From: Acidobacteriota bacterium
GTDB taxonomy: Bacteria; Acidobacteriota; Blastocatellia; UBA7656
Length of the DNA: 64,000 nucleotides
Direction: 5' to 3'
Assembly: GCA_040754075.1 (NCBI GenBank)
Contig: JBFMDH010000001.1
Span: forward strand, 102,262-166,261
Shown here: piece after piece, positions 1-64,000 of the stretch
Numbering within the stretch: position 1 is the stretch's first letter
Layout: every line of letters begins with the position of its first letter
The notes under the pieces: model-generated
What the model was told of the DNA's origin: nothing
Database searches by the model: none
The model's input: only the letters and a program-made list of their open reading frames with translations
Program-made: the position numbers and the translations under genes

Positions 1-1
1 G

Positions 2-658
2 TTAGAACTGCGCGTGCATCGCGGTGCCAGCATCAGCGGCGTCGTTGTGGTTGAAGGCACCAACGATCCGGCAATTCTTGGGCTTTTGCAAAGCATCTGG
101 CTGCGAGTATCGGTAACGCCCCCGGCGTTGGATTCATTCGGTTCCAAAATTCCGACAATTAATGCTGATGGCAGTTTTCGCATCAGCGGACTTCGCGCCG
201 GTAAAGCGCAAATCATTGCTACTTCGATTCAACGGGATTCAAAGCTCTTTCTTTCGCGCATTGAACAAAACGGCATACCGCAAAAAGAGTTTGACCTCAA
301 AGCTGGCGAACAGATCACCGGTGTGCGGTTGATTTTTGTTTATGGAAACGGGGTGATTCGCGGACAACTGCAATTTGAAAACGGCGCAATGCCCGAAGGC
401 GCGCGTTATGTGGTTTATGTGAAGCCGCTCAATCCATTGGTAAAAACCAACTTCATATCGGCTGAGGTGAGTGGGAGTGGAAAATTCATCTTTGAAGCGT
501 TGCCACCGGGCGAGTATGAACTGGAACTGCAAAACGTTTCACCAAATCAACCCAGACCCTCGCAGTCGATTAAGAAAAATGTGACGGTCACTAACGACGC
601 GGAAACTTCAGTCATCTTCACGCCCGACGCCAAAGTGAATGAGGACAGAGAAGAATAA
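2..658 (+). CDS. Carboxypeptidase-regulatory-like repeat protein, subfamily A (5' truncated by window)
   Basis: The reading frame is open from base 2 and the encoded start, LELRVHRGASISG, matches an internal stretch of the next gene (LELKIYRGASISG), so this is the C-terminal third of a longer protein whose beginning lies outside the window. It holds the last two beta-sandwich units: one with the pattern ASISG..VVEG...DGSFRISGLRAGKAQI, and one with GVIRGQL...GKFIFEALPPGEYEL. The ending TVTNDAE is nearly shared with the next gene, which suggests recent duplication. By comparison with complete paralogues it should have a signal peptide and be exported. The family (CarboxypepD_reg/CnaB-like folds) is structural; no catalytic residues are seen and the function is unknown. 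Confidence 0.8.
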   Translation, partial: LELRVHRGASISGVVVVEGTNDPAILGLLQSIWLRVSVTPPALDSFGSKIPTINADGSFRISGLRAGKAQIIATSIQRDSKLFLSRIEQNGIPQKEFDLKAGEQITGVRLIFVYGNGVIRGQLQFENGAMPEGARYVVYVKPLNPLVKTNFISAEVSGSGKFIFEALPPGEYELELQNVSPNQPRPSQSIKKNVTVTNDAETSVIFTPDAKVNEDREE

Positions 659-710
659 CCCCAACCATCATGCGATAGGCGCATCGCGAAACTTATCAAC
701 GGAGGTTTCA

Positions 711-2366
711 ATGCATTACCTGAATCGAATACTTTCTTCATTGCTCATCGCCTTTTCATTAGCAGTATCGACGCACGCTTTACAAAGCGGCACAAAACCC
801 GCAGGCACAGGTTCGCTTGCCGGGCGCGTGCTTATTGATGGCAAACCGCAGGCTAATGTCACAGTCGTATTGCAACAGGGGCGCAGGCGCATGACCACGC
901 TGATTCCCGAAATGAAGACGACGACAGACTCGGAAGGGAACTTCAAAATTGAAAAGGTTCCGGCAAACGATTATCTGTTGAATGCGCTGACGCCGGGTTT
1001 TGTCAATCCCGCTGAATTAGGCAGTATTTTGCCTGAAAAAGGCAGACCTGTGGTGATTAATGCGGGCGAAGAGTTGACCGGAATTGAAATCGCATTAAAG
1101 CGCGGCGCGGTCATTACAGGACGTGTAGTGGACGGGAACCATCAACCACTGATTGAGGCCTGGCTTCAATTGTATAAGCTGGATGAAAAAGGCGAAGCTC
1201 AATATTTTTACATTAATAATCCGCGAATGTTGCTAACCGATGATCGGGGAGAATATCGCCTTTATGGATTGCCTGCCGGTCGTTACAAAATCGGACTTGG
1301 CGCCAAACCGGGTATGACAGCCGCGACCAGGTATGGCGTAAATCTTTATCAGTTGACCTATCACCCTGATACAACCGATGTGATGAAAGCTGAGATTATC
1401 GAACTTGGCGATGGCGAAGAAGCGACCAACATTGACATTAAACTGAGCCACAAGCTGAAAACTTATACTGCAAGCGGACGCATCATTGATGCGGCGACCG
1501 GTAAGCCTGTAGCCAATGTGCAATATTTTTGTGGCTTGGTACGTCCAACCGGTGAGTATGGCGGCATGGTAAGCCCGGCGATGAACCCCACCGGCAGAGG
1601 TGAAATGTTTTTTGAAGGCTTAACTCCCGGCAGATATGCCGCAATGATACTCAATACAAACGATAGTGAAACATATGCTGAGGCTGCGCCATTTGATATT
1701 AAGGATGAAGATGTTCAGGGACTTGAATTAAAAATTTATCGCGGCGCTAGCATCAGCGGTGCGGTAGTAGTCGAAGGAACGGATGACCCGCAAATTCTCG
1801 CGCTCGCGCAACAGGCGCGAATTTGGCAACGAACAAAGAATACTGATCCCACGCCGTCAATCTGGCATCCTCGCCCAATTGCCGCTGACGGCAGTTTCAA
1901 ACTTATCGGTTTACGTCCGGGAAAGATTGAGATTGGCGCTGACAGCCCGTTTAACAATAAGCGAATCGCTTATGTGCGAACCGAGCATAATGGCGTTGAG
2001 GTGAAAGAGTTTGATGTCAAAGCCGGCGAACAAATCACCGGCATTCGCATCGTGATGGTTTATGCGACGGGCGTGATTCGCGGCACCGTGAAAGTTGAAA
2101 ACGGCAGCCTGGCTGAAAACGCGCGACTCTGGGCAATGATTCGTCGCGCCGGAGAAACGAAAACTCGTTCAATGACAGAAGTGGATGCGCGCGGGCGGTT
2201 TGTCATCGAAGGTTTGGTTGCGGGTGAATACGAAATCCTGCTGTATGGCGATAACGGCAATAAACCGCTTCCACGGGGAATCAAACAAACCGTCACCGTG
2301 ACCAACGACGCGGAAACGCCGGTCACGTTGGTCATCAACCTTGAAGCCAAAAATCAGGATAAATAG
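711..2366 (+). CDS. Secreted carboxypeptidase-regulatory-like repeat protein, subfamily A
   Basis: This encodes about 551 residues. I place the start at ATG 711 because GGAGG lies at 701-705 and a typical signal peptide follows at once (MHYLNRILSSLLIAFSLAV...HA). An in-frame ATG at 639 lies inside the previous gene and would add 24 non-signal residues. The mature part is about five beta-sandwich units, each of the form G.V.G.V...G.P...V...TDD.G.YR..GLP.GRY. The strongest are near residues 33-110, 145-225, 260-330, 350-440 and 455-530. Such units occur in regulatory domains of carboxypeptidases, in adhesins and at the N-terminus of TonB receptors. There is no plug or barrel here, so it is probably a soluble or surface-attached extracellular protein. 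It is the second of six tandem paralogues. Confidence 0.8.
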   Translation: MHYLNRILSSLLIAFSLAVSTHALQSGTKPAGTGSLAGRVLIDGKPQANVTVVLQQGRRRMTTLIPEMKTTTDSEGNFKIEKVPANDYLLNALTPGFVNPAELGSILPEKGRPVVINAGEELTGIEIALKRGAVITGRVVDGNHQPLIEAWLQLYKLDEKGEAQYFYINNPRMLLTDDRGEYRLYGLPAGRYKIGLGAKPGMTAATRYGVNLYQLTYHPDTTDVMKAEIIELGDGEEATNIDIKLSHKLKTYTASGRIIDAATGKPVANVQYFCGLVRPTGEYGGMVSPAMNPTGRGEMFFEGLTPGRYAAMILNTNDSETYAEAAPFDIKDEDVQGLELKIYRGASISGAVVVEGTDDPQILALAQQARIWQRTKNTDPTPSIWHPRPIAADGSFKLIGLRPGKIEIGADSPFNNKRIAYVRTEHNGVEVKEFDVKAGEQITGIRIVMVYATGVIRGTVKVENGSLAENARLWAMIRRAGETKTRSMTEVDARGRFVIEGLVAGEYEILLYGDNGNKPLPRGIKQTVTVTNDAETPVTLVINLEAKNQDK

Positions 2367-2444
2367 ATTTGTGAATGGAAATTTATTCGCACACATTAAC
2401 AAGAAAAAACGTCTGGTGAATTTATCAACCTTGAAGGAGAGACG

Positions 2445-4268
2445 ATGAAAAAAATTATTGCACCCGGGCTTTTGAGTATTTTGTTGGTTATTGCGGCTTT
2501 CGCTCAACAACCTTCTGCAAATCCATCGACGACTACCCAGGTCAAAAAAGCTGCCGCAGAGCAACGCCAGTCGCAAGCCCGGCGCGGTTCAATCTCCGGG
2601 CGCGTAGTCAGTGACAGCGGACAACCGCTCGCGCACATTGCGGTGACAGTTTCGGCAATGGGAAACCGCGCGCAAATGAATCAACGCAATCTCGGCACCG
2701 ACGAAGAGGGCAGATTTCAAGCCGATGATTTATCGGCAGCAACCTATCAGGTTTCGCCTTTCGCGCCGGGTTATATCCTTGCCAATCAGAGAAACGAAGT
2801 GACAGTTTATCGCCTCGGCGACAGCGTGACCTTTACGATGACCAAGGGCGGCGTGATAACCGGCATGGTCAAGAGTGCAACGGGCGAACCGGTCATCAAT
2901 GTTTCAGTGCGCGCCATCCGCGTCAAAGATGCCGAAGGCAAAGCGATTCGTTCTGCCAATATCAGAGTTGAACGCCTGACCGATGACCGGGGCATCTATC
3001 GTTTGTACGGACTGGAATCGGGAACTTATATCGTTATGGCGGGCGGCAACGGTTTTTATAGCGGCGGTTATGACAAATATTCCGAAGACATTCCCACTTA
3101 TCATCCGTCATCGACCCGCGACACCGCGAATGAAATTCTGGTGACCAGGGGGCAGGAAGTATCGAGCATCGACATTGCCTATCGCGGCGAAAAAGGCAAG
3201 GTCATCAGCGGCAGCGTTGCCAATCATCCCAATCTCGCTCCCAATTATGCCATCGGAGTGATGCTGATAAACGCCATCACCGGCGTTCAGGAAGCCACCG
3301 CCTCTGCCAGTACGCGCTCGGACAGTAGTCGCAGTTTCAGCTTTTTCGGTATAAGCGACGGCGAATATCTCGTCAAAGCCATGTATGTTCCATTCAATGA
3401 TGAAAAGAATACGATGGCATCAGCGGCAAAACGCATCGTAGTTAAAGGCGGCGATGTGACCGGTGTTGAACTGGCGCTTGCGCCGCTCGCTTCGATTTCA
3501 GGTCGCATCATTTTTGAACCGCTTACAGATGAAGCGGCAAAGAAAAAATGTGAGCCTGCCAAAGACACATCTCTGGAAGAGGCGCTGATTTTTATTCGTC
3601 GCGATGACCAAGCCGAAACGCCGCAACTGCCATTTAATCCACCTTCGCAATTTTCCGGCGATGAAAAGGGGGAATTCACGCTCTATCGGTTTGAAGCCGG
3701 ACGCTATCGTTTGTCGGCGAATTTACCGAGCGATACCTGGTATGTAAAATCCATCGGTTTCCCTAAGACTGCGAAACCCAACCAACCCGCTTCGCGAAAT
3801 GCTCAACTAAGCGATGTTGCAACCAGAGGCTTGAATCTGAAAGCCGGTGAGCGCATCAGCGATTTGACCATCACCATCAACGAAGGCGCGGCAAGCCTGA
3901 GCGGTAAAGTGAGTGCTCCCTCAGAGCGCGACGCGCTGCCAGCGAACCTGCGGGTCTATCTGGTGCCTGCGGAACGCGAACGCGCAAACGACGCACTGCG
4001 TTTCGTTCAAGCTCAGGTGCAAAGCGACGGAAAATTTTCTTTGACAAACCTTGCGCCCGGCAAATACTGGATAGTCACGCGCATTGCGAGCGATGATGAG
4101 TTGACGGATAACGCGCCGCGTCCGCTGTATTGGGACATAGACGGGCGCAATCAGTTGCGCAAAGAAGCCGAAGCCGCAAATATCGTAGTTGAATTGCAAA
4201 CGTGCCAGCGCCTTGCGGATTATGGGTTGCGCTATACGCCGCCCAAACCGGCAACGAAAAAGCTGTAA
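2445..4268 (+). CDS. Secreted carboxypeptidase-regulatory-like repeat protein, subfamily B
   Basis: This is a 607-residue protein whose start is set by AAGGAGA at 2434-2440, followed by a signal peptide (MKKIIAPGLLSILLVIAAFA). It contains repeated sandwich units (GSISGRVVSDSGQPL, GGVITGMVKSATGEPV, TDDRGIYRLYGLESGTY). The second half is peculiar to subfamily B: a Cys in KKKCEPAKDTSLEEALIFI, the motif LPSDTWYVKSI, then LVPAE...DDALRF and a closing LQTCQRLADY. The gene at 8062-10065 shares all of these, including both cysteines, which may pair in a disulfide. Its role is unknown; the likely location is the periplasm or cell surface. It lies 78 bp after the preceding paralogue, so cotranscription is plausible. 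Confidence 0.8.
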   Translation: MKKIIAPGLLSILLVIAAFAQQPSANPSTTTQVKKAAAEQRQSQARRGSISGRVVSDSGQPLAHIAVTVSAMGNRAQMNQRNLGTDEEGRFQADDLSAATYQVSPFAPGYILANQRNEVTVYRLGDSVTFTMTKGGVITGMVKSATGEPVINVSVRAIRVKDAEGKAIRSANIRVERLTDDRGIYRLYGLESGTYIVMAGGNGFYSGGYDKYSEDIPTYHPSSTRDTANEILVTRGQEVSSIDIAYRGEKGKVISGSVANHPNLAPNYAIGVMLINAITGVQEATASASTRSDSSRSFSFFGISDGEYLVKAMYVPFNDEKNTMASAAKRIVVKGGDVTGVELALAPLASISGRIIFEPLTDEAAKKKCEPAKDTSLEEALIFIRRDDQAETPQLPFNPPSQFSGDEKGEFTLYRFEAGRYRLSANLPSDTWYVKSIGFPKTAKPNQPASRNAQLSDVATRGLNLKAGERISDLTITINEGAASLSGKVSAPSERDALPANLRVYLVPAERERANDALRFVQAQVQSDGKFSLTNLAPGKYWIVTRIASDDELTDNAPRPLYWDIDGRNQLRKEAEAANIVVELQTCQRLADYGLRYTPPKPATKKL

Positions 4269-4357
4269 AAAATCAAAAATTGATTTCAATGAATGAAACA
4301 TTAGCGGTTTAATTTAATGAGCGAGAGAATGGTGGTTGAATTCATGTTGGAGGATTT

Positions 4358-6256
4358 ATGCCGATGGTAAAACGTATTTTTCTGGTCATCTCTTTGAGCC
4401 TCGTGACGATGCTTGCTCAGCCTCGACAAACGCTTTCGCAAGACAGCGGCACAGGCGTGATTGCCGGACGTGTAACCGTCAACGGGGTTCCGGCGCGTGG
4501 CGTTCAGGTGATGGCGTTTTATGAAGGCGATGGTAAACAAGACGAACAACTGTTCGGCAAGATGATGTCGCAAATTTTATTTGGCAATGGCGGCGATTTC
4601 GTTTTCAAATCGGTAACCGATACCAACGGGCAATTTCGCTTTTCGGGAATGAAGTCCGGCAAGTATGAAGTTCGCGTCTTTGCCCCTGCGATGATTGGCA
4701 CTAAAACCACGAATCCGCCGCCTCCGGCAAAAGGTGATGATGAGAAAAAAATTGCCAATGCTAAAAAAAATGACGAAGACGAAGACGAAGATGATGACGA
4801 GGAAAGCCCCGAAGCCATCGCCGCTAAATTTAAAACCGAAACCAACGACAGCGCGCGAAAGGAATTGAAACTCGGCGAAGGTGAAACCGTTGATAATCTC
4901 GAATTTTCCATCACGCGCGGCGGCGTCATTACCGGCAGAGTGACATTTATGGATGGTCGTCCGGTGATTGGTGAAGTCGTGCGTCTGGTGTCGCAAAAAG
5001 AATTTGATGGCAAAAATGAGTACGCGCTTTCATTCGGCGCAGAGATGTTTGGCGAACAATTCATGACCGATGACCGGGGCGTCTATCGCATTTTCGGGGT
5101 GCCGGATGGTCGCTACAAAATCGCTGTGGCGTTTAATGGTGGCGGTTCGATTTTTACCGAACGCTTTGCCGAAAGACGCAACCGCCACCAGACGACCTAC
5201 TATCCGGGCACCACAGATGAAGCGACCAGCGGCATCGTTGAAGTTCGTGGCAGCGGCGAAGTTCCCAACATCGATATTAAAATCGGCGCACCGGCAAAAG
5301 CTTATATGGTTGCCGGACGGGTGATTGATGCGGAAACCGGCAAAGCGATTCCGGGCATAGTCATTCGCTGCACTGCAATCAATGCCGAAGCCCGTTCGCA
5401 AGGCAAAAGCGCGCCGACAAATGCGCGCGGGCAATTCACCATTGAAGGGCTGACGAGCGGCGACTATTCGGCGATGATTGCAGCGGAATTAATGGAAGAC
5501 CGCGAATTTTATGGCGATGCGACAAGGTTTGCAGTTAAAGACGCAAACTTCACCAATCTGGAAATCAAACTCTATAGAGGATTGACGGTGAGCGGCACAG
5601 TGGTCGTTGAGGGCGCAGGCAGCGCCAACGTCACTGTCGGGCTTGCCGGACAATACGTTTCCGCGACCAGTTGGGAAGACCGGCAGGGCGAACGCCAGGA
5701 AGGGATGCTCTATACCCATGCCAGTTCCGACATTAAGGCGGACGGCAGTTTCATCTTAAAAGGATTAAGACCCGGCAAAGCGCGCATCGGTGTGATCAAG
5801 TTGTCGGAAGGTTCAGGCGGATATGCGCTGAAACGGGTCGAGCGTAGCGGCGTAGACATTACCGCCGGATTTGATTTGAGGCGCGGCGATGTGATTAACG
5901 ATGTGCGCATCGTTGTCGCTATGGCAAACTGCACCATCAACGGTAAAGTCCATTTTCAAGGCGGCACGCCACCCGCAGGAACTTATATCTATGCCGTTGT
6001 TCGCAAGCCCGGCGCAAAGGATGGTGAAGACGATGATGACGGATTTGATGCCCGCAGCAGCAATACGATGGTCAACAAAGATGGCACTTTTAAGCTGGAA
6101 GGCTTAACGCCAGGGCAATACGAATTGGTGGTCATCGCGACAATGGGTGGCGATGAAAAAGAGGGCGATTTAAAACGGCGCGAGAGCAAACAGCTCATCA
6201 ACCTCGTCGAAGGCCAAACCCTCGATGTTGAATTGTCTCTGGATGTGAGCAATTGA
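4358..6256 (+). CDS. Secreted carboxypeptidase-regulatory-like repeat protein, subfamily A, with acidic insert
   Basis: This is a 632-residue protein with a signal peptide (MPMVKRIFLVISLSLVTMLA). The Shine-Dalgarno TGGAGG at 4348-4353 could serve either ATG 4358 or ATG 4364. Sandwich units follow the family pattern: GVIAGRVTVNGVPARGV, GGVITGRVTFMDGRPVIGE, TDDRGVYRIFGVPDGRYKI, AGRVIDAETGKAIPG, and a last unit ending EGLTPGQYELVVIA. Unlike its paralogues it carries a strongly acidic insert near residues 128-150 (runs of D and E with Lys before it) between units 1 and 2, possibly a flexible or cation-binding spacer. A shorter DGEDDDDG stretch lies near residue 555. No enzymatic motif is visible. 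Confidence 0.8.
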   Translation: MPMVKRIFLVISLSLVTMLAQPRQTLSQDSGTGVIAGRVTVNGVPARGVQVMAFYEGDGKQDEQLFGKMMSQILFGNGGDFVFKSVTDTNGQFRFSGMKSGKYEVRVFAPAMIGTKTTNPPPPAKGDDEKKIANAKKNDEDEDEDDDEESPEAIAAKFKTETNDSARKELKLGEGETVDNLEFSITRGGVITGRVTFMDGRPVIGEVVRLVSQKEFDGKNEYALSFGAEMFGEQFMTDDRGVYRIFGVPDGRYKIAVAFNGGGSIFTERFAERRNRHQTTYYPGTTDEATSGIVEVRGSGEVPNIDIKIGAPAKAYMVAGRVIDAETGKAIPGIVIRCTAINAEARSQGKSAPTNARGQFTIEGLTSGDYSAMIAAELMEDREFYGDATRFAVKDANFTNLEIKLYRGLTVSGTVVVEGAGSANVTVGLAGQYVSATSWEDRQGERQEGMLYTHASSDIKADGSFILKGLRPGKARIGVIKLSEGSGGYALKRVERSGVDITAGFDLRRGDVINDVRIVVAMANCTINGKVHFQGGTPPAGTYIYAVVRKPGAKDGEDDDDGFDARSSNTMVNKDGTFKLEGLTPGQYELVVIATMGGDEKEGDLKRRESKQLINLVEGQTLDVELSLDVSN

Positions 6257-6315
6257 GTCGAAAACAAAGCGAAGCTATCTGTTAATCACCAACAACCATT
6301 CGGACATAGATAAAT

Positions 6316-8025
6316 ATGAATCATCTGAAACATTTTCCTCTTCTGGTTGCTGTGATGTTTTGTGCAGCGTCCTATGTATTTTCGCAAACTTTGTCAGAAC
6401 ATCCTCCCACCCACAAAGGTGTGATATCCGGTCGTGTAACAATCGATGGCAAACCCGCTCAAGGCATTATTGTCGTTGCGCTACCTGACGATTCCGATAT
6501 TCGGGCATTTCGCCAGTTCGTCGCTAAAGGAGTTCCTTTTCCTAAAGTGAGTACGAATGATGACGGAACCTTTCGGTTTAACGGAATTGAAGCGGGGCGT
6601 TACAAACTGTCTGTGCATGCGCCGACCATGCTTTACGTTGTAGGGCAGGACAATGAATCGATTGACAAGACTTTTACGGTTGGCAAAGACGACGTGATTG
6701 AAAATATTAATTTTGCTTTGATTCGCGGAGGGGTGATTACCGGGCGGGTGATTGATGCAGATGGGAAACCGGTTATCGGAGAAGTTGTTAATGCCATTCG
6801 TCAAAGAGGTTCAGATAAAGAGCCATATCAAAGAAGAGTCACTGGGGGAATTGAAAGTTTCCTGACTGATGACCGAGGTATCTATCGTATTTATGGTCTG
6901 GCAAATGGACGCTATAAAATTGCTGTTGGTGGCGACAGCACATTTCCTGGACAATCCGTTCAAAGAGGCAAGCGCGCAAGGCAAACCTACTATCCCGGAG
7001 TGGCTGACGCTTCAGCAGCCAAAGAGGTAGAAATTACCGATGCCAATGAGGTTCAGGGAGTGGATATTAAAGTTGAAGCTGTTCCATCCACTTACGCGAT
7101 TAGCGGGCGAGTGATTGATGCCGAAACCGGCAAACCCGTCCCGCATGCGGTCGTGAAGTATTCATCGTTTGGTACTTCATTTAACCCGTTAAGTATTTCA
7201 GCGAATGCTCAAGGTGAATTTAAAATTCAGGGCGTAAGAAACAACAACTATATGCTTGAAGCTGTAAACCCAAGCGATGAAGCCAAAGATTATTATTCCG
7301 AAAAAGCGGAATTTAATCTCAAAGACGCAAACGTCGAAAATATCGAGATTCGTTTGCATCAAGCCGTAACCATTAGTGGGCAGGCATTCATTGATGGCTC
7401 AAGTGATCCGATGTATATGGAAAAGCTTTCGCAGGCAACCATATCCGCAGTTTCGCGTGATGAAGGAAGTGGTAGCTTACTAAAAAATTCCACCGATTCG
7501 GTAGCGAGAATCGGTGCGGATGGCAACTTTATTTTTCGTGGGTTAATGCCGGGTAGTGCCTATATTCGCCCAATGGTTTATTCAGGGTTACCCGGATTCT
7601 GGATTACTAAAGTAGAACGCACAGGCGCGAATAAAGAACTAAAGCTAAGCAGGGGAGAAGCAATCAACGATGTGCGCTTGTATGTAGCCCCAAGAACCTG
7701 CAAGATACGCGGACAGGTGAAAATCATTGGCGGAACATTGCCTGCGGGTACATCTCTGGACGTTTCATTTTACCGGCTGATCAATGGAGAATCGGATTAC
7801 CCCTATAACGCGAAAAACAATACCAGTGTTGAAGTTGACGCAAACGGTCGCTTCATCATCGAGTATTTGATTGCGGGGGATTACGAATTGGGGGTGAGTA
7901 CACAAACCGCCAATCCCTCAGAGAAAGCCAAATACAGCGCACCACAAAATGTGAGTTTAAGCATCGGGCAAGAATTGGAAATGGAAATCGTTTGGGATTT
8001 AAAAGCTAAAAATCAAGACAACTAA
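6316..8025 (+). CDS. Secreted carboxypeptidase-regulatory-like repeat protein, subfamily A
   Basis: This is a 569-residue protein with a signal peptide (MNHLKHFPLLVAVMFCAASYVFS). The ribosome-binding site before ATG 6316 is weak. It is closest to the gene at 4358: GVISGRVTIDGKPAQG, GGVITGRVIDADGKPVIGE, TDDRGIYRIYGLANGRYKIAVGG, then TYYPG and SGRVIDAETGKPVPHA. The last two units contain ADGNFIFRGLMPGSAYI and ANGRFIIEYLIAGDYEL. It ends in AKNQDN, almost the same as the AKNQDK end of the 711-2366 gene, which supports a common duplication history. Predicted to be exported; function unknown. Confidence 0.8.
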   Translation: MNHLKHFPLLVAVMFCAASYVFSQTLSEHPPTHKGVISGRVTIDGKPAQGIIVVALPDDSDIRAFRQFVAKGVPFPKVSTNDDGTFRFNGIEAGRYKLSVHAPTMLYVVGQDNESIDKTFTVGKDDVIENINFALIRGGVITGRVIDADGKPVIGEVVNAIRQRGSDKEPYQRRVTGGIESFLTDDRGIYRIYGLANGRYKIAVGGDSTFPGQSVQRGKRARQTYYPGVADASAAKEVEITDANEVQGVDIKVEAVPSTYAISGRVIDAETGKPVPHAVVKYSSFGTSFNPLSISANAQGEFKIQGVRNNNYMLEAVNPSDEAKDYYSEKAEFNLKDANVENIEIRLHQAVTISGQAFIDGSSDPMYMEKLSQATISAVSRDEGSGSLLKNSTDSVARIGADGNFIFRGLMPGSAYIRPMVYSGLPGFWITKVERTGANKELKLSRGEAINDVRLYVAPRTCKIRGQVKIIGGTLPAGTSLDVSFYRLINGESDYPYNAKNNTSVEVDANGRFIIEYLIAGDYELGVSTQTANPSEKAKYSAPQNVSLSIGQELEMEIVWDLKAKNQDN

Positions 8026-8061
8026 TTTAAAGTTTTAAATTTGAATCATAAAGGAGCGACC

Positions 8062-10065
8062 ATGAAACGCTGGATGATTGTCATCATTATTTTTTCTACA
8101 ATCCTGATTGCCAACGCGCAACGACCGCGCAAAACGCCAACTAAACCGGCTGCTGAAAAAGCCGCGCCGAAAAATGTTGTCGGGCGCGCGCTCACCGGAC
8201 GGGTGATTGATGAGAGCGGCAGACCCGTCGATGATGCGATGGTGCTGGCGGCTCCGGCAGGGGTGATGAGCCAGCAAAAACGACCTGTTAATGCCGGCAT
8301 GCGCACCGCAACCACCGGCGAAGACGGACGTTTCGCGTTTGACGAACTCAATACCGGTTCTTACGCCCTTAAAGTTTATGCGCCGGGCTATGTCGTCGCG
8401 CCGGGAGTTACGCAAGAAAATGGTAAACCGAAATATTTTCACATCGGCGATGAGGCGACGCTCCGGTTAATCAAAGGCGGGGTGATTACCGGAATGGTGA
8501 CGACGCTTTACGGAGAACCGCTGATTGGCGTTCAGGTTCGCGCCATGAAAATTAAAGAGGTGGATGGTCGCGCCAGCCGTAGCGCACCCGTAGATGAAAT
8601 GACGATTGGCAGAAGCTGGAAGACTGATGACCGTGGCGTCTATCGTATCTACGGGTTGGAACCGGGCATTTATGTTGTGGCGGCGGGCGGTAAAGGCGTA
8701 TTGAGTTTTTCACTTGGCGCTTATGATGCGGATTCGCCGACTTACTATCCGACGGGCACACGCGACACCGCGACGCCGATTACGTTGCAAAGTGGGCAGG
8801 AAATCGGCGGCATCAACATTCAATATCGCGACAATCGCGGGCACCTCGTCAGCGGCACGCTTTCGGGATTTGATAATCAGGGCGTGGCTTTTGTGACGCT
8901 GACCAATGCCGCGACCGGCACCATCGAAGCGATGTCACTTGGCGGGGCGATTTTCGGAATCGGCGATGGGGAAAAGCCTTCGTTTGCTTTGGGCAGCGTG
9001 TCGGATGGCGACTATTATGTGAGCGCCATGGGCGGCGATGAACGCAAACTGAATCTCGCAACCGATGAAACGCTGGTTGCGCCGCCGCGTAAAGTCACGG
9101 TGCGCGGCGCGGATGTGACCGGCGTTGAACTGACGCTGATGCGGCTCGGTTCGATTTCCGGCAAATTCGTTTTAGAGAATTTGAAATCGGTTGATGGTAA
9201 AAGCATCTGTCCGGCGAAACGCGCATCTTCGGTTGAAGAAGTGGTCTTGCTCAGTCAACTGGACGTAAAAGGCAAAGACCGCCCGGAACCGACGATGCCG
9301 ATTGCGGCGCTGTTTGCGATGTTTACGACCGATGGCGTGCCCAATGAAAAAGGCGATTTTCGATTATTGATTATTGATGGCGGACGTTATCATCTCGACA
9401 TCAAATTGCCCACGGAAGATTGGTTCATTCGCTCAATTACAATGCCTGCAAATTCAGCCAGCCGCGAATCTAAAGAACCAATGGCTCAACCAACGTCAGG
9501 GGGGATTTCAACGAAGGAGCCGACAAACGCCCAAGCAAAACAGCCGTCGAATAATCCATCGAAAGAGTCCACAGGCAATCAACCAAAGACCGAATTAACC
9601 CAGTTCAAAGATGCGGCGCGCGAGGGCATGATGATGAAATTAGGCGAAAGGCTCGAAGGCGTCACCATCACTGCATCCGAAGGCGCAGCCGGACTCAAAG
9701 GGCGAGTCACGGTTGCAAAAGAAGGCGAGCAATTGCCTAATCGCCTGCGCGTGGTGTTGGTTCCGGCAGAACCGGAAAGCGCCGATGATGCGCTGCGTTA
9801 TTACGAAACCGAGATGCAACGCGACGCGACATTTTCTTTAAATAATCTCGCGCCGGGAAAATATTTCGTCATCGCTCAAGCGGTTTCCGAAGAAGAGATG
9901 AACGACGACACCTTGCGCCCCTTGCGGTGGGATGCTGAGTCTCGTAAAACTTTGCGCAAAGTTGCCGAAGCGTTAAACGTCACCCTTGATTTTCAACCCT
10001 GCCAGCGCGTCGGAGATTATCTGCTAAAAGCTTATCAGGGGCGAAATTCTGAAAATAAAAGGTAG
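8062..10065 (+). CDS. Secreted carboxypeptidase-regulatory-like repeat protein, subfamily B, with extended linker
   Basis: This encodes about 667 residues. I choose ATG 8062 because AAGGAG at 8051-8056 precedes it and the signal peptide starts there (MKRWMIVIIIFSTILIANA); a TTG at 8041 has no ribosome-binding site. It is the subfamily B twin of the gene at 2445-4268 and shares ISGKFVLE...C.AKR.SSVEE, LPTEDWFIRSI, LVPAEPESADDALRYY, LNNLAPGKY and the closing FQPCQRVGDY. A Ser/Pro/Thr/Lys-rich linker near residues 475-520 is much longer than in the twin. It is the last gene of the array; the next gene is on the other strand. Confidence 0.8.
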   Translation: MKRWMIVIIIFSTILIANAQRPRKTPTKPAAEKAAPKNVVGRALTGRVIDESGRPVDDAMVLAAPAGVMSQQKRPVNAGMRTATTGEDGRFAFDELNTGSYALKVYAPGYVVAPGVTQENGKPKYFHIGDEATLRLIKGGVITGMVTTLYGEPLIGVQVRAMKIKEVDGRASRSAPVDEMTIGRSWKTDDRGVYRIYGLEPGIYVVAAGGKGVLSFSLGAYDADSPTYYPTGTRDTATPITLQSGQEIGGINIQYRDNRGHLVSGTLSGFDNQGVAFVTLTNAATGTIEAMSLGGAIFGIGDGEKPSFALGSVSDGDYYVSAMGGDERKLNLATDETLVAPPRKVTVRGADVTGVELTLMRLGSISGKFVLENLKSVDGKSICPAKRASSVEEVVLLSQLDVKGKDRPEPTMPIAALFAMFTTDGVPNEKGDFRLLIIDGGRYHLDIKLPTEDWFIRSITMPANSASRESKEPMAQPTSGGISTKEPTNAQAKQPSNNPSKESTGNQPKTELTQFKDAAREGMMMKLGERLEGVTITASEGAAGLKGRVTVAKEGEQLPNRLRVVLVPAEPESADDALRYYETEMQRDATFSLNNLAPGKYFVIAQAVSEEEMNDDTLRPLRWDAESRKTLRKVAEALNVTLDFQPCQRVGDYLLKAYQGRNSENKR

Positions 10066-10110
10066 CTTAAAATAAGGGCATTTATTGCAGCTTGCAAAAC
10101 GATTTACTGG

Positions 10111-10175
10111 GGTTGAGGAAGCGGTCTTTGACCGCGTCGTTGGTTGAAGCGCAGTCAAAGACCGCTTCCTCAACC
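10111..10175. repeat. Long perfect inverted repeat (22-bp arms)
   Basis: Bases 10111-10132 and 10154-10175 are exact reverse complements (arm begins GGTTGAGGAAGCGG) around a 21-base loop. The arm is longer than a normal intrinsic terminator and has no T-run. An 8-bp direct repeat, AAAATAAG, lies at 10069-10076 and 10181-10188, so a small hairpin-type mobile repeat is possible. It sits between the convergent ends of the repeat-protein array and the protease cassette, where it could also block readthrough both ways. Confidence 0.7.
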
Positions 10176-10316
10176 GATTCAAAATAAGCTCAATCGCAAA
10201 CCGCGCTAAAAGCGAGCCGCACCTGACGGCGCGAATACAGAGCTAGAGAATCGCTCAGCACCGCGCGAAGGGGCGCTTTTAATCGCCTCCGGTCAAAGCC
10301 ACGGTCAGCTTAACAA

Positions 10317-11369
10317 TCAGTGACGGTTTAAAAAGGGAATAAGGGGGTTGACAAATGATATTTGCAGCATCTGAAAAACGCTATCGATGTTGCAGGCAAG
10401 CGCGTGTTCCGCCGGATTGTGTGCGGCTTCCCCTGCAAAATGCAACCCCACCGCTACATTTTTCTCATCCGTGTCGGTGTCAATCAACCAGAGACTGCCG
10501 GAATCCCCACTACCGCTGATTTCTCCCGTTAAAGGTTTTTTGTCAGGGTTGGGGCGAATTTCAAACCCGGCTACCTGGCGTTCACCCAAACTCCCCTGAT
10601 AATTATTTTTAAATATCCCCAGACAATTCACGATTCCATAGGTCACTGCGGTTGTTCTGCCTGATTTCACTACCTTGTCGTTCAGATTTGGAATCGCGAT
10701 ACGCCGGGGAGTGATGTTTAATCCCAAAATATTTTCGTTGATGCCGCGTTCGGAAATGCTGGCTATCGCACAGTCTCCCTCTATTCCTAAATGGCTTCTA
10801 ATTAACTTGCCGGTAAGGTTTGAAAACACCTGGTTAGAGTCGTTTTTACTTGGCTGAACGATTTTATTCCCGGCTTTTCCCTGTTCACCACAAAGTATAT
10901 GCCAGTTGCTCAAAAGGTAAGGCGTGCCGTTTAACGCATCATAAACAATGGCACCGATGGTTCCTGAAAGCGACAAACTGATGTTGCCGACGCTGATACC
11001 AGGGCGTAAGGTGCTGAAACGCGACCGGCGCGAGGGTTCAGCGGCTGCGAGGGTAGGTAAAGGTTCCGGCAAAGTTGCTTCATTGAGGATTTTATGGGAG
11101 AGGCGATATGAACGCGCAACGACATCCGTAGGAATCGCAACATCATCCTGGTCAATGAATGCGGAAGGCAAAGGTTGCATGCCCTCAGCTTCCAGCCTTT
11201 CAATAGATAATTTATTTTTTACGGTAAACCGTATCGCCAGTTCATCTGTAAGCTGGAGGTCTTTGATTTTGTATGCGACTCCGACCGACGTCACATTAGG
11301 CAAATCGAGGTATTTAACCGCGTTTCGCTCGATAAATTCTAATAATTCTTCTTCGGTTTTCTTTGACAT
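10317..11369 (-). CDS. Trypsin-fold serine protease
   Basis: This is a 350-residue protein; its start has GAGGA six bases upstream. The first 100 residues form a separate N-terminal region with a TSVGVAYKIKD motif. From about residue 120 there is a chymotrypsin/trypsin-like fold with an apparently complete triad: His157 in LLSNWHIL, Asp199 in EGDCAIAS and Ser290 in GSGDSGSLW. There is no signal peptide or membrane segment, so it is expected in the cytoplasm, which is unusual for this fold. It is the last gene of the sigma-CHAT-unknown-protease unit, with gaps of 79, 64 and 153 bases. Pairing of CHAT and trypsin-like effectors is known in bacterial signalling and conflict systems; that this one acts downstream of the CHAT protein is inference. 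Confidence 0.75.
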   Translation of the reverse strand: MSKKTEEELLEFIERNAVKYLDLPNVTSVGVAYKIKDLQLTDELAIRFTVKNKLSIERLEAEGMQPLPSAFIDQDDVAIPTDVVARSYRLSHKILNEATLPEPLPTLAAAEPSRRSRFSTLRPGISVGNISLSLSGTIGAIVYDALNGTPYLLSNWHILCGEQGKAGNKIVQPSKNDSNQVFSNLTGKLIRSHLGIEGDCAIASISERGINENILGLNITPRRIAIPNLNDKVVKSGRTTAVTYGIVNCLGIFKNNYQGSLGERQVAGFEIRPNPDKKPLTGEISGSGDSGSLWLIDTDTDEKNVAVGLHFAGEAAHNPAEHALACNIDSVFQMLQISFVNPLIPFLNRH

Positions 11370-11522
11370 ATAACAGTCCTCACTTTTCCAAAATTACTGA
11401 TACGCTGTCGCTGTATGCAAATTGGTTGGGGAGGCGCGGGGGCTACCAACCGGGCTATTGCCCCCATTTTTTTAATGGTCTACTTAAAACGGGTGTTGAC
11501 ACAGAAAATTTCTGGTTCCGGG

Positions 11523-12353
11523 TCAAGGCGCTCGGTTGCCTCCCATACAGGGAATCAACGGATCGCCTTCGGAGACGCTTGCCGTATCGGTCTCGGGGTC
11601 AGGTTGTAAATCAACTTTGTGGTCTTCATCCAGACCTAACGATAAGGCATGGTAAAGTAACTTGAAATCGCTGTGGCAGATGTCATCGGGGATGCAATCC
11701 CGATCAATTTCAATCAAATAGTTCAGCGGGTCTGATGCCTGAAATTCATAAAGAACATTCGAGCCATTCTTAAAAATCGCTTTAACGCCATGTTCAAGTT
11801 CGATGTCAATGGCAAGGGTATGCGCCATATGTCCGAATAAGTCGATTTGTCCGCCTTGAACGCTGAAGGCTCTGCCAAGGCTGACACTCCCCGTATAAAA
11901 AATTCCTTTATTGAAGTAGATCGTCGGCGCTAATTCAGTCGGATCGAGGTGCGCCGAACATTTGCGCCCCAGTAGATCATCCAAATCAACGACCCAACCG
12001 AAATCCATATCCGGACGATCAGATGACGTGACATTGTTTAAATCAGGCAGCGTTCTTCGGTTAAAGGGCTGTTGAGAGAGGGAGTCGGAGCGGTATACCT
12101 GTATCCCCGGTTGAGTAACCCGGTTTACCAGAATTGAAAAGTCCTGATGGTAATCGGGGCTGATTTCGATAAGCTGATTTTTTTCCGGGTCTTTATCATT
12201 CCTGATTTTCAAGGTAATGTTCATGCGGTGATTGGGAGCGTTACGCAGCAAACCGATGTCCGCTTGTGAACTGCCGTCCACGATATTACTGATGAACATA
12301 CCGCTGGCAATGACTCGGATTTTCGGGCAATGTGGCAAGATATTTGTGGGCAT
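11523..12353 (-). CDS. Unrecognised 276-residue protein of the CHAT cassette
   Basis: I do not recognise this family. The start is well supported by AAGGAGA upstream of the ATG. The protein has no signal peptide or membrane helix, appears mostly beta-stranded, and has a central stretch (DFGWVVDLDDLLGRK) and an acidic tail (residues about 240-265, rich in D, E, P and T). Its position between the CHAT protease and the trypsin-like protease suggests it is a substrate, adaptor or inhibitor of one of them. That is inference from order alone. Confidence 0.6.
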   Translation of the reverse strand: MPTNILPHCPKIRVIASGMFISNIVDGSSQADIGLLRNAPNHRMNITLKIRNDKDPEKNQLIEISPDYHQDFSILVNRVTQPGIQVYRSDSLSQQPFNRRTLPDLNNVTSSDRPDMDFGWVVDLDDLLGRKCSAHLDPTELAPTIYFNKGIFYTGSVSLGRAFSVQGGQIDLFGHMAHTLAIDIELEHGVKAIFKNGSNVLYEFQASDPLNYLIEIDRDCIPDDICHSDFKLLYHALSLGLDEDHKVDLQPDPETDTASVSEGDPLIPCMGGNRAP

Positions 12354-12417
12354 GAGGGTCTCCTTTGCAAATTCGCATTTAAAGTAATGATGGGTATGCA
12401 GCTTGCGCCCGTGGTAA

Positions 12418-15400
12418 TCAAAAACCGGCGCATCCGCCGATGGTTACAAATGCTGCCCAGTAATAAGGTGAATGAATTCTCTCATCCGGCGCTTGCAGAA
12501 TATCCAATTGCGCTTGCCTTAATGCGGCTACTGTGGACATGCCGTTTTTCTTACGATATTGATGAAAAGCGATCATTAAATCTTTGGTCGTAGGCGAATC
12601 CACCGCCCAGAGGCTGGCTACGACCAGCGGAATGCTTTTGGCTATAAAAGGGCGCGCAATACCAAGCATTCCTGCTCCGTAGTATCCTTCTACGGCGGTA
12701 CTACAGGCAGATAAGATAACCAGTCTTGGGCGCTTGAGATTCAAGTTGTAGATTTCACCGCAAGTCAATTCGCTGGTTGCGTCCTCTGATAGAGGGGAAG
12801 AAGATGATGGACTTGTCAGTAATAGCTTAGATAATAGCGGGGACTTTTCATGGATAATGGAATGCAGGGCTAAATGAATGATGTCAACTCTCGCCATCTC
12901 ACGTTCAATCGGTTTTTTTATCGCCCGTTTGCCAACCAAACAGGACGAATCGGGAGCGTAGAAACGTTTTATGTTTTCTGCTTCTGTACCGGCTGATGGT
13001 AAATCCTCCAGGTCAGGAAAACGCTGGTGATCAAAAGCCGGGTTGCCAACGCTCAGTAAGCGTTCGTTTTTGACCCCTTGCTTTTCCAGTGCCGCTATCG
13101 AACTGAGAATGAAAAGCGTCGAGCTTGGCGCTACACAGAGTTTGAATTCTTCGAGTAAATATTTTTGTGATGGTTCAGAGAAGAGAGCGGCAAAAGGAAT
13201 ACGATTAAGAATTTTATCGGGGACAATACACAACTGCTTGTTTTTATCCAACCACCCCTCAATGGGTTCGATGAGAATTTTATAGAGTTCCTCAGAGCTT
13301 TGTTTGAGTTCAAGGCGATTTCCTTGAGGCGATTTTTTTATTAAATCAAGATAACCGGCGATGTCGTGGTTTAAAGCGTTAATATCGATTGGCGATTTTT
13401 GGCTTGAAAAATTATCTCTGGAGAGAACCCAAACAATCAAACCGCTGTCCATGACCTGGTACTGAACGATTTGTGCTTCTTGAGGCAATTGCGCCTGGAT
13501 TTCTCCCAACCCCATCGGTTGCACAGGAAAATCCATCTCTGACTCGGAACTGGTTAAGGGAGCGGTTTTGAGAGAACTGGTACTGGCTAAATCCAGTAAC
13601 GACCTTGCCCGGCATTTTTCTGAATATTCAAAGGCTCTTTGAGGATTCCCCTTTATTGAAAATTCATGATCGATGGCGGCATCAAATACTGCCTGCTCGC
13701 TCTCGAAAAAAGAATCGCGATTATTCTGCTCCCGGATGGTTGAACGGTGGCGATCAAAAATGTTTAGTGTGGTTTCTAAAGTTTTATCAAAAGATGAACA
13801 TTCCCCTTGCGCGATGCACGATAACAGTTTCCCGGAGAAAGCGGAGTAATCAAAAGCTTTGAAACCCAGTGACTCATAAAGCTCAATGGCTTGATCATAA
13901 TCCTGGATAGCCGCGTTGTACTCTTTTTTTAGTTTATATAAGTTAGCGCGTTGTAGAAATGATTGGGCAAGAGCGTTTTGGGAAGCTCGTTCATCAGGAA
14001 GCGATTTGCCCAGTTCAATGGCTTTCTCCACATTATTCAGGGCTTCCTGGAAATCACCTTGATCAGCATAAGTCGCCCCCAGCAGGGCATAGGAACGCCA
14101 GATGAATAACGGCGCGTTCAAGTCCCGGGCAATCTGTAGCGCCTGTTTCTGATATTCGATAGCCGAGGTGTGTAATCCCAGTTTACCAAGCGGTTGCGCA
14201 ATGGAAATATAAGCTCGCCATTTTTGTCTGGGTGCGGCTGGAAAGGCATTCAGCAGTTGAAGGTTACGAAGATAAAAATTTAATGACCTGGAATAATCTT
14301 TCAGGTAAAAAAATTCAGACCCTAATTGGTGTAAAGCTTTTGCCTGAGCATCGGGATTTTCTAACTCTTCTGCCAGGGTTAAAGCCGCATTACTTTTGTA
14401 AATGGCTTTAGAGTAATCCCAAAAGGACATATGGGCAATGGCGATGCCCTGAAGAATTTGCGAGGTGAACCACTTGTACTTTTTTGCCACGCAGGTTTTT
14501 AATGCCTGTTCAAATGTGGAAAACGCCCAAGCCGGATCAGACTTTAATAAATAAGCATGCCCTAACAGATAATCAACCAAAACTTCGTCGGGGCGGTCTC
14601 CGCCATTTTGCATGATTGCTCTACCGCTTCGGTAATCTTCTATGGCTTCTTCTATTCTCTCGTTCAGGATATGCTGTTGCCCGCGCTTTAAAATCTCATA
14701 GGCTTGGGCGATTTCCCTTTTTTTTATATGGCTAGAAGATTGATAGAAATTTGCTAAGTCATAGATGAAACAATCCCCGGTTTTTTGTTTGAGCAATTGA
14801 CCGAGGTATGACAACGCTTCAAGTCGTTCCTCAGCCCGGTCTTCCTGATTTTCCAGGCAAAGGTTGAAGTATCCGGTAATTAACTGATGCTCAATCTTGC
14901 CGCCGGTAACCTCATAATTTTGACGAATCAAATCCCAAATGGCGGGGTTATCTTGAATTTGGTAAGCGATGAGAAAATTTTGAAATAATTCTTCCTCGCT
15001 CCTGGAATTTTGTTTACGTTTATTTTGGATTTCTTCAATTCTCTCTTGCGCTTCGCTTGCCCATTTCGATGCCCGGTCTTTTTCGAGATACTTTTGCCAA
15101 GCCTCTTCTTGAGAGGCTTCAGACATATCCATCTCTTGCCTGAGAATCGCCAGGTTGAAAAGGGCAGTCAGCAGAGAGCCATCCAGTTCGAGAGCTTTTT
15201 GAAGATGCTCGAAACTTTTTCCAAATGCCAGACCGCTTTGCGCCGTTTCAATCTTTTTCTCGCGTTCTTGCCTTTTGCTCAGTTTACCCGTTTCCAAATA
15301 TGCCGCGCCGAGATCGCTGTGGATTTTGGCGTCGTTGGGGCTTTTCGTTAAGGCTTTCTCGAAATTCTCAATCGCTTTCTCGAAATCTCCGGTCGCTAAG

Positions 15401-16086
15401 TAATACTCGCCGAGCGCGTGATAGGCGGGGGCGCTCTGCTCGTTGATTGCCGCTTGCCGCAAGGTGATCTCTGCCGCTTCGAGTTTCTGTTTGTCGGTGA
15501 CGGCGTCTTGCGCGCCTCGGGTGGTGATTTTCGGAGCGTATTCATCCAATGCCGAAATGCGCGCTTCGAGCGGTCGCTGTCCGCGATATGCCTCTTTTAA
15601 TGCCACCAGTCCTTTATCGACATCCGATTGATAAAAATAGCTGCGCCATACCAGAAACGTGATGCCAAACGCGAAAATCAATAACGCCGCAGCGCGCAGA
15701 TAATTACTGGTCGCCGCCCTTCTCCACCAATTGACCCGTAGGGTTGACGGGATGATGACCGGCTCTTTTTTTTGTGAGTCGGGCAGCGGTTCATCATCTG
15801 TGACCGGCGCAAGTTCATCTGCCGCGAACTTCCGCAAATTCATCACCAGAGTGACTTGCGCGCGACCTTCGGGCGTGTTCAAAAAAGCGCGCGCGAATTT
15901 TTCACGTTCGTCTGCGGTCAACGTTTCACGGACGTATTCCTCAATCAAATCGTCTTCGGTGAGTTCCACTTCGTCAAAAAATTCTTTATCGGTGAGCAGG
16001 CGTTGCTCGACCCGTTCGCGCTCGTCTTCCGGTAACTCGCCAAGCAAGTATTGTCTGATTAAAGCTTGCTCCTTACGCTCTTCCAT
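12418..16086 (-). CDS. Membrane-anchored TPR-CHAT protease with anti-sigma-like N-terminus
   Basis: This is a 1222-residue protein; GAGGAAG precedes the ATG. Residues 1-90 are an acidic helical segment (QYLLGELPEDERERVEQRLL) like the anti-sigma-like heads seen in acidobacterial proteins, but without the zinc-binding His/Cys set. A single transmembrane helix follows at about 131-148. Tetratricopeptide repeats fill roughly 200-840 (for example YHALGEYYLATGDFEKAIENFEKAL). The C-terminal third is a caspase-like CHAT domain with His1075 in HLALHS and Cys1128 in LSACST, plus the late motif SPYYWAAFV. CHAT domains are cysteine peptidases usually switched on by their sensor region. The gene lies 79 bases after an ECF sigma gene, so membrane-coupled control of that sigma factor is a reasonable inference. 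Confidence 0.85.
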   Translation of the reverse strand: MEERKEQALIRQYLLGELPEDERERVEQRLLTDKEFFDEVELTEDDLIEEYVRETLTADEREKFARAFLNTPEGRAQVTLVMNLRKFAADELAPVTDDEPLPDSQKKEPVIIPSTLRVNWWRRAATSNYLRAAALLIFAFGITFLVWRSYFYQSDVDKGLVALKEAYRGQRPLEARISALDEYAPKITTRGAQDAVTDKQKLEAAEITLRQAAINEQSAPAYHALGEYYLATGDFEKAIENFEKALTKSPNDAKIHSDLGAAYLETGKLSKRQEREKKIETAQSGLAFGKSFEHLQKALELDGSLLTALFNLAILRQEMDMSEASQEEAWQKYLEKDRASKWASEAQERIEEIQNKRKQNSRSEEELFQNFLIAYQIQDNPAIWDLIRQNYEVTGGKIEHQLITGYFNLCLENQEDRAEERLEALSYLGQLLKQKTGDCFIYDLANFYQSSSHIKKREIAQAYEILKRGQQHILNERIEEAIEDYRSGRAIMQNGGDRPDEVLVDYLLGHAYLLKSDPAWAFSTFEQALKTCVAKKYKWFTSQILQGIAIAHMSFWDYSKAIYKSNAALTLAEELENPDAQAKALHQLGSEFFYLKDYSRSLNFYLRNLQLLNAFPAAPRQKWRAYISIAQPLGKLGLHTSAIEYQKQALQIARDLNAPLFIWRSYALLGATYADQGDFQEALNNVEKAIELGKSLPDERASQNALAQSFLQRANLYKLKKEYNAAIQDYDQAIELYESLGFKAFDYSAFSGKLLSCIAQGECSSFDKTLETTLNIFDRHRSTIREQNNRDSFFESEQAVFDAAIDHEFSIKGNPQRAFEYSEKCRARSLLDLASTSSLKTAPLTSSESEMDFPVQPMGLGEIQAQLPQEAQIVQYQVMDSGLIVWVLSRDNFSSQKSPIDINALNHDIAGYLDLIKKSPQGNRLELKQSSEELYKILIEPIEGWLDKNKQLCIVPDKILNRIPFAALFSEPSQKYLLEEFKLCVAPSSTLFILSSIAALEKQGVKNERLLSVGNPAFDHQRFPDLEDLPSAGTEAENIKRFYAPDSSCLVGKRAIKKPIEREMARVDIIHLALHSIIHEKSPLLSKLLLTSPSSSSPLSEDATSELTCGEIYNLNLKRPRLVILSACSTAVEGYYGAGMLGIARPFIAKSIPLVVASLWAVDSPTTKDLMIAFHQYRKKNGMSTVAALRQAQLDILQAPDERIHSPYYWAAFVTIGGCAGF

Positions 16087-16165
16087 TTACACTTCCTCAA
16101 ACTCAAAGTGATAGCTCAAGCCTTTTCATCCGGTTATGGTTTCGGTTAATAAAATATTACAAATG

Positions 16166-16747
16166 CTATGCTGTCAGGTTCTTTAGACAGCCGAATATGC
16201 AGGTTTGCAATTCCGTTTTCAGGCGATGAATTTTTACCCGTAAATGATTGAGTGAAATATTTAAGGAATCGGCAATCTCGCGCCGATGATCAATTTTGGC
16301 GCGATGATTATCTTGAAAATAATGAATGATCAAGCGGCGGTCTTCATTGCTCAATTCATTCAGGCAATGCTCCAGACATTCCCAATGCTTTTCCTGATAT
16401 GAACGATATTCCTCATCGTTATCATCCGGCAGTTGAGGTGGTAAGGGTTCGGGGTCAACCTTTTTCTTGTGATATTCGTGCAAGACATTTTTCGCCACCC
16501 CGTAAAAATAGAGCGCCGGGTCGCCCACATAATTGTCAGCGATGTCGTGGACTTTGCGGCAGACGCGGTCTATGGTTTCATCGGCTAACTCTTCGGAAAT
16601 CAGACAACCGCGTCGCGTGAAAATTTTGATTAAGCCAAAGCGAATCTCTTCATACTTGATGCCCGCGCGTTCACGTTCCGGGTGGAGCCACACCAGCAGT
16701 TTCTCGAAATTTTGATTATCCGAAAAAGATGAGGATAATTTACGCAA
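16166..16747 (-). CDS. ECF-type RNA polymerase sigma factor
   Basis: This is a 193-residue protein. No ATG occurs in the frame before the conserved region and a stop lies 18 codons before the TTG at 16747, so TTG is the most likely start. The region-2 part includes ADETIDRVCRKVHDIADNYVGDPALYFYGVAKNVLHEY. The region-4 part (EDRRLIIHYFQ...HRREIADSLNISLNHLRVKIHRLK) has a helix-turn-helix with the usual ALNIS-like core. The layout resembles the acidobacterial and planctomycete ECF groups found beside kinases or CHAT proteins. It leads the cassette ending at 10317. No zinc-type anti-sigma gene is adjacent; the head of the TPR-CHAT protein may play that part. Confidence 0.85.
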   Translation of the reverse strand: MRKLSSSFSDNQNFEKLLVWLHPERERAGIKYEEIRFGLIKIFTRRGCLISEELADETIDRVCRKVHDIADNYVGDPALYFYGVAKNVLHEYHKKKVDPEPLPPQLPDDNDEEYRSYQEKHWECLEHCLNELSNEDRRLIIHYFQDNHRAKIDHRREIADSLNISLNHLRVKIHRLKTELQTCIFGCLKNLTA

Positions 16748-17000
16748 GTCTGCCCGCCCCGCTCAGTTTATAGTCCCCCCCGCTGAGTTCCGTTAAGTAA
16801 GAAACAGAATTTAAACGCCGCGAATGTTATCTACAACCGTAATCTGAGTCAAGCGGATAATCTGAAAGGTAATTTCTGAAATGGATTGCTCGAAAGAAAG
16901 ATAAACGATTAGAGAGAAATTGCTGATTCATCGCGGTTTTAGTGACCGAGAGTTGGTTCAACATTCATCTCTAACCGTTTAGTAGCCTTTTACAAATCGT

Positions 17001-19388
17001 TTATACTTTAGCTCCCAGTGGTTCCTGAACGATGTTTTCTTCTATCAGCGCCGGTTCACTGGCTAACCTTGGGCGCTTGATGAACACCAGCGCCAGCAGA
17101 TAAATCAATGCGCCAACAATCAACGCTTGATTGAAGCCCGTCAAAATCGCAATCACCAGCGCCGCTACCGAACCCATCACCGAGGTTGCGCCATTGACGC
17201 CCCATGCCCAGGGAATGATTTCCGGCGAATGTTTCGCAAGCAAACGTATGCCAATCGGCATCGGCATTCCCATCACCAGTGCGAGCGGCGCCATCAACGC
17301 AATTGCAATAATGATACGCGCCGGATGCGGCAACCATACCAAGCCGTAAAAAATCGGCGGCAACACCAGAATATAAATGACTACCAGCGCCACCAACGCC
17401 AGAATCACTTTCATCAAAATCGCTTGCAAATTCGCCTGCGCGAATCGTCCGGTTATAAAACTCCCCAGGGCGCTGAAGGTCAAAAGCGAAAACAGAATCA
17501 CCGCCAGCGAATAGACCGGATGCCCTAAAAACAGAATGAATTTTTGAATCATCGCCACTTCAACAATGATGAACCCCGCGCCCAGACCGGCGAAATAAAA
17601 GAGAAATGCCAGTCGCCCGTTCGCCTGACCGCCGGTTGCGCGTTTTCTCACCAGGATCAGCGGCACCAGTATAAATAACACCACCAACACCGTAGTGATG
17701 CCAAACAAGACGAATAATACGAAGGTGCCGAGGTTGGTTTTCTGCCATTCACCGACGCCAGTCAAGGCGCGACCGAGATTTGACGGGCGCAGCGAATTGA
17801 AGAAAAACGGGTTGTTGTCATGAGTCGGATGCACATTGGTTTCAAAAGCGTTCCAAACCGTCGCCGGGTCTGCGGCTTTCATCATCTGCGTAAACACATT
17901 GTCAGGCTGGGTGAGCGGCGTATAAAGCAGTTGAAACTGCCGCTCTGCCGCAAGCTTTTCGATGACGCGCACTTCATCATCAGTGAATTCGCTCTTTTTA
18001 AAAAGAAAGGTTGCCGGGGTGCGATCATAATTGGTGCTGACATCGCGCACCAGCATCACATGGCGTTCGGGATTTTGAATGTTTAAATCCTGCATCATCA
18101 CGCGCGTCAGCGACAGCAATCTGAGCAACTGGTCGGGCGGTTCAAAATACCAGCGTGTCATGGTGAACACTCCGTCTTCGGTCAAGTGATTGGCGTAATC
18201 TTTGAAGGCTTCGACGGTGTAAAGATTGTTTTCCGTGAGCGAAAATGCGCCTGCTGCGGTAGCCGCCCAGGTATCGACCATCGTCGCCTGCAACACATCA
18301 TAACGGTCTGACGAACGGCGAATGAACGAACGCCCTTCGTCAACTTCAAGCTGCACTTTCGGTTGTTGATAGATGCCACCGTTATAAGTTTTAAAGGGTT
18401 CCGAAGACATCACATCGCGCGCAATAATCGGATTGATTTCCACGGCAGTAATGTGACGGGCATCAAATACCAAAGCCGTCGCCACATCGAATCCGCCACC
18501 TGGCCCGATGATTGCCACATTGGCATTGGCATTTTTCAAATGATAAGCCAGTGAATGAATGCCGTTTCGTTCATTCTGATGACGGTCAGTATTGCCGCCG
18601 TCGTAAACAATGCCGGTTGCCGCGTCGGCATCGATTTTGATTTCGATATGCTCATTCATATCGCCTTCAACCGTAATGCGCGAAAACGAATTCCATTTGG
18701 AGAATAAGACCTTGGTTTCTTCAAATCCTTTGGATTTGCGTATGTCAATCGCTTTGGTCGAGGTGTTGTAAATGACAAGTCCGGCAAGCGTCACTGCCAG
18801 CAAAATCGACAGCCCGAAGGCGAGGCGATGCCCTGCGGTTGACCGGCTGAAAAGCGTGGCGCTCACTGCGCCAAGCGCCGCAACGCCGAGCACTGTGTTG
18901 ATTGCGCCGATGGCATTGAGCACCGGGATGAGCAACAAACAACCAAGCGCCGCGCCCGCCAGATCGAACAAATACAAACGCGAAATGTCTTCCGCAAGTC
19001 GCATGATTGCCAGCGTCACCGCACAACCGGCAAAGAAAAACGGCAGCGAGGTAGCTCCATAAATGCGCGCCAGGCGATAATAATTTTCCGAGCCGGTTTC
19101 AAAGGTCAGCGCATTTTCAAAAATGATATAGAGCGCAAACAGCACACTTAATGCAAAAAGCATCGACGAAACGCTCAACCAGAAGCCGGTCTTTTCTTTA
19201 CTCAGTTTATTTTGAATGATGTAGATGAACACGCCGCTTGCGCCCGACCCGAAAAGCGCAAGAGAGATCGCCATAAATGCGAAATGATAAAACATGGTCG
19301 CCGAAAACAAGCGGGTCAGCGACAATTCCAAAACCAGGACGGAAAGCGTGAGCAAAAAAATACCAATGAAAATTTTCGTGCGATTCAT
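17001..19388 (-). CDS. Polytopic membrane protein with spermidine synthase-like domain
   Basis: This encodes about 795 residues. I prefer ATG 19388, with GGAGCC upstream, over the TTG just before it. Several transmembrane helices fill roughly residues 1-210 (LTLSVLVLELSLTRLFSATM at the front). A Rossmann-fold spermidine synthase-like domain spans about 225-500, with the nucleotide-binding motif IIGPGGGFDVATAL and the acidic strand end AVEINP. A second membrane block runs from about 565 to 775. Fused spermidine synthase-like membrane proteins are common in bacteria, but few have proven polyamine synthase activity, so the substrate is unknown. It is not in an obvious operon; the downstream toxin-antitoxin pair reads the same way. 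Confidence 0.8.
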   Translation of the reverse strand: MNRTKIFIGIFLLTLSVLVLELSLTRLFSATMFYHFAFMAISLALFGSGASGVFIYIIQNKLSKEKTGFWLSVSSMLFALSVLFALYIIFENALTFETGSENYYRLARIYGATSLPFFFAGCAVTLAIMRLAEDISRLYLFDLAGAALGCLLLIPVLNAIGAINTVLGVAALGAVSATLFSRSTAGHRLAFGLSILLAVTLAGLVIYNTSTKAIDIRKSKGFEETKVLFSKWNSFSRITVEGDMNEHIEIKIDADAATGIVYDGGNTDRHQNERNGIHSLAYHLKNANANVAIIGPGGGFDVATALVFDARHITAVEINPIIARDVMSSEPFKTYNGGIYQQPKVQLEVDEGRSFIRRSSDRYDVLQATMVDTWAATAAGAFSLTENNLYTVEAFKDYANHLTEDGVFTMTRWYFEPPDQLLRLLSLTRVMMQDLNIQNPERHVMLVRDVSTNYDRTPATFLFKKSEFTDDEVRVIEKLAAERQFQLLYTPLTQPDNVFTQMMKAADPATVWNAFETNVHPTHDNNPFFFNSLRPSNLGRALTGVGEWQKTNLGTFVLFVLFGITTVLVVLFILVPLILVRKRATGGQANGRLAFLFYFAGLGAGFIIVEVAMIQKFILFLGHPVYSLAVILFSLLTFSALGSFITGRFAQANLQAILMKVILALVALVVIYILVLPPIFYGLVWLPHPARIIIAIALMAPLALVMGMPMPIGIRLLAKHSPEIIPWAWGVNGATSVMGSVAALVIAILTGFNQALIVGALIYLLALVFIKRPRLASEPALIEENIVQEPLGAKV

Positions 19389-19454
19389 CAAGAGGCTCCA
19401 TTAAATAAAAATAAAAACGGATTGAAAAAAAAGGCAAAACAGGCGAATTCGTAA

Positions 19455-19907
19455 CTACTTTTCACCAACGATACGCAAGGCTTCTTCACGTAAAGCGCGG
19501 CTGATGTAAAACCCTTGGCTGTCCAAATCATCAAGAAGCGGTTTAAGCTGCGCGATGGTTCCGTTTAATCTCGTTTGAACCAAAATACCAATGGTTCCAA
19601 TTATCGAAAGCCCTAATCGGTTTGCGACAGCCCTTGCCTGCTTATCATCCAAAATAACTTTGCATCCCTGTTCTTTTGCCAAAGCGATGGCTTCGGCTTC
19701 GCCATCATCAACCAGAATTTTTAAAGCATCAACCAGGAGTTGATCCGCAGGTGCTTCGATAGTTAACCAATTTAATGAAATGCCAAATTCGCTATTTACT
19801 GCGGGTGGAATAAAGATAGGAGTAAACAGCGTCGGCAATAGGTCAAGCTGCCCAATGCGCTCCAGACCGATTAAACAAGCGCTATCACTCACAACCGGTT
19901 CTTTCAC
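19455..19907 (-). CDS. PIN-domain toxin, DUF3368 family
   Basis: This is a 150-residue protein with the acidic residues of a PIN ribonuclease: Asp8 in VVSDSACLIGL, Glu72 in the DDGEAEAIALA motif and Asp87/Asp88 in ILDDKQAR. The DGEAEAI...LDD arrangement is typical of DUF3368 proteins, which are toxins paired with UPF0175 antitoxins. The start is GTG, overlapping the stop of the upstream antitoxin gene by four bases (GTGA), so the two are translationally coupled. It is expected to cleave RNA when not neutralised; the target is unknown. Confidence 0.85.
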   Translation of the reverse strand: MKEPVVSDSACLIGLERIGQLDLLPTLFTPIFIPPAVNSEFGISLNWLTIEAPADQLLVDALKILVDDGEAEAIALAKEQGCKVILDDKQARAVANRLGLSIIGTIGILVQTRLNGTIAQLKPLLDDLDSQGFYISRALREEALRIVGEK

Positions 19908-20131
19908 AAACCAAGCTCCTGTCGCAATTCATCAGGCGAGTAATTGAACACCGGCACTTGATAGCGACCGAGCATTTCCATAAATGTGCGCTTGGATAAA
20001 CCCGCCAGCTTTGCTGCTTGTCCCATAGTGGCTTTGCCTAACTCGAATAGCTTGATGGCAAGTAACAATTTCGCCTCTTCGACAGATATGTTAGAAGGTA
20101 AATCCACTTTTATCTCAAGGGTACTCATCAT
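19904..20131 (-). CDS. UPF0175-family antitoxin
   Basis: This is a 75-residue protein with the UPF0175 layout: an N-terminal strand (LEIKVDLPSN), then EEAKLLLAIKLFELGKATMGQAAKLAGLSKRTFMEML, which contains a helix-turn-helix, and a C-terminal tail (PVFNYSPDEL) expected to bind the toxin. ATGATG gives two possible starts, 20131 or 20128. A short palindrome, CATCATGATG, overlaps the start and could be an autoregulatory operator, but this is weak. It overlaps the DUF3368 PIN gene by four bases. Confidence 0.85.
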   Translation of the reverse strand: MMSTLEIKVDLPSNISVEEAKLLLAIKLFELGKATMGQAAKLAGLSKRTFMEMLGRYQVPVFNYSPDELRQELGL

Positions 20132-20189
20132 GATGGTGTCTATTATGGACGATAATTTCTGTCCGATTCAATCTTTATCCTGATTGATG

Positions 20190-21374
20190 CTACAAAAGAA
20201 TCTTTTCAATATCGCGGCTGACCATTTCCGTGCGGGCGTCCCAGGTTGATTCCTTCACCGCTGCCTGCCGCGCCCGGCTTTTCTCTTCATCGTCATTCAT
20301 TAACGCATCTTCGACCTTGGCGATGAAATCCTCCGTGCTGCGAGAAATGCGCAGTATAGCATCCCAGGACTCATATTCGTAAAGCGGCGTCATCACCACC
20401 GGTTTTCCGGTTGCCAGATATTCGCGCACCTTGATGGCGCTGCCGTAACTCACGAATTGATTATCGGTCACCCACGGCAAAACACAGACATCGAAACTTG
20501 CGGCATAGCGCGGCATCTGGGCGTAAGGTTTTGCCCCCAGATAATGCACATTGGGTAAATCTTCAATATCGAGTCTTGCGGCTTTCAGTCCCAGCAACAC
20601 CCAGTGCCAGTCGGGGCGCAGTTCGCAAATCCGGCGAATCATTTTCTGGTCAAGTAACCACGATTCAATCGCGCCGAAATAACCGAGTCGCGGATGCGGA
20701 ATATCTTTTACATCATCAGGGATAATTTGTGACTCGGCGGTTGCCGATGCGAAATGCTCGAAATCGACTGCCTGTTCGAGGAGTTTGGCTTTCGCTTGAA
20801 TTTCGGGACGCGCGGTCAACTCTTCTTCAAACAGTTTGCGCCCCGAATAGTAAATCAAATCGGCGCGTTCCAGCAGTTCGCTGTGCATGTGAGAAATAAT
20901 CGTTGCCGCCGTCGCGTGATCCATTTGATTGGCGTCGTATTTATCCGAGACCTGATAAATCAAGGCGCTCTCATGCAACCGCCCGATGATTTCGCGGGCT
21001 GTCGGAATGGCAATCCAGAGAATCGGATTTCTTAAATTGAAAGCCACGCTCAGCAATTTAAATTGGGCAATGAGTAAAAACCGATTCACTGCCCGTCCGA
21101 TGCGACTCGAATAAAACGGCGTGACAATCGGTGTGACCACAATGATGCCGTCCTCGGCGCGGCGCGCGAATTTCGCAAAGCTTTTCAATTTGCGTTTGAT
21201 TTTGCCAATGAAATCGGGGCTTTTGACATCCGGCAACCCCATCGAAATCGAATTGACGAAGACCACGCGATTGCCGGCGCGAGCCAGCCTTCGCATGATG
21301 TGATTTTTTGAGTGCGGGTGGTGATACCACCAATCTTCGCCCGCAAAACAGATGATGGATTGATCGCTTAACAC
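20190..21374 (-). CDS. Glycosyltransferase, GT-B fold (TuaH-like)
   Basis: This encodes about 394 residues. I choose GTG 21374 because the protein then begins close to the first beta strand (SIICFAGEDWWYHHPHS), as in TuaH-like enzymes; TTG 21416 would add 14 residues and neither site has a good ribosome-binding sequence. The C-terminal half has GT4-type features: GYFGAIESWLLD, a mid strand VHYLGAKPYAQMPRYAASFDVCVLPW, and the donor-binding GSAIKVREYLATGKPVVM with its Glu. It probably transfers a sugar to a cell-surface polysaccharide. It lies apart from the polysaccharide operon, separated by the thioredoxin and sigma genes on the other strand. Confidence 0.8.
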   Translation of the reverse strand: MLSDQSIICFAGEDWWYHHPHSKNHIMRRLARAGNRVVFVNSISMGLPDVKSPDFIGKIKRKLKSFAKFARRAEDGIIVVTPIVTPFYSSRIGRAVNRFLLIAQFKLLSVAFNLRNPILWIAIPTAREIIGRLHESALIYQVSDKYDANQMDHATAATIISHMHSELLERADLIYYSGRKLFEEELTARPEIQAKAKLLEQAVDFEHFASATAESQIIPDDVKDIPHPRLGYFGAIESWLLDQKMIRRICELRPDWHWVLLGLKAARLDIEDLPNVHYLGAKPYAQMPRYAASFDVCVLPWVTDNQFVSYGSAIKVREYLATGKPVVMTPLYEYESWDAILRISRSTEDFIAKVEDALMNDDEEKSRARQAAVKESTWDARTEMVSRDIEKILL

Positions 21375-21522
21375 AATGAAGCAGTAAATGTACTCGAAGC
21401 GCAGCCCCTCAGCCAACTCTCACATAAATATTTTCGCCACCTTAGGAATAAAAATTTGAAGCCTCCGATTTGATTGATTTGAAGCATTAGCAATTAAATC
21501 AAAATTCAAAAGGAGATTTTAA

Positions 21523-21984
21523 ATGAATCGAGTTAGCAAACGTCTGGTTAAAATTTTTACGATGTTGGCAGTGTTGAGCGCACTCGCGGTTTCCGCTTTT
21601 GCCCAGGAAATGCAGAATAAAATGGACGACAAGATGATGATGAAAGATAGCAAACCGACTGTCGTCATTGTCAGAGCCAACTGGTGTCCGGCTTGTCAAA
21701 AAATCGAACCCTTTATGAAAGAGTTAATGAATGAATACGCCGACAGGTTGAATTTCGTGGTTCTGGATGTGACCGATGAAAACACCTCGAAAACCGCGCA
21801 AACCACCGCTGAAAAACATGGCTTGGGGAAATTTTTTGCTGCCAATAAAAGCAAAACCTCAACCATCGCGATTTTTGACGCCAAGCATAAAGTGGTCTTC
21901 AAAACCGATCACAACTATGAACGCGAAGCTTATGTAAAAGCTTTTGACAACGCCATCGAGATGGGCAAAATGATGAAAGGTTAA
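21523..21984 (+). CDS. Secreted thioredoxin-fold protein
   Basis: This is a 153-residue protein with AAAGGAGAT upstream and a signal peptide (RLVKIFTMLAVLSALAVSAFA). After a short Met/Lys/Asp linker (NKMDDKMMM) comes a thioredoxin fold with redox centre WCPAC (Cys55, Cys58), followed by FVVLDVTDENT and a late strand TIAIFDAKHKVVF. The usual cis-proline is replaced by the sequence TSTIAIF, so substrate recognition may differ from classical thioredoxin. It should act in the periplasm in disulfide exchange or reduction. A hairpin terminator follows directly, so the gene is probably monocistronic. Confidence 0.85.
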   Translation: MNRVSKRLVKIFTMLAVLSALAVSAFAQEMQNKMDDKMMMKDSKPTVVIVRANWCPACQKIEPFMKELMNEYADRLNFVVLDVTDENTSKTAQTTAEKHGLGKFFAANKSKTSTIAIFDAKHKVVFKTDHNYEREAYVKAFDNAIEMGKMMKG

Positions 21985-21996
21985 TGAGATTCAGCG

Positions 21997-22033
21997 CAGG
22001 GGTCGGAATTACTTTTCGACCCCTGATTTCTCA
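21997..22033 (+). terminator. Intrinsic terminator after the thioredoxin-fold gene
   Basis: Perfect 9-bp arms CAGGGGTCG (21997-22005) and CGACCCCTG (22017-22025) enclose an 11-base loop and are followed by a T-rich stretch. The hairpin lies 13 bases after the stop codon at 21984. Confidence 0.75.
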
Positions 22034-22124
22034 TTTTTAATTTTAAGTTCTCAGGCAGGAATAAATTTTCGTAAACTTGGATTTCTATCGTTGAGCGATA
22101 AAAGCAGAGGATGGCAAACAGGCT

Positions 22125-22670
22125 TTGGCTACATCGGCGACGGATTTGCAATTACAAAAATTTGAACGTGATGCGATGACGCACCTTGACGCCTTGATGC
22201 GAATGGCAAGTAAACTTTCGCGTAATCGCACGGATGCCGAAGACATCGTTCAGGAAACCTACCTGCGTGCCTGGAAATATTTTGATTCCTTTGAGGCCGG
22301 GTCAAACTGTCGCGCCTGGTTATTTCGGATTATGTTTAACGTGATTAATCTTCGTGAAGGCAAAAAGACCAAACTCGCGGAAACTTCTCTTGAAGATGAA
22401 GAGCGCAGCGTCGAATATGAACGCAGCAACGTCATCGCCTTCGACCCGTTAAAGCAAATCGAAGGTCGCGAGTTGCTCGACGCCACTCGCCAGCTTTCCG
22501 AAGAGTATCGCGCCGTGTTGTGGTTGATTGTCGTTGAAGAGTTTTCCTATAAGGAAGCCGCAGAGATTTTAAATGTGCCGATTGGGACGGTGATGTCCAG
22601 GTTGCATCGCGCCCGTAGAGATTTGCGCAAGCTGATGCTCACGGATAAAGCGCGAAGCGCAGGGAATTGA
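22125..22670 (+). CDS. ECF RNA polymerase sigma factor
   Basis: This is a 181-residue sigma-70 family protein with clear region 2 (DAEDIVQETYLRAWKYFDSF, then CRAWLFRIMFNVI) and region 4 (LWLIVVEEFSYKEAAEILN, VPIGTVMSRLHRARRDL). The start is uncertain: TTG 22125 gives the usual length, while an ATG 17 codons later would trim region 2. The zinc-type anti-sigma gene starts at or just after its stop, a standard ECF/anti-sigma pair. What it senses is not visible from sequence. Confidence 0.9.
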   Translation: MATSATDLQLQKFERDAMTHLDALMRMASKLSRNRTDAEDIVQETYLRAWKYFDSFEAGSNCRAWLFRIMFNVINLREGKKTKLAETSLEDEERSVEYERSNVIAFDPLKQIEGRELLDATRQLSEEYRAVLWLIVVEEFSYKEAAEILNVPIGTVMSRLHRARRDLRKLMLTDKARSAGN

Positions 22671-22675
22671 TTGCG

Positions 22676-23476
22676 ATGGGGAGCGGTGAAACCGTAAGGC
22701 TTATGAATTGTGCTGAAGCCAGAGAATTAATTCAGTTGTATTTGGATGATGAACTCAGTTCGCGTGACGCGCTGGTGGTTCAACAACACCTCGACGCCTG
22801 TTCCGCCTGCGCCAGCCTGCTGGATTATTTCAGCAAACAGGATGCAGCCCTGAGAGCCTCCGCCAAACTGGAACCCGCCAACAATGAATTGCTTGCTGCA
22901 CGAATCCGTTTAAGCATTCGCAAAGAAACTGCTGCGCCGCGAAAACGGCTATGGTGGTCGGTTTCAGGGCGACACGCGACTTTGCGCAGAGTTGCCGCGC
23001 TGGTGATTGTCGCGGTGGTGATTGCCTTTTTCCTGCTTCGCGGCACGCCGATAAACGATAAGGTTTATGCTGATGCGGTTTTGGATCACGCAGATCATTG
23101 CGCGATTGCAAGATTAAGCAAAGCCGTCAGTGACCCGAATGAATTAAACCGCCTGGTTGAAGTCAACAGCGCCTTGACGGCAATTCCCGATTTATCAACC
23201 TTCGGATATGCAAATCCACGCGCAGTGATTTGCCGCATCGGTAATAAAAAGGTGCTGCATCTGGTTTATCAAAGTGACCACCAACAACCGCTCTCGCTGT
23301 TTATGCGTATGCGGGATGAGCGATTGGTTGGTGATGACCTGGTGACGATGAATAAAGAAGGTTATCGCGTAGCGTCCGTGTCAAAAGCCGGAACCGATTT
23401 GTTGGTTGTCGCTTCGCTTGATGAAAAACAGACCGCTGCCATTGCCAATGCCGTCGCCTCGCACTTTTCAAACTGA
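22676..23476 (+). CDS. Membrane zinc-binding anti-sigma factor
   Basis: This encodes about 266 residues from ATG 22676, which has AGGGA ten bases upstream; a TTG at 22667 would overlap the sigma stop. The N-terminal zf-HC2/ZAS domain has Cys12, His38, Cys42 and Cys45 in the order C...HxxxCxxC. One transmembrane helix follows at about 104-122 (VAALVIVAVVIAFFLL), then a periplasmic domain of about 140 residues with His/Cys near its start (DHADHCAIA). It is expected to hold the neighbouring ECF sigma factor at the membrane and release it on an extracellular or redox signal. The nearby secreted thioredoxin-fold gene makes a redox signal a plausible guess, not more. Confidence 0.85.
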   Translation: MGSGETVRLMNCAEARELIQLYLDDELSSRDALVVQQHLDACSACASLLDYFSKQDAALRASAKLEPANNELLAARIRLSIRKETAAPRKRLWWSVSGRHATLRRVAALVIVAVVIAFFLLRGTPINDKVYADAVLDHADHCAIARLSKAVSDPNELNRLVEVNSALTAIPDLSTFGYANPRAVICRIGNKKVLHLVYQSDHQQPLSLFMRMRDERLVGDDLVTMNKEGYRVASVSKAGTDLLVVASLDEKQTAAIANAVASHFSN

Positions 23477-23620
23477 GTGCTGATGGTTGTTCCTCCTGAA
23501 CCCCCGGTTGTTTGTTCAACTCTGAGTTTTGCTGGAAGCCTTTACGGGGTTATACCTGAATGCCGGTTTCCCGATTCAAAGTCTAACCTGATAGGCAGTC
23601 TGTCTTTTAACTGCCGTTGT

Positions 23621-25336
23621 TTATTGATCGCCCAATTGCAATCCGTAAACCGCATTGAAAACCCGCGCCGCATTCTGTTTCCAGGTGAATTTTTGAATGA
23701 CGGTTTGTCGCGCCGCTTCACCTAATCGCTTTCGTAAACCTTCGTCACCGGCTAAGCGTTCAATCGCCTGTGTGAGTTCGTTGACGTTACCGGGTTCAAC
23801 CAGCAAACCGTTCGTTTGATTTTGAATGACCTCGGCGATTTGCCCGAGACGGCTTGCCACTACAGGTTTTTCCATCGCCAGATACTCAAATAATTTTGTC
23901 GGGGAACCGAAAAACTCGCTGCCATCGCTTGCCGGTACGTGCGGCGAAACCAATATGTCGCAAGCATCCAGATAGCTTGCGACTTGATGGTGAGCAACCC
24001 GCCCGATGAAAGTCGCGCGCGCTTTATCATGGGCAAACCTCGCTTCACAAGCGGCGCGCCCATCGCCATCGCCGATGAACAGAAAATGACAATTCGCTTT
24101 AATTTGGGTTGCCGCTTCGGCTAATACTTCAGCGCCGTGCCAGGGTCCAAAAGTTCCCACAAAGCCAATGACGATTTTGTCATCAATGCCAAACCTTTGC
24201 CGGATGGCTGCGCCGCCTGCATCCGGGTGAAAGCTATCCGTATCTACGCCGTTGGGATTAGCGAAAATTTTTCCTGCATCAACTTTTTGCTTGGTGAGAT
24301 TGCGACGTTCGACTGCTGAAACGGTGAAGATGAAATCCGCCGCTTCAAGATTCAATGACTCGAAGCGTTGCAATAAATTCAACTGCCCGACAGGGTCCCA
24401 GCTTTGACTCGCCCAGACTTCCGAACCGTTGAATTCCAGTACAAGCGGCAAACCGGTGATTGCCGCAAGCGCCGCGCCCGTCCAGTTGAATCGATTGTAG
24501 CGTTGATAAATGAAATCGATTTGCGCCAGGTGATTGTTGGTTGTCATCAACCAAACCACACTTTGCCAGGTGAACACCAGATTATTCCACAATTCAAAAA
24601 TCGCCCGCGTGGCGTTAACGGTTGCGGTTGGTTTGATGGCAATAGTCGGTTGTGAAAGATTGGGTTGCGGCGCATCATCGCCGGAAATCAAAAAAATCAA
24701 TTTGTGACCTAATGCCTGAACGCCACCGCTAAAACCTGCAACATGGGTTACCATGCCACCCTCTTTAGCTCCCGCAAGCGTCGCGCGAAGGTAAAGCGCG
24801 GTTGACGGGTTTTCGCGTTCAGTCAGTTTGTCGGAGCGTTTCTTGATACGGATTTTTCGAGCTTTTTTTGATTTGAATAGGAAACTCAAAACCGCGGTTA
24901 TGAGCCAGGAAAGTGGAATGATGAAAAGATAGGCGAATGCGAATTCTAAAACCAGTCGTGGCGTTTCAATGAGAAACGCGCCGAGTTGTGAGCGTTCAAC
25001 CAGGCGACCTCGCGCATCGCCAAAAACGATTCGCTTTGCGCCTGCGAGCGCGCCAAACAGCATCATCGCGCCTTGTTGGCTTTGTAAATCGAGGTCGTTT
25101 GTAAAAATTGCAAAGGTGTGCGCTTTGATGGCGCGAATTTGTTTAAGCGCCGCGCCTTTGGATTGCCATTTCAAATCGGCTTTGTTCAGAGCTTGAATAT
25201 CGCCGTGTGGAAAGCGGTGGATTGCCCAATGAGATGCCAAACCTTCATTACCCGATAAATCCAACAGCAAAATTTTTTTCTGAGGCGGATTGATATTCAT
25301 CTGGTGCAATAGGGTAAAACGCCTCTCGCCATTCAT
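23621..25336 (-). CDS. Glycosyltransferase, GT4 family, with internal membrane segment
   Basis: This is a 571-residue protein whose ATG overlaps the stop of the upstream methyltransferase gene by four bases (ATGA). The N-terminal half includes a hydrophobic segment near residues 128-152 (LEFAFAYLFIIPLSWLITAVL) that may dip into the membrane, longer than in a minimal GT4 enzyme. The C-terminal half is standard: LEFNGSEVWASQ, FVGTFGPWHGAEVLAEA, FIGDGDGRAACE, and the donor-sugar motif GSPTKLFEYLAMEKPVVAS. It probably adds a sugar to the repeat unit made by this operon. It is the last gene of the operon that starts at 36826. Confidence 0.85.
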   Translation of the reverse strand: MNGERRFTLLHQMNINPPQKKILLLDLSGNEGLASHWAIHRFPHGDIQALNKADLKWQSKGAALKQIRAIKAHTFAIFTNDLDLQSQQGAMMLFGALAGAKRIVFGDARGRLVERSQLGAFLIETPRLVLEFAFAYLFIIPLSWLITAVLSFLFKSKKARKIRIKKRSDKLTERENPSTALYLRATLAGAKEGGMVTHVAGFSGGVQALGHKLIFLISGDDAPQPNLSQPTIAIKPTATVNATRAIFELWNNLVFTWQSVVWLMTTNNHLAQIDFIYQRYNRFNWTGAALAAITGLPLVLEFNGSEVWASQSWDPVGQLNLLQRFESLNLEAADFIFTVSAVERRNLTKQKVDAGKIFANPNGVDTDSFHPDAGGAAIRQRFGIDDKIVIGFVGTFGPWHGAEVLAEAATQIKANCHFLFIGDGDGRAACEARFAHDKARATFIGRVAHHQVASYLDACDILVSPHVPASDGSEFFGSPTKLFEYLAMEKPVVASRLGQIAEVIQNQTNGLLVEPGNVNELTQAIERLAGDEGLRKRLGEAARQTVIQKFTWKQNAARVFNAVYGLQLGDQ

Positions 25337-26883
25337 TGAATTAAAAATGCCAGTTGAGCAATCTCCTCTAAACGAGCGACCAACTCGTTTGCCAGAGTTT
25401 CATCATCGGGCTTTGCCTTATACAACTGCCTGATTAAAGCCGCGTGGTCGTGTGTGCCATCCAAAAGCAACATTAGTTGCTGGCTCTTTTCATCTGCCAC
25501 TTTAATGGATTGGTGGCGCAGGTTGGTAATCCTCGTGTGCCCATCGGTGATTTGCCAGCGCGCCAGCGAACTGGCAAGAGGTCGGTCGCTGATTTCGACA
25601 GTAAAGCGCGGCTGAAAGGTATGTAAATCAACCAACCCCGCTTCGTAACTCTGCAAAAGGATATGAGTCAGGGCATCCACATACGCCATTCGCTGATTGG
25701 TCTCGACGTCAAGTAACTCAAGCGATTTTTCCAAGAGGTCATGAAAGCCCAGGGCAACCGGATGACTCCGGCTCAAGGCAAAGATAGCGGCTTTGGCTAA
25801 AGGATGACCGGTCTTCATTGTCGCGCCTTTATTACCAAGAAATTCTTCAACCGTTTGATTCTTCAGATTGGGATGGGTTGAAACCGGACGCGCCGACGAA
25901 GTCACAAAAAAGGTTTGCAACAACTCCGGCTTCGGTTCCCGATTGATGGGTACGTTTTGACGGCACAAGAGCGTTTGGCGAAACTGCTTGCCTTTTAAAA
26001 AATCGAGATACTGCTCTTTGGCAATGAGGCTTTGTTTCCCTAAAACTGCAAGTGTAGCGACGATAGATGGCGGAAAGATTTGCGTTTGCATATCCTGAAT
26101 GCTGGCTTCACACAGATATTGCAACCCGAAACGCGCAGCATCAGCAACGAATTGATAAAAATAAAATGGCTGATTCATCTCAGATAAATCATCGTGGTAA
26201 AAAGCCCCATCGCTGCGATTGTTTATATCTTCCAACTGTTTGGCGAGTACGCCCGCATAAGCGGTTGGCTCCGGGTTGGCTTCAACCAGAAATCGCGCCA
26301 AAGCGCGCCCCTGCCGAATCTTTTCGCCAGGTTCATCAATATCACGTAAATGAAACGCCAGCATCTCCCGCATCATATTGCGTATATGGCAACCGGGATA
26401 GGCATTGTAACTGATATAAGCGATTCCATTGTCAGCGAGGTTGGCTTGACAGATAGCGAGAATTTTTTCGCGCACCGTTTCAGGCACCCAGGAATAAATT
26501 CCGTGTGTGATGATGTAATCAAACACTCCGAAATCCGGCGAAACTTCCAGAATATCCATTTTTTCCAGAGTAATATTGAGTAAGCCGAGCGCCTTGACCA
26601 TTGCCTGACCTTTAGCAATGGGTTGGGGAGCGAGGTCAATTCCTGTGAATTGACTGTCAGGCAATCCATAAGCCATGGGAATCAAATTGCCGCCGTCACC
26701 GCAACCAAGTTCAAGCACCCGACAATGTTCAACCGGCGCAGGACTTAACCCGAACCAATTTGCCAGCGTCGCCAGGCGGTCGGGATGGGTTTGCGACAAA
26801 GCGGCATTCGGATACCAAACTTCATCGTATGCAGTTAGCGATTCATCCGTCATGGAGCATTCCAGCGAATCATCAGGTTTCAT
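25333..26883 (-). CDS. SAM-dependent methyltransferase with regulatory domain (PKMT-like)
   Basis: This encodes about 516 residues. ATG 26883 is chosen because it overlaps the upstream stop by four bases (ATGA); the longer frame would run into the previous gene. The class I methyltransferase fold begins near residue 50, with motif I VLELGCGDGGNLIPMA and acidic FTGIDLAP. After it come a methyltransferase regulatory region (about 200-300; QPFYFYQFVADAARFGLQYL) and a C-terminal helical domain. The architecture matches the bacterial family that includes rickettsial protein-lysine methyltransferases. The substrate here could be a surface protein or glycan; this is not decided by sequence. Coupling to genes on both sides ties it to the polysaccharide operon. 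Confidence 0.8.
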   Translation of the reverse strand: MKPDDSLECSMTDESLTAYDEVWYPNAALSQTHPDRLATLANWFGLSPAPVEHCRVLELGCGDGGNLIPMAYGLPDSQFTGIDLAPQPIAKGQAMVKALGLLNITLEKMDILEVSPDFGVFDYIITHGIYSWVPETVREKILAICQANLADNGIAYISYNAYPGCHIRNMMREMLAFHLRDIDEPGEKIRQGRALARFLVEANPEPTAYAGVLAKQLEDINNRSDGAFYHDDLSEMNQPFYFYQFVADAARFGLQYLCEASIQDMQTQIFPPSIVATLAVLGKQSLIAKEQYLDFLKGKQFRQTLLCRQNVPINREPKPELLQTFFVTSSARPVSTHPNLKNQTVEEFLGNKGATMKTGHPLAKAAIFALSRSHPVALGFHDLLEKSLELLDVETNQRMAYVDALTHILLQSYEAGLVDLHTFQPRFTVEISDRPLASSLARWQITDGHTRITNLRHQSIKVADEKSQQLMLLLDGTHDHAALIRQLYKAKPDDETLANELVARLEEIAQLAFLIQ

Positions 26884-27782
26884 TTGATGGCAGTGATGAT
26901 GAGATTCCACCCGTATCGTTGTGCCAGCCATTGAAACAACTTTTCAGAAATCAGCGGACTTACAACGCCAAGTTCTTCGCGGGTGAGTTGATTGACTTCG
27001 ATGTGCACATCGCGAAACCGCGAAAACATTTGTCGCGCTTCGCCTCGCGTATAAGCTTTGACGAGCGGTCGCCCGCCGGTTTCAGTGTGTTCAACATAGC
27101 GGCTCATGATTTCAGCGGGCGAGTATTTAAACAGTTCGCCGCGCAACATGCCGCGCTTGACGATGAGACCGAGCCAGTAATAGAGCGATGAACGATGATA
27201 AATCATCACGATTGCCTGACCGCCCGGTTTCAAAACCCTGTGAATTTCGCGCGCCGCTTTTTCTGTATCGGGCGTGTGATGAATAACCCCGAATGAATAG
27301 ACGACATCGAAACTGGCGTCGGAAAACTCCAGGTTTTCAGCATCGCTTAAAAGGAATTCGCCCTGCGCGCCGTAAACTGCAAAACGCTTTTGGGCGATTT
27401 CGATGCTGCGCGGAGTTAAATCAACGCCGGTGGTGATTGCGCCGCCCCGCGCAAATTGCAAAAGGTCAGTGCCGGTTCCGCATCCGACTTCGAGTAATTT
27501 TTTACCGGCAAATTTTTCAAAGCCCACGCAATCACGCATCCACGGCGCATAAACCTGATACCGGAAATTTTCAATGGCATCGAAATAGTCGCGGGTTCCA
27601 AATGCCAATTGACCGGCAACGTGCGCGCCACACGGATTGGCGCTCCATTGCTCCTGCGCTTTGCGTTTATCGGTATGCAGTTGCGAGTCGGGAGTCAGGA
27701 GTCGGGAGTCGGGTGTCGGGTGTCCGGCGTCCGGCGCGGGCATATCTAATAAATCCGTATTAGGGTTAGTAAAATCATTCAT
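26880..27782 (-). CDS. SAM-dependent methyltransferase with repeat-derived N-terminus
   Basis: This is a 300-residue class I methyltransferase: motif I LLEVGCGTGTDLLQFA, TTGVDLTPRSIE, SDAENLEFSDASFDVVYSFGVIHH and VLKPGGQAIVMIYH. Such enzymes in polysaccharide loci often methylate a sugar or terminal lipid-linked unit. Residues 16-34 (PDAGHPTPDSRLLTPDSQ) are encoded by a degenerate 7-bp tandem repeat and match nothing expected in this family. The true domain starts after them, near KRKAQEQWSANPCG. The ATG at 27782 lies between two inverted copies of this repeat. It ends overlapping the next gene by four bases. Confidence 0.8.
   Translation of the reverse strand: MNDFTNPNTDLLDMPAPDAGHPTPDSRLLTPDSQLHTDKRKAQEQWSANPCGAHVAGQLAFGTRDYFDAIENFRYQVYAPWMRDCVGFEKFAGKKLLEVGCGTGTDLLQFARGGAITTGVDLTPRSIEIAQKRFAVYGAQGEFLLSDAENLEFSDASFDVVYSFGVIHHTPDTEKAAREIHRVLKPGGQAIVMIYHRSSLYYWLGLIVKRGMLRGELFKYSPAEIMSRYVEHTETGGRPLVKAYTRGEARQMFSRFRDVHIEVNQLTREELGVVSPLISEKLFQWLAQRYGWNLIITAIK
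27685..27740. repeat. Degenerate heptanucleotide tandem repeat (eight units)
   Basis: Eight consecutive 7-bp units, GAGTCGG drifting into GTGTCCG, GCGTCCG and GCGCGGG, fill this stretch without interruption. It lies inside the 5' end of the methyltransferase gene and is translated as a Pro/Asp/Ser-rich segment. A second array in reverse orientation lies 102 bp further on. Confidence 0.85.
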
Positions 27783-27842
27783 AGCTTTTCAAGATGACTC
27801 GGGTTACCGGGTAAACCGGTTGACGCTTTTGGCTTGGCGATA

Positions 27843-27877
27843 GACTCCAGACTCTAGACTCCCGACTCCCGACTCTT
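27843..27877. repeat. Degenerate heptanucleotide tandem repeat, inverted relative to 27685-27740
   Basis: Five consecutive units, GACTCCA, GACTCTA, GACTCCC, GACTCCC and GACTCTT, are the reverse complement of the GGAGTC core of the array at 27685-27740. On the minus strand the first codons of this array form the end of the flippase gene (SRESGV and the TAG stop). Confidence 0.85.
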
Positions 27878-29143
27878 TTTATAGTAGTAAACGTGCAGCA
27901 GATAATCCAAGAGCATGGTCATTGCGCCCGCCCATGCCGCGCCAATAATTCCGAAAAGCGGCACGGCAATCAGTAAACCTGTGATGCTCGCGATAGTGAC
28001 CAGTATAGCGATGTTGCGAATATAATTGCTGTGTCCGCGCGCCGATAAAAAAGTATTGTAAGGTTGAAAAAGTCCTGCGAACAAATTGTATAAAGCGAAA
28101 GGAATCAAGAGCGGCGCAGAGTCCGCATACTTATGAAAAAACAGTTTCAAAGCCAGTGAACCGAAAACCACCAGCGCCAGCGAAGATGCGATTAACACAA
28201 TCGCGTTCCACTTTAAAATTTTTCTGGGGATTTCTTCAACATTGGTAAACGCGCGAAAACGGGTAATGGCGACGGCTCGCGACATCGATGAAACGGGATT
28301 CGATAACTTTTGCGCGCGGTCATAAAACCCCAACTGATTAAACCCCGGCACAAAATATTTAATGATGAAATTATCCAGGCGCACCGATGCCGTCGCCGTG
28401 ATGCGAGCCAGATACAAATTCATCCCGTAGCTGCGCGCCTCTTGAAGCGTGAGTTTGATGTAATGTGAAGACTGTTGAAATTTGGGTCGCAAAAAAATCA
28501 ACGTGACCAGTGAAGCGATGCCCACACCCGTCAAATAGGCTAGCAGAGCCGATTTCGCGTTCAAATGGTTTGTGAGCGCAAGCGCGAGCAGTCCAATTAA
28601 GTACAGCCCGGTCATTAACAATTGAAACATGGCAAGCTGGCGAATGCGATTCAACCCCTGGCAACTCAGTTCGATTAACAGTTGAAACGGTTGAACGAAT
28701 GCCAGCGCCGAAGCGGTAATCAGCAAACCGTGAACGTCGGTTTTAAAAATCGCATCAATGAGCGGCGCAGTGCCCGCAACAAAGAGCGCCAATGCAGCGC
28801 CAATCATGATCGTAAGCAAAACGAGCGCGCCAAGCGCCCGTCCTTCGGCTCCGCTGTTTCGCGCCAACGCCAAGACCCGCGCCCCGGCTGCAAAAATTCC
28901 GAGTTCAAAAAAAAGTCCTGCGAGAACGATGACGCTTAAACAAAAAGCCAGACGCCCCATCTCTTCGGAATCCATCCATTTCAACAACACCAGGGTGACC
29001 AGCAAATTTACAAACATCGCGCCGGTTTGCGCAGAGAATAAAAGCCCTGCCTGTCGAATGGTTTCGCCGATGCGCAGGTTGCTTAACCCGAAAGGCAGGA
29101 AGCGCAGCGCAGGGGTTGTCGGTGTCTCTCGATGAGTTTCCAT
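27854..29143 (-). CDS. Polysaccharide flippase, Wzx/MATE-like
   Basis: This is a 429-residue integral membrane protein with about 12 predicted helices, for example VNLLVTLVLLKWM, LSVIVLAGLFFELGIFAAG and YLIGLLALAL. It has the family signatures RLDNFIIKYFVPGFNQLGFYDRA and a late AWAGAMTMLLDYLLHVYYY. Proteins of this group flip lipid-linked oligosaccharide units across the inner membrane. It lies 10 bases after asnB and upstream of the methyltransferase genes in the same operon. Its last residues, SRESGV, come from a heptanucleotide repeat that also supplies the stop codon, so the original C-terminus may have been altered. Confidence 0.85.
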   Translation of the reverse strand: METHRETPTTPALRFLPFGLSNLRIGETIRQAGLLFSAQTGAMFVNLLVTLVLLKWMDSEEMGRLAFCLSVIVLAGLFFELGIFAAGARVLALARNSGAEGRALGALVLLTIMIGAALALFVAGTAPLIDAIFKTDVHGLLITASALAFVQPFQLLIELSCQGLNRIRQLAMFQLLMTGLYLIGLLALALTNHLNAKSALLAYLTGVGIASLVTLIFLRPKFQQSSHYIKLTLQEARSYGMNLYLARITATASVRLDNFIIKYFVPGFNQLGFYDRAQKLSNPVSSMSRAVAITRFRAFTNVEEIPRKILKWNAIVLIASSLALVVFGSLALKLFFHKYADSAPLLIPFALYNLFAGLFQPYNTFLSARGHSNYIRNIAILVTIASITGLLIAVPLFGIIGAAWAGAMTMLLDYLLHVYYYKKSRESGV

Positions 29144-29153
29144 TTTTCTAGAA

Positions 29154-31172
29154 TCAGATTTGTACAGCTAATGCCTCTTCACTTTTACCTTTCGTCTTTT
29201 GCCCTTTGCTTTCACCGCTGCCTTCAATCCACTGGTCGTACCATAAACTGAGGTTTAAAAGACTCCACAGGAAAAATGAGTAATTGGCTTTGCCGGCTCG
29301 ATGTTCGGAGAGTAGATGTTTGATAAATTCGTAGTCGAAAAATTCGCGACGACGAAGCGACGAGTTGAATAGATTGTCTTCAACAAAAGCGCCGAGGCGA
29401 TTCAACATCCATTCATTAATCGGCACCCCGAAACCTTTTTTCGGGCGGTCGAGAACGCGGTCGGGAATAACCCCGCGCAAGGCTTTTTTCAAAATCCACT
29501 TGGTTTCGCCGTTGCGATATTTCATCTCGCGCGGAATCGTCATGGCAAATTCGACCAGCTTATGATCCAGGAAAGGCACGCGCGCTTCGATGGAATTTGC
29601 CATCGTGATTTTATCGACGCGCATCAACAACAGTTCGGCAAGCCGCAACTTTAATTCCTGATAAATCATGCGCTCCAGTTCGTCTGCATTCGGTTTTGCC
29701 GCAAGCAGCCGCGCTAAATCTTCGCTGATGATTTGCCGCGATGAAATCGCTTTGCCGTTGTTCAGATGAGCGAGCGCCGACGGCGTAAACAGCTTTTGTT
29801 TGTGCCACTCGTCGAAAACGAACGCGCCACTCCAGAATAACTCTTCGCCTGCGCCGAATCGCCTGAGCATATCCGGCAACATTTTCTTGCGCATAAATGA
29901 CGGCAGCAGCGGCTTGCTCGCATTGTAAAGACCGCCGCCGACCTTGGCGATAACCCCGCGCAAAGCGGCAGGCAATTTCATCAGCGGTTGCCACAGCCGG
30001 TCGTGTAATTTCAAATACCGCGCATAATCGACGTACCCGCAGAACAGTTCATCCGAACCTTCGCCAACCTGAATCACCGTGGTTCCCGATTGGCGCGTGA
30101 GTTTCGAGACATAATAAAGCGGCACACACACCGGGTCGGCAATCGGTTCGTCCTGATGAAAAATCATCTGCGGCAGAAATTCGATGAGTTCATCCTGATT
30201 GATAATGATTTCGTGATGGTCGGTTTTAAATTCACGCGCCACGAATCGCGCCTCTTCGATTTCGTTGAACTCAGGCGCATCGGCAAAGCCTACAGTAAAG
30301 GTGCGAACCGGTTGAGTCATCAGTTGCGCCATCAACGCGACGTTGGCAGTTGAATCGACGCCGCCGGATAAAAAGACGCCAAACGGCACATCGCTCATCA
30401 TGCGTTTTTCGATGGACTGGCGCAGCAAACGAATGACTTCGCTTTCGGTCTCGGCTTCGCTGAGTGGCTGTTGGGGTTTTTCGACGATGGCATCCCAATA
30501 GCGTGTGATGGTGATTGCACCGTTGCTATTGCAGGTGAGCAAACACCCGGCGGGCAATTTTTTGATTCCGGCAAACAGGGTGCGCGGCGCAGGGGTCGTC
30601 AAAAAAGTCAAATAATGATAGAGCGATTCTTCATCAATATCGCGGCTGATTGCCGGATGTTCGAGAATGGCTTTGATTTCCGAAGCGAAAATCAAGCGCC
30701 CGTTCTGCGCGGTGTAATAGAGCGGTTTGACGCCGATGCGGTCACGCGCCAGCACCAGACGTTTTTGATTTTCATCCCATAAAGCGATGGCGAAATCGCC
30801 TTCGAGGTCATTAACGAAATCAAGCCCGCGCGCTTCGTACAGGTGAATGATGGTTTCGGTGTCGGTTTGTGAGCGATAAAGATGCCCTGATTTTATTAGC
30901 GGTTTACGTAATTTTTGATGGTTGTAAATTTCACCGTTATAAGTAATCCAAACCGTTCCATCTTCGTTGGGCATGGGATTATGACCTGCGGGCGACAGGT
31001 CAACGATGGACAAACGCCGATGCCCGAATGCCAGGCGTCTGTCGGGGGTGATGTAAACCCCTGCGTCATCGGGCCCGCGATGCGGCATGACATCGCGCAT
31101 CGCTGTGATGAGCGATTCACTCACCGTTGGCGCATTCACCGCATATTCGTATATTCCAACAATCCCGCACAT
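29154..31172 (-). CDS. asnB: Asparagine synthase (glutamine-hydrolysing), AsnB type
   Basis: This encodes about 672 residues. I place the start at ATG 31172 because the N-terminal nucleophile of class II glutamine amidotransferases must be Cys2 (MCGIVGIYEY); the longer frame adds 13 residues before it. The amidotransferase part includes MPHRGPDDAGVY and RRLSIVDLSPAGHNPM. The synthase part has the ATP-pyrophosphatase motif LSGGVDSTANVALMA and later RVPFLDHKLVEFAM. In polysaccharide operons such AsnB paralogues are often thought to amidate uronic acids or other carboxylated sugars rather than make free asparagine; that is the likely role here by context. The heparinase-like gene upstream ends 25 bases before this start. 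Confidence 0.85.
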   Translation of the reverse strand: MCGIVGIYEYAVNAPTVSESLITAMRDVMPHRGPDDAGVYITPDRRLAFGHRRLSIVDLSPAGHNPMPNEDGTVWITYNGEIYNHQKLRKPLIKSGHLYRSQTDTETIIHLYEARGLDFVNDLEGDFAIALWDENQKRLVLARDRIGVKPLYYTAQNGRLIFASEIKAILEHPAISRDIDEESLYHYLTFLTTPAPRTLFAGIKKLPAGCLLTCNSNGAITITRYWDAIVEKPQQPLSEAETESEVIRLLRQSIEKRMMSDVPFGVFLSGGVDSTANVALMAQLMTQPVRTFTVGFADAPEFNEIEEARFVAREFKTDHHEIIINQDELIEFLPQMIFHQDEPIADPVCVPLYYVSKLTRQSGTTVIQVGEGSDELFCGYVDYARYLKLHDRLWQPLMKLPAALRGVIAKVGGGLYNASKPLLPSFMRKKMLPDMLRRFGAGEELFWSGAFVFDEWHKQKLFTPSALAHLNNGKAISSRQIISEDLARLLAAKPNADELERMIYQELKLRLAELLLMRVDKITMANSIEARVPFLDHKLVEFAMTIPREMKYRNGETKWILKKALRGVIPDRVLDRPKKGFGVPINEWMLNRLGAFVEDNLFNSSLRRREFFDYEFIKHLLSEHRAGKANYSFFLWSLLNLSLWYDQWIEGSGESKGQKTKGKSEEALAVQI

Positions 31173-31197
31173 ATTCGGTAAGCAGCAGGCAGCAAAT

Positions 31198-33315
31198 TTA
31201 TTTTGAATCATTACCCGCCATAAACTGGCTACAAATAACCTTCACGCGATTTTCATCACCCGCCGGAAAGGGAATCAGGAGCATCCGATTCGACCAATCA
31301 ACATCTGCGCGTAAGCGATAAATGATACCAGAAGATGGGAGGCGCGTCCTGTAACTTGGCGACACCCATCGACAAGTTCGTTTGAGTTCTGCTAAAGGAG
31401 TGGCATCTGAAGCAGATTGACGGTCAAGCGGGATAAGCGCCAGAGCAACAGATTTACTTTCTGCAATGACCCGGTCAGGCTCTTGAATGTGAATTTTTAA
31501 CCCCGCGTCGAAATTGAAAAAGAATTCAAAAAGATGATTGCCTCTGCCTGTGAATATATCGTCGAGCAACCAGTACCTTTCAATTTTATTGAAAGTGATA
31601 ATCCGGCGATGGGTGACCGGTTCGGCAAGTCTCAGATAAGCATGATGTTCGGCTTCGAGGAGATCAAATTCAGCATTGCTTTGCCATTCGTTGATTTTCG
31701 GCAAAACGTTCGCGCCGAGCGCGAAAGGCTGGTCTACGTTGATTTCGCTAATCTCTCTGCCGTCAATGCGCGCGGTGTTGTGATAAGCGGTTGAGCGAAA
31801 CTGTTGTCGCCAGCGTTTGCTTGCCGTATAAACATACGTCCCGGCATCGCGCAAAAAGGTTTGTCCGTAGGCGAAAAGTTCAAACGACAAAGCGTCGGAA
31901 TGAGCGTGCGAGCCGCGACCGTTGATACCGTGGTCGCCGCAATCGCTGATTAAATAGAGCGCGTCCTGGCGTTGAATATAGAGTTGCCCGACGGCGAAGG
32001 CTGCCGAAGTTTGTGGTTGTGCAGAAATTGGTAATTCGCTGAATTGTTGAATGCCCGCTTCACCAAACCACCAGATGAGTTCTTCATCAAAGTGATTCGC
32101 GGGTTTGAATTTTTCTTCTTCAAATAACACAGCGGCAATCGGCAACAAGTAAGCATGGTCAGTGGCTTCGCGCGCTGAGAATTTAAGCAGGCGTCCGTCA
32201 TCGCTGTCGCCAATAATTGGCGCGTGACCGTCGGGCTTTAAATAAGCGCGAACGAACTCGTACATCTTTTCCAGGCGCTCGATGAACGCTTCGGTGAGTT
32301 CAAGGTCTGCCGCCTGACTTAAAGTAAAAAACAGGGTGAAGATTTCCGTTGCCAGCCGGTGATAGGCGATTGAGGCTTCAAAACTCACGCCATCCGCGAG
32401 CACCTGATGTTGCATCTCCTTGAGCAATTCTTTTGAACTGAATTTGACCCACGCGCGCGATTCTTTAAATTCGGGAATGGCGATGCCAATCACCAGAAGT
32501 CCGATTAAATCGGATAAATAATGATTGCTTGAAATGCGATGCGAGAATTCCAGGTTGGCGCGAATGAATCTGCCGTGCGCCAGTAGGGTTTTCAAAATCA
32601 GTTCAACGAATTCATCGGTCATCGCCTTTGAAGCGCGACACATCTGCATTGCCGCGATGATATTGACGGCGCGAATCGCCACTTCCATTGCCACCGTCCA
32701 GTTGACTCCAAAACGCGGCGGATTGGCTTCGCACCACGAGGTCAGTTGTTGCAAAAAAGTTTCGCTGTAACGCTCATCGCCACTTAAAACATAGGCGCGT
32801 GCAAGCGTCGTAAAATGCTGCAACCGATTTAATTCCCACACCGCGCGCACGTCTGAAAGTTTGCCGAGCGCCAGCGGCATTTCGCTGTAGTGCGCCAGCG
32901 GCCAGCGCACCCCGGTTTCAATATCGGCGTGCCAGTCAATGGTTTCGCCAAAAGGAAAGCGGCGGGCGAAAATTTTTATTTCATGTTTGAGAATCGCTTC
33001 AGCATCGTTCACCGTGGTTTCAACTGCGGAAGGGAAGTGGTGTTTCAGGCACGCGGCAGTTGACGCGAGGTTGACAAATCCCTGGGTGAGCAGGATGCCT
33101 CCGCCCTGACGAATTCTTTGCGCAACGGTTTTGACCGAAGCGTTTTTAAGCGCGCGCGCCAGTTCACCATCCGTAACATAAGTTTTTTGTGGATGGTCGA
33201 GGCTTCGGCGATACGCGGTTGCCGCTTTACGACGGGCACGTAAAACGGTTTCAGCGGTCAACTCACCAAGCGTCATGCCTTGCGTTTTCTGGATGATGGT
33301 CGTTAATCGTTTCAA
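31198..33315 (-). CDS. Heparinase II/III-like polysaccharide lyase family protein
   Basis: This is a 705-residue protein. The N-terminal two thirds are helical in the alpha-toroid style (WELNRLQHFTTLARAYVLSGDERY, NWTVAMEVAIRAVNIIAAMQM, HRISSNHYLSDLIGLLVIG). The C-terminal third is the beta-sandwich of heparinase II/III proteins (GDHGINGRGSHAHSDALSFEL, AYHNTARIDGREISE). Members near exopolysaccharide genes may trim or modify the polymer during export. No clear signal peptide is seen. TTG 33315 is the longest start; ATG 33276 is an alternative and neither has a strong ribosome-binding site. It sits between the polymerase gene and asnB, a common partnership. Confidence 0.85.
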   Translation of the reverse strand: MKRLTTIIQKTQGMTLGELTAETVLRARRKAATAYRRSLDHPQKTYVTDGELARALKNASVKTVAQRIRQGGGILLTQGFVNLASTAACLKHHFPSAVETTVNDAEAILKHEIKIFARRFPFGETIDWHADIETGVRWPLAHYSEMPLALGKLSDVRAVWELNRLQHFTTLARAYVLSGDERYSETFLQQLTSWCEANPPRFGVNWTVAMEVAIRAVNIIAAMQMCRASKAMTDEFVELILKTLLAHGRFIRANLEFSHRISSNHYLSDLIGLLVIGIAIPEFKESRAWVKFSSKELLKEMQHQVLADGVSFEASIAYHRLATEIFTLFFTLSQAADLELTEAFIERLEKMYEFVRAYLKPDGHAPIIGDSDDGRLLKFSAREATDHAYLLPIAAVLFEEEKFKPANHFDEELIWWFGEAGIQQFSELPISAQPQTSAAFAVGQLYIQRQDALYLISDCGDHGINGRGSHAHSDALSFELFAYGQTFLRDAGTYVYTASKRWRQQFRSTAYHNTARIDGREISEINVDQPFALGANVLPKINEWQSNAEFDLLEAEHHAYLRLAEPVTHRRIITFNKIERYWLLDDIFTGRGNHLFEFFFNFDAGLKIHIQEPDRVIAESKSVALALIPLDRQSASDATPLAELKRTCRWVSPSYRTRLPSSGIIYRLRADVDWSNRMLLIPFPAGDENRVKVICSQFMAGNDSK

Positions 33316-33371
33316 TCTGGTGTTTCTGAAAACCCGCTCGGCAATTCATTCGCCGAGTCGAACGGGTCAAT

Positions 33372-34907
33372 TCATTCGCCCGGTTGAGAGGCGGATACAG
33401 ATGGCGCGACGGGTTCGCCAAAATCCTGTGAGGTTAAACCGAGCAAGAAGAAAAAGTATAAATTCAAATCGGCGTACACGCCGCTCGACAGAGTCATTCC
33501 CGGCAACGTGTAAGCAACCAGTAAAAGCAGAAAACAGCCGCCCGCTAAAATCTGCACGCGGCTTTGCGCCCGTTTAAAGGCGCGAATGCCCATTGAAATC
33601 AGATAAAAATAAGCTAACAGGTAAAGCGCAAACGCGAAAAATCCGAGTTCCGCCATGATGAGTATAAAATTTGAATGCGGCGCGTTGATGGCTTTCACGT
33701 TTTCGACCCAATCTTCCTGCTGTTTTAAATCGGAAAACTTGGTATCGAAATAATCGGCGTAATTGGCAAGCCCTACGCCGAAAAGCGGTTTCTCTAAAGC
33801 AATGCGCGCAGCGGTCTGCCAGGTCGCCATCCGACCATACAGATTGCGCGGACTCGTGAGCCTTCGCACAATTGACGATTCGCTCTGCATTTCAATAAAC
33901 GCCGCGCCCAACGCCAGTACGACAACGGCAATCAGAGCATAAGCCATCGTTCGGTGAGAACGTAAATAAGTTAAAGGTGAAAAAGCCACAGAACGATTTT
34001 GTTGATAGCCTGATGCCCGTTTCAAATGCAACAATATTTCAATCGCCAACAGGCAGATAATTAACGCCACCATTGTGGCGCGAAAAAAAGGCAACAAGGT
34101 TGCAAGAATGATTGCGGCAAGCGCCGTCCAGTAAAGCAAACGGGCAGTTTTATCAAATTTGATTTCGAGTAGCGCCGGAGCGATGCGCAAAAAAAGCGCC
34201 AGCAGCAAACAGATAATCGCGAAAGATGAATCGGAAGCAAAGAGTCCGTTAATTCTCAGTTCCCGTTCGCGCAATATTTCCGAACCCGGATAAACGAAAA
34301 GATTTTGCCCGGTTGCAAATTCAAATAACCCTGTGAAAAACAATAGAAACGCCAGAAGGATTGCTGCCGCGAGGATTGCCCGTTCGCGTCCGCCGACATC
34401 GAAATGGTAACGCGCCAAGTGAAAAGCGATGAGTGGCAGAAAGAAGGCATCGAAGGCGATTTTAAACGCATAACCGACATTGTTGGCATCAAGCAAGGCG
34501 CTCGCCAGCGCGATGACCGACAATAACAACCAGACGAGTTCAAATTTAGTAATAAAAAAAGTCTGGAGTCGAGTGTCCGAAGTGCCCAATGTCCGGTGTC
34601 CGGCGTCCGGTGTCCGCTCGACAGCCTTCTTGGTTAAAGCCGGATTATCGTGTGGATTGAAATCAGAGAAGGTTTTGTGACGATAAAATTTGAGCGCCAG
34701 GGTCAGCAACGCGAGGAAAAAAATCAACCGGTCAAAGGTGATGAGCGATTGCTCGAAAGGGAAACGCACATAAAACGCCGCAAGCGGCGTAACCGCAAAC
34801 CAGAAAATCAAAATCGCTTCGAGGGATATTTTTTCAGCGACTGTAAATAAATGGCGGCGAATCGTTGAAGCGTAAAACTCAAATTGATTTTTCGATGCAA
34901 CGTTCAT
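33372..34907 (-). CDS. O-antigen ligase/polymerase family membrane protein
   Basis: This is a 511-residue membrane protein with about 12 helices and the Wzy_C/O-antigen ligase signature region: ATLLPFFRATMVALIICLLAIE, GRMATWQTAARIALEKPLFGVGLANY and INAPHSNFILIMAELGFFAFALYL. It joins or polymerises lipid-linked oligosaccharides on the periplasmic side. A loop near residues 97-115 (ERTPDAGHRTLGTSDTRLQ) is encoded by a heptanucleotide repeat and is probably an insertion between membrane segments. The gene lies between wecB and the heparinase-like gene. Confidence 0.85.
   Translation of the reverse strand: MNVASKNQFEFYASTIRRHLFTVAEKISLEAILIFWFAVTPLAAFYVRFPFEQSLITFDRLIFFLALLTLALKFYRHKTFSDFNPHDNPALTKKAVERTPDAGHRTLGTSDTRLQTFFITKFELVWLLLSVIALASALLDANNVGYAFKIAFDAFFLPLIAFHLARYHFDVGGRERAILAAAILLAFLLFFTGLFEFATGQNLFVYPGSEILRERELRINGLFASDSSFAIICLLLALFLRIAPALLEIKFDKTARLLYWTALAAIILATLLPFFRATMVALIICLLAIEILLHLKRASGYQQNRSVAFSPLTYLRSHRTMAYALIAVVVLALGAAFIEMQSESSIVRRLTSPRNLYGRMATWQTAARIALEKPLFGVGLANYADYFDTKFSDLKQQEDWVENVKAINAPHSNFILIMAELGFFAFALYLLAYFYLISMGIRAFKRAQSRVQILAGGCFLLLLVAYTLPGMTLSSGVYADLNLYFFFLLGLTSQDFGEPVAPSVSASQPGE
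34566..34616. repeat. Degenerate heptanucleotide tandem repeat inside the O-antigen ligase gene
   Basis: Seven roughly 7-bp units (GAGTCGA, GTGTCCG, GCGTCCG and variants, with one 2-bp irregularity) lie wholly within the coding region and keep the frame open. The translation contains PDAGH, as does the repeat in the methyltransferase at 27685-27740, so both genes read the repeat on the same strand and in the same frame. Confidence 0.8.
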
Positions 34908-34965
34908 GATTTGATTAACTAAGGTGCTTTACGCTTTCGGTTCGACGCCCTTCCTCACAATCAGG

Positions 34966-36072
34966 TTACTGATTATTGCTTGCAGCTTCAATCGCATCAA
35001 CAATGCGCCGCGCTGCCTGTCCATCCCACAATGCCGGAATCCGTTGAGCCGTTGGCGGATGTTCAAGCGCGTTGAGGGCTTCGCGCCTGATGGTTTCAGG
35101 ATGGTTGCCGACCACGCGGTTCGTGCCTTCGGTAACGGTGATCGGGCGTTCCGTGTTATGCCTGAGCGTCAGACAGGGAATGCCAAGCGCCGTGGTCTCT
35201 TCCTGCACGCCGCCGCTATCGGTCAATACCAATCGGCTGTTGCTGTAGAGTTGCAGAAAATCCAAATAGCCGAGCGGTTTTGTGAGCCTTAAATTTTTTT
35301 GCGCCGCGACCTTTTCCATCAACCCGAATTCTGCGAGCCGCGCGCGGGTGCGCGGGTGAATGGGAAAAACAATCGGCATTCGCTCAAGTACAACTTCGAG
35401 TGCATCAAGGATGCCTGCGAGCGTCGCTTTGTCATCGACGTTTGAGGGGCGATGCAGAGTCATCGCGCAAAATTGTTTTGGTGTCAGTTGCAAACGATTT
35501 AAGACATCGGATGATTGCGCGCGTTCGAGATTGCGCCTCAGCGAATCGATCATCACGTTGCCGACGAAGCGAATCTTTTCATCGGCTACGCCTTCGCTAC
35601 GCAGGTTTTCATCGGCATCGGGCGAAGGCGTAAGCAATAAATCGGCAAGCGCGTCCGTCACGATACGATTAATCTCTTCGGGCATGGAACGGTCACGACT
35701 GCGCAGACCGGCTTCGATGTGCGCGACTTTAATTTGCAATTTAACGGCGACGAGGGTTGCCGCCAGGGTTGAATTGACATCGCCGACCACGACCACCCAA
35801 TCGGGTTGGAGTTCAAGCAACACTTTTTCAAACGCGAGCATGATGCGCGCCGTCTGTTCGGCGTGCGAAGCGGAACCGATTTCCAGATTGATGTCGGGAC
35901 GGGGAAGGCGCAGGTCTTCAAAAAATGCATCGCTCATCGTTTCATCGTAATGCTGACCAGTGTGTACGAGAACGGGCTGAATGCGCTCAGCGCGTTGGCG
36001 CATCTCGTCCATCACCGGGGCTATTTTCATGAAGTTGGGTCGCGCGCCGACGACATTGATGATTTTGAGCAT
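34966..36072 (-). CDS. wecB: UDP-N-acetylglucosamine 2-epimerase (non-hydrolysing)
   Basis: This is a 368-residue protein with the full-length WecB fold: N-terminal VVGARPNFMKIAPVMDEM, then VHTGQHYDETMSDAFFEDL, DVNSTLAATLVAVKLQIKVAHIEAGLRS and DRSMPEEINRIVTDALAD. Later come TLHRPSNVDD and the substrate-binding LTDSGGVQEETTALGIPCLTLR and ERPITVTEGTN. It interconverts UDP-GlcNAc and UDP-ManNAc, supplying ManNAc for the polymer. It starts four bases after the stop of the Wzz-like gene, so they are cotranscribed. Confidence 0.95.
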   Translation of the reverse strand: MLKIINVVGARPNFMKIAPVMDEMRQRAERIQPVLVHTGQHYDETMSDAFFEDLRLPRPDINLEIGSASHAEQTARIMLAFEKVLLELQPDWVVVVGDVNSTLAATLVAVKLQIKVAHIEAGLRSRDRSMPEEINRIVTDALADLLLTPSPDADENLRSEGVADEKIRFVGNVMIDSLRRNLERAQSSDVLNRLQLTPKQFCAMTLHRPSNVDDKATLAGILDALEVVLERMPIVFPIHPRTRARLAEFGLMEKVAAQKNLRLTKPLGYLDFLQLYSNSRLVLTDSGGVQEETTALGIPCLTLRHNTERPITVTEGTNRVVGNHPETIRREALNALEHPPTAQRIPALWDGQAARRIVDAIEAASNNQ

Positions 36073-36076
36073 ATGA

Positions 36077-36826
36077 TTAATTGCCTGCGGTCGATGGCTT
36101 GAAATAGGCTATCAGAGCCACTATCGCGACACAGGCGACAAACGCTAGCAGCGCGGCAGCGGCGGTATTTTTAAGCGTCGGCGGCGGCACCGATGCGGTA
36201 TTGACGATGGGTTGCACGAGGGTGGTTTTGCGCGTCGCGGTTGATGAGCTGTTGTTAAATTTAGTGGTGTTCAACTCGTCTTCGATTTTAAATGCCAGCT
36301 CTTTTGAGTCATTCGCGTTTTGCGCTTCTTTCAATTGCTCAGCAAGCCGTTGTTCGCGCATCTTGCGTGGCGCGAGCGCCTCATCGAAAAGTTTTTCGTG
36401 ACGGTTGATGAGGTCGTCGCTCACGGCGCGCGCCAGATTGATGGCTTCATCGGCGGTTTCGCCGGTCGTCGTGACTTTCAACAGAATCGGGTAACGGGTA
36501 TTGCGCGGGCCGACGACGATGGCTTCGGCTTGAATATTGCCGCGCAGAGCTTTGGGTTTGATGCCGAGTTTCGTGGCGAGTTCATGGGCGAAACCTGCGC
36601 TGCTGACGATTTGTTCAGTGGTGTAGGTATCTTCGATAGGTTTATCCCACGCGCGCCCGACTTCGATTAAAGCTTCGGCTTTGAAAAGCGTTGGTTGGCG
36701 GCGGGCTAAAAAATAAGCAGCCGCCGCAGCCACCAGAACGATGAACAAGATGACCCATTTGGCTCGCCAGATTGCCAGCAGATAGTTATCCAGATTGATG
36801 TCGTTAGGGTTTGAATGGTTACTCAT
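36077..36826 (-). CDS. Wzz-like polysaccharide chain-length determinant protein
   Basis: This encodes about 249 residues from ATG 36826 (MSNHSNPNDINLDNYLLAIW); a longer frame to 36901 would put 25 atypical residues before it. It has two membrane helices, near 22-41 (WVILFIVLVAAAAAYFLA) and 222-243 (AAAALLAFVACVAIVALIAYF). Between them is a periplasmic Wzz domain (TLFKAEALIEVGRAW...YTTEQIVSSAGFAHELATKLGI) and a coiled-coil segment. There is no tyrosine kinase domain. It is expected to set polymer length with the polymerase encoded downstream. It is the first gene of the polysaccharide operon and has a MITE-like element 62 bases upstream. Confidence 0.8.
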   Translation of the reverse strand: MSNHSNPNDINLDNYLLAIWRAKWVILFIVLVAAAAAYFLARRQPTLFKAEALIEVGRAWDKPIEDTYTTEQIVSSAGFAHELATKLGIKPKALRGNIQAEAIVVGPRNTRYPILLKVTTTGETADEAINLARAVSDDLINRHEKLFDEALAPRKMREQRLAEQLKEAQNANDSKELAFKIEDELNTTKFNNSSSTATRKTTLVQPIVNTASVPPPTLKNTAAAALLAFVACVAIVALIAYFKPSTAGN

Positions 36827-36887
36827 TGCCAAGCCACGAAGTCTAAAGTACCCGGTAGGCTTCGCACAAGTTTCTGACGTAGTGAAA

Positions 36888-37020
36888 TCGGGCTGTAACA
36901 AAGTCGGAAGCCGTGATATTGGGAACGCGGACGTCCACGTCCGCGTTCCCAGTTAAAAAGTTTTTTGATTTCTCATAGAGAAGCACTTTTGGATTTGCCC
37001 CAGACTTTGTTACAGCCCTG
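36888..37020. mobile_element. MITE-like element, 133 bp, with terminal inverted repeats and 10-bp target duplication
   Basis: Bases 36890-36905 (GGGCTGTAACAAAGTC) and 37003-37018 are exact reverse complements, giving 16-bp terminal inverted repeats. Directly outside is a 10-bp direct repeat, CGTAGTGAAA, at 36878-36887 and 37021-37030, as expected for a target-site duplication. Inside, 36920-36951 is a further palindrome with 15-bp arms. No coding capacity is present, so transposition would need an enzyme from elsewhere. Ten-base duplications are typical of IS4-group elements, but the parent family is a guess. Confidence 0.8.
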
Positions 37021-37107
37021 CGTAGTGAAAAATTCAGTCTGTATAAACACGAAAGACATCACGAATGATGTCTATGCCTCTACGTGATGTCTTCGTGGTT
37101 TTTAGTC

Positions 37108-37533
37108 TCAGTATCTATTACGTCTTTTTAGCAGATAATAGGCGGCTCCGCCACCTCCGCCGAGCAATGCGCCGACGGCTGCACCTTTTTTACCGCCCAT
37201 CAGTGCCCCGACTCCTGCGCCGATTGCCGCAGGGGCGACGACCGTCATCACCGCGCGGGTTTTGGAATTGCGATTATACCCGCGATAGTAATTCGGGTTG
37301 TCGTAACGCGCGCCGGCAACTCTGGAATAGGGATACCGGTTATCGTTATAACCACGCCTGGAGTAGTTGTAATTATTGCCGTAACTATAACCGCGCCCAT
37401 AGTAATTTGAATTATTGTAATAGCGGTTATAGGCGGCGCGACGATTGTTGCGGCACTGCGCCAGGCTATCGGGGGCGAGCGCAATAAAACTGAAAATCAA
37501 AAGCAAGCTTGCTACGAAGAGTTTTTTAGTCAT
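37108..37533 (-). CDS. Small secreted Asn/Tyr/Arg-rich protein with glycine zipper
   Basis: This is a 141-residue protein. GGAGACAGG precedes the ATG and a signal peptide follows (MTKKLFVASLLLIFSFIALAPDSLA). Residues 26-90 are low-complexity, rich in Asn, Tyr, Arg and Gly (YYNNSNYYGRGYSYGNN). Residues 95-130 form a glycine-zipper segment (IGAGVGALMGGKKGAAVGA), usually associated with membrane insertion or oligomerisation, and a basic tail follows. I do not know its function. Similar glycine-zipper proteins occur widely in Acidobacteria, which I recall rather than demonstrate. Confidence 0.7.
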   Translation of the reverse strand: MTKKLFVASLLLIFSFIALAPDSLAQCRNNRRAAYNRYYNNSNYYGRGYSYGNNYNYSRRGYNDNRYPYSRVAGARYDNPNYYRGYNRNSKTRAVMTVVAPAAIGAGVGALMGGKKGAAVGALLGGGGGAAYYLLKRRNRY

Positions 37534-37861
37534 AAAAACCTGTCTCCCGGAAATTTGATTTGAATTTTAGGTACTGGTTTTGCGGCAATCGCTATGCCAG
37601 GGTTTTTAAGTTTGGCGAGAACCGCAATGCCCCGGTTTTACAGGATGAAACCGCCATATACGAATTCTATAAACGCTTCGCGCTATCCCATATCGTGTGG
37701 TTTTCCCGCTTACCCTAACCAAATCGTATGTGATGAATGCTCCTTGATAGATGTGAACCGGAGAGCTACAATCACCGCATCAGTGGAGCAAACCACAGGC
37801 ACAGCAGTTTATAACTTAAAGCTCTAAAAATTATCTAATCTCAAATTACAGGAGTCGGCAA
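37534..37861. other. Intergenic region between divergent genes
   Basis: This 328-base stretch separates the minus-strand glycine-zipper gene from the plus-strand cytochrome-monooxygenase gene and should carry both promoters. AGGAG just before 37862 is the ribosome-binding site of the right-hand gene. I see no inverted repeat or convincing coding region. Confidence 0.5.
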
Positions 37862-39136
37862 ATGAATCGAGTGCGTTTATGGCTTATTGCTCTGACCATC
37901 GCCTTAGCGTTGGTCTTTACCGGCGCTAATCAAGTGAGCGCCGATAAAAATGCGACGCTCACCTTTACCCAGGATGTTGCGCCACTGTTTTATAAAAACT
38001 GCGTGCAATGTCATCGCACAGGCGAAATCGCGCCGATGTCGTTGATAACTTACAAAGAGATTCGTCCGTGGGCGAAATCCATTCGCGAAAAACTCATCGC
38101 GAAAGAGATGCCGCCCTGGCACGCAGACCCTCAACATGGCAGTTGGGCAAATGACCGCCGCATGGCGCAAAAAGATATTGATACGATAGTTCGGTGGATT
38201 GACAGCGGCGCGAAAGAAGGCAATCCCAAAAATTTGCCGCCCCCGCCGCAATTTGCCAAAGGCTGGCAAATCGGCGAACCCGATGTGATTTTCCAGATGC
38301 CGGTTGAGTTCACGGTTCCTGCGGAAGGCGCTGTGCCGTACCAACATTTCACCGTGCCGACCAACTTCAAAGAAGATATGTATGTCGAAGCGATGGAAGC
38401 GCGCGCCGGTAATCTTTCCGTCGTTCATCACATCGTTATCTATGTGCGCGACCCCAATAAAAAACGCGACCCCAAAAAGAAACTCGATTTAGGCGAAGAT
38501 TTGCTCGGCGCACTGTCGCCCGGACAAACCCCGTTTATGGCAAAGCAAGGCATGGCAAAACTCATCAAAGCCGGTTCGCAACTGGTTTTCCAGATGCACT
38601 ACACACCGAGCGGCACGGAAACCAAAGACCGTTCAATCGTTGGGCTTCGCTTTACCAAAAAACCTGTGCTTGCGGATAAAATCATCACCACGACTGCCGC
38701 TTTCGATATAAATTTCGTGATTCCGCCCAATGCCGCGAATCACGAAGTCAAGGCATCGTATGATTTCGCGCAGGATTCGCATATCATCAGTTTCAGCCCG
38801 CATATGCATTTGCGCGGCAAGGATATTCTCTATAAAGCCACCTACCCCGACGGGCGTTCGGAAATTCTGCTGTCGATTCCCAAATACGATTTCAATTGGC
38901 AGGTCTATTACTATCCGATGAAACCTTTGATGATGCCTAAGGGGACAAAACTCGAAGTCATCGCCCATTTCAATAATTCAACCTCGAATAAATTGAATCC
39001 CGACCCGAACATCGCTGTGCGTTTCGGGCAGCAGACCTGGGACGAAATGATGAACGGCTTTTTCGATTACACAGTGGTTGGCGCGACAAATGAAACACCG
39101 GAAACCGGCAAGAGCGCCAGGGCAACCGATAAATAA
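37862..39136 (+). CDS. Secreted cytochrome c fused to a copper (PHM-like) monooxygenase domain
   Basis: This is a 424-residue protein with ACAGGAG upstream and a signal peptide ending near residue 27. Residues 30-120 are a cytochrome c module with a single haem site Cys47-x-x-Cys50-His51 (CVQCH) and possible axial Met59 or Met83. From about residue 140 there is a two-domain fold like ascorbate-dependent type II copper monooxygenases. All six expected copper ligands can be placed: His189, His190 and His246 for one copper (VVHHIVIY, FQMHYTP), and His314, His316 and Met396 for the other (HMHLRG, WDEMMNGFF). The cytochrome may feed electrons in place of ascorbate. The substrate is unknown; it acts in the periplasm. 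Confidence 0.85.
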   Translation: MNRVRLWLIALTIALALVFTGANQVSADKNATLTFTQDVAPLFYKNCVQCHRTGEIAPMSLITYKEIRPWAKSIREKLIAKEMPPWHADPQHGSWANDRRMAQKDIDTIVRWIDSGAKEGNPKNLPPPPQFAKGWQIGEPDVIFQMPVEFTVPAEGAVPYQHFTVPTNFKEDMYVEAMEARAGNLSVVHHIVIYVRDPNKKRDPKKKLDLGEDLLGALSPGQTPFMAKQGMAKLIKAGSQLVFQMHYTPSGTETKDRSIVGLRFTKKPVLADKIITTTAAFDINFVIPPNAANHEVKASYDFAQDSHIISFSPHMHLRGKDILYKATYPDGRSEILLSIPKYDFNWQVYYYPMKPLMMPKGTKLEVIAHFNNSTSNKLNPDPNIAVRFGQQTWDEMMNGFFDYTVVGATNETPETGKSARATDK

Positions 39137-39188
39137 AAGCGTTCACCAATCGACAAGCTGACCTTGTAAAACCAACTTAAAATTAAAC

Positions 39189-39226
39189 GAGCCTGAATTC
39201 ATTTTACTTTGAATGAATTCAGGCTC
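39189..39226. terminator. Bidirectional terminator between convergent genes
   Basis: Perfect 15-bp arms (GAGCCTGAATTCATT at 39189-39203 and its complement at 39212-39226) enclose an 8-base loop between the stops of the cytochrome-monooxygenase gene and the FG-GAP/HYR gene. Confidence 0.8.
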
Positions 39227-39238
39227 TTGATTTTCGGA

Positions 39239-42200
39239 TTATTGGTTTTGTTGACAACGACAACTGTTATTGCGGGTGTCGCGGTCAGTGATTGAACAGG
39301 CGGTTATGCCGACCGGCATTTGCAGCGATGCGCTGCCGCGAAACATGGTCGCATCAAGTTGCGCCGCGAGGCGGCGATCTGCCGGTTGATGTGTGAGTTT
39401 GAAAAGGTTTCCCTGACGGGTGGCAGCGCCTTTGCCGCCGACGCGAGTTGTGCCGCAACAGAAGAGATAATCGCCGGTCTTTGAATTCCAAAACAACACG
39501 GCACTCACATTTGAATCATCCTGCAAACAGACATCAAATGTCGTTACGGTGAAACTGCAACTCGACTGATTGCCCGCCACGTCGGTCGCCGTGCAAGTAA
39601 CCGTTGTCGTGCCCAGCGGGAAACTGGCTCCCGACGGTGGCACACAGACAATGCTTTGAATGGCGCAATTGTCACTGGCATTCGGCGCAGGATAAGTAAC
39701 GGTCACCGTCGCATCACCGGGATTCACCGTGGTGCTGGTGATATTTGCCGGACAGTCAATGACCGGCAGTTGAATATCATTGACGGTTACGGTGAACGAG
39801 CAACTTTGCGAATTGCCAGACGTATCGGTTGCCGTACAGGTGACCATCGTGGCTCCAACCGCAAAGACGGATGCTGACGGTGGCACACAAACCAGACTTT
39901 GAACCGCGCAATTATCGCTTGCCGTGGGCGCAAAACTGACCGGCGCACCACAAGTGTTCAACGCATTAGGAACCGTGATATTCGCCGGGCAAGCGATTAC
40001 AGGTTTTTGACTATCAACGACCGTAACATTGAATGAACAATTTGCCGTATTGCCCGCCGCATCGCTCACCGAACAAGTCACCACAGTTGTGCCTTTCGCG
40101 AAGACCGAACCTGAAGGTGGTGTGCAAGACGGTGTAACTTTCGCATCGCAGTTGTCGGTAGCCGATGCGGAGAAGGTAACAGTGGTCGAGCATTTGTTCA
40201 AATCGGCTGCCTGTGTAATGTTTGCCGGACAACTGATGGCAGGCTTTTGCGTGTCATTGACAGTCACGGTAAACGAGCAGGTTGAGTTATTGCCTGCGGC
40301 ATCGCTTACCGAACAAGTAACTGTTGTCGTGCCTTTGGCAAACGTTGAGCCGGATGCCGGTGAACAACTCGGTGAAAGATTGGTGTCGCAGTTATCGGTT
40401 GCCGTAGACGTGAAGGTGACGGTTGCGCTACAGCTATTGAGTGCTGTTGGAGCCGTGATATTCGCAGGACAATTCAATGTCGGTTTCTGCGCATCGCTGA
40501 CGGTGACAGTGAATGAACAATTCCCGGTGTTGCCCGCTGCATCCGTGACTGTGCAACTAACCGTAGTCGTTCCCTTGGCGAATGTGCTGCCTGAGGGCGG
40601 CGTACAGGTGGTTGCGCCGACACCCGAACAATTGTCTGTGGCAGTTGGCGCTGTGTAAGTTACGACTGCCGAACATTGATTCAAATCAGTGTTGCGTTGA
40701 ATATTTGCAGGACAATTCAACACCGGCGGTTGCGTATCGTTGACCGTCACGGTGAACGAACATGGCGATGAATTGCCTGCGGTATCGGTCGCCGTACAGG
40801 TGACTGTCGTAACGCCTATGGAGAAGGTTGAGCCTGATGCCGGAGTACAACTTGGCGCGCGCGCGCCGTCACAGCTATCACTGGCGGTTGGCGTGAAGGT
40901 GACGACAGCCGTGCAACTGCCGGCGCTTGCCGGAGCTGTAATATTCGCCGGGCAGTTGATTGTCGGACCTTGATTGTCATTGACGGTTACTGTGAATTGG
41001 CACTGACTGCTATTACTGGCAGCATCGGTCGCTGTGCAAGTAACTGTGGTGATGCCTTTGGCAAACGTTGACCCTGACAGAGGCATGCAGCTTGGTGTGA
41101 GCGACCCACTGCAATTATCCGTAGCGGTTGCGGCAAACGTCGCGACTGCCGAACATTGTCCGGTTGCCGTGTTGACCACAACGGGAGAAGGACAATTAAT
41201 CGCAGGCGCATCATCATCAACCACTGTCACCGTGAAAGCGCATTGACCGACATTGCCGCTCGAATCGGTTGCTGTACAGGTGACTGTGGTGATGCCTTTG
41301 GCAAACGTTGAACCCGACGACGGAACGCAGGTTGGCGTAAGCGCGCCATCACAACTATCGACAACCGATGGCGTGAAGTTGACGACGGCTGAACAGGCGT
41401 TGCTCGTGGTGCCTGCGCTGATGTTAGCGCAGGTGAAAACCGGCGCTGCATCGGTTGTCACCTGCACAGTCAGATTTGCCATGCTGCTTTGACCACCCGC
41501 GTCTGTGACGGTCATCTGCACTGTGCTAGTGCCAAGTGCGGCTGTGCAACTTGCTGCCACCGTAGCCGTCACCTGACCGTTGCCATCAATCATGACGTTG
41601 GTGAAGGTGACGCCGGTTGGTAAAGAAGAAAAGCTAACCGTCAACGAATTGGGCGCGGTAATTTCATCATCCAGGTTAGCCAGAACCGCTGAGGTTGATG
41701 TGCCGCGTTGTCGCGTGATGGTCGTAGGCATGACAATAATCGAAGGCGGGCAATTGACTCTGTACAGATAAACCGCGCCTTCCTTAAATCCTCCAAACAA
41801 ATCTTTCGGTCCTGCGAAATGCGCGCCGACGGCAATGAATTGATTGCCCAGACCAACCGAAAATCCGAATTCATCTTCGGTTTGCCCATCCGAAGCGATG
41901 AGCCTTTGCACCTGTCCCCAGTTGTCCGCTCCACCTTGATTGCGCTCAAATACGTAAGCCGCGCCGCGTTTGTTATTTTCCCAACTCGAACCCACGACAA
42001 CCTTATCGCCGTGTATAGCAAGCGATTGTCCAAAGAGTTGCCCGGAAGGTGTGGTGAGTTTTTGCACCTGCCCCCAATTATTCGCGCCGCCTTGGTTGCG
42101 TTCAAAAATATATGCCGCGCCATGCAGTCCGGCATCGCCGGGATCGGCAACCACAAGTGTCGAATTGTCTAATGCTACACGCTGACCGAAAGCTAACGCG

Positions 42201-44908
42201 CCGCTGATGGTAAGTTTTTTGATTTCGCCCCAGTTGTTGACGCCGCCTTGATTGCGCTCATACAAGTAAACGCCTCGACTGCCACCCGTCGCGGCAACTG
42301 CACAAGTATCGCCATACAGCGACACCGAAACGCCAAAAGCCGATGAAGCGGCGCTATCACTGCGCGAAAGCGTTTTTTCCAATCCCCAGTTATTCGCGCC
42401 GCCCTGATTGCGCTTATAAACAAAGGCATTGCCAAACTGCGAGTTTTCTCCCGGCGCACCAACTACTAAATTATCGCCATAAACCGAAACCGAATAGCCG
42501 AATGCGCCTGTGAGTTCGGGAGCATTCGGAGAGTTAATCTGTTTGACGCGACCCCAATTATCTCTGCCGCCCTGGTTGCGCTCGTAAATGTAAATCGTTC
42601 CATCTTGTAAAACATTAGGCGGAACATCGTATATGGGTGCGCCGACGACGATGGTGTCGCAGTAAATTGAAACCGAGAATCCGTATTCATCCTGATCCCC
42701 GATTCGCCCCAAACCTTCTCCGAGAACTTTGGTGATGCCCCAGTTTTCTGCGCCACCGGCATTGCGTTCAAAAATAAACGCGCCGCCGAAGCGAGCACGC
42801 CCATCGGCATCCACAGGCACAGCCGCAGTGATACCGCCGACGACAGCCGTATTGCCGCTGATGCTGATGGATGACCCGAGTTCGGCAGGACTTTCCAAAC
42901 TGCCGGTCTTTCCGATTTTGACCTGTTGATATTGTGAACAGGGGTTGGCAAAGACATACGCCGAGCCGGTGCCATTGTCGCCTTTCGCGCCGATGATAAA
43001 ACTCATTTTGTCAATCGCCACCGCGCGGCCGAAAAGATCACCGCCCGCGCCATCGGAAGCCGTGTATTTTTTTATCTCTCCCCAATTGTCTGCGCCGCCT
43101 TGATTGCGCTCGAATAGATAAGCCGCGCCCTGTTGTGAATTTTGATTCAATGCGCCAACAAGCACCATATCTTCACTGATGGATACCGAACAGCCGAAGT
43201 TATCGCCTGAGTTGCCATCGCTGGCTGTGAGTTTCTGCACCTGTTGATACCCACCAGCAATGCCGCCGTGATTGCGTTCAAAGATATAAACCGCACCCGC
43301 ATTGACTTCTTTTCTGCTCGCGCCCACCACCACTCGGTCACAGTCAATGGCAATGGCGTTGCCGAATTGAGTGCCGGACAGACCATCGGAAGCCATCAGG
43401 CGAGTAACTAAACCAAAATTGTTTGCCCCACCGGTGTTCGCAGCAAAAATTACTGCTGCGCCGACATTCAACAATAAAGGGGTATCTTTGGTAGGCACGC
43501 CGATGGCGACCGTATCGCCGCTGATTGCCACCGCCGCGCCAAAACGGTCGTCATTTACGCGGGTTGTGTCGGTGAGTTTTTTCAGTTGACCCCAGTTATT
43601 CGCGCCGCCCTGATTGCGCTCAAATAGATAAGCCGCACCTTGACCGGAATCATCGCCATCTGCGCCGACGACGATTAGATGGTCGGAAATACCGACAGAT
43701 TTTCCGAACTCATCGCTGGCTGCGCCATCCGAGGCGGTGAGTTTTTTCAGCTGTCCCCAGTTGTTCGCGCCGCCTTGATTGCGCTCAAATAGATAAGCCG
43801 CGCCGCGCTCCATACTGGTACTGAGGTCATGTCCGGGGGAACCAATTACAATCAAATCGCCATCAATGGCAACCGAAGTGCCGAAGTAATCGAATGAGTT
43901 TCCATCCGAAGCCAACAACAGTTGTACCTGCCCCCAGTTATCCGCGCCGCCCTGATTGCGTGTGAATACGAACGCCAGACCGGCATCCGTAAACAGCAAA
44001 CCATTCGATAGCGGCGCGCCGATGACTACCGTATCTTTGCTGATAGCAACGGCAGCCCCGAATTCGGAACTGGTTTCAATGCCTGAGATTTTTTTGACCT
44101 GACTAAACAATGGGTCGATGGTGAGCGGATAGACGGCGTCCGTATCATTCACCAGCAAAGCGATGCCATCCGCCTCGCGCATCATGCGCGCTGCCAATTT
44201 TTTGCCTGTTGCATCCCACGCCAACAATTTGTCGTAGCGCAACTCGCCGCCGCAGTCGAGTTTGAGTTCAATCGCCGGTTTGTCCGTCGCCATTTGAATA
44301 CTCGCGCCTTCCACCTTGAGCAGCAATTTCAATTCATCGCTTTTCTGGCGACGAATCGGCGCGCGATCAAGCGTGAAGCCCTGTTCCAAACCGGATTCGC
44401 TATTGATGTACCATTCGCTAATCGTTTGCGTGTGTTCAGACGCCATGCCGGAAACTGTTCGCTTGATTTCCAGGCGATTATCCGTAGCCGTCATCTCTCC
44501 TGCGCCAAGTTGCATCTGTCGCTCACCATAGCCGTAACTTTGCAACCGCAGGCTGAGCGGCGCGGACTCAGGCGAGTTTCGGTCTGCTGTGACAATCTCA
44601 ATTCGTTCAGGCGCAAAGCGCGCGCTGAAACGCTGTGCGGGATTGTTGGCAATCAATGATTGTTTCTTTGATTGTTGCTGAGGCATTTCAAAGATGTGAT
44701 ATTGCGCGGCATTTACGGCTTCCATCAGAGAATCATATTCACCATTCTGTTTGAGATATTCGACAGCGGCTTTATCTGTCAAATCCGGCATCCGGTTATT
44801 TACAATTGATTTTTCTATGAAGTTGTCGGACTGACCTTTCCAGGCGATAACCGCACAAAGCGCTGCCGCAATCAACATCAGGGCAAAGATAATATTTCTG
44901 ATTTTCAT
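39239..44908 (-). CDS. Giant secreted FG-GAP propeller/HYR adhesin-like protein with C-terminal CLQDDSN domain
   Basis: This is a 1889-residue protein with AAGGAGAG before the ATG and an N-terminal signal or anchor helix (IIFALMLIAAALCAVIAW). After a head domain of about 260 residues come 14 FG-GAP repeats (pattern FG.SVAI.GD.VVVGA...G.AY.FERNQGGA.NWG). A short break after the seventh, at NPCSQYQQ, is consistent with two seven-bladed propellers. Residues about 1154-1792 are eight HYR repeats of about 80 residues (NCPANIT...TATDNC...G.TTVTCTATD..GN...CSFTVTV). The last 96 residues, from CLQDDSN, form a Cys-containing domain shared with the gene at 53731. It is probably on the surface in adhesion or matrix interaction; that is inferred from the domains. 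Confidence 0.85.
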   Translation of the reverse strand: MKIRNIIFALMLIAAALCAVIAWKGQSDNFIEKSIVNNRMPDLTDKAAVEYLKQNGEYDSLMEAVNAAQYHIFEMPQQQSKKQSLIANNPAQRFSARFAPERIEIVTADRNSPESAPLSLRLQSYGYGERQMQLGAGEMTATDNRLEIKRTVSGMASEHTQTISEWYINSESGLEQGFTLDRAPIRRQKSDELKLLLKVEGASIQMATDKPAIELKLDCGGELRYDKLLAWDATGKKLAARMMREADGIALLVNDTDAVYPLTIDPLFSQVKKISGIETSSEFGAAVAISKDTVVIGAPLSNGLLFTDAGLAFVFTRNQGGADNWGQVQLLLASDGNSFDYFGTSVAIDGDLIVIGSPGHDLSTSMERGAAYLFERNQGGANNWGQLKKLTASDGAASDEFGKSVGISDHLIVVGADGDDSGQGAAYLFERNQGGANNWGQLKKLTDTTRVNDDRFGAAVAISGDTVAIGVPTKDTPLLLNVGAAVIFAANTGGANNFGLVTRLMASDGLSGTQFGNAIAIDCDRVVVGASRKEVNAGAVYIFERNHGGIAGGYQQVQKLTASDGNSGDNFGCSVSISEDMVLVGALNQNSQQGAAYLFERNQGGADNWGEIKKYTASDGAGGDLFGRAVAIDKMSFIIGAKGDNGTGSAYVFANPCSQYQQVKIGKTGSLESPAELGSSISISGNTAVVGGITAAVPVDADGRARFGGAFIFERNAGGAENWGITKVLGEGLGRIGDQDEYGFSVSIYCDTIVVGAPIYDVPPNVLQDGTIYIYERNQGGRDNWGRVKQINSPNAPELTGAFGYSVSVYGDNLVVGAPGENSQFGNAFVYKRNQGGANNWGLEKTLSRSDSAASSAFGVSVSLYGDTCAVAATGGSRGVYLYERNQGGVNNWGEIKKLTISGALAFGQRVALDNSTLVVADPGDAGLHGAAYIFERNQGGANNWGQVQKLTTPSGQLFGQSLAIHGDKVVVGSSWENNKRGAAYVFERNQGGADNWGQVQRLIASDGQTEDEFGFSVGLGNQFIAVGAHFAGPKDLFGGFKEGAVYLYRVNCPPSIIVMPTTITRQRGTSTSAVLANLDDEITAPNSLTVSFSSLPTGVTFTNVMIDGNGQVTATVAASCTAALGTSTVQMTVTDAGGQSSMANLTVQVTTDAAPVFTCANISAGTTSNACSAVVNFTPSVVDSCDGALTPTCVPSSGSTFAKGITTVTCTATDSSGNVGQCAFTVTVVDDDAPAINCPSPVVVNTATGQCSAVATFAATATDNCSGSLTPSCMPLSGSTFAKGITTVTCTATDAASNSSQCQFTVTVNDNQGPTINCPANITAPASAGSCTAVVTFTPTASDSCDGARAPSCTPASGSTFSIGVTTVTCTATDTAGNSSPCSFTVTVNDTQPPVLNCPANIQRNTDLNQCSAVVTYTAPTATDNCSGVGATTCTPPSGSTFAKGTTTVSCTVTDAAGNTGNCSFTVTVSDAQKPTLNCPANITAPTALNSCSATVTFTSTATDNCDTNLSPSCSPASGSTFAKGTTTVTCSVSDAAGNNSTCSFTVTVNDTQKPAISCPANITQAADLNKCSTTVTFSASATDNCDAKVTPSCTPPSGSVFAKGTTVVTCSVSDAAGNTANCSFNVTVVDSQKPVIACPANITVPNALNTCGAPVSFAPTASDNCAVQSLVCVPPSASVFAVGATMVTCTATDTSGNSQSCSFTVTVNDIQLPVIDCPANITSTTVNPGDATVTVTYPAPNASDNCAIQSIVCVPPSGASFPLGTTTVTCTATDVAGNQSSCSFTVTTFDVCLQDDSNVSAVLFWNSKTGDYLFCCGTTRVGGKGAATRQGNLFKLTHQPADRRLAAQLDATMFRGSASLQMPVGITACSITDRDTRNNSCRCQQNQ
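39540..41450 (-). repeat. Eight tandem coding repeats of about 240 bp (HYR units)
   Basis: Within the giant gene, near-identical blocks recur about every 240 bases; each encodes one HYR unit with paired Cys. The units near 40.2-40.8 kb are most alike at the DNA level. Such arrays can change copy number by recombination and are hard to assemble from short reads. Confidence 0.8.
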
Positions 44909-44920
44909 AAGCTGCTCTCC

Positions 44921-45304
44921 TTAAAATTCATCCGGGTGATTGATATGGTCATTCGCAGGGTGGAGGTTTTTTGTGAGAATTCCCTGAAGCGAAAACAGAT
45001 TTTCTTTGAGCACATAATCGAATGCTCCGGCATTGTGAGCCGATAATCGCAACTTCGCATCGTCATAATTGGTGACGATCACCACTTGCGCTAGTGGGTG
45101 GGCATTGATTATCCGGCGAGTGGCTTCGATACCATTGATGCCCGGTATGCGAATATCCATTAATACCCAATCAGGGTTCAGGGTTTCGTAGTAATGAAGC
45201 GCATCCGTACCGTTTTGGCATTCAAAGATTTCGGCAAGGTCACGGAGAATGCTGCACAGCAGATGCCGCACCGCTTTATTATCTTCTACGATTAAAACTT
45301 TCAT
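44921..45304 (-). CDS. Stand-alone receiver-domain response regulator (CheY-like)
   Basis: This encodes about 127 residues from ATG 45304 (MKVLIVEDNKAVRHLL). A longer frame to 45436 would begin inside the heptad-repeat element and add 44 unrelated residues. The receiver is complete: acidic pocket Glu7/Asp8, phospho-acceptor Asp50 in WVLMDIRIPG, Thr78 and Lys100. There is no output domain, so it probably works by protein contact or in a phosphorelay. It ends 12 bases before the start of the giant FG-GAP gene on the same strand, so the two may be cotranscribed. A kinase operon lies upstream. Confidence 0.85.
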   Translation of the reverse strand: MKVLIVEDNKAVRHLLCSILRDLAEIFECQNGTDALHYYETLNPDWVLMDIRIPGINGIEATRRIINAHPLAQVVIVTNYDDAKLRLSAHNAGAFDYVLKENLFSLQGILTKNLHPANDHINHPDEF

Positions 45305-45435
45305 GACATTTGATTGACCCGACGAAGCCACTTGAAGCCTGTGTGAATCGTTGATGTCGGGCAGCTTTAGTATCGGAAATCCGAGGCGGGAATTGAATAG
45401 AGTGGAACACACGAATATCTGTGTGTTTACACACA

Positions 45436-45603
45436 AGTCGGGAGCTAGGAATCAGGATTCAGAATACAGGATACAGGATTCAGGATTCAGGGGAGAAGAA
45501 ACGATGAAGGCGGAAGTAGGAACGATGAACAAGGTGAAATTCTTTTTGTTCATCGTTCATCGTTCCTACTTCATACTTTCCTTTCCCTGAATCCTAGCTC
45601 CTG
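45436..45603. repeat. Inverted heptanucleotide-repeat element
   Basis: Eight perfect-register 7-bp units (AGTCGGG, AGCTAGG, AATCAGG, then ATTCAGG and ATACAGG types) fill 45436-45491. The complementary units CCTGAAT and CCTAGCT lie at 45586-45599. Inside is a second inverted pair: GAAGTAGGAACGATGAACAA at 45513-45532 and its complement at 45546-45572, whose right arm holds one extra 7-bp unit (ATCGTTC). The whole would fold into one long hairpin. It occupies the gap between the two response-regulator genes. Confidence 0.8.
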
Positions 45604-45604
45604 T

Positions 45605-46261
45605 TCAAGCCAGTTCTTCCTGATGTTCGACGGCAAATTTCAACAGCGCGTGGCTGCCTTGGAGTCCCAGTTTATTGGATATGTTGGTGCGGTGGTTATC
45701 GACGGTGCGGTAGTGTATGTGTAACTCTGCGGCAATCTCTTTACTGGTTTTATAATTGGCAATCAGTTTGAGGATGCGTTTTTCGGTAGGCGTTAAATTA
45801 TTGAGTCCGGGCGTTTGTTTGGCGAGCAATCCGATGCGATCCAGGCGTTGCAACAGATAACCCGAAAGTTGCGAACTGATAAACGGCACGCCGCGCACCA
45901 CGGTTTGCAAGGCGCTCACGATTTCATCCAGCACACCATCTTTTAATACATAGCCTTTGGCACCCAAATCCATCGCTTTGTTGAAATAGTTTTTATCTTT
46001 ATGCATGGTCAAAAAAATAATCGCCACCTTCAGATTGCGTTTTTGAACTTCCTGCGCAACATCAAAGCCTGTGAGTTCGGGCATATTGACATCCAGAATT
46101 GCCACTTGCGGTTGATGCTGAATAATCAGGGCGAGCGCCTCTTTGCCGCTGGCGGCTTCGCCGATGATTTGATAGGGGGTGTCCGCTTCAATCACCTGTC
46201 GCAGACCTTTGCGAATCAATGCGTGGTCATCAGCTATTAAGATGGTTGGGGTGTTGTTCAT
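45605..46261 (-). CDS. NarL/LuxR-family response regulator
   Basis: This is a 218-residue protein: receiver domain at 1-125 with Asp11/Asp12, phospho-acceptor Asp57 (VAILDVNMPE), Thr and Lys (LKDG), then a LuxR-type helix-turn-helix at about 150-208 (LTPTEKRILKLIANYKTSKEIAAEL, HYRTVDNHRTNI). It is the DNA-binding partner of the kinase encoded just upstream; its start lies 32 bases inside the end of that gene, so the two are translated together. Targets are not visible, but the downstream receiver and FG-GAP genes are candidates by position. Confidence 0.9.
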   Translation of the reverse strand: MNNTPTILIADDHALIRKGLRQVIEADTPYQIIGEAASGKEALALIIQHQPQVAILDVNMPELTGFDVAQEVQKRNLKVAIIFLTMHKDKNYFNKAMDLGAKGYVLKDGVLDEIVSALQTVVRGVPFISSQLSGYLLQRLDRIGLLAKQTPGLNNLTPTEKRILKLIANYKTSKEIAAELHIHYRTVDNHRTNISNKLGLQGSHALLKFAVEHQEELA

Positions 46262-49259
46262 GATTTATATTCGGTATTTCCAGAATAATCGTAATCGTCG
46301 TGCCTGCGCCGGGAACCGCTTGAATCGCCTCTTTGCCGCCGAGCAACCGCACACGTTCAGCGATACCGTGCAATCCGAATCCCCGATTTTTATCATTTAA
46401 AATTTGATTGAGGTCGAACCCTTTCCCGTTATCGCGTATCTCGACGAGCAACTGCTGTGAATCTCTGCGAATGAAAAATTCTGCGGCGGTTGCCTGCGAA
46501 TGTTTGACGATGTTATTGGCGCACTCTTGAATCACCCGATAAAGGTTGATTTCCGATTCGCTCGAAAATAGCCCGTCAATCGGGTCAATTTCAATCAGCA
46601 AACGAATGCCGGAGGCTTCGGCTATGCGTTCGAGCATTGAACTCAAGGCTTCCGTCAAACCCATTTCATCCAGATGATAAGGGCGCAGGTTGTAAGCGAT
46701 TTCGCGTACCTCTTCAATCGAATGCGAAACCGTCGTGGCAACTTCTTCGAGCGGCTCACGGGCGCGACTGTCGGGTTCGAGAAATCGTTTTGCCATAGTC
46801 ACCCAGTTTTTGATCACCAGCAGATTTTGCCCCAGACTATCGTGCAATTCTGCGGCAATGCGTTTGCGCTCCTGCTCCTGCGAAGCAATCAACTGTCGCG
46901 AAAACTCTTCCTGCGCGACTTTAGCGCGGGTTAATTGCCGGACGCGAATTTGGTAAGCCAGAGTGCCAAGCCCCAGAAACGCCAAAGCGATTAATCCGAT
47001 AAACCACCAGGTGCGATAAAACGGCGGCAGCACCACGATGCGCAGACTTTTGCCCTGCGTATTCCAAACGCCTTCGCCGTTATCTGCGATGACTTTGAAG
47101 GTATATTCGCCGGGCGGCAGGTGCGGATAGTAAGCCGTGCGGCGATTCCCGACTTCTACCCATTCACTGTTCAAGCCCATCAACATATATTTGAAGCGAA
47201 TCTGTTGCGGACGGCTCCAACTGAGTCCGCTATATTGAATTTCGAGGTTCTCCTGACCGGGACGAATTTCAATGGTTTGACGGTTATTTAAAATTGCGCC
47301 ATCCAGACTGACCTGTTCGATTGCCAGAAGCGGTGGCGCGGTGTTGCGGCTTTGCGGGTCGATTTTTACAAGCCCTCTGGTAGTGGGAAACCACAAATTG
47401 CCATCGCGGGTTTTCCAGCCCGCGGGGCTTGCGCTGTTGCATTCGCGACTGAGCATCCCGTCGGTGATGCCGTACACGAACGAAGTGACCGAACCAATAC
47501 GACCATCGGCAAACTCATTCAATTCTTTCAAACTGACGCGATAGATTCCTTTGTTGCAACTCACCCAGAGATTTGCCGAATCGTCATCGGTATCGGGCAA
47601 TATTTGAAAGGCGACATTGTCATATAAACCGTCTTTGGCGGTAACGTTGGAAAATTTCCCATCTCGAAAGCGACTCAATCCGCCATCGACCATGCCAATC
47701 CATAAATTGTTTTGCGGGTCTTCAAAAAATGAAACGACGAAATTATTTGCCAGTCCATCACGAGTGGTGAAGGAATCAAATTTTCCATCCTTCAATCTGC
47801 ACAAGCCGCCGTGTTGCGTGCCAATCCATAAATTACCGGCGCGGTCTTCATACAACGTTCTGACAAAATTATCGGGCAAGCCGTTTGCCGTTGAATAATG
47901 GGTGAAGCGCCCATCGCGAAATAGATTCAGCCCATAGCCGTGCGTGCCTGCCCATAGATTGCCTGCGTGGTCTTCGAGAACTGCGGAAACATGGTCACTT
48001 GACAGCCCATCTTTGGTTGTCCAGTTGGTGAAGCGACTGTTGTCAAATCTGGTTAATCCACCGCCGTTTGTGCCAATCCACAAATTGCCGAAATGGTCTT
48101 CGCAAATTGACCGGACGTGTTTGGCGGGGAATCCGTCGCGGGTGGTGAAGGTGGTAAATTTCCCATCGTTGAAGCGGCTCAAACTCGAAGTGGTTCCAAC
48201 CCAGAGGTCACCGGCTTTGCTTTGATAAATCGCCGAGATGAAATCGGGATTCAAGCCGTCCTGCGCGGTAAAGACCTGAAAGCGTCCGGTTTTCAATTGA
48301 CAGAGTCCGCCATCGGTTCCAACCCAGAAATCGCCTTCGACATCTTCAAAAATTGCGACCACGCGGTCGCCCGGCAAACCTTCGCGGGTTGTATAACGCG
48401 AAAGCGTTTCATCTTTGAAGCGAAACAACCCGCTGCCAATGGTGCCAATCCACAATGCGCCTTCGCGGTCTGCATACAGCGTATAAATGTTTGTGTGTCT
48501 GAGCGCGTCAGCTTTGGCAGGTTGAATGAAACGGGTTTCCTGCCAGCGGCAAAGCCCCGTGTTGGTGCCGACCCACAGTTGATTTTTTTTATCGAAGCAA
48601 AGCGTATTGACGCCATTATCCGGCAATCCTTCACGCTTGGTGTACACCGTGAATTTACCCGCATTGAATCGCGCCAATCCATTTGCTGTACCAATCCAGA
48701 GATTGCCGTCTTTATCCTGCGCCATTATCGAAACCGCATCATCCGGCAGCCCATCGCGTTTTGCATAAGTTGTAAAGCGGTTATCTTTGAACCGGCACAC
48801 GCCGCCAAGGGTCGCTACCCAGATGCCGCCTTCCGGGTCTTCCAATAATGTTTTGGTCGTATTATTCGGCAGCCCGTCCTCTAGGGTGTACTGCGTGAAT
48901 TGCCCGTTGCTGTAACGCACAAGACCGCCGCCATCGCACCCAAGCCAGAGATTGCCGTCGCGGTCTTCGAGCAACGCGGTGATGTAGCTTCCTTTGATGG
49001 CGCTGGTGTTGCCGTTATCAAAAATCGTGAAATGCGCGCCATCAAAACGCGCAGCCCCTGCCAGGGTTCCCAACCATAAATAACCATCGCGGGTTCGGGT
49101 GATTGCCTGTACGGTGTTTTGCGGCAAGCCGTGTTGTTCGAGCCAGACAAACTGCTGATATTTACCGAAGACTTTATGGTGATTGAGCGTCTGCGCAGGC
49201 GCGGCACATGCCAATAGCCCAAGCCATACGCAGGCAATTAACCCTCTCTTAAAATCCAT
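46230..49259 (-). CDS. Two-component regulator-propeller histidine kinase
   Basis: This is a 1009-residue protein; GAAGAGGTG precedes the ATG and a signal sequence follows (GLIACVWLGLLACAAPA). About a dozen Reg_prop repeats (AITRTRDGYLWLGTLAGAARFDG; ALLEDRDGNLWLGCDGGGLVRY) form the periplasmic sensor, followed by a Y_Y_Y domain (about 640-730) and one transmembrane helix (WWFIGLIALAFLGLGTLAYQI). The cytoplasmic part is a HisKA_3/HATPase kinase with phospho-His806 in AELHDSLGQ, N-box CANNIVKHS, and DNGKGF and GFGLHGI motifs. This is the usual partner type for LuxR regulators. Reg_prop sensors in Bacteroidetes often bind oligosaccharides; the ligand here is unknown. Confidence 0.92.
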   Translation of the reverse strand: MDFKRGLIACVWLGLLACAAPAQTLNHHKVFGKYQQFVWLEQHGLPQNTVQAITRTRDGYLWLGTLAGAARFDGAHFTIFDNGNTSAIKGSYITALLEDRDGNLWLGCDGGGLVRYSNGQFTQYTLEDGLPNNTTKTLLEDPEGGIWVATLGGVCRFKDNRFTTYAKRDGLPDDAVSIMAQDKDGNLWIGTANGLARFNAGKFTVYTKREGLPDNGVNTLCFDKKNQLWVGTNTGLCRWQETRFIQPAKADALRHTNIYTLYADREGALWIGTIGSGLFRFKDETLSRYTTREGLPGDRVVAIFEDVEGDFWVGTDGGLCQLKTGRFQVFTAQDGLNPDFISAIYQSKAGDLWVGTTSSLSRFNDGKFTTFTTRDGFPAKHVRSICEDHFGNLWIGTNGGGLTRFDNSRFTNWTTKDGLSSDHVSAVLEDHAGNLWAGTHGYGLNLFRDGRFTHYSTANGLPDNFVRTLYEDRAGNLWIGTQHGGLCRLKDGKFDSFTTRDGLANNFVVSFFEDPQNNLWIGMVDGGLSRFRDGKFSNVTAKDGLYDNVAFQILPDTDDDSANLWVSCNKGIYRVSLKELNEFADGRIGSVTSFVYGITDGMLSRECNSASPAGWKTRDGNLWFPTTRGLVKIDPQSRNTAPPLLAIEQVSLDGAILNNRQTIEIRPGQENLEIQYSGLSWSRPQQIRFKYMLMGLNSEWVEVGNRRTAYYPHLPPGEYTFKVIADNGEGVWNTQGKSLRIVVLPPFYRTWWFIGLIALAFLGLGTLAYQIRVRQLTRAKVAQEEFSRQLIASQEQERKRIAAELHDSLGQNLLVIKNWVTMAKRFLEPDSRAREPLEEVATTVSHSIEEVREIAYNLRPYHLDEMGLTEALSSMLERIAEASGIRLLIEIDPIDGLFSSESEINLYRVIQECANNIVKHSQATAAEFFIRRDSQQLLVEIRDNGKGFDLNQILNDKNRGFGLHGIAERVRLLGGKEAIQAVPGAGTTITIILEIPNINHEQHPNHLNS

Positions 49260-49582
49260 TCAACACCTCTTCATTAAAAAAGGGTGAAGGACGAAGGGCA
49301 GGTTGAAGGTCACAAGTTAAGCAGGTGTGCGATGCGCAACATCGGCATTGTCGGAGCGCAAAGATTTGCAATATGAAAGCGCCATAAAAAGCGGAAAGCG
49401 CACGACGAGTGATTAGCCAACCCGAAAACGCTTGCCGGTCTTGTCGATTCATAAGGAAAATGATGAAGGAATGCCCTTATTTTATCGCTCATTTCATTCA
49501 GCTTGTGCAAGGTGGAAAATTGATTCTCTGAGGCGGTTATCTTTTCAGGCTTTCGCGACTGATGAAAAATATCGACTGATGA
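49260..49582. other. Upstream region of the sensor-kinase operon
   Basis: This 323-base region lies between the start of the kinase gene and the stop of the next minus-strand gene. It should hold the promoter of the kinase/regulator operon. I see no gene, clear terminator or long repeat. Confidence 0.4.
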
Positions 49583-50101
49583 TTAGCGGTTGGTTTTTCG
49601 CCTGGCAATAGTTTCCAGCCATTTTGCAACTTTGATGAATGCTTCCGGTCGCGGCTTGGCTTCGGGAAAACTTTGATAAGTGACTTCGTGTTGCACTTCG
49701 CCGAGTTTGACTCGGATGGTTTCCGGGTAAAACCGCTGTCCCTGCGGTGCGCCGCCGTAAGTTTTTTCAAGCAGCAGAAATTCCGATTGATTGATGAGAT
49801 TTGTGAGTGCGGTGAGGTCTTTTTTGGTCAGTTTGGTTTCTTTGGTGACCAAATCTTTTTCCGTCCAGCAGGGACGTTGCTCAATCCAGTTTTGGCATTT
49901 TTTATCGGCGTCTTTGAAAGTCGTTACTTTGAGTTTTAACCCGTCAATTTCGATCAACCGGTAAACGGTTTCTGCCGAATAGAAATAACGCGCCTGAACA
50001 TCGGTGTGTTGCTTTTGGATGGGCTTGGTTGCAGCAAGGATGAATGAGGAAAACAGAGCAAAAGTTATTATCGTGAAGAAAACCAAACGCGCTTTATTCA
50101 T
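49583..50101 (-). CDS. Small secreted protein of unknown function
   Basis: This encodes about 172 residues. ATG 50101 is favoured over ATG 50104 because AAAGGAG is better spaced; the frame further upstream lacks a signal peptide. The signal is MNKARLVFFTIITFALFSSFILA. The mature part contains RLIEIDGLKLKVTTFKDADKKCQNWIEQRPCWTEKDL with two Cys, and ends with a basic tail (ARRKTNR). I recognise no family. No partner gene is evident; the DUF2911 gene upstream has its own terminator. Confidence 0.65.
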   Translation of the reverse strand: MNKARLVFFTIITFALFSSFILAATKPIQKQHTDVQARYFYSAETVYRLIEIDGLKLKVTTFKDADKKCQNWIEQRPCWTEKDLVTKETKLTKKDLTALTNLINQSEFLLLEKTYGGAPQGQRFYPETIRVKLGEVQHEVTYQSFPEAKPRPEAFIKVAKWLETIARRKTNR

Positions 50102-50174
50102 CATGGCTCCTTTCAAACTCACCAATGAAGATGTTCGAGCAATTGCCATTGGTTGCCGTGAATCATTGGTTATG

Positions 50175-50202
50175 AAAAAAGGCTACCACGAGGGATAGCC
50201 TT
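50175..50202 (-). terminator. Intrinsic terminator of the DUF2911 gene
   Basis: On the minus strand AAGGCTA and TAGCCTT pair across a 10-base loop and are followed by a run of T. It lies 30-60 bases beyond the stop of the gene at 50234. Confidence 0.75.
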
Positions 50203-50233
50203 CACAGCGTTCAAGAACAGCTTTATTAAAAAA

Positions 50234-50746
50234 TTATTTCACTCCGATGTCGCCGCTTAACACCATCGTTCCCCATTGAATACTGACGTTCGCTTTACCT
50301 TTGTTATCCGCAAGCGCGATGGTAAAGAGTTCAACCGAACTTCCACCGGCTGATTGTTTCAACGGCAATTCAGCAACATAGCCCTCTTTTTGCACCGGTA
50401 GTCCCCAGATGCCGGTCTTGGGATGAAAGCAGAGATGCCACTCGCTGTCGCTTACTTTTTTAGCCCACAATGAATATTTGCCGGGCGCAACTTTGGTTCC
50501 CGCAACCTCGAGTTCGGCGGTGGTTTCAATTTGTGTCGCCTGATTTTTGCCGAGTCGCCAGACGGTTCCGACCGGTGCCAGCGATAACAGGTCGCGTCCT
50601 TTGAGTTCCGGGCGACCGTAATCGATGGAAATGGTTTTGCCTTTGATAGCGACTTCGGCTTTGCCACGGTCATTGCCGCCTTGCGCGCAAGCGGCAATCG
50701 CCAAACACAATATCGCAATCAATGAAAAGATTTTGTTCAATCGCAT
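50234..50746 (-). CDS. DUF2911 family secreted protein
   Basis: This is a 170-residue protein with a signal peptide (KIFSLIAILCLAIAACA); the Cys at about 20 could make it a lipoprotein. The DUF2911 pattern is clear: ISIDYGRPELKGRDLLSLAPVGTVWRLGKNQATQIET, then KVAPGKYSLWAKKVSDSEWHLCFHPKTGIWG and a late VSIQWGTMVLSGDI. The domain is known in Bacteroidetes and Acidobacteria but has no proven activity. It probably resides in the periplasm or on the outer membrane. A terminator follows, so it appears monocistronic. Confidence 0.8.
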   Translation of the reverse strand: MRLNKIFSLIAILCLAIAACAQGGNDRGKAEVAIKGKTISIDYGRPELKGRDLLSLAPVGTVWRLGKNQATQIETTAELEVAGTKVAPGKYSLWAKKVSDSEWHLCFHPKTGIWGLPVQKEGYVAELPLKQSAGGSSVELFTIALADNKGKANVSIQWGTMVLSGDIGVK

Positions 50747-50854
50747 GCTTTTTGATTCCTCCGAAAATTTGAGTTGTAGTCCGTTAGGTAAAATACTATC
50801 CGCGTGAGTTTATTCCCACAAGCAATTGACAAATTTTTACAAAAGGTTCGGCTT

Positions 50855-51009
50855 TTAATCTATATCGCGAGGCTCTGTCAGAAGTTTGATGCCGTTCAAA
50901 ATCTGTTCTATACGTTTTGGCGAAAGGTTGCCGATATATTCATCCAAAAGCGATTTATCCAGCGTCAGAATTTGAGAAACGATGGCTTCGCATTTGGCGA
51001 AGTTGTAAT
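50855..51009 (-). pseudogene. Remnant of a MazF-like toxin gene (C-terminal part)
   Basis: On the minus strand a short frame gives NFAKCEAIVSQILTLDKSL and LLDEYIGNLSPKRIEQILNG, which resembles the last third of MazF/PemK toxins (a Q..TLDK...IG.LS core). No N-terminal MazF half precedes it; instead the antitoxin gene overlaps it in another frame. The toxin therefore looks deleted at its front and is surely inactive. The assignment rests on motif resemblance only. Confidence 0.5.
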
Positions 51010-51206
51010 GGTTCCGATTCATCGGCATCGCCTTCATACGCGGCATTGATTTTTTCGAGCAGTTTTCGGTTTTGATAGCGTTGGATGAATTCTTCCAGAG
51101 CCATCAGCAACAAACGGCTGCGCGATACTTTCATCTCCCGCGCCGTCGCTTCCACTTGTTCCAATAGCGATTTTTTTAGCGACAAATCCGCTTTGATGGT
51201 TGCCAT
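50955..51206 (-). CDS. Ribbon-helix-helix (MazE-like) antitoxin, C-terminus probably lost
   Basis: This is an 83-residue protein; AGAGGA lies nine bases before the ATG. It has a ribbon-helix-helix style N-terminus (LSLKKSLLEQVEATAREMKVSRSRLLLMALEEFIQR) followed by LLEKINAAYEGDADESE, the usual antitoxin tail start. From about residue 66 the frame runs into DNA that reads as MazF in another frame, so its toxin-binding tail seems to have been removed by the same deletion. It may survive as an orphan DNA-binding protein. Confidence 0.55.
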   Translation of the reverse strand: MATIKADLSLKKSLLEQVEATAREMKVSRSRLLLMALEEFIQRYQNRKLLEKINAAYEGDADESEPLQLRQMRSHRFSNSDAG

Positions 51207-51261
51207 AATTTAAATCCTCTCAGCGTAACTATACACCACCGGTTGAGATGAATTAAATCAT

Positions 51262-53250
51262 CTATTTCGGCACGTCGAGCGCCGGATTCTTTACGAAAAA
51301 ACCGCTCGGCATCAATTTGAATGTGGCTTTGTGAACCGTCATCACCGGCCACTCTTCCGGTCGCGGAATGTGGGTGACGCCAAGCGTGTACCACACCACC
51401 AAATCCCGGTTTTCAAGCGGGCGATTGGCTTTTGTCCATTTCGGTAACCCTTCGCCGCCTTTGCTCTGATTGATGTAATACCCGGCGGCATAGAGTTCAT
51501 CCTTGGCATAAGCCGTTGCCCATAGATGGGCATTCATAAAGCCCGCGCGTTTTCTCACCGACGAAGTCGACGCCGCATAGGGAAGGGAGTTTTCCCCAGG
51601 AAAAAGCAGGTAACCGGTCGGCTCGCCAAGCGTGTTTTTATTCGAGGGATTGATGATTTTCCATTTGCGACTATTGGCTAAACTCATCTGTCGTTGCGCC
51701 TGCAACTCGGTGCGCAGCAGCGTTTCCTGCATGGTAAAGGCATTATTGTAAGGATTATTTTTCCCGGCGGGGCTTGCCTGGGTGTTCATTTCAACGATGC
51801 TGTTTTCGGTGCCATCGACATCGAAATCCAGACGGAAATTGAAAAAGTGTTGATGATGAACCGCTTCAACCTGCGGCGCAACTTTGTGCCCGTTGGTGAA
51901 ATGATGTCCGTTGTTTTCGTCTTCGGCAATGCCACGCGCCGCCATAATTCCTGTGAGTTGCACTTCCATTTCCAGCACGCCATCCTGATGAAAAACCCAG
52001 TTGAATCCATATTCGTAATTGCCGACATTGGCAAACCACGAAATCACCAACTGCCGCGCCCGACGCGATTCGTTATGCACAAACGGCAAGGTCGTATAAT
52101 CGACATGTTTCCAGAGCACGCCGCCATCGCGTTCATAAAGCGCCACGGCGCGAGGCAGCGGAACCGCCGCGCCGTTATCTTGCGCAAAGACCGCGTTGAA
52201 TAACGTGGCATTGTCCGGGTAATCGGTTTTCGCTTCAAGCGATAATGCCAGACGTCCGATGCCATATTCGCCTTCATCCACAGCGTTGCGGAAAAACCAA
52301 CCGGCGCGCGCATCGCCATAAGGCACGACCATTTCCGAAAGCCCGGCGCGATAAAGAATCGGACGCGCTTTGCCCTGGTCTTCGTAACCGACTGTGTAAA
52401 GCACCAACCCTTCGCGCGGGTGCATCCCGTAACGAAAGCGCCATTTCTGCCAGCGCACTTCGTTGCCGTTTACCTGAAAACTTGCGCCTTCGGGTTGCAC
52501 GATGGTTAAAGGCTTGGGGGCTTCGCGAAGTTTGCCGACGGCTTTCATATCCATCTCGCCGGTCTCTTTCGGCACCGGAACGACGCCCGCATCAACTAAA
52601 CGATAAACTTTTTTAGTATTCAAATTGACATAAGCGATGACGCCTTCGATGGGGCGCGCATAGGCATTTTTGGTTCCGGCGTTGTAATAAGAGATGGCGC
52701 GGGCGACGCGCGCATCTTGCGCTTCATCGGTTCCAAAAAAACCTGCCGACCAGGCATCAATCTGCACGTTTTTAAAATCCGAAATGCCGCGCTTGCGCAT
52801 TGCCGCCTGCCACTCAGGGTCGTTGCGAACGATTTCCTGAGTCAATAGAAAATCTTCGACCAGAAACATCGGTTGCACGCCCGGAACTTCCTTCCACGAC
52901 GCCAGCGATTTTTTATTGAGGTCAACGATGGCTTCAAAAGTTTTATTCGGCGCGCGTTCATAAATGACCACGAAGGCTTCGCGTCTGAACTGATCGCCTG
53001 CTTTAAAATTGAGGACTTCGGATTTTGGCGGTTCGTTCAACACAATGGTTGAATAGCGACTGTCATTTGTCACTTTTCCCGCGGCTTTCAAGACTTCAAC
53101 GGTCGCAGCAATCTCTTCACGGCTGAGCGGGTCAAGCGGATGAGTTGGATAATCTATAGCAAGCGCAGAGATTCCCAGTAACCCAAGCCAGAGAAGATAC
53201 AACACAGGTTTCAAGCGTTGGGGAAGGGAAGGAATGTTTTTATTGTTCAT
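51262..53250 (-). CDS. Copper amine oxidase (topaquinone-dependent)
   Basis: This encodes about 662 residues from ATG 53250. The front has a signal or anchor helix (VLYLLWLGLLGISALA). Small N-terminal domains lead to the large catalytic beta-sandwich. Key residues all seem present: catalytic base Asp325 (AVDEGEYGIG), topaquinone precursor Tyr412 in VGNYEYGFNW, copper ligands His466 and His468 (HHQHFFNFRLDFDVDG) and His627 (THIPRPEEW). The enzyme oxidises primary amines to aldehydes, producing ammonia and hydrogen peroxide, outside the cytoplasm. Preferred amine unknown. The gene stands alone between the MazEF remnant and a long upstream intergenic region. Confidence 0.93.
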   Translation of the reverse strand: MNNKNIPSLPQRLKPVLYLLWLGLLGISALAIDYPTHPLDPLSREEIAATVEVLKAAGKVTNDSRYSTIVLNEPPKSEVLNFKAGDQFRREAFVVIYERAPNKTFEAIVDLNKKSLASWKEVPGVQPMFLVEDFLLTQEIVRNDPEWQAAMRKRGISDFKNVQIDAWSAGFFGTDEAQDARVARAISYYNAGTKNAYARPIEGVIAYVNLNTKKVYRLVDAGVVPVPKETGEMDMKAVGKLREAPKPLTIVQPEGASFQVNGNEVRWQKWRFRYGMHPREGLVLYTVGYEDQGKARPILYRAGLSEMVVPYGDARAGWFFRNAVDEGEYGIGRLALSLEAKTDYPDNATLFNAVFAQDNGAAVPLPRAVALYERDGGVLWKHVDYTTLPFVHNESRRARQLVISWFANVGNYEYGFNWVFHQDGVLEMEVQLTGIMAARGIAEDENNGHHFTNGHKVAPQVEAVHHQHFFNFRLDFDVDGTENSIVEMNTQASPAGKNNPYNNAFTMQETLLRTELQAQRQMSLANSRKWKIINPSNKNTLGEPTGYLLFPGENSLPYAASTSSVRKRAGFMNAHLWATAYAKDELYAAGYYINQSKGGEGLPKWTKANRPLENRDLVVWYTLGVTHIPRPEEWPVMTVHKATFKLMPSGFFVKNPALDVPK

Positions 53251-53256
53251 ATTCAA

Positions 53257-53730
53257 TCCATTCAGGTTTTTCAGGTAATTTGATTGTTAACCTCACGACC
53301 ATACAGGTTCAGTTTTTTGTGCGTCAGGCTCATTACCGAACCTTGAGAAATCAGCAGCCATTTCATCTTGGTCGCCAGGTTTCACTGCCTGGCGCTCTCT
53401 TGAAATCGAGAACGCTTGCGATTCTTACAAATTAATCCAAAGGCAAAAGGGTTATACAATTGACAGTAGATTTTGGAGAATATACTATGTGGCGGTATGA
53501 TTTCCACCTGTTAATCAAATTAACGTTTAATATAGGTTATTTTTAAAATTTTGCCCGATTCGCTAGCTTCCGAAGAGGAGTTGTGTCTAAGAAAAGTTGT
53601 CCGTTGCAGTCTGTAGCCCTCACTAAAATCGTGTGGCAATCAGCGTTTCACCGACAAATCTGGTCGCCCACAATCAAAATGTTCTCAAGTCGGATCAATC
53701 CAACAATTTTCTATGAAGAGGAGAAGAGCA
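53257..53730. other. Upstream intergenic region with small hairpin
   Basis: No gene is supported here. Bases 53373-53379 (CGCCAGG) and 53388-53394 form a 7-bp hairpin with an 8-base loop. From about 53460 to 53570 the DNA is notably AT-rich and may hold the promoters of the divergent amine oxidase and CLQDDSN genes. Confidence 0.45.
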
Positions 53731-54222
53731 ATGAGCAAAGTGATAAAAAAAGTAAAACAAGGCGGTATGATGAGTTTGGAAATCGTGCTTGGATGTTTTC
53801 TGGTATGGATAGTGATAGCTGCCTGGCAAGCTTCACCCACACAGAGCGCTTCGGTTAAAGCTGCCAATGCCGCCGGTAATTTGTTGGCAATTTCAGGCAC
53901 GAGTCCTTCCCCATCCTTTCAGATGGTTTGCCTTCAGGATGATTCTAATGGCAATACCATCTCCATAGATACAACGACAGGGTTCTATTGTTTCAGCGGG
54001 GATAACTTTTCCCTGCAAGGAACCGGGAGCGTCACGATAAAAGGTTCAACGCTGACCCTTCAACATTTTACTTCTAATCGCCGGGTATTGGCTTATTACG
54101 ACGACACTCAGAAAAGAGGCAGTGCTTCGGCGCAATCCGGCCCCGCCACAATCGTACGTACCATCGCTTCCAGAAATACCACGAATGATGTTTGTAGCGG
54201 TTGTGCAAGTGTCGAGAAGTAG
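53731..54222 (+). CDS. Small secreted protein carrying a CLQDDSN domain
   Basis: This encodes about 163 residues. ATG 53731 is chosen because GAGGAG stands seven bases upstream; the ATG at 53713 overlaps that site. The N-terminus has a membrane-spanning or signal helix (SLEIVLGCFLVWIVIAAW). From Cys67 onward it matches the C-terminal domain of the giant protein at 39239: CLQDDSN, TTGFYCF, a G.G....G..L.L.H core, DRR- or NRR-type turn, RGSAS, and a late NTTNDVC. Here the domain makes up nearly the whole exported protein. Function unknown. Confidence 0.75.
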   Translation: MSKVIKKVKQGGMMSLEIVLGCFLVWIVIAAWQASPTQSASVKAANAAGNLLAISGTSPSPSFQMVCLQDDSNGNTISIDTTTGFYCFSGDNFSLQGTGSVTIKGSTLTLQHFTSNRRVLAYYDDTQKRGSASAQSGPATIVRTIASRNTTNDVCSGCASVEK

Positions 54223-54364
54223 TCAGTGAGATGATGTCAACGGCAAGTTAAGGCGCGGGCGACAAAGGGTTAGCAAATTATCGCCAGCCGTTCCCGCGCC
54301 GTTGTCAGAGCCAACAGTTTAATCGGTTGCCAGACCTGCTTATCCAGAATCTGGCAGCCGGTTT

Positions 54365-56764
54365 TCATTTTTCCGTGGCAAGTTTTAGTTTTAAAAATTC
54401 AATATGCGCGGTTATTTCTGAAGTCGAGACCTCTTGTTGAGGTTCGTGTGCCAATACTTCCCATTCTTTTATTGCTGCCCGATACTGCTGCTCTTTTTCA
54501 TAAATTGCAGCCAGAAGTTGGTGACAAGCCGGGCAACTGCCTGCGCTGAGCGCCTGCGCTAACCACTCTTTGGCATCAGTAAATCTGCCTTTTCTTTCTG
54601 CCCTGTGCGCCCGCTTTAACCAATCCTGCATCGCGATATTTAGCTGACCGTTGCGCGCTCGTATCAATGCCGATCTGGCTTCGGCGGATGATGGATTTAA
54701 CCTGATGGCGATTTCGGCTTCTTCGGCGGCTCTCTCCCGATCATCATTAGCAAGCCAAGCCTCAGCCATCATCAAGTGGCTACTATAAAAATTCGCGTCC
54801 CAGTTGATTGCCTGTTCGGCAAAACTGAGCAATCGCTCTTTATCTCCAGCCTGCATCGCCAGATTAGCGAGCAACACATAATTCGATTCCGGCGTGAGCG
54901 TACAAGCAAGCGATTTTTCAGCATGGCGGATGCCGGTTTCTACGGTTTCAGAAGCCTCGCCTGAAAGTGTGGCGCGCTGTTTGCCGGTTCCGTCATCGGG
55001 AATCGCTTGGCGCGACACGCTACTGATATATTGTGACAATGACTGCGCAAAGAGATAGTCATAAGCATTGACAGGATTGACGCCCTGGGTCGCCTGTTCG
55101 CCGTTTCTCATTAAACCGGATAAATCTTTGGCGATGACTGCCTGAAACGCCTGTTTGATCGCCTGGTCGGAACGAGCAGCGCCGATTGCGTACCAGACAG
55201 CGAGCGCCAGAAAAATAATCCCTGCTGCGAGCAGCAAGCGACTCACATAAATCCAAAGCCTTTTTGTGGGTGTTGAGGGAGAAAAACTGAACCTGTTCGC
55301 CGTTTCAGGTTGCGCAATAATGGTTGCTGGTCCAGCGCCAAGTCCGGCGTCTGGCGCGTCATCTTTATCATCTTGCACGCCGGCAAGTTGCGCGGTTGCC
55401 AGCGCCAGCGCCATGAAGACGAAAAAATATAACCCCGTGGGAATTTGTTCATAAATAAAAAAATTATGCGTTGACACGCCAACCAGTGCGGCAAGCATTC
55501 CGGCGCTGAGAAATTTCACTTGCCGGTTGGGAGCACCCCGATAGGCGCGGTACAAAAGCTGAAATGCCGAGACAATAAATGCCAGATAAAATATCGCTCC
55601 TGCCAGACCGTATGAGATTACCGCGTCCAGATAAGCATTATGCGAACTTTCATTGTTTATTTGCGGAGCATTTAATGCCAGCGCTGTGGATTTGTAAACT
55701 AGAAAAGCTTTACGGAAACCTTCCGGGCCACACCCGGTGATGGCATAGTGGGGAACAGCTTTGAAGGCATCGTGCCACAAAATTGTGCGTCCTGAACCGG
55801 TCAAGCCGTCCATTGCGAATGAACGCAACCGCGCGGTTACACTTTGCCCTTTCGGACTCAAGGCAATGGCTAAAACGCCCAGCAGAATAGTAATGGAAGC
55901 GATGGCAAGGCTCACCAATTGCCGTTTCCCGACAACCGGCAATCGTGCTTGCCGGTTCTTTTTTCCTATCCAGATTAAAGTCAGGCTTGCGCCCAACAAC
56001 CCCAACCACGCGCCCCTTGTTCCGCTACAAATGATTGCCGCAATCGAAAGCCCGGTTGCGATCATGGCAATTCGCCGAAGGCTTCCATTAGACAGGAATG
56101 CCAGACTTACGCCTAATGGGGTTGTGTAGAGCAAAAAGTTGCCCAGATAGTTTGCATGACCGAGCGTGCCGGGTACACGCACAATATCTCCTTGAGGTGA
56201 AGCAAAGGTATAAGTGGTCGCAGATAGAAAAGGGTCATTGCCCACAAACTGGACAATGGCATAAATGGCGATGAGCGCTCCGGTTAAAAACATCGCCCAT
56301 GCCATCATCTCCAAACGCGCCTGACAACGGTTAAGAGCGACAATAATCCCTATAAAACAGATGAAAAAACAGACATAGGTCAGCAGCCCCATCTGTTTTT
56401 CATAGCTGCCGAAAAATGCCGTGCGCGGCGACACCCCGAAATAAGTGGAAACCGCAATCGCCGCAAGATAGAGCAGGGCGAAAAGAAGATGTTTTGATTT
56501 GAGTGCTGCGAAGTGGTTGAGCGGATGATGACTCAAAGCCATAAAAAGCGTCAGCGCCAAAAATAGAATCGCGGCTCCCAGCAGTAAGGCAATAAATTTA
56601 GGCAATACCATGATGCTATAGAGAGAGGTGCTGAAGATGAGCGGTACGCTGACCAGTACCGCCAAACACCCCCGGAAAACCACGCTGCGCAAATGCTCAC
56701 CGGATGGTTGATGCGGTGGATTTTCCAACTGACGAAAGGTTTTACTCGCATCTTTTTGCGACAA
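54365..56764 (-). CDS. O-antigen ligase-type membrane protein with C-terminal TPR domain
   Basis: This is a 799-residue protein. TTG 56764 with AAGGA upstream is the probable start. Residues about 30-460 hold some 12 helices with the O-antigen ligase/polymerase signature: SGTRGAWLGLLGASLTLIW, GRTILWHDAFKAVPHYAITGCGPEGF and SSHNAYLDAVISYGLAGAIFY. Another helix at about 510-530 precedes tetratricopeptide repeats (about 600-790; NYVLLANLAMQAGDKERLL, AEAWLANDDRERAAEEAEIAIRLNPSSAEA). Such fusions may attach glycans to lipid or to protein; the acceptor cannot be told from the sequence. The gene lies far from the polysaccharide operon at 23.6-36.8 kb, so the pathway it serves is open. Confidence 0.85.
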   Translation of the reverse strand: MSQKDASKTFRQLENPPHQPSGEHLRSVVFRGCLAVLVSVPLIFSTSLYSIMVLPKFIALLLGAAILFLALTLFMALSHHPLNHFAALKSKHLLFALLYLAAIAVSTYFGVSPRTAFFGSYEKQMGLLTYVCFFICFIGIIVALNRCQARLEMMAWAMFLTGALIAIYAIVQFVGNDPFLSATTYTFASPQGDIVRVPGTLGHANYLGNFLLYTTPLGVSLAFLSNGSLRRIAMIATGLSIAAIICSGTRGAWLGLLGASLTLIWIGKKNRQARLPVVGKRQLVSLAIASITILLGVLAIALSPKGQSVTARLRSFAMDGLTGSGRTILWHDAFKAVPHYAITGCGPEGFRKAFLVYKSTALALNAPQINNESSHNAYLDAVISYGLAGAIFYLAFIVSAFQLLYRAYRGAPNRQVKFLSAGMLAALVGVSTHNFFIYEQIPTGLYFFVFMALALATAQLAGVQDDKDDAPDAGLGAGPATIIAQPETANRFSFSPSTPTKRLWIYVSRLLLAAGIIFLALAVWYAIGAARSDQAIKQAFQAVIAKDLSGLMRNGEQATQGVNPVNAYDYLFAQSLSQYISSVSRQAIPDDGTGKQRATLSGEASETVETGIRHAEKSLACTLTPESNYVLLANLAMQAGDKERLLSFAEQAINWDANFYSSHLMMAEAWLANDDRERAAEEAEIAIRLNPSSAEARSALIRARNGQLNIAMQDWLKRAHRAERKGRFTDAKEWLAQALSAGSCPACHQLLAAIYEKEQQYRAAIKEWEVLAHEPQQEVSTSEITAHIEFLKLKLATEK

Positions 56765-57290
56765 GATAAAATGTCCTTAAACTGAATTAGCAGAGGCGGC
56801 ATATCCGCCTGTTTGTTCTGAATTGGAGGAAGAAGATTGCCAGACAAAATCTACAACTTCAAATTGCTATCGTAAGCCACACTTTTCATTGCGCCCGATG
56901 CGCAAGCTCTTTATGCATACATCATTATCAAACCGGATAATTACCCCAGCACATATGTTCTCGCGCATATTCATTACGTAGCGCAGAGCGAAGGCTACAA
57001 AGAAAAATATTTGCAATGGTTTTTGAGAACGATGCTTTCGTTGATGCAGGGATACGCGAACGCGCCAAACAGGAAGACAGCGTTTTTTCTATCCGCCCGC
57101 TTGAAAAAGACTCACAAGGCGTTTGCCATTGCACGCAGGATATTAAACTTCGCCGATTGTGATACCGGATTGATAACCCTAAACAGAGCAAAACAATTGT
57201 TGTTTTTCTTTCAAATTGATGTCGGGCGCAAAGCGAGAGCCGACACCTAACTTTGCGCCCGGTAATCTCTACACACGAGATGTGAAAAAG
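56765..57290. other. Intergenic region without recognised gene
   Basis: In 526 bases I see only short frames with no family resemblance on either strand, no ribosome-binding site matched to them, and no long repeat. AAGGA near 56774 belongs to the O-antigen ligase-TPR gene. A decayed gene cannot be excluded. Confidence 0.4.
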
Positions 57291-57875
57291 TTACGTTCTG
57301 CCGGTGCGCTCGGCAAATTTACTCTGGCGATGGGTTTGTTGACTGAATAACGAAATCATTTCTCGATTGAATGCCGGAATATCATCGGGTTTGCGACTGG
57401 TCACCAGTCCGTTTTCATTGACGACATCCCGATCAACCCATTTAGCTCCCGCATTCAGCAAATCGGTTTTAATCGAATGCCAGGAGGTAAGGGTGCGCCC
57501 TTTGGCTGCGCCTGCATCAATCAACAGGCAGGGACCATGACAAATCGCCGCAACCGGTTTGCCTGCGTCAAAAAATTCTTTAATGAAAGCAATAGCGCGT
57601 GGCGTGATGCGCAGTTTATCGGGATTGATGACGCCGCCAGGCAATAATAAGGCGTCAAACTCATCTGAACGCGCATTATCCAAAGCGACATCAACAGGGA
57701 ATTCATCGCCCCACTGGGTATGCTGCCAGCCTTTTACTTTCTTTCCGGCAGGTGAAACAATTTGCGTAACCGCTCCTGCTGCTTCCAATGCCTTTTTCGG
57801 TTCGGTGAGTTCCACCTGCTCAAACCCATTCTCAACCAGAATCGCAACTTTCAAATTGCTTAATTGTTTATCCAT
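57291..57875 (-). CDS. DJ-1/PfpI family protein (general stress protein 18-like)
   Basis: This encodes about 194 residues from ATG 57875, with AAAGGAGAT upstream; the longer frame to 57917 skips this site. The class I glutamine amidotransferase-like fold is clear: KVAILVENGFEQVELTEP with the conserved Glu, DALLLPGGVINPDKLR, and the nucleophile elbow AAICHGPCLL with Cys112. Members act as proteases, glyoxalases or deglycases in stress; which one cannot be told here. It follows the diaminopimelate operon on the same strand but is separated by 309 bases and probably has its own promoter. Confidence 0.9.
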   Translation of the reverse strand: MDKQLSNLKVAILVENGFEQVELTEPKKALEAAGAVTQIVSPAGKKVKGWQHTQWGDEFPVDVALDNARSDEFDALLLPGGVINPDKLRITPRAIAFIKEFFDAGKPVAAICHGPCLLIDAGAAKGRTLTSWHSIKTDLLNAGAKWVDRDVVNENGLVTSRKPDDIPAFNREMISLFSQQTHRQSKFAERTGRT

Positions 57876-58184
57876 CTTAAAATCTCCTTTATTGATGATA
57901 CTAAACCTGAGCGGCAAACCGGACTGATGGTCATGAGACGGACTGGCGATGTTTATCTGCGCGATAAACAGTCGCAGTTTGTCCTTTAACCATACTCATT
58001 TGGATTTGCAACTCAGTATGAAATTTAAACGAGCAATTGCAATGCCATCTCAATGAAGAAACCTGAAGATATGAGACCGGTGAAAAGGAGATGAGATTAA
58101 ACCATTATCTCTGAATGACGGATTATAAAATTCTCTTCAATTGAATTTGAAGAAGCCTGACAAATCTGCTTGAGATTTTAGCTC
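57876..58184. other. Intergenic region with candidate operator hairpin
   Basis: No gene is supported. Bases 57950-57957 (TGTTTATC) and 57963-57970 form a perfect 8-bp inverted repeat with a 5-base centre, 75 bases upstream of the DJ-1/PfpI start. It could be a regulator-binding site or a short hairpin. Confidence 0.4.
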
Positions 58185-59327
58185 TCAAGCAAATTTTTGT
58201 AATCCTTTTGCCATACGCTGAATAGCTTCTTCGATAAACGTTGGTTCGATGGAATACGATAATCGCAAGTAACCGCGCCCTTCTTTGCCGAACGCATCGC
58301 CGGGAACCGTGATGACACCCTCTTCAAGCAAACGCATCGCCACCGCTTCGGCTTCACCGTAACGCGAAATATCAAGCATGACATAAAACCCGCCTTCGCC
58401 GGCAACATACGGTAAACCGAGTTCTCGCTCTATCGCTGCGCTTATTACATCGCGGCGATGTTTCAGTTCATCGCGCATGGCTTTTGTCGCCTTACGACCT
58501 TCATCTGTAAAAGCGGCGAGCGCAGCTTTTTGTGAAACCGATGAAGCGCAGGAAGAGATGTATTGGTGCATCACCGTAACATAGCGTATGACTTCCGCAT
58601 CGCCAACCGCCCAACCCAATCGCCAGCCGGTCATGCTCATCATTTTCGACATGCCCGAAACGATAATCGTTTTGTCATAAAACTCCGCTAGCGACGACGG
58701 GCGCTCGTCTGTGAAATAGAGTTCGCGGTAGATTTCATCAGCAATGATGTATACCTCTGACCCGCGCAAGGTATCGGCAATGAACTGCAAATCCGCGCGA
58801 CTGATGACGCGGCTCGTCGGATTTGATGGCGAGACAATCAACGCCAAACGGGTTTTATCGGTAAGCGATTTTTCAAATTCTCGGCGGTCAAATTGAAAAC
58901 CTTTGGCGGCAGGCATCACGTAGTGTACGACCTGCGCTCCGGCGATTTCGGCAATCGTTGTATAGGCGCTAAAACCAGGGTCGGGCAAAACGGCTTCGTC
59001 ACCGGGATTGAGAATCGAGAGCATCACGGCAAACAAAGCTTCTTCCGCGCCGTTGGTGACACAGACAGAATCGGCTCCTATAGCCGATTTCAAGCCATCG
59101 CTATGAAAACGGGCAACCTGTTCGCGCAACGCCAGCAGTCCGGCATTTGGCGTGTAACCGAGTCGTTCTTCTTTAACGACCCGCGCCGCTTCCCGGCGAA
59201 TCACCTCGGGGGTTAAGAAATCCGGTTCGCCAAGTCCCAGGTTGATTGACCCCGCAGGCGCAGCGTCATACAAACGCCGCGTCGCGCTCTTTTGCACATG
59301 CTTAATTCTGTCAGCCGGTTTGAACAT
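58185..59327 (-). CDS. Pyridoxal-phosphate aminotransferase, class I/II (possible DapC role)
   Basis: This encodes about 380 residues from ATG 59327, directly after the stop of the endonuclease V gene; a GTG at 59351 lies inside that gene. Fold type I features are present: NLGLGEPDFLTPEV, TNGAEEALFAVMLSILNPGDEAVLPDPGFSAY, SPSNPTSRV, IADEIYREL and the cofactor lysine Lys228 in SGMSKMMSMTGWRLGW. Aspartate aminotransferase relatives of this type can also act on N-succinyl-2-amino-6-ketopimelate. Its place beside dapD, dapA and dapB, with no other dapC in view, makes that role likely but unproven. Confidence 0.8.
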   Translation of the reverse strand: MFKPADRIKHVQKSATRRLYDAAPAGSINLGLGEPDFLTPEVIRREAARVVKEERLGYTPNAGLLALREQVARFHSDGLKSAIGADSVCVTNGAEEALFAVMLSILNPGDEAVLPDPGFSAYTTIAEIAGAQVVHYVMPAAKGFQFDRREFEKSLTDKTRLALIVSPSNPTSRVISRADLQFIADTLRGSEVYIIADEIYRELYFTDERPSSLAEFYDKTIIVSGMSKMMSMTGWRLGWAVGDAEVIRYVTVMHQYISSCASSVSQKAALAAFTDEGRKATKAMRDELKHRRDVISAAIERELGLPYVAGEGGFYVMLDISRYGEAEAVAMRLLEEGVITVPGDAFGKEGRGYLRLSYSIEPTFIEEAIQRMAKGLQKFA

Positions 59328-59329
59328 AA

Positions 59330-60076
59330 TTAAATTTTCGGCGGTTGCCACGCCTCATTGCGTCGCAAAGCGTTGACGAACAGGTGCGCCAGCCGCGTCG
59401 GTTCCGGTATGCGATACTTGCTGCCTTTCGCTTTACCGGTCGTTTCCTCACCCGCTGCGTAACCTTTTACGCAACGCAAAGTCAAAGCCATTGAGGTTTG
59501 AATGTCAGCCATATGCCCGGGTGAAATATAGACCGGGCTGGTGCGGTTTTTAGTTCGTACGACTGCGCCAATGGTTTCGCCTTTGTCCATAAGCAACGAC
59601 CAACTGCCCGTGGTTTCCGGTGGCTCTTCATACTTGCCGGTGAGCAGAGATTTGCCGCAACCGATGGTCGGCAGTCCCAAAACCAGTCCCATATGCGAAG
59701 CAATGCCGACCCTGCGCGGATGGGCGATGCCTTGCCCGTCAAACATCACGACATCGGGTCGCATAGCTAAACGTTCCCAGGCTTCCAGAAGCGGCGGCGC
59801 TTCACGAAACGAAAGCAATCCGGGAATGTAGGGAAATGTCACTTTGGTTTCAACGCCTGCGGTCGCAATGACTTTGAGTTCTGGCAACTGCAATACCACG
59901 AATGCCGCATAAACCACCGGCGAATATTTGTTGAATGAAACGTCGGCTCCCGCGACCAACTCGATATCATCCGGCAGCGGTTGAATGATGACCTGTTCGC
60001 GCAAGCGGTTTTGTAAAGCGATGGCTTCTTTCGGACTCACATCCCATGAATGAAATTGCTTGATTGATTTTTTCAT
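59330..60076 (-). CDS. nfi: Endonuclease V
   Basis: This is a 248-residue protein of the Nfi family. The recognisable blocks are VAGADVSFN (first catalytic Asp), YIPGLLSFREAPPLLEAWE (Glu), DVVMFDGQGIAHPRRVGIASHMGLVLGLPTIGCGKS (second Asp and basic patch) and a late YISPGHMADIQTSM. It cleaves DNA one base 3' of deaminated adenine (hypoxanthine) and starts its repair; some homologues act on inosine RNA. It sits within the lysine-pathway operon between dapD (21 bases away) and the aminotransferase (overlap-free, 2 bases), an unrelated passenger in functional terms. Confidence 0.93.
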   Translation of the reverse strand: MKKSIKQFHSWDVSPKEAIALQNRLREQVIIQPLPDDIELVAGADVSFNKYSPVVYAAFVVLQLPELKVIATAGVETKVTFPYIPGLLSFREAPPLLEAWERLAMRPDVVMFDGQGIAHPRRVGIASHMGLVLGLPTIGCGKSLLTGKYEEPPETTGSWSLLMDKGETIGAVVRTKNRTSPVYISPGHMADIQTSMALTLRCVKGYAAGEETTGKAKGSKYRIPEPTRLAHLFVNALRRNEAWQPPKI

Positions 60077-60097
60077 CGCTCAATTCGCTACCGCCGG

Positions 60098-60928
60098 TTA
60101 GCGCAGGAAATCTTCGAGCTTTACCGATGCGTCGGTTTTTTCATCGCGATACTTGACGATAATCGGCATATAGACCGAAAGCCCTAACGCTTCACCTTTA
60201 CCTTTTGTGACCGCACGCGATCCCGCGACCACCACCGCGCCCGCAGGAATTTCCAGCGGCGCGTCTTCGGTTTTGCGATAAAAACGGTCGTTGACCAGAT
60301 CGTAAACCGGGGTGCCGCCGGTGATAATCGTGCCCGCCGCCAGCACCGCGCGTTCGCGAATGATTGCGCCTTCATAGACGCCGCAATTGCCGCCGATTAA
60401 CACATCGTCTTCAATAATCACTGGCATTGAACCGATGGGTTCGAGCACGCCGCCGATTTGCGCGGCTGCGGAAATATGAACACGCTTGCCGACCTGCGCG
60501 CACGAGCCAACCAGGGCGTGCGAATCAATCATCGTGCCTTCGTCAACATAAGCGCCGGCATTGACATACATCGGCGGCATACAGGTGACGCCGCGCGCGA
60601 TGAAACAACCGTCGCGAATCGAAGACCCGCCCGGCACAATGCGCACACCGTCATCTGCGCCGATGCGTTTTAACGGGTAGGTGTGTTTGTCGAAGAAGCG
60701 AAAGTTTTCGTTGACGGAAAAGTCTTCGATGCGCCCCAGTCGAAAGCCGAGCAGGATGCCTTGCTTGACCCAGAAATTGACGCGCCACTGTCCAGCGACT
60801 TTTTCAGCGGCACGCGCTTCGCCGCGATTGAGCGCAGCTTTGAATTCATCGAATAAGGCGAAGTGTTCGTCGCCAAACTGCGCGGGCGGGTTTTCAAATA
60901 AGCTTTGAATGTTTTCAGCTAATGCCAT
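60098..60928 (-). CDS. dapD: 2,3,4,5-tetrahydropyridine-2,6-dicarboxylate N-succinyltransferase
   Basis: This is a 276-residue protein of the usual DapD length. A helical N-terminus (residues 1-90) precedes a left-handed beta helix of hexapeptide repeats: [41 protein letters not shown], then [24 protein letters not shown]. It succinylates tetrahydrodipicolinate, the first step of the succinylase branch to diaminopimelate and lysine, and so serves cell-wall synthesis. It formerly lay close behind dapA; a 21-bp duplication of the dapA end still stands 16 bases before its start. Confidence 0.95.
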
Positions 60929-60943
60929 TGCGATTTCAACCTC

Positions 60944-60964
60944 ATTAAATCAATTGCAAATCAA
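60944..60964. repeat. 21-bp direct repeat, copy 1 (relic of the dapA 3' end)
   Basis: These 21 bases are identical to 61299-61319, which are the last codons and stop of dapA. Read on the minus strand they still encode DLQLI and a stop, now out of place before dapD. The two copies flank the small plus-strand gene at 61009-61284. Confidence 0.85.
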
Positions 60965-61008
60965 GCGGTTTGGCGTTGGTTTTCTGTTGATGTTACAATC
61001 GGCTTCAT

Positions 61009-61284
61009 ATGAATCCAAATGTGGCAATCATATCATCTGTGATAGCGGTTGTTACCATCGTTTTAGCGATCTTTGGCGCGTCATGGCTAAATCAGCGAGT
61101 CACCGAAAAACTGCTTGAGCAAATGGAAAGACGATTTGATGCTCGGTTCGATACTCTGTTGACAGAGTTTCGTTCGGAGATCAAACGCCTTGACCAACGG
61201 TTGGATTCTGTTGAACATCGCCTTGATAGAATAGAACGACAACTTGAGGCTATATTTAAACCGGTGCTGCCTCCACGTTCTTGA
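61009..61284 (+). CDS. Small membrane-anchored coiled-coil protein
   Basis: This is a 91-residue protein with an N-terminal transmembrane helix (VAIISSVIAVVTIVLAIFGA), then a charged amphipathic coiled coil (LEQMERRFDARFDTLLTEF and RLDQRLDSVEHRLDRIERQL) and a short tail. It is encoded against the direction of all surrounding dap genes. I know of no family name. Upstream is only a weak ribosome-binding site. It lies between two exact copies of a 21-bp sequence, so it appears to have been inserted between dapA and dapD. Confidence 0.7.
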   Translation: MNPNVAIISSVIAVVTIVLAIFGASWLNQRVTEKLLEQMERRFDARFDTLLTEFRSEIKRLDQRLDSVEHRLDRIERQLEAIFKPVLPPRS

Positions 61285-61298
61285 TGGTTTTGCTATCT

Positions 61299-61319
61299 AT
61301 TAAATCAATTGCAAATCAA
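61299..61319. repeat. 21-bp direct repeat, copy 2 (dapA 3' end)
   Basis: This is the intact copy at the end of dapA, including the stop codon at 61300-61302. It is identical to 60944-60964, with sequence diverging on both sides of the repeat. Confidence 0.85.
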
Positions 61320-62187
61320 CCAGCACCTTGCGGAGTTTCTCACGTGTCGCTTCACTAACCGGAACAATCGGCAAACGCGCGGTCTCTTCGATTTTGCCCA
61401 TCATCGCCAGTGCCGCCTTAACCGGCGCGGGACTGGTTTCAATAAAATTGGCTTTCATTAACGGCATCAGTTGAGCGTTCAAACGACGCGCTTCTGCGTA
61501 GTCGCCATCATTGCAGGCTTTGGTAAGCTGAGTCATCTGTCGCGGAATTTCATTCGAGGCGACGGAAATCAACCCGCAACCGCCGACGGCAACCAGCGGC
61601 AAAGTCATCGAATCATCGCCCGACAGCAACAGGAAATCTTCCGGCATCCGAATGGCGATGTCGGTGATTTGCGAAATATCGCCCGAGGCTTCTTTGACGC
61701 CGACGATGTTGGGAAACTCTGCGATGCGCAACAAGGTGTCCGGCAATAAATTGACATTGGTGCGCGGCGGCACGTTGTAAACGATAATCGGCAAATTCGT
61801 TGACTCGGCGATGGCGCGATAATGTTGGAATAAACCTTCCTGCGTCGGTTTATTGTAATAAGGCGTCACCGACAACAACCCATCAACGCCCAGGCGTTCG
61901 TATTCGCGGGCTTTTTCGATAATCGCTGCGGTATTGTTGCCGCCTGCCCCGGCAATCACCGGCACACGTTTACCGGCAGTTTCCAGAACGATTTCAACGA
62001 CGCGATGTTGTTCGCTGTTCGTCAGCGTCGGGGTTTCGCCGGTGGTTCCGCAGGGCACCAGAAAATTGATGCCTTCGGCAATCTGCCACTCAACGAACGC
62101 CCGGAGTGCCGCTTCGTTAATTGATAAATCTTTATTGAACGGCGTCACCAGCGCCGTCCCGCATCCTCTGAGGTCTTGTATGTTCAT
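61300..62187 (-). CDS. dapA: 4-hydroxy-tetrahydrodipicolinate synthase
   Basis: This encodes about 295 residues from ATG 62187 (a TTG 18 bases earlier is possible). It is a TIM-barrel lyase with all catalytic residues in place: Thr48/Thr49 in PCGTTGETPT, Tyr110/Tyr111 in SVTPYYNKP, Tyr137 in VYNVPPRT and the Schiff-base Lys165 in VGVKEASGD. It condenses pyruvate with aspartate semialdehyde, the entry to the lysine/diaminopimelate pathway. dapB ends 18 bases upstream in the same operon. Confidence 0.95.
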   Translation of the reverse strand: MNIQDLRGCGTALVTPFNKDLSINEAALRAFVEWQIAEGINFLVPCGTTGETPTLTNSEQHRVVEIVLETAGKRVPVIAGAGGNNTAAIIEKAREYERLGVDGLLSVTPYYNKPTQEGLFQHYRAIAESTNLPIIVYNVPPRTNVNLLPDTLLRIAEFPNIVGVKEASGDISQITDIAIRMPEDFLLLSGDDSMTLPLVAVGGCGLISVASNEIPRQMTQLTKACNDGDYAEARRLNAQLMPLMKANFIETSPAPVKAALAMMGKIEETARLPIVPVSEATREKLRKVLVDLQLI

Positions 62188-62205
62188 TTTCGTTTCTCGA
62201 TTCAA

Positions 62206-62880
62206 TTAAGCATGTTCGCCAAAAATTTGCGGAAATTCATAGAAGCCTTTTCGCGCTTCAATCCACTTTGCCGCAACAATCGCGCCTTCGGCGAAACCTG
62301 CGCGACTGCGCGCCGTGTGGGTAATCGTCAAGGTATCGACTTCCGAATCGAAGCCGACCGTATGCGTGCCGGGAATGTATCCGGCGCGGGTGCTTGCCGT
62401 CGGCGTTGACCTGCCATATACCTCGTCGATTCGCTGTTTCAATGAAAGCGCCGTGCCCGATGGCGCATCCAGTTTGAATTTGTGATGCGCCTCTTCCAAA
62501 AACGGGTCGTAGCTGTCGAAATCTTTAAAAAGCTTTGCCGCGTATTCGACGATTTTGAACATCAGGTTGACGCCGATGCTGAAGTTCGAGCCGTACACCA
62601 ATCCGATGTTTGCGGTTTCGACAATCATTCGCGCTTCACTGAGTTTGTCATACCAGCCGGTGGTGCCAATGACTATTGATTTACCGGCGTTGGCGGCTAA
62701 TTGCAAATTCTCAATTACGACATCGGGTCGGGTGAAATCGATGCACACGTCTGCGTCTCGAAGTTCGCCGCGACCGCCAACAATCGGGTCAATCACGCAA
62801 GCAATGTCGAGTTGATGACGCGCCGCTGCCTGCTCAAGCATATGTCCCATTTTGCCATAACCGAAGAGTGCGATTTTCAT
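62206..62880 (-). CDS. dapB: 4-hydroxy-tetrahydrodipicolinate reductase (short form)
   Basis: This is a 224-residue protein, shorter than the roughly 270 of the Escherichia coli enzyme, with loops trimmed in the nucleotide-binding half. The Rossmann motif is FGYGKMGHM. Catalytic residues lie in EEAHHKFKLDAPSGTA (His132, His133, Lys136). IGTTGWYDK and SNFSIGVNLMF are also conserved. It reduces the DapA product using NAD(P)H. The ATG overlaps the stop of the upstream hypothetical gene by four bases, so the two are coupled in translation. Confidence 0.95.
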   Translation of the reverse strand: MKIALFGYGKMGHMLEQAAARHQLDIACVIDPIVGGRGELRDADVCIDFTRPDVVIENLQLAANAGKSIVIGTTGWYDKLSEARMIVETANIGLVYGSNFSIGVNLMFKIVEYAAKLFKDFDSYDPFLEEAHHKFKLDAPSGTALSLKQRIDEVYGRSTPTASTRAGYIPGTHTVGFDSEVDTLTITHTARSRAGFAEGAIVAAKWIEARKGFYEFPQIFGEHA

Positions 62881-63533
62881 AGCTCTTTCAATTCCTTGAC
62901 CAGTTCTTTAATCGAAAACTTCAACATCACCTCTTTACCCTGCAACGAAAACATGGCGCTGGCTTCATCGTTTAAATCGCCGATGACGGGTTTGCCGCTG
63001 GCATTTTTTCGCGGCACCAGCGCCGCATATTGGTTGCCTTTGTCGACTTCAAACGCCGTCGCCAATGCTTCTTTGAGCCGGGGTTTGAACGTCGCATCGT
63101 AAACTTCGGCGTCGGTGATGCGATTGGCGGCGTCGTGTTCTTTGTAAAGCGTGAAGGCTTTTTTATCCAATGGGTCCCAGGGTTTTTTGCTGCCTACTTT
63201 GATAAACAGGTAAAACATATAATGTTTTTCCGGGCGCAAATCGAAATATTCCCAATCGGCTTCTTTGACATTCAATTGTCCTTTGTCAAGCATATCGGAA
63301 ACCAATACGCGCACCACTTCATCAGTTACCCACAAGACTTTGGCGCTGATGCCGCCGCGAAATTTGGCGATGATACCTGTGCCGCGTGAAGCTTTTTCCA
63401 GAATCGCTTTGCGCTCAGTGGGCGCAATGTAACGTTTCCAGGTTGCGCTCTGGGTTGAAAAAACGTTTGCATTAATGCCGGTTGAAAAAAACATCACACA
63501 CAGTGAAAAAATCATCAGTGATTTGCGTAACAT
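62877..63533 (-). CDS. Hypothetical secreted protein coupled to dapB
   Basis: This is a 218-residue protein with GGAGG upstream and a signal peptide (MLRKSLMIFSLCVMFFSTGINA). The mature part appears alpha/beta, with KRYIAPTERKAILEKASRGTG, LRPEKHYMFYLFIKV and a C-terminal lysine-rich helix. I do not recognise a family. Its stop overlaps the dapB start by four bases, and the next gene upstream also reads into it, so an exported protein leads the lysine operon. Why is not clear. Confidence 0.7.
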   Translation of the reverse strand: MLRKSLMIFSLCVMFFSTGINANVFSTQSATWKRYIAPTERKAILEKASRGTGIIAKFRGGISAKVLWVTDEVVRVLVSDMLDKGQLNVKEADWEYFDLRPEKHYMFYLFIKVGSKKPWDPLDKKAFTLYKEHDAANRITDAEVYDATFKPRLKEALATAFEVDKGNQYAALVPRKNASGKPVIGDLNDEASAMFSLQGKEVMLKFSIKELVKELKEL

Positions 63534-63549
63534 GCTGCCTCCGCGAAAA

Positions 63550-64000
63550 TCAAAATACGCATTCGGTATTGACGGCTAACCTGCGCACTTCGAGGCGCGA
63601 AGGTTGAAAGATAATGGTTTCAATCTGCTCGGTGCTTGCTTTGATGTGATAAGCAACGCCCGCATCATTCACCAGATAATAATAGCCGCCGGAATCCTGC
63701 TCGGCGCATTTTTTGAAACTGCGGTCAATTTTTAAATCGCCGCGAAAAATTGTAGTCGCCGGTTTCAGATAAATGGTGAACACTTTATTCGCCATCGCAG
63801 CCGGAGCGCGATAAAGCTTTGCCAGACTTGCCGTCAAATAAGAAAAGGTCACCACCCCGGTTTCGGTTTTATATGGACCGACCAGCGAACTATCCGGCGC
63901 ATCCGCCGGTTCGCCGAACATTCGCGCCACGTCGGCAGTCGTTGAACGTAGCGGCGTCAGCCCCTGCCAGGTATTTTTTTTCACCATATCAATCAAGCCG
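63550..64000 (-). CDS. Hypothetical protein (5' end outside window)
   Basis: The frame stays open to the window edge (codons for G-L-I-D-M-V before the first ATG), so the true start probably lies beyond base 64000. The visible 148 residues contain KKNTWQGLTPLRSTTADVARMFG, a motif of small exported acidobacterial proteins that I recall but cannot name, and end with RRLAVNTECVF. The gap to the next gene is 16 bases, so the two share a transcript leading into dapB. Confidence 0.65.
   Translation of the reverse strand, partial: GLIDMVKKNTWQGLTPLRSTTADVARMFGEPADAPDSSLVGPYKTETGVVTFSYLTASLAKLYRAPAAMANKVFTIYLKPATTIFRGDLKIDRSFKKCAEQDSGGYYYLVNDAGVAYHIKASTEQIETIIFQPSRLEVRRLAVNTECVF

Follow-up and report, generated by a model that had tools for sequence, protein, structure and literature searches.

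A conserved operon of sigma factor, predicted membrane TPR-CHAT and partner with a changing peptidase gene in Acidobacteriota

Four genes on the minus strand

We have re-derived the reading frames of the window (the whole 64-kb stretch of DNA analyzed) around four genes, all on the minus strand, that code for an ECF-type sigma factor (193 aa, TTG start; 16166..16747), a TPR-CHAT protein (1222 aa; 12418..16086), a protein of 276 aa (11523..12353) and a trypsin-fold protease (350 aa; 10317..11369). The intergenic gaps are 79 (sigma/CHAT), 64 (CHAT/partner) and 153 bases (partner/trypsin-fold), just as an earlier note on this DNA had given them, and the catalytic codons that it had pointed out are present in the window letters. 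The ten window neighbors scanned were ordinary, i.e., carboxypeptidase-like beta repeats, glycosyltransferases, and two-component and oxidase genes. The four proteins had no match in PADLOC except for a generic TPR model, and no CRISPR-like direct repeats (at least 22 bases, spacing up to 90 bases) were found over the whole 64 kb, in agreement with the earlier claim that no CRISPR part is present.

The sigma factor matched TIGR02937 with E=2.9e-10 (40 bits, just below the model cut-off of 42.9). The second gene is a fusion, characterized by Pfam, topology and structure comparison. The Pfam scan detected many TPRs and a CHAT domain (PF12770, E=6.1e-58; residues 929-1217, 12436..13302), preceded by a TPR superhelix at about residues 155-790 (13717..15624; Pfam and predicted structure). 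The catalytic dyad, His1075 (12862..12864) and Cys1128 (12703..12705), is intact in 39/39 aligned relatives, with CHAT identities among the fused relatives of 31–40%. A single membrane helix is predicted from hydrophobicity at residues 129-147 (15646..15702), oriented N-in/C-out by its flanking charges, which places the TPR-CHAT part outside the cytoplasm. This half of the protein has a fold match to DdvA (PDB 8rot, 8rw5) and to Csx29, and one relative (L030) matched the Csx29 family model with E=1.8e-8, below the model cut-off. Residues 1-100 (15787..16086) fall in a profile region that also covers the stand-alone anti-sigma proteins found beside the same sigma family. Three of those scanned matched NCBIfam NF052375 (E=2.8e-8, 4.1e-6, and 6.5e-4, all below its cut-off), and a structure search with these residues retrieved no solved anti-sigma structure. 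The CHAT protein is thus predicted to be itself the anti-sigma factor, and since it carries this domain no separate cleaved inhibitor would be needed.

The 276-residue protein, which the earlier note had called unrecognized, indeed gave no convincing match in Pfam, NCBIfam or PDB sequences, and its predicted structure, rich in beta strands, had no recognizable relative by fold. Its C-terminal tail is modeled with low confidence (pLDDT 51-61 in residues 251-270), and here lies a near-invariant cysteine, Cys269 (11547..11549), conserved in 39/39 sequences of one alignment and in at least 90% in two others; a cysteine somewhere within the last 30 residues is found in 38/39. Also near-invariant is His42 (12228..12230; 36/39). 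As gasdermin loci also carry assorted proteases, a gasdermin-like nature of the partner was considered, and no fold or sequence match was found for it.

The trypsin-fold protein taken alone matched only Nal1_C in Pfam (E=0.015). Its triad, His157 (10899..10901), Asp199 (10773..10775), and Ser290 (10500..10502), is complete as previously described and invariant in 7/7 sequences (the window protein and six relatives), and the family profile matched the plant NAL1 structures with E=1.3e-10. By simple signal-peptide rules no signal peptide is predicted for it, as had been noted before, nor for the partner.

Conservation of the core and exchange of the last gene

A sigma profile built from ten partner-bearing loci matched 101 of the 162 genomes of the class Blastocatellia (E<=1e-12), and 60 sigma-anchored loci were taken. 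Among the 54 higher-ranked there were 14 with an untruncated fused CHAT gene, 4 with a fused gene at a contig end and 36 with a short anti-sigma gene; the last, together with five lower-ranked loci, make up our control set of 41. All 14 untruncated fused loci have the partner. Adding ten loci found by the partner itself and the window, the order sigma, fused CHAT, partner was found in 25/25 untruncated fused loci. On the other hand, a whole partner was found in none of the 41 short-anti-sigma loci (frames of 180-420 residues, over the entire stretch around each locus); in one of them (L043) a frame of 124 residues on the opposite strand matches the C-terminal half of the partner (E=2.7e-6). 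Loci in which the fused CHAT is cut by a contig end (L067, L066, L073, L047) were not counted, the removal of L066 and L073 from 43 short-anti-sigma rows leaving the 41. Neither were L020 and L031 (contig ends), the second sigma genes of L059 and L092 (no scorable neighbor), nor L021, where the partner is present and an overlapping frame masks the sigma gene. Four further loci found by the N-terminal part of CHAT (L108, L116, L117, L118) also have the partner. In the wider phylum, an iterated profile recognized it in 11/32 CHAT loci (L119-L151 less L147), and several of the others have a protein of similar size and start in the partner position, below profile recognition. The CHAT N-terminal profile was found (E<=1e-20) in at least 45 of 396 genomes of the wider phylum, a lower bound as at most the best five candidates per genome were scored.

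Sigma factor, fused CHAT and partner are therefore a conserved operon unit of Acidobacteriota. That they are chance or housekeeping neighbors would suit the ordinary character of the ten genes scanned around them, but this explanation has next to no probability left: it is refuted by the counts, 25/25 against no whole copy in 41, at such low CHAT identities. The scattering of homologs elsewhere, which the earlier note had named as fatal to a system, did not come about because the neighbors are conserved.

Whole-genome searches with the partner sequence gave matches in 15 of the 162 genomes of the class. Besides the window there are 18 partner places (in 14 other genomes, plus two family-only places), of which 12 adjoin a CHAT gene (L020-L027, L029, L030, L033, L034), five face a TPR gene in convergent orientation (L028, L032, L035, L036, L037) and the remaining one (L031) is at a contig end. 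In a large protein database there was just one relative besides the protein itself, or four in another search, as the word search used there misses distant kin and the whole-genome searches did better. The 18 records retrieved with one sequence pattern were all Acidobacteriota, including Sulfopaludibacter, which we take to belong to this phylum. The genome of the window has 12 strong and three weak CHAT genes but only one partner gene. The partner looks like a dedicated partner of CHAT that belongs to no known family.

In the short-anti-sigma loci a separate CHAT gene is often close to the sigma gene, no more than three genes away in 28/41 and directly upstream in 18, with a C-terminal hydrophobic helix in 12 of these 18. 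The fusion found in the window joins parts that are also neighbors when separate.

The last gene is a different matter. We have counted as a follower a gene of 100 residues or more that is read in the same direction as the partner and lies no further than 300 bases behind it, and looked for it in a core set of 30 loci (the 25, L021, L108, L116, L117, and L118). Seventeen have one and 13 have none (two of these at contig ends). All but one of the 17 followers are peptidases, the exception being a protein kinase, and they belong to quite different families: seven Nal1/trypsin-fold (including the window), five subtilisins, three papain-like (C39/C70) and one caspase. Six of the 16 peptidase calls are below the Pfam cut-off or without a match, and were assigned by the shared triad (window, L083, L089, L090, L118) or by a weak C39 match and a CGPA motif (L030). 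In the wider loci 6/9 followers are peptidases, and metallopeptidases of families M91 and M36 join the list there. As a control, the gene behind the short anti-sigma gene was a peptidase in 3/10 scanned (14 eligible), so that some of the link between this sigma family and peptidases is general. On the CHAT tree of 39 loci the follower labels need at least 16 changes (subtilisin at least six, S1 only two); they are still clustered, the mean for shuffled labels being 22.5. Such a number of changes indicates that the slot has been exchanged between peptidase families. The four-gene order expected by the earlier note thus holds for sigma, CHAT and partner, with a protease following in 16/30 core loci, but the trypsin-like gene is only one option in the slot and the fixed core consists of the first three genes.

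Co-variation and possible mechanism

We have correlated pairwise distances over 25 loci, leaving out L023, L060, L083, and L089, whose CHAT frames were not usable. The sigma distances follow those of CHAT-protein residues 1-100 best (0.41) and those of the TPR and CHAT segments less (0.16-0.22). The partner behaves in the opposite way, with correlations of 0.51 and 0.43 with TPR, 0.40 with CHAT and 0.20 with residues 1-100, and sigma and partner do not follow each other at all (0.01). In 100-residue windows, the sigma correlation never exceeds 0.33 once residues 1-150 are left behind, and that of the partner drops to 0.13-0.18 in parts of 851-1000. The split is kept in partial correlations (0.48 for partner and TPR with anti-sigma held constant, 0.38 for sigma and anti-sigma with TPR held constant, and 0.03 and 0.02 for the crossed terms), which indicates that the two halves of the CHAT protein travel separately and that the partner goes with the TPR side. 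Partner-CHAT given TPR is only 0.13, while partner-TPR given CHAT is 0.36, and the jackknife range was 0.48-0.55. As far as such sequence distances go, they tie the partner to the TPR side, short of proof of contact.

The reading that we tentatively prefer, with somewhat less than even confidence, is a conserved operon in which a predicted one-pass membrane anti-sigma factor with an outer TPR-CHAT would hold on to the ECF sigma factor. A signal, in whose reading the partner likely takes part, would then free it and turn on an exchangeable protease. The sigma factor would be bound on the cytoplasmic side by residues 1-100, in the manner of DdvS and DdvA, and the partner, predicted sidedness apart, could dock on the TPR superhelix as a regulator or substrate adaptor of CHAT. 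The signal would alter this docking, CHAT would cut its own protein or the partner, and the anti-sigma domain would release its hold. The freed sigma factor would transcribe its own operon, so that partner and protease rise, and the last protease would be the output, acting on proteins of the cell or of an invader. To look for an autoregulatory promoter common to the loci, k-mers and spaced pairs were compared between the 250-base upstream regions of 58 sigma genes (leaving out 18 further ones directly behind a CHAT gene) and of 524 other genes, and nothing convincing emerged.

The main doubt about this mechanism is one of predicted sidedness, as the window partner and the trypsin-fold protein appear to lack a signal peptide while CHAT would be outside. 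For this reason, direct cleavage of the trypsin-like protein by CHAT is not supported. One way out would be export of the partner, which would then serve the outer TPR-CHAT as a ligand or lid, an accessory to the sensor, by a route that is missed by simple signal-peptide rules in Blastocatellia. Starts read by eye in proteins 3' of CHAT do include a lipobox (L034, L141), TAT-like starts (L125, L126, L128-L130, L145, L151) and a Sec-like one (L135), but only the two with a lipobox match the partner profile. Exported partner-like proteins of this kind would fit an outer CHAT; the unexported ones would not, and as most partner proteins of the class and the trypsin-like product have no export signal we find this very improbable.

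The same sidedness would favor a plain regulator of the DdvS/DdvA type, in which TPR-CHAT is only a sensor and no working protease, and partner and last protease are mere regulon members with no contact with CHAT. DdvA, a solved transmembrane anti-sigma factor of the same build, lends weight to it. Against it are the CHAT dyad, intact in every aligned relative, the partner distances, which follow TPR-CHAT and not sigma, and the lack of any whole partner in the 41 short-anti-sigma loci of the same sigma family. We consider it unlikely, if still a serious contender.

A two-step cascade similar to Craspase, starting with cleavage of the partner by activated CHAT (like that of Csx30 by Csx29) and ending with a last protease that is freed or activated by the cut product, seems rather improbable to us. 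It would agree with the fold match to Csx29, with the sub-threshold match of L030 to the Csx29 family model, with the partner-TPR co-variation, with a slot for proteases of changing catalytic type and with the partner genes found on both sides of the protease in L027 and L029. The opposite membrane sides predicted in the window, the lack of CRISPR-like repeats there and a partner without a convincing NCBIfam match speak against it.

In a wider sense, and with a good deal of reserve, the preferred operon could stand for a kind of proteolytic system, modular and new, in Acidobacteriota, with an anti-sigma/CHAT initiator receptor, a previously undescribed adaptor family with its near-invariant C-terminal Cys, and a slot into which unrelated executioner peptidases are plugged (trypsin/Nal1, subtilisin, papain-like, caspase, metallopeptidases), working without CRISPR or cyclic nucleotides. 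If so, it would be a bacterial counterpart of receptor-initiator-executioner cascades. Were the cascade true, a bacterial caspase-family initiator with an adaptor and exchangeable executioners under sigma control would bear on the origin of caspase-style signaling. In any case, a structural precedent, DdvA, is now linked to an operon set for which we found no description, and two questions are raised: what the role of the partner family is, and why the last gene changes peptidase family while the rest stays.

Comparison with known systems

The nearest precedent is the transmembrane anti-sigma factor DdvA, rather than Craspase. As expected of a sigma/transmembrane anti-sigma pair of the DdvS/DdvA type (Myxococcus xanthus), the window has the sigma gene directly before the anti-sigma gene, a predicted N-terminal anti-sigma domain (by homology and co-variation), a single predicted membrane helix and C-terminal TPR and CHAT. 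A pair of this type would also control an antiphage island. The window operon differs in the conserved partner and, often, a peptidase of changing family. The last gene of the window shares its fold family and His-Asp-Ser triad with NAL1, a plant protein for which we know of no link to sigma factors or CHAT.

Craspase (type III-E CRISPR, Csx29-Csx30-sigma), the parallel drawn by the earlier note, also combines, within a single locus, a TPR-CHAT protease with a sigma factor and additional proteins, according to the available text of PMC10028731. The likeness stands as far as the TPR-CHAT fold goes. However, the window has no CRISPR-like repeats, its CHAT is fused to a predicted anti-sigma domain of its own and a membrane helix, and for its partner, in the position of a putative counterpart of the substrate Csx30, no convincing match was obtained in Pfam, NCBIfam or PDB sequences. 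The logic of protease, anti-sigma and ECF sigma is also found in CalpL-CalpT-CalpS (PMC11417357, in the portion available). Both this system and the SAVED-CHAT proteases of type III CRISPR have Lon or SAVED modules and a cyclic oligoadenylate signal, whereas family scans of the four window proteins found neither module. In the EACC2-caspase systems a caspase domain, an ECF sigma and a TPR gene are conserved together, with trypsin-like options, in an EACC2, TRADD-N architecture, and the accessible part of the description names no transmembrane anti-sigma-CHAT fusion or partner of the window type (PMC8195603). The ECF54 sigma group has subtilase and CHAT proteins in its genetic context and, in the section available, is described without an anti-sigma factor, with an example from Geodermatophilus (PMC8999054); the window operon departs from it in having an anti-sigma-like domain. 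In the literature searched (including available parts of PMC7159879, PMC12288465, and PMC4374960) neither a CHAT gene paired with this partner nor a protease slot of changing family was described, a weak negative since most subscription papers lay outside the search. The sigma/fused-CHAT half of the operon has then a precedent in DdvA, while the partner and the changing protease slot look new.

CHAT genes separate from the anti-sigma domain

A second arrangement was found in 18 of the relative loci fetched from other Acidobacteriota genomes (L039, L041-L044, L046, L048, L052, L055, L061, L062, L064, L069, L078, L085, L091, L095 and L096). Here the CHAT gene is not fused to the anti-sigma-like domain and lies immediately 5' of the genes for the sigma factor and a short, stand-alone anti-sigma protein. 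The product of this upstream gene carries a C-terminal hydrophobic helix in 12 of the 18; several of the frames in this set end at the edge of the fetched stretch, and the lengths there are minimum values.

Variants of the fused CHAT operon

Four loci (L033, L083, L089 and L090) have an additional gene inserted between CHAT and its partner, the conserved protein of no known family encoded 3' of it. The inserted product combines a zinc-ribbon start, a membrane helix and a Pro/Thr-rich stretch, and in 4/4 it co-occurs with a membrane-anchored protease of the trypsin-fold, Nal1-like type. Another gene, of 191-198 residues, follows 3' of the protease gene in all three of L038, L133 and L150, in which the protease is papain-like. 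The partner gene itself is found as a tandem pair in L023 and L074; in L027 and L029 the protease gene sits between two partner genes, one on each side.

The fused CHAT frame is broken at a shared point, a run of nine T, in L083 and L089, which come from two genomes; a relative, L033, has a run of equal length, across which the frame is open. The break could reflect either programmed slippage or an assembly error.

Partner relatives away from fused CHAT

Relatives of the partner were also detected elsewhere. Those in L028, L032, L035, L036 (a frame cut short) and L037 are convergent with a TPR gene; four have by eye a signal-peptide-like start, and no CHAT annotation is present in the fetched stretches of these five loci. 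In L043, a 124-residue frame (10845-11219, plus strand) matches the C-terminal half of the partner. It lies ca. 1.9 kb from the short anti-sigma locus, on the opposite strand, and is perhaps a remnant.

Other features of the window

A further gene (22667-23476) encodes an anti-sigma-like domain of the zinc-finger kind (zf-HC2, E=1.4e-10). Where the CHAT gene ends, ahead of the partner, there is a terminator-like hairpin with a T tail (12424-12441), a possible site of attenuation; terminator-like sites in the region numbered 17, against 10.1 expected.
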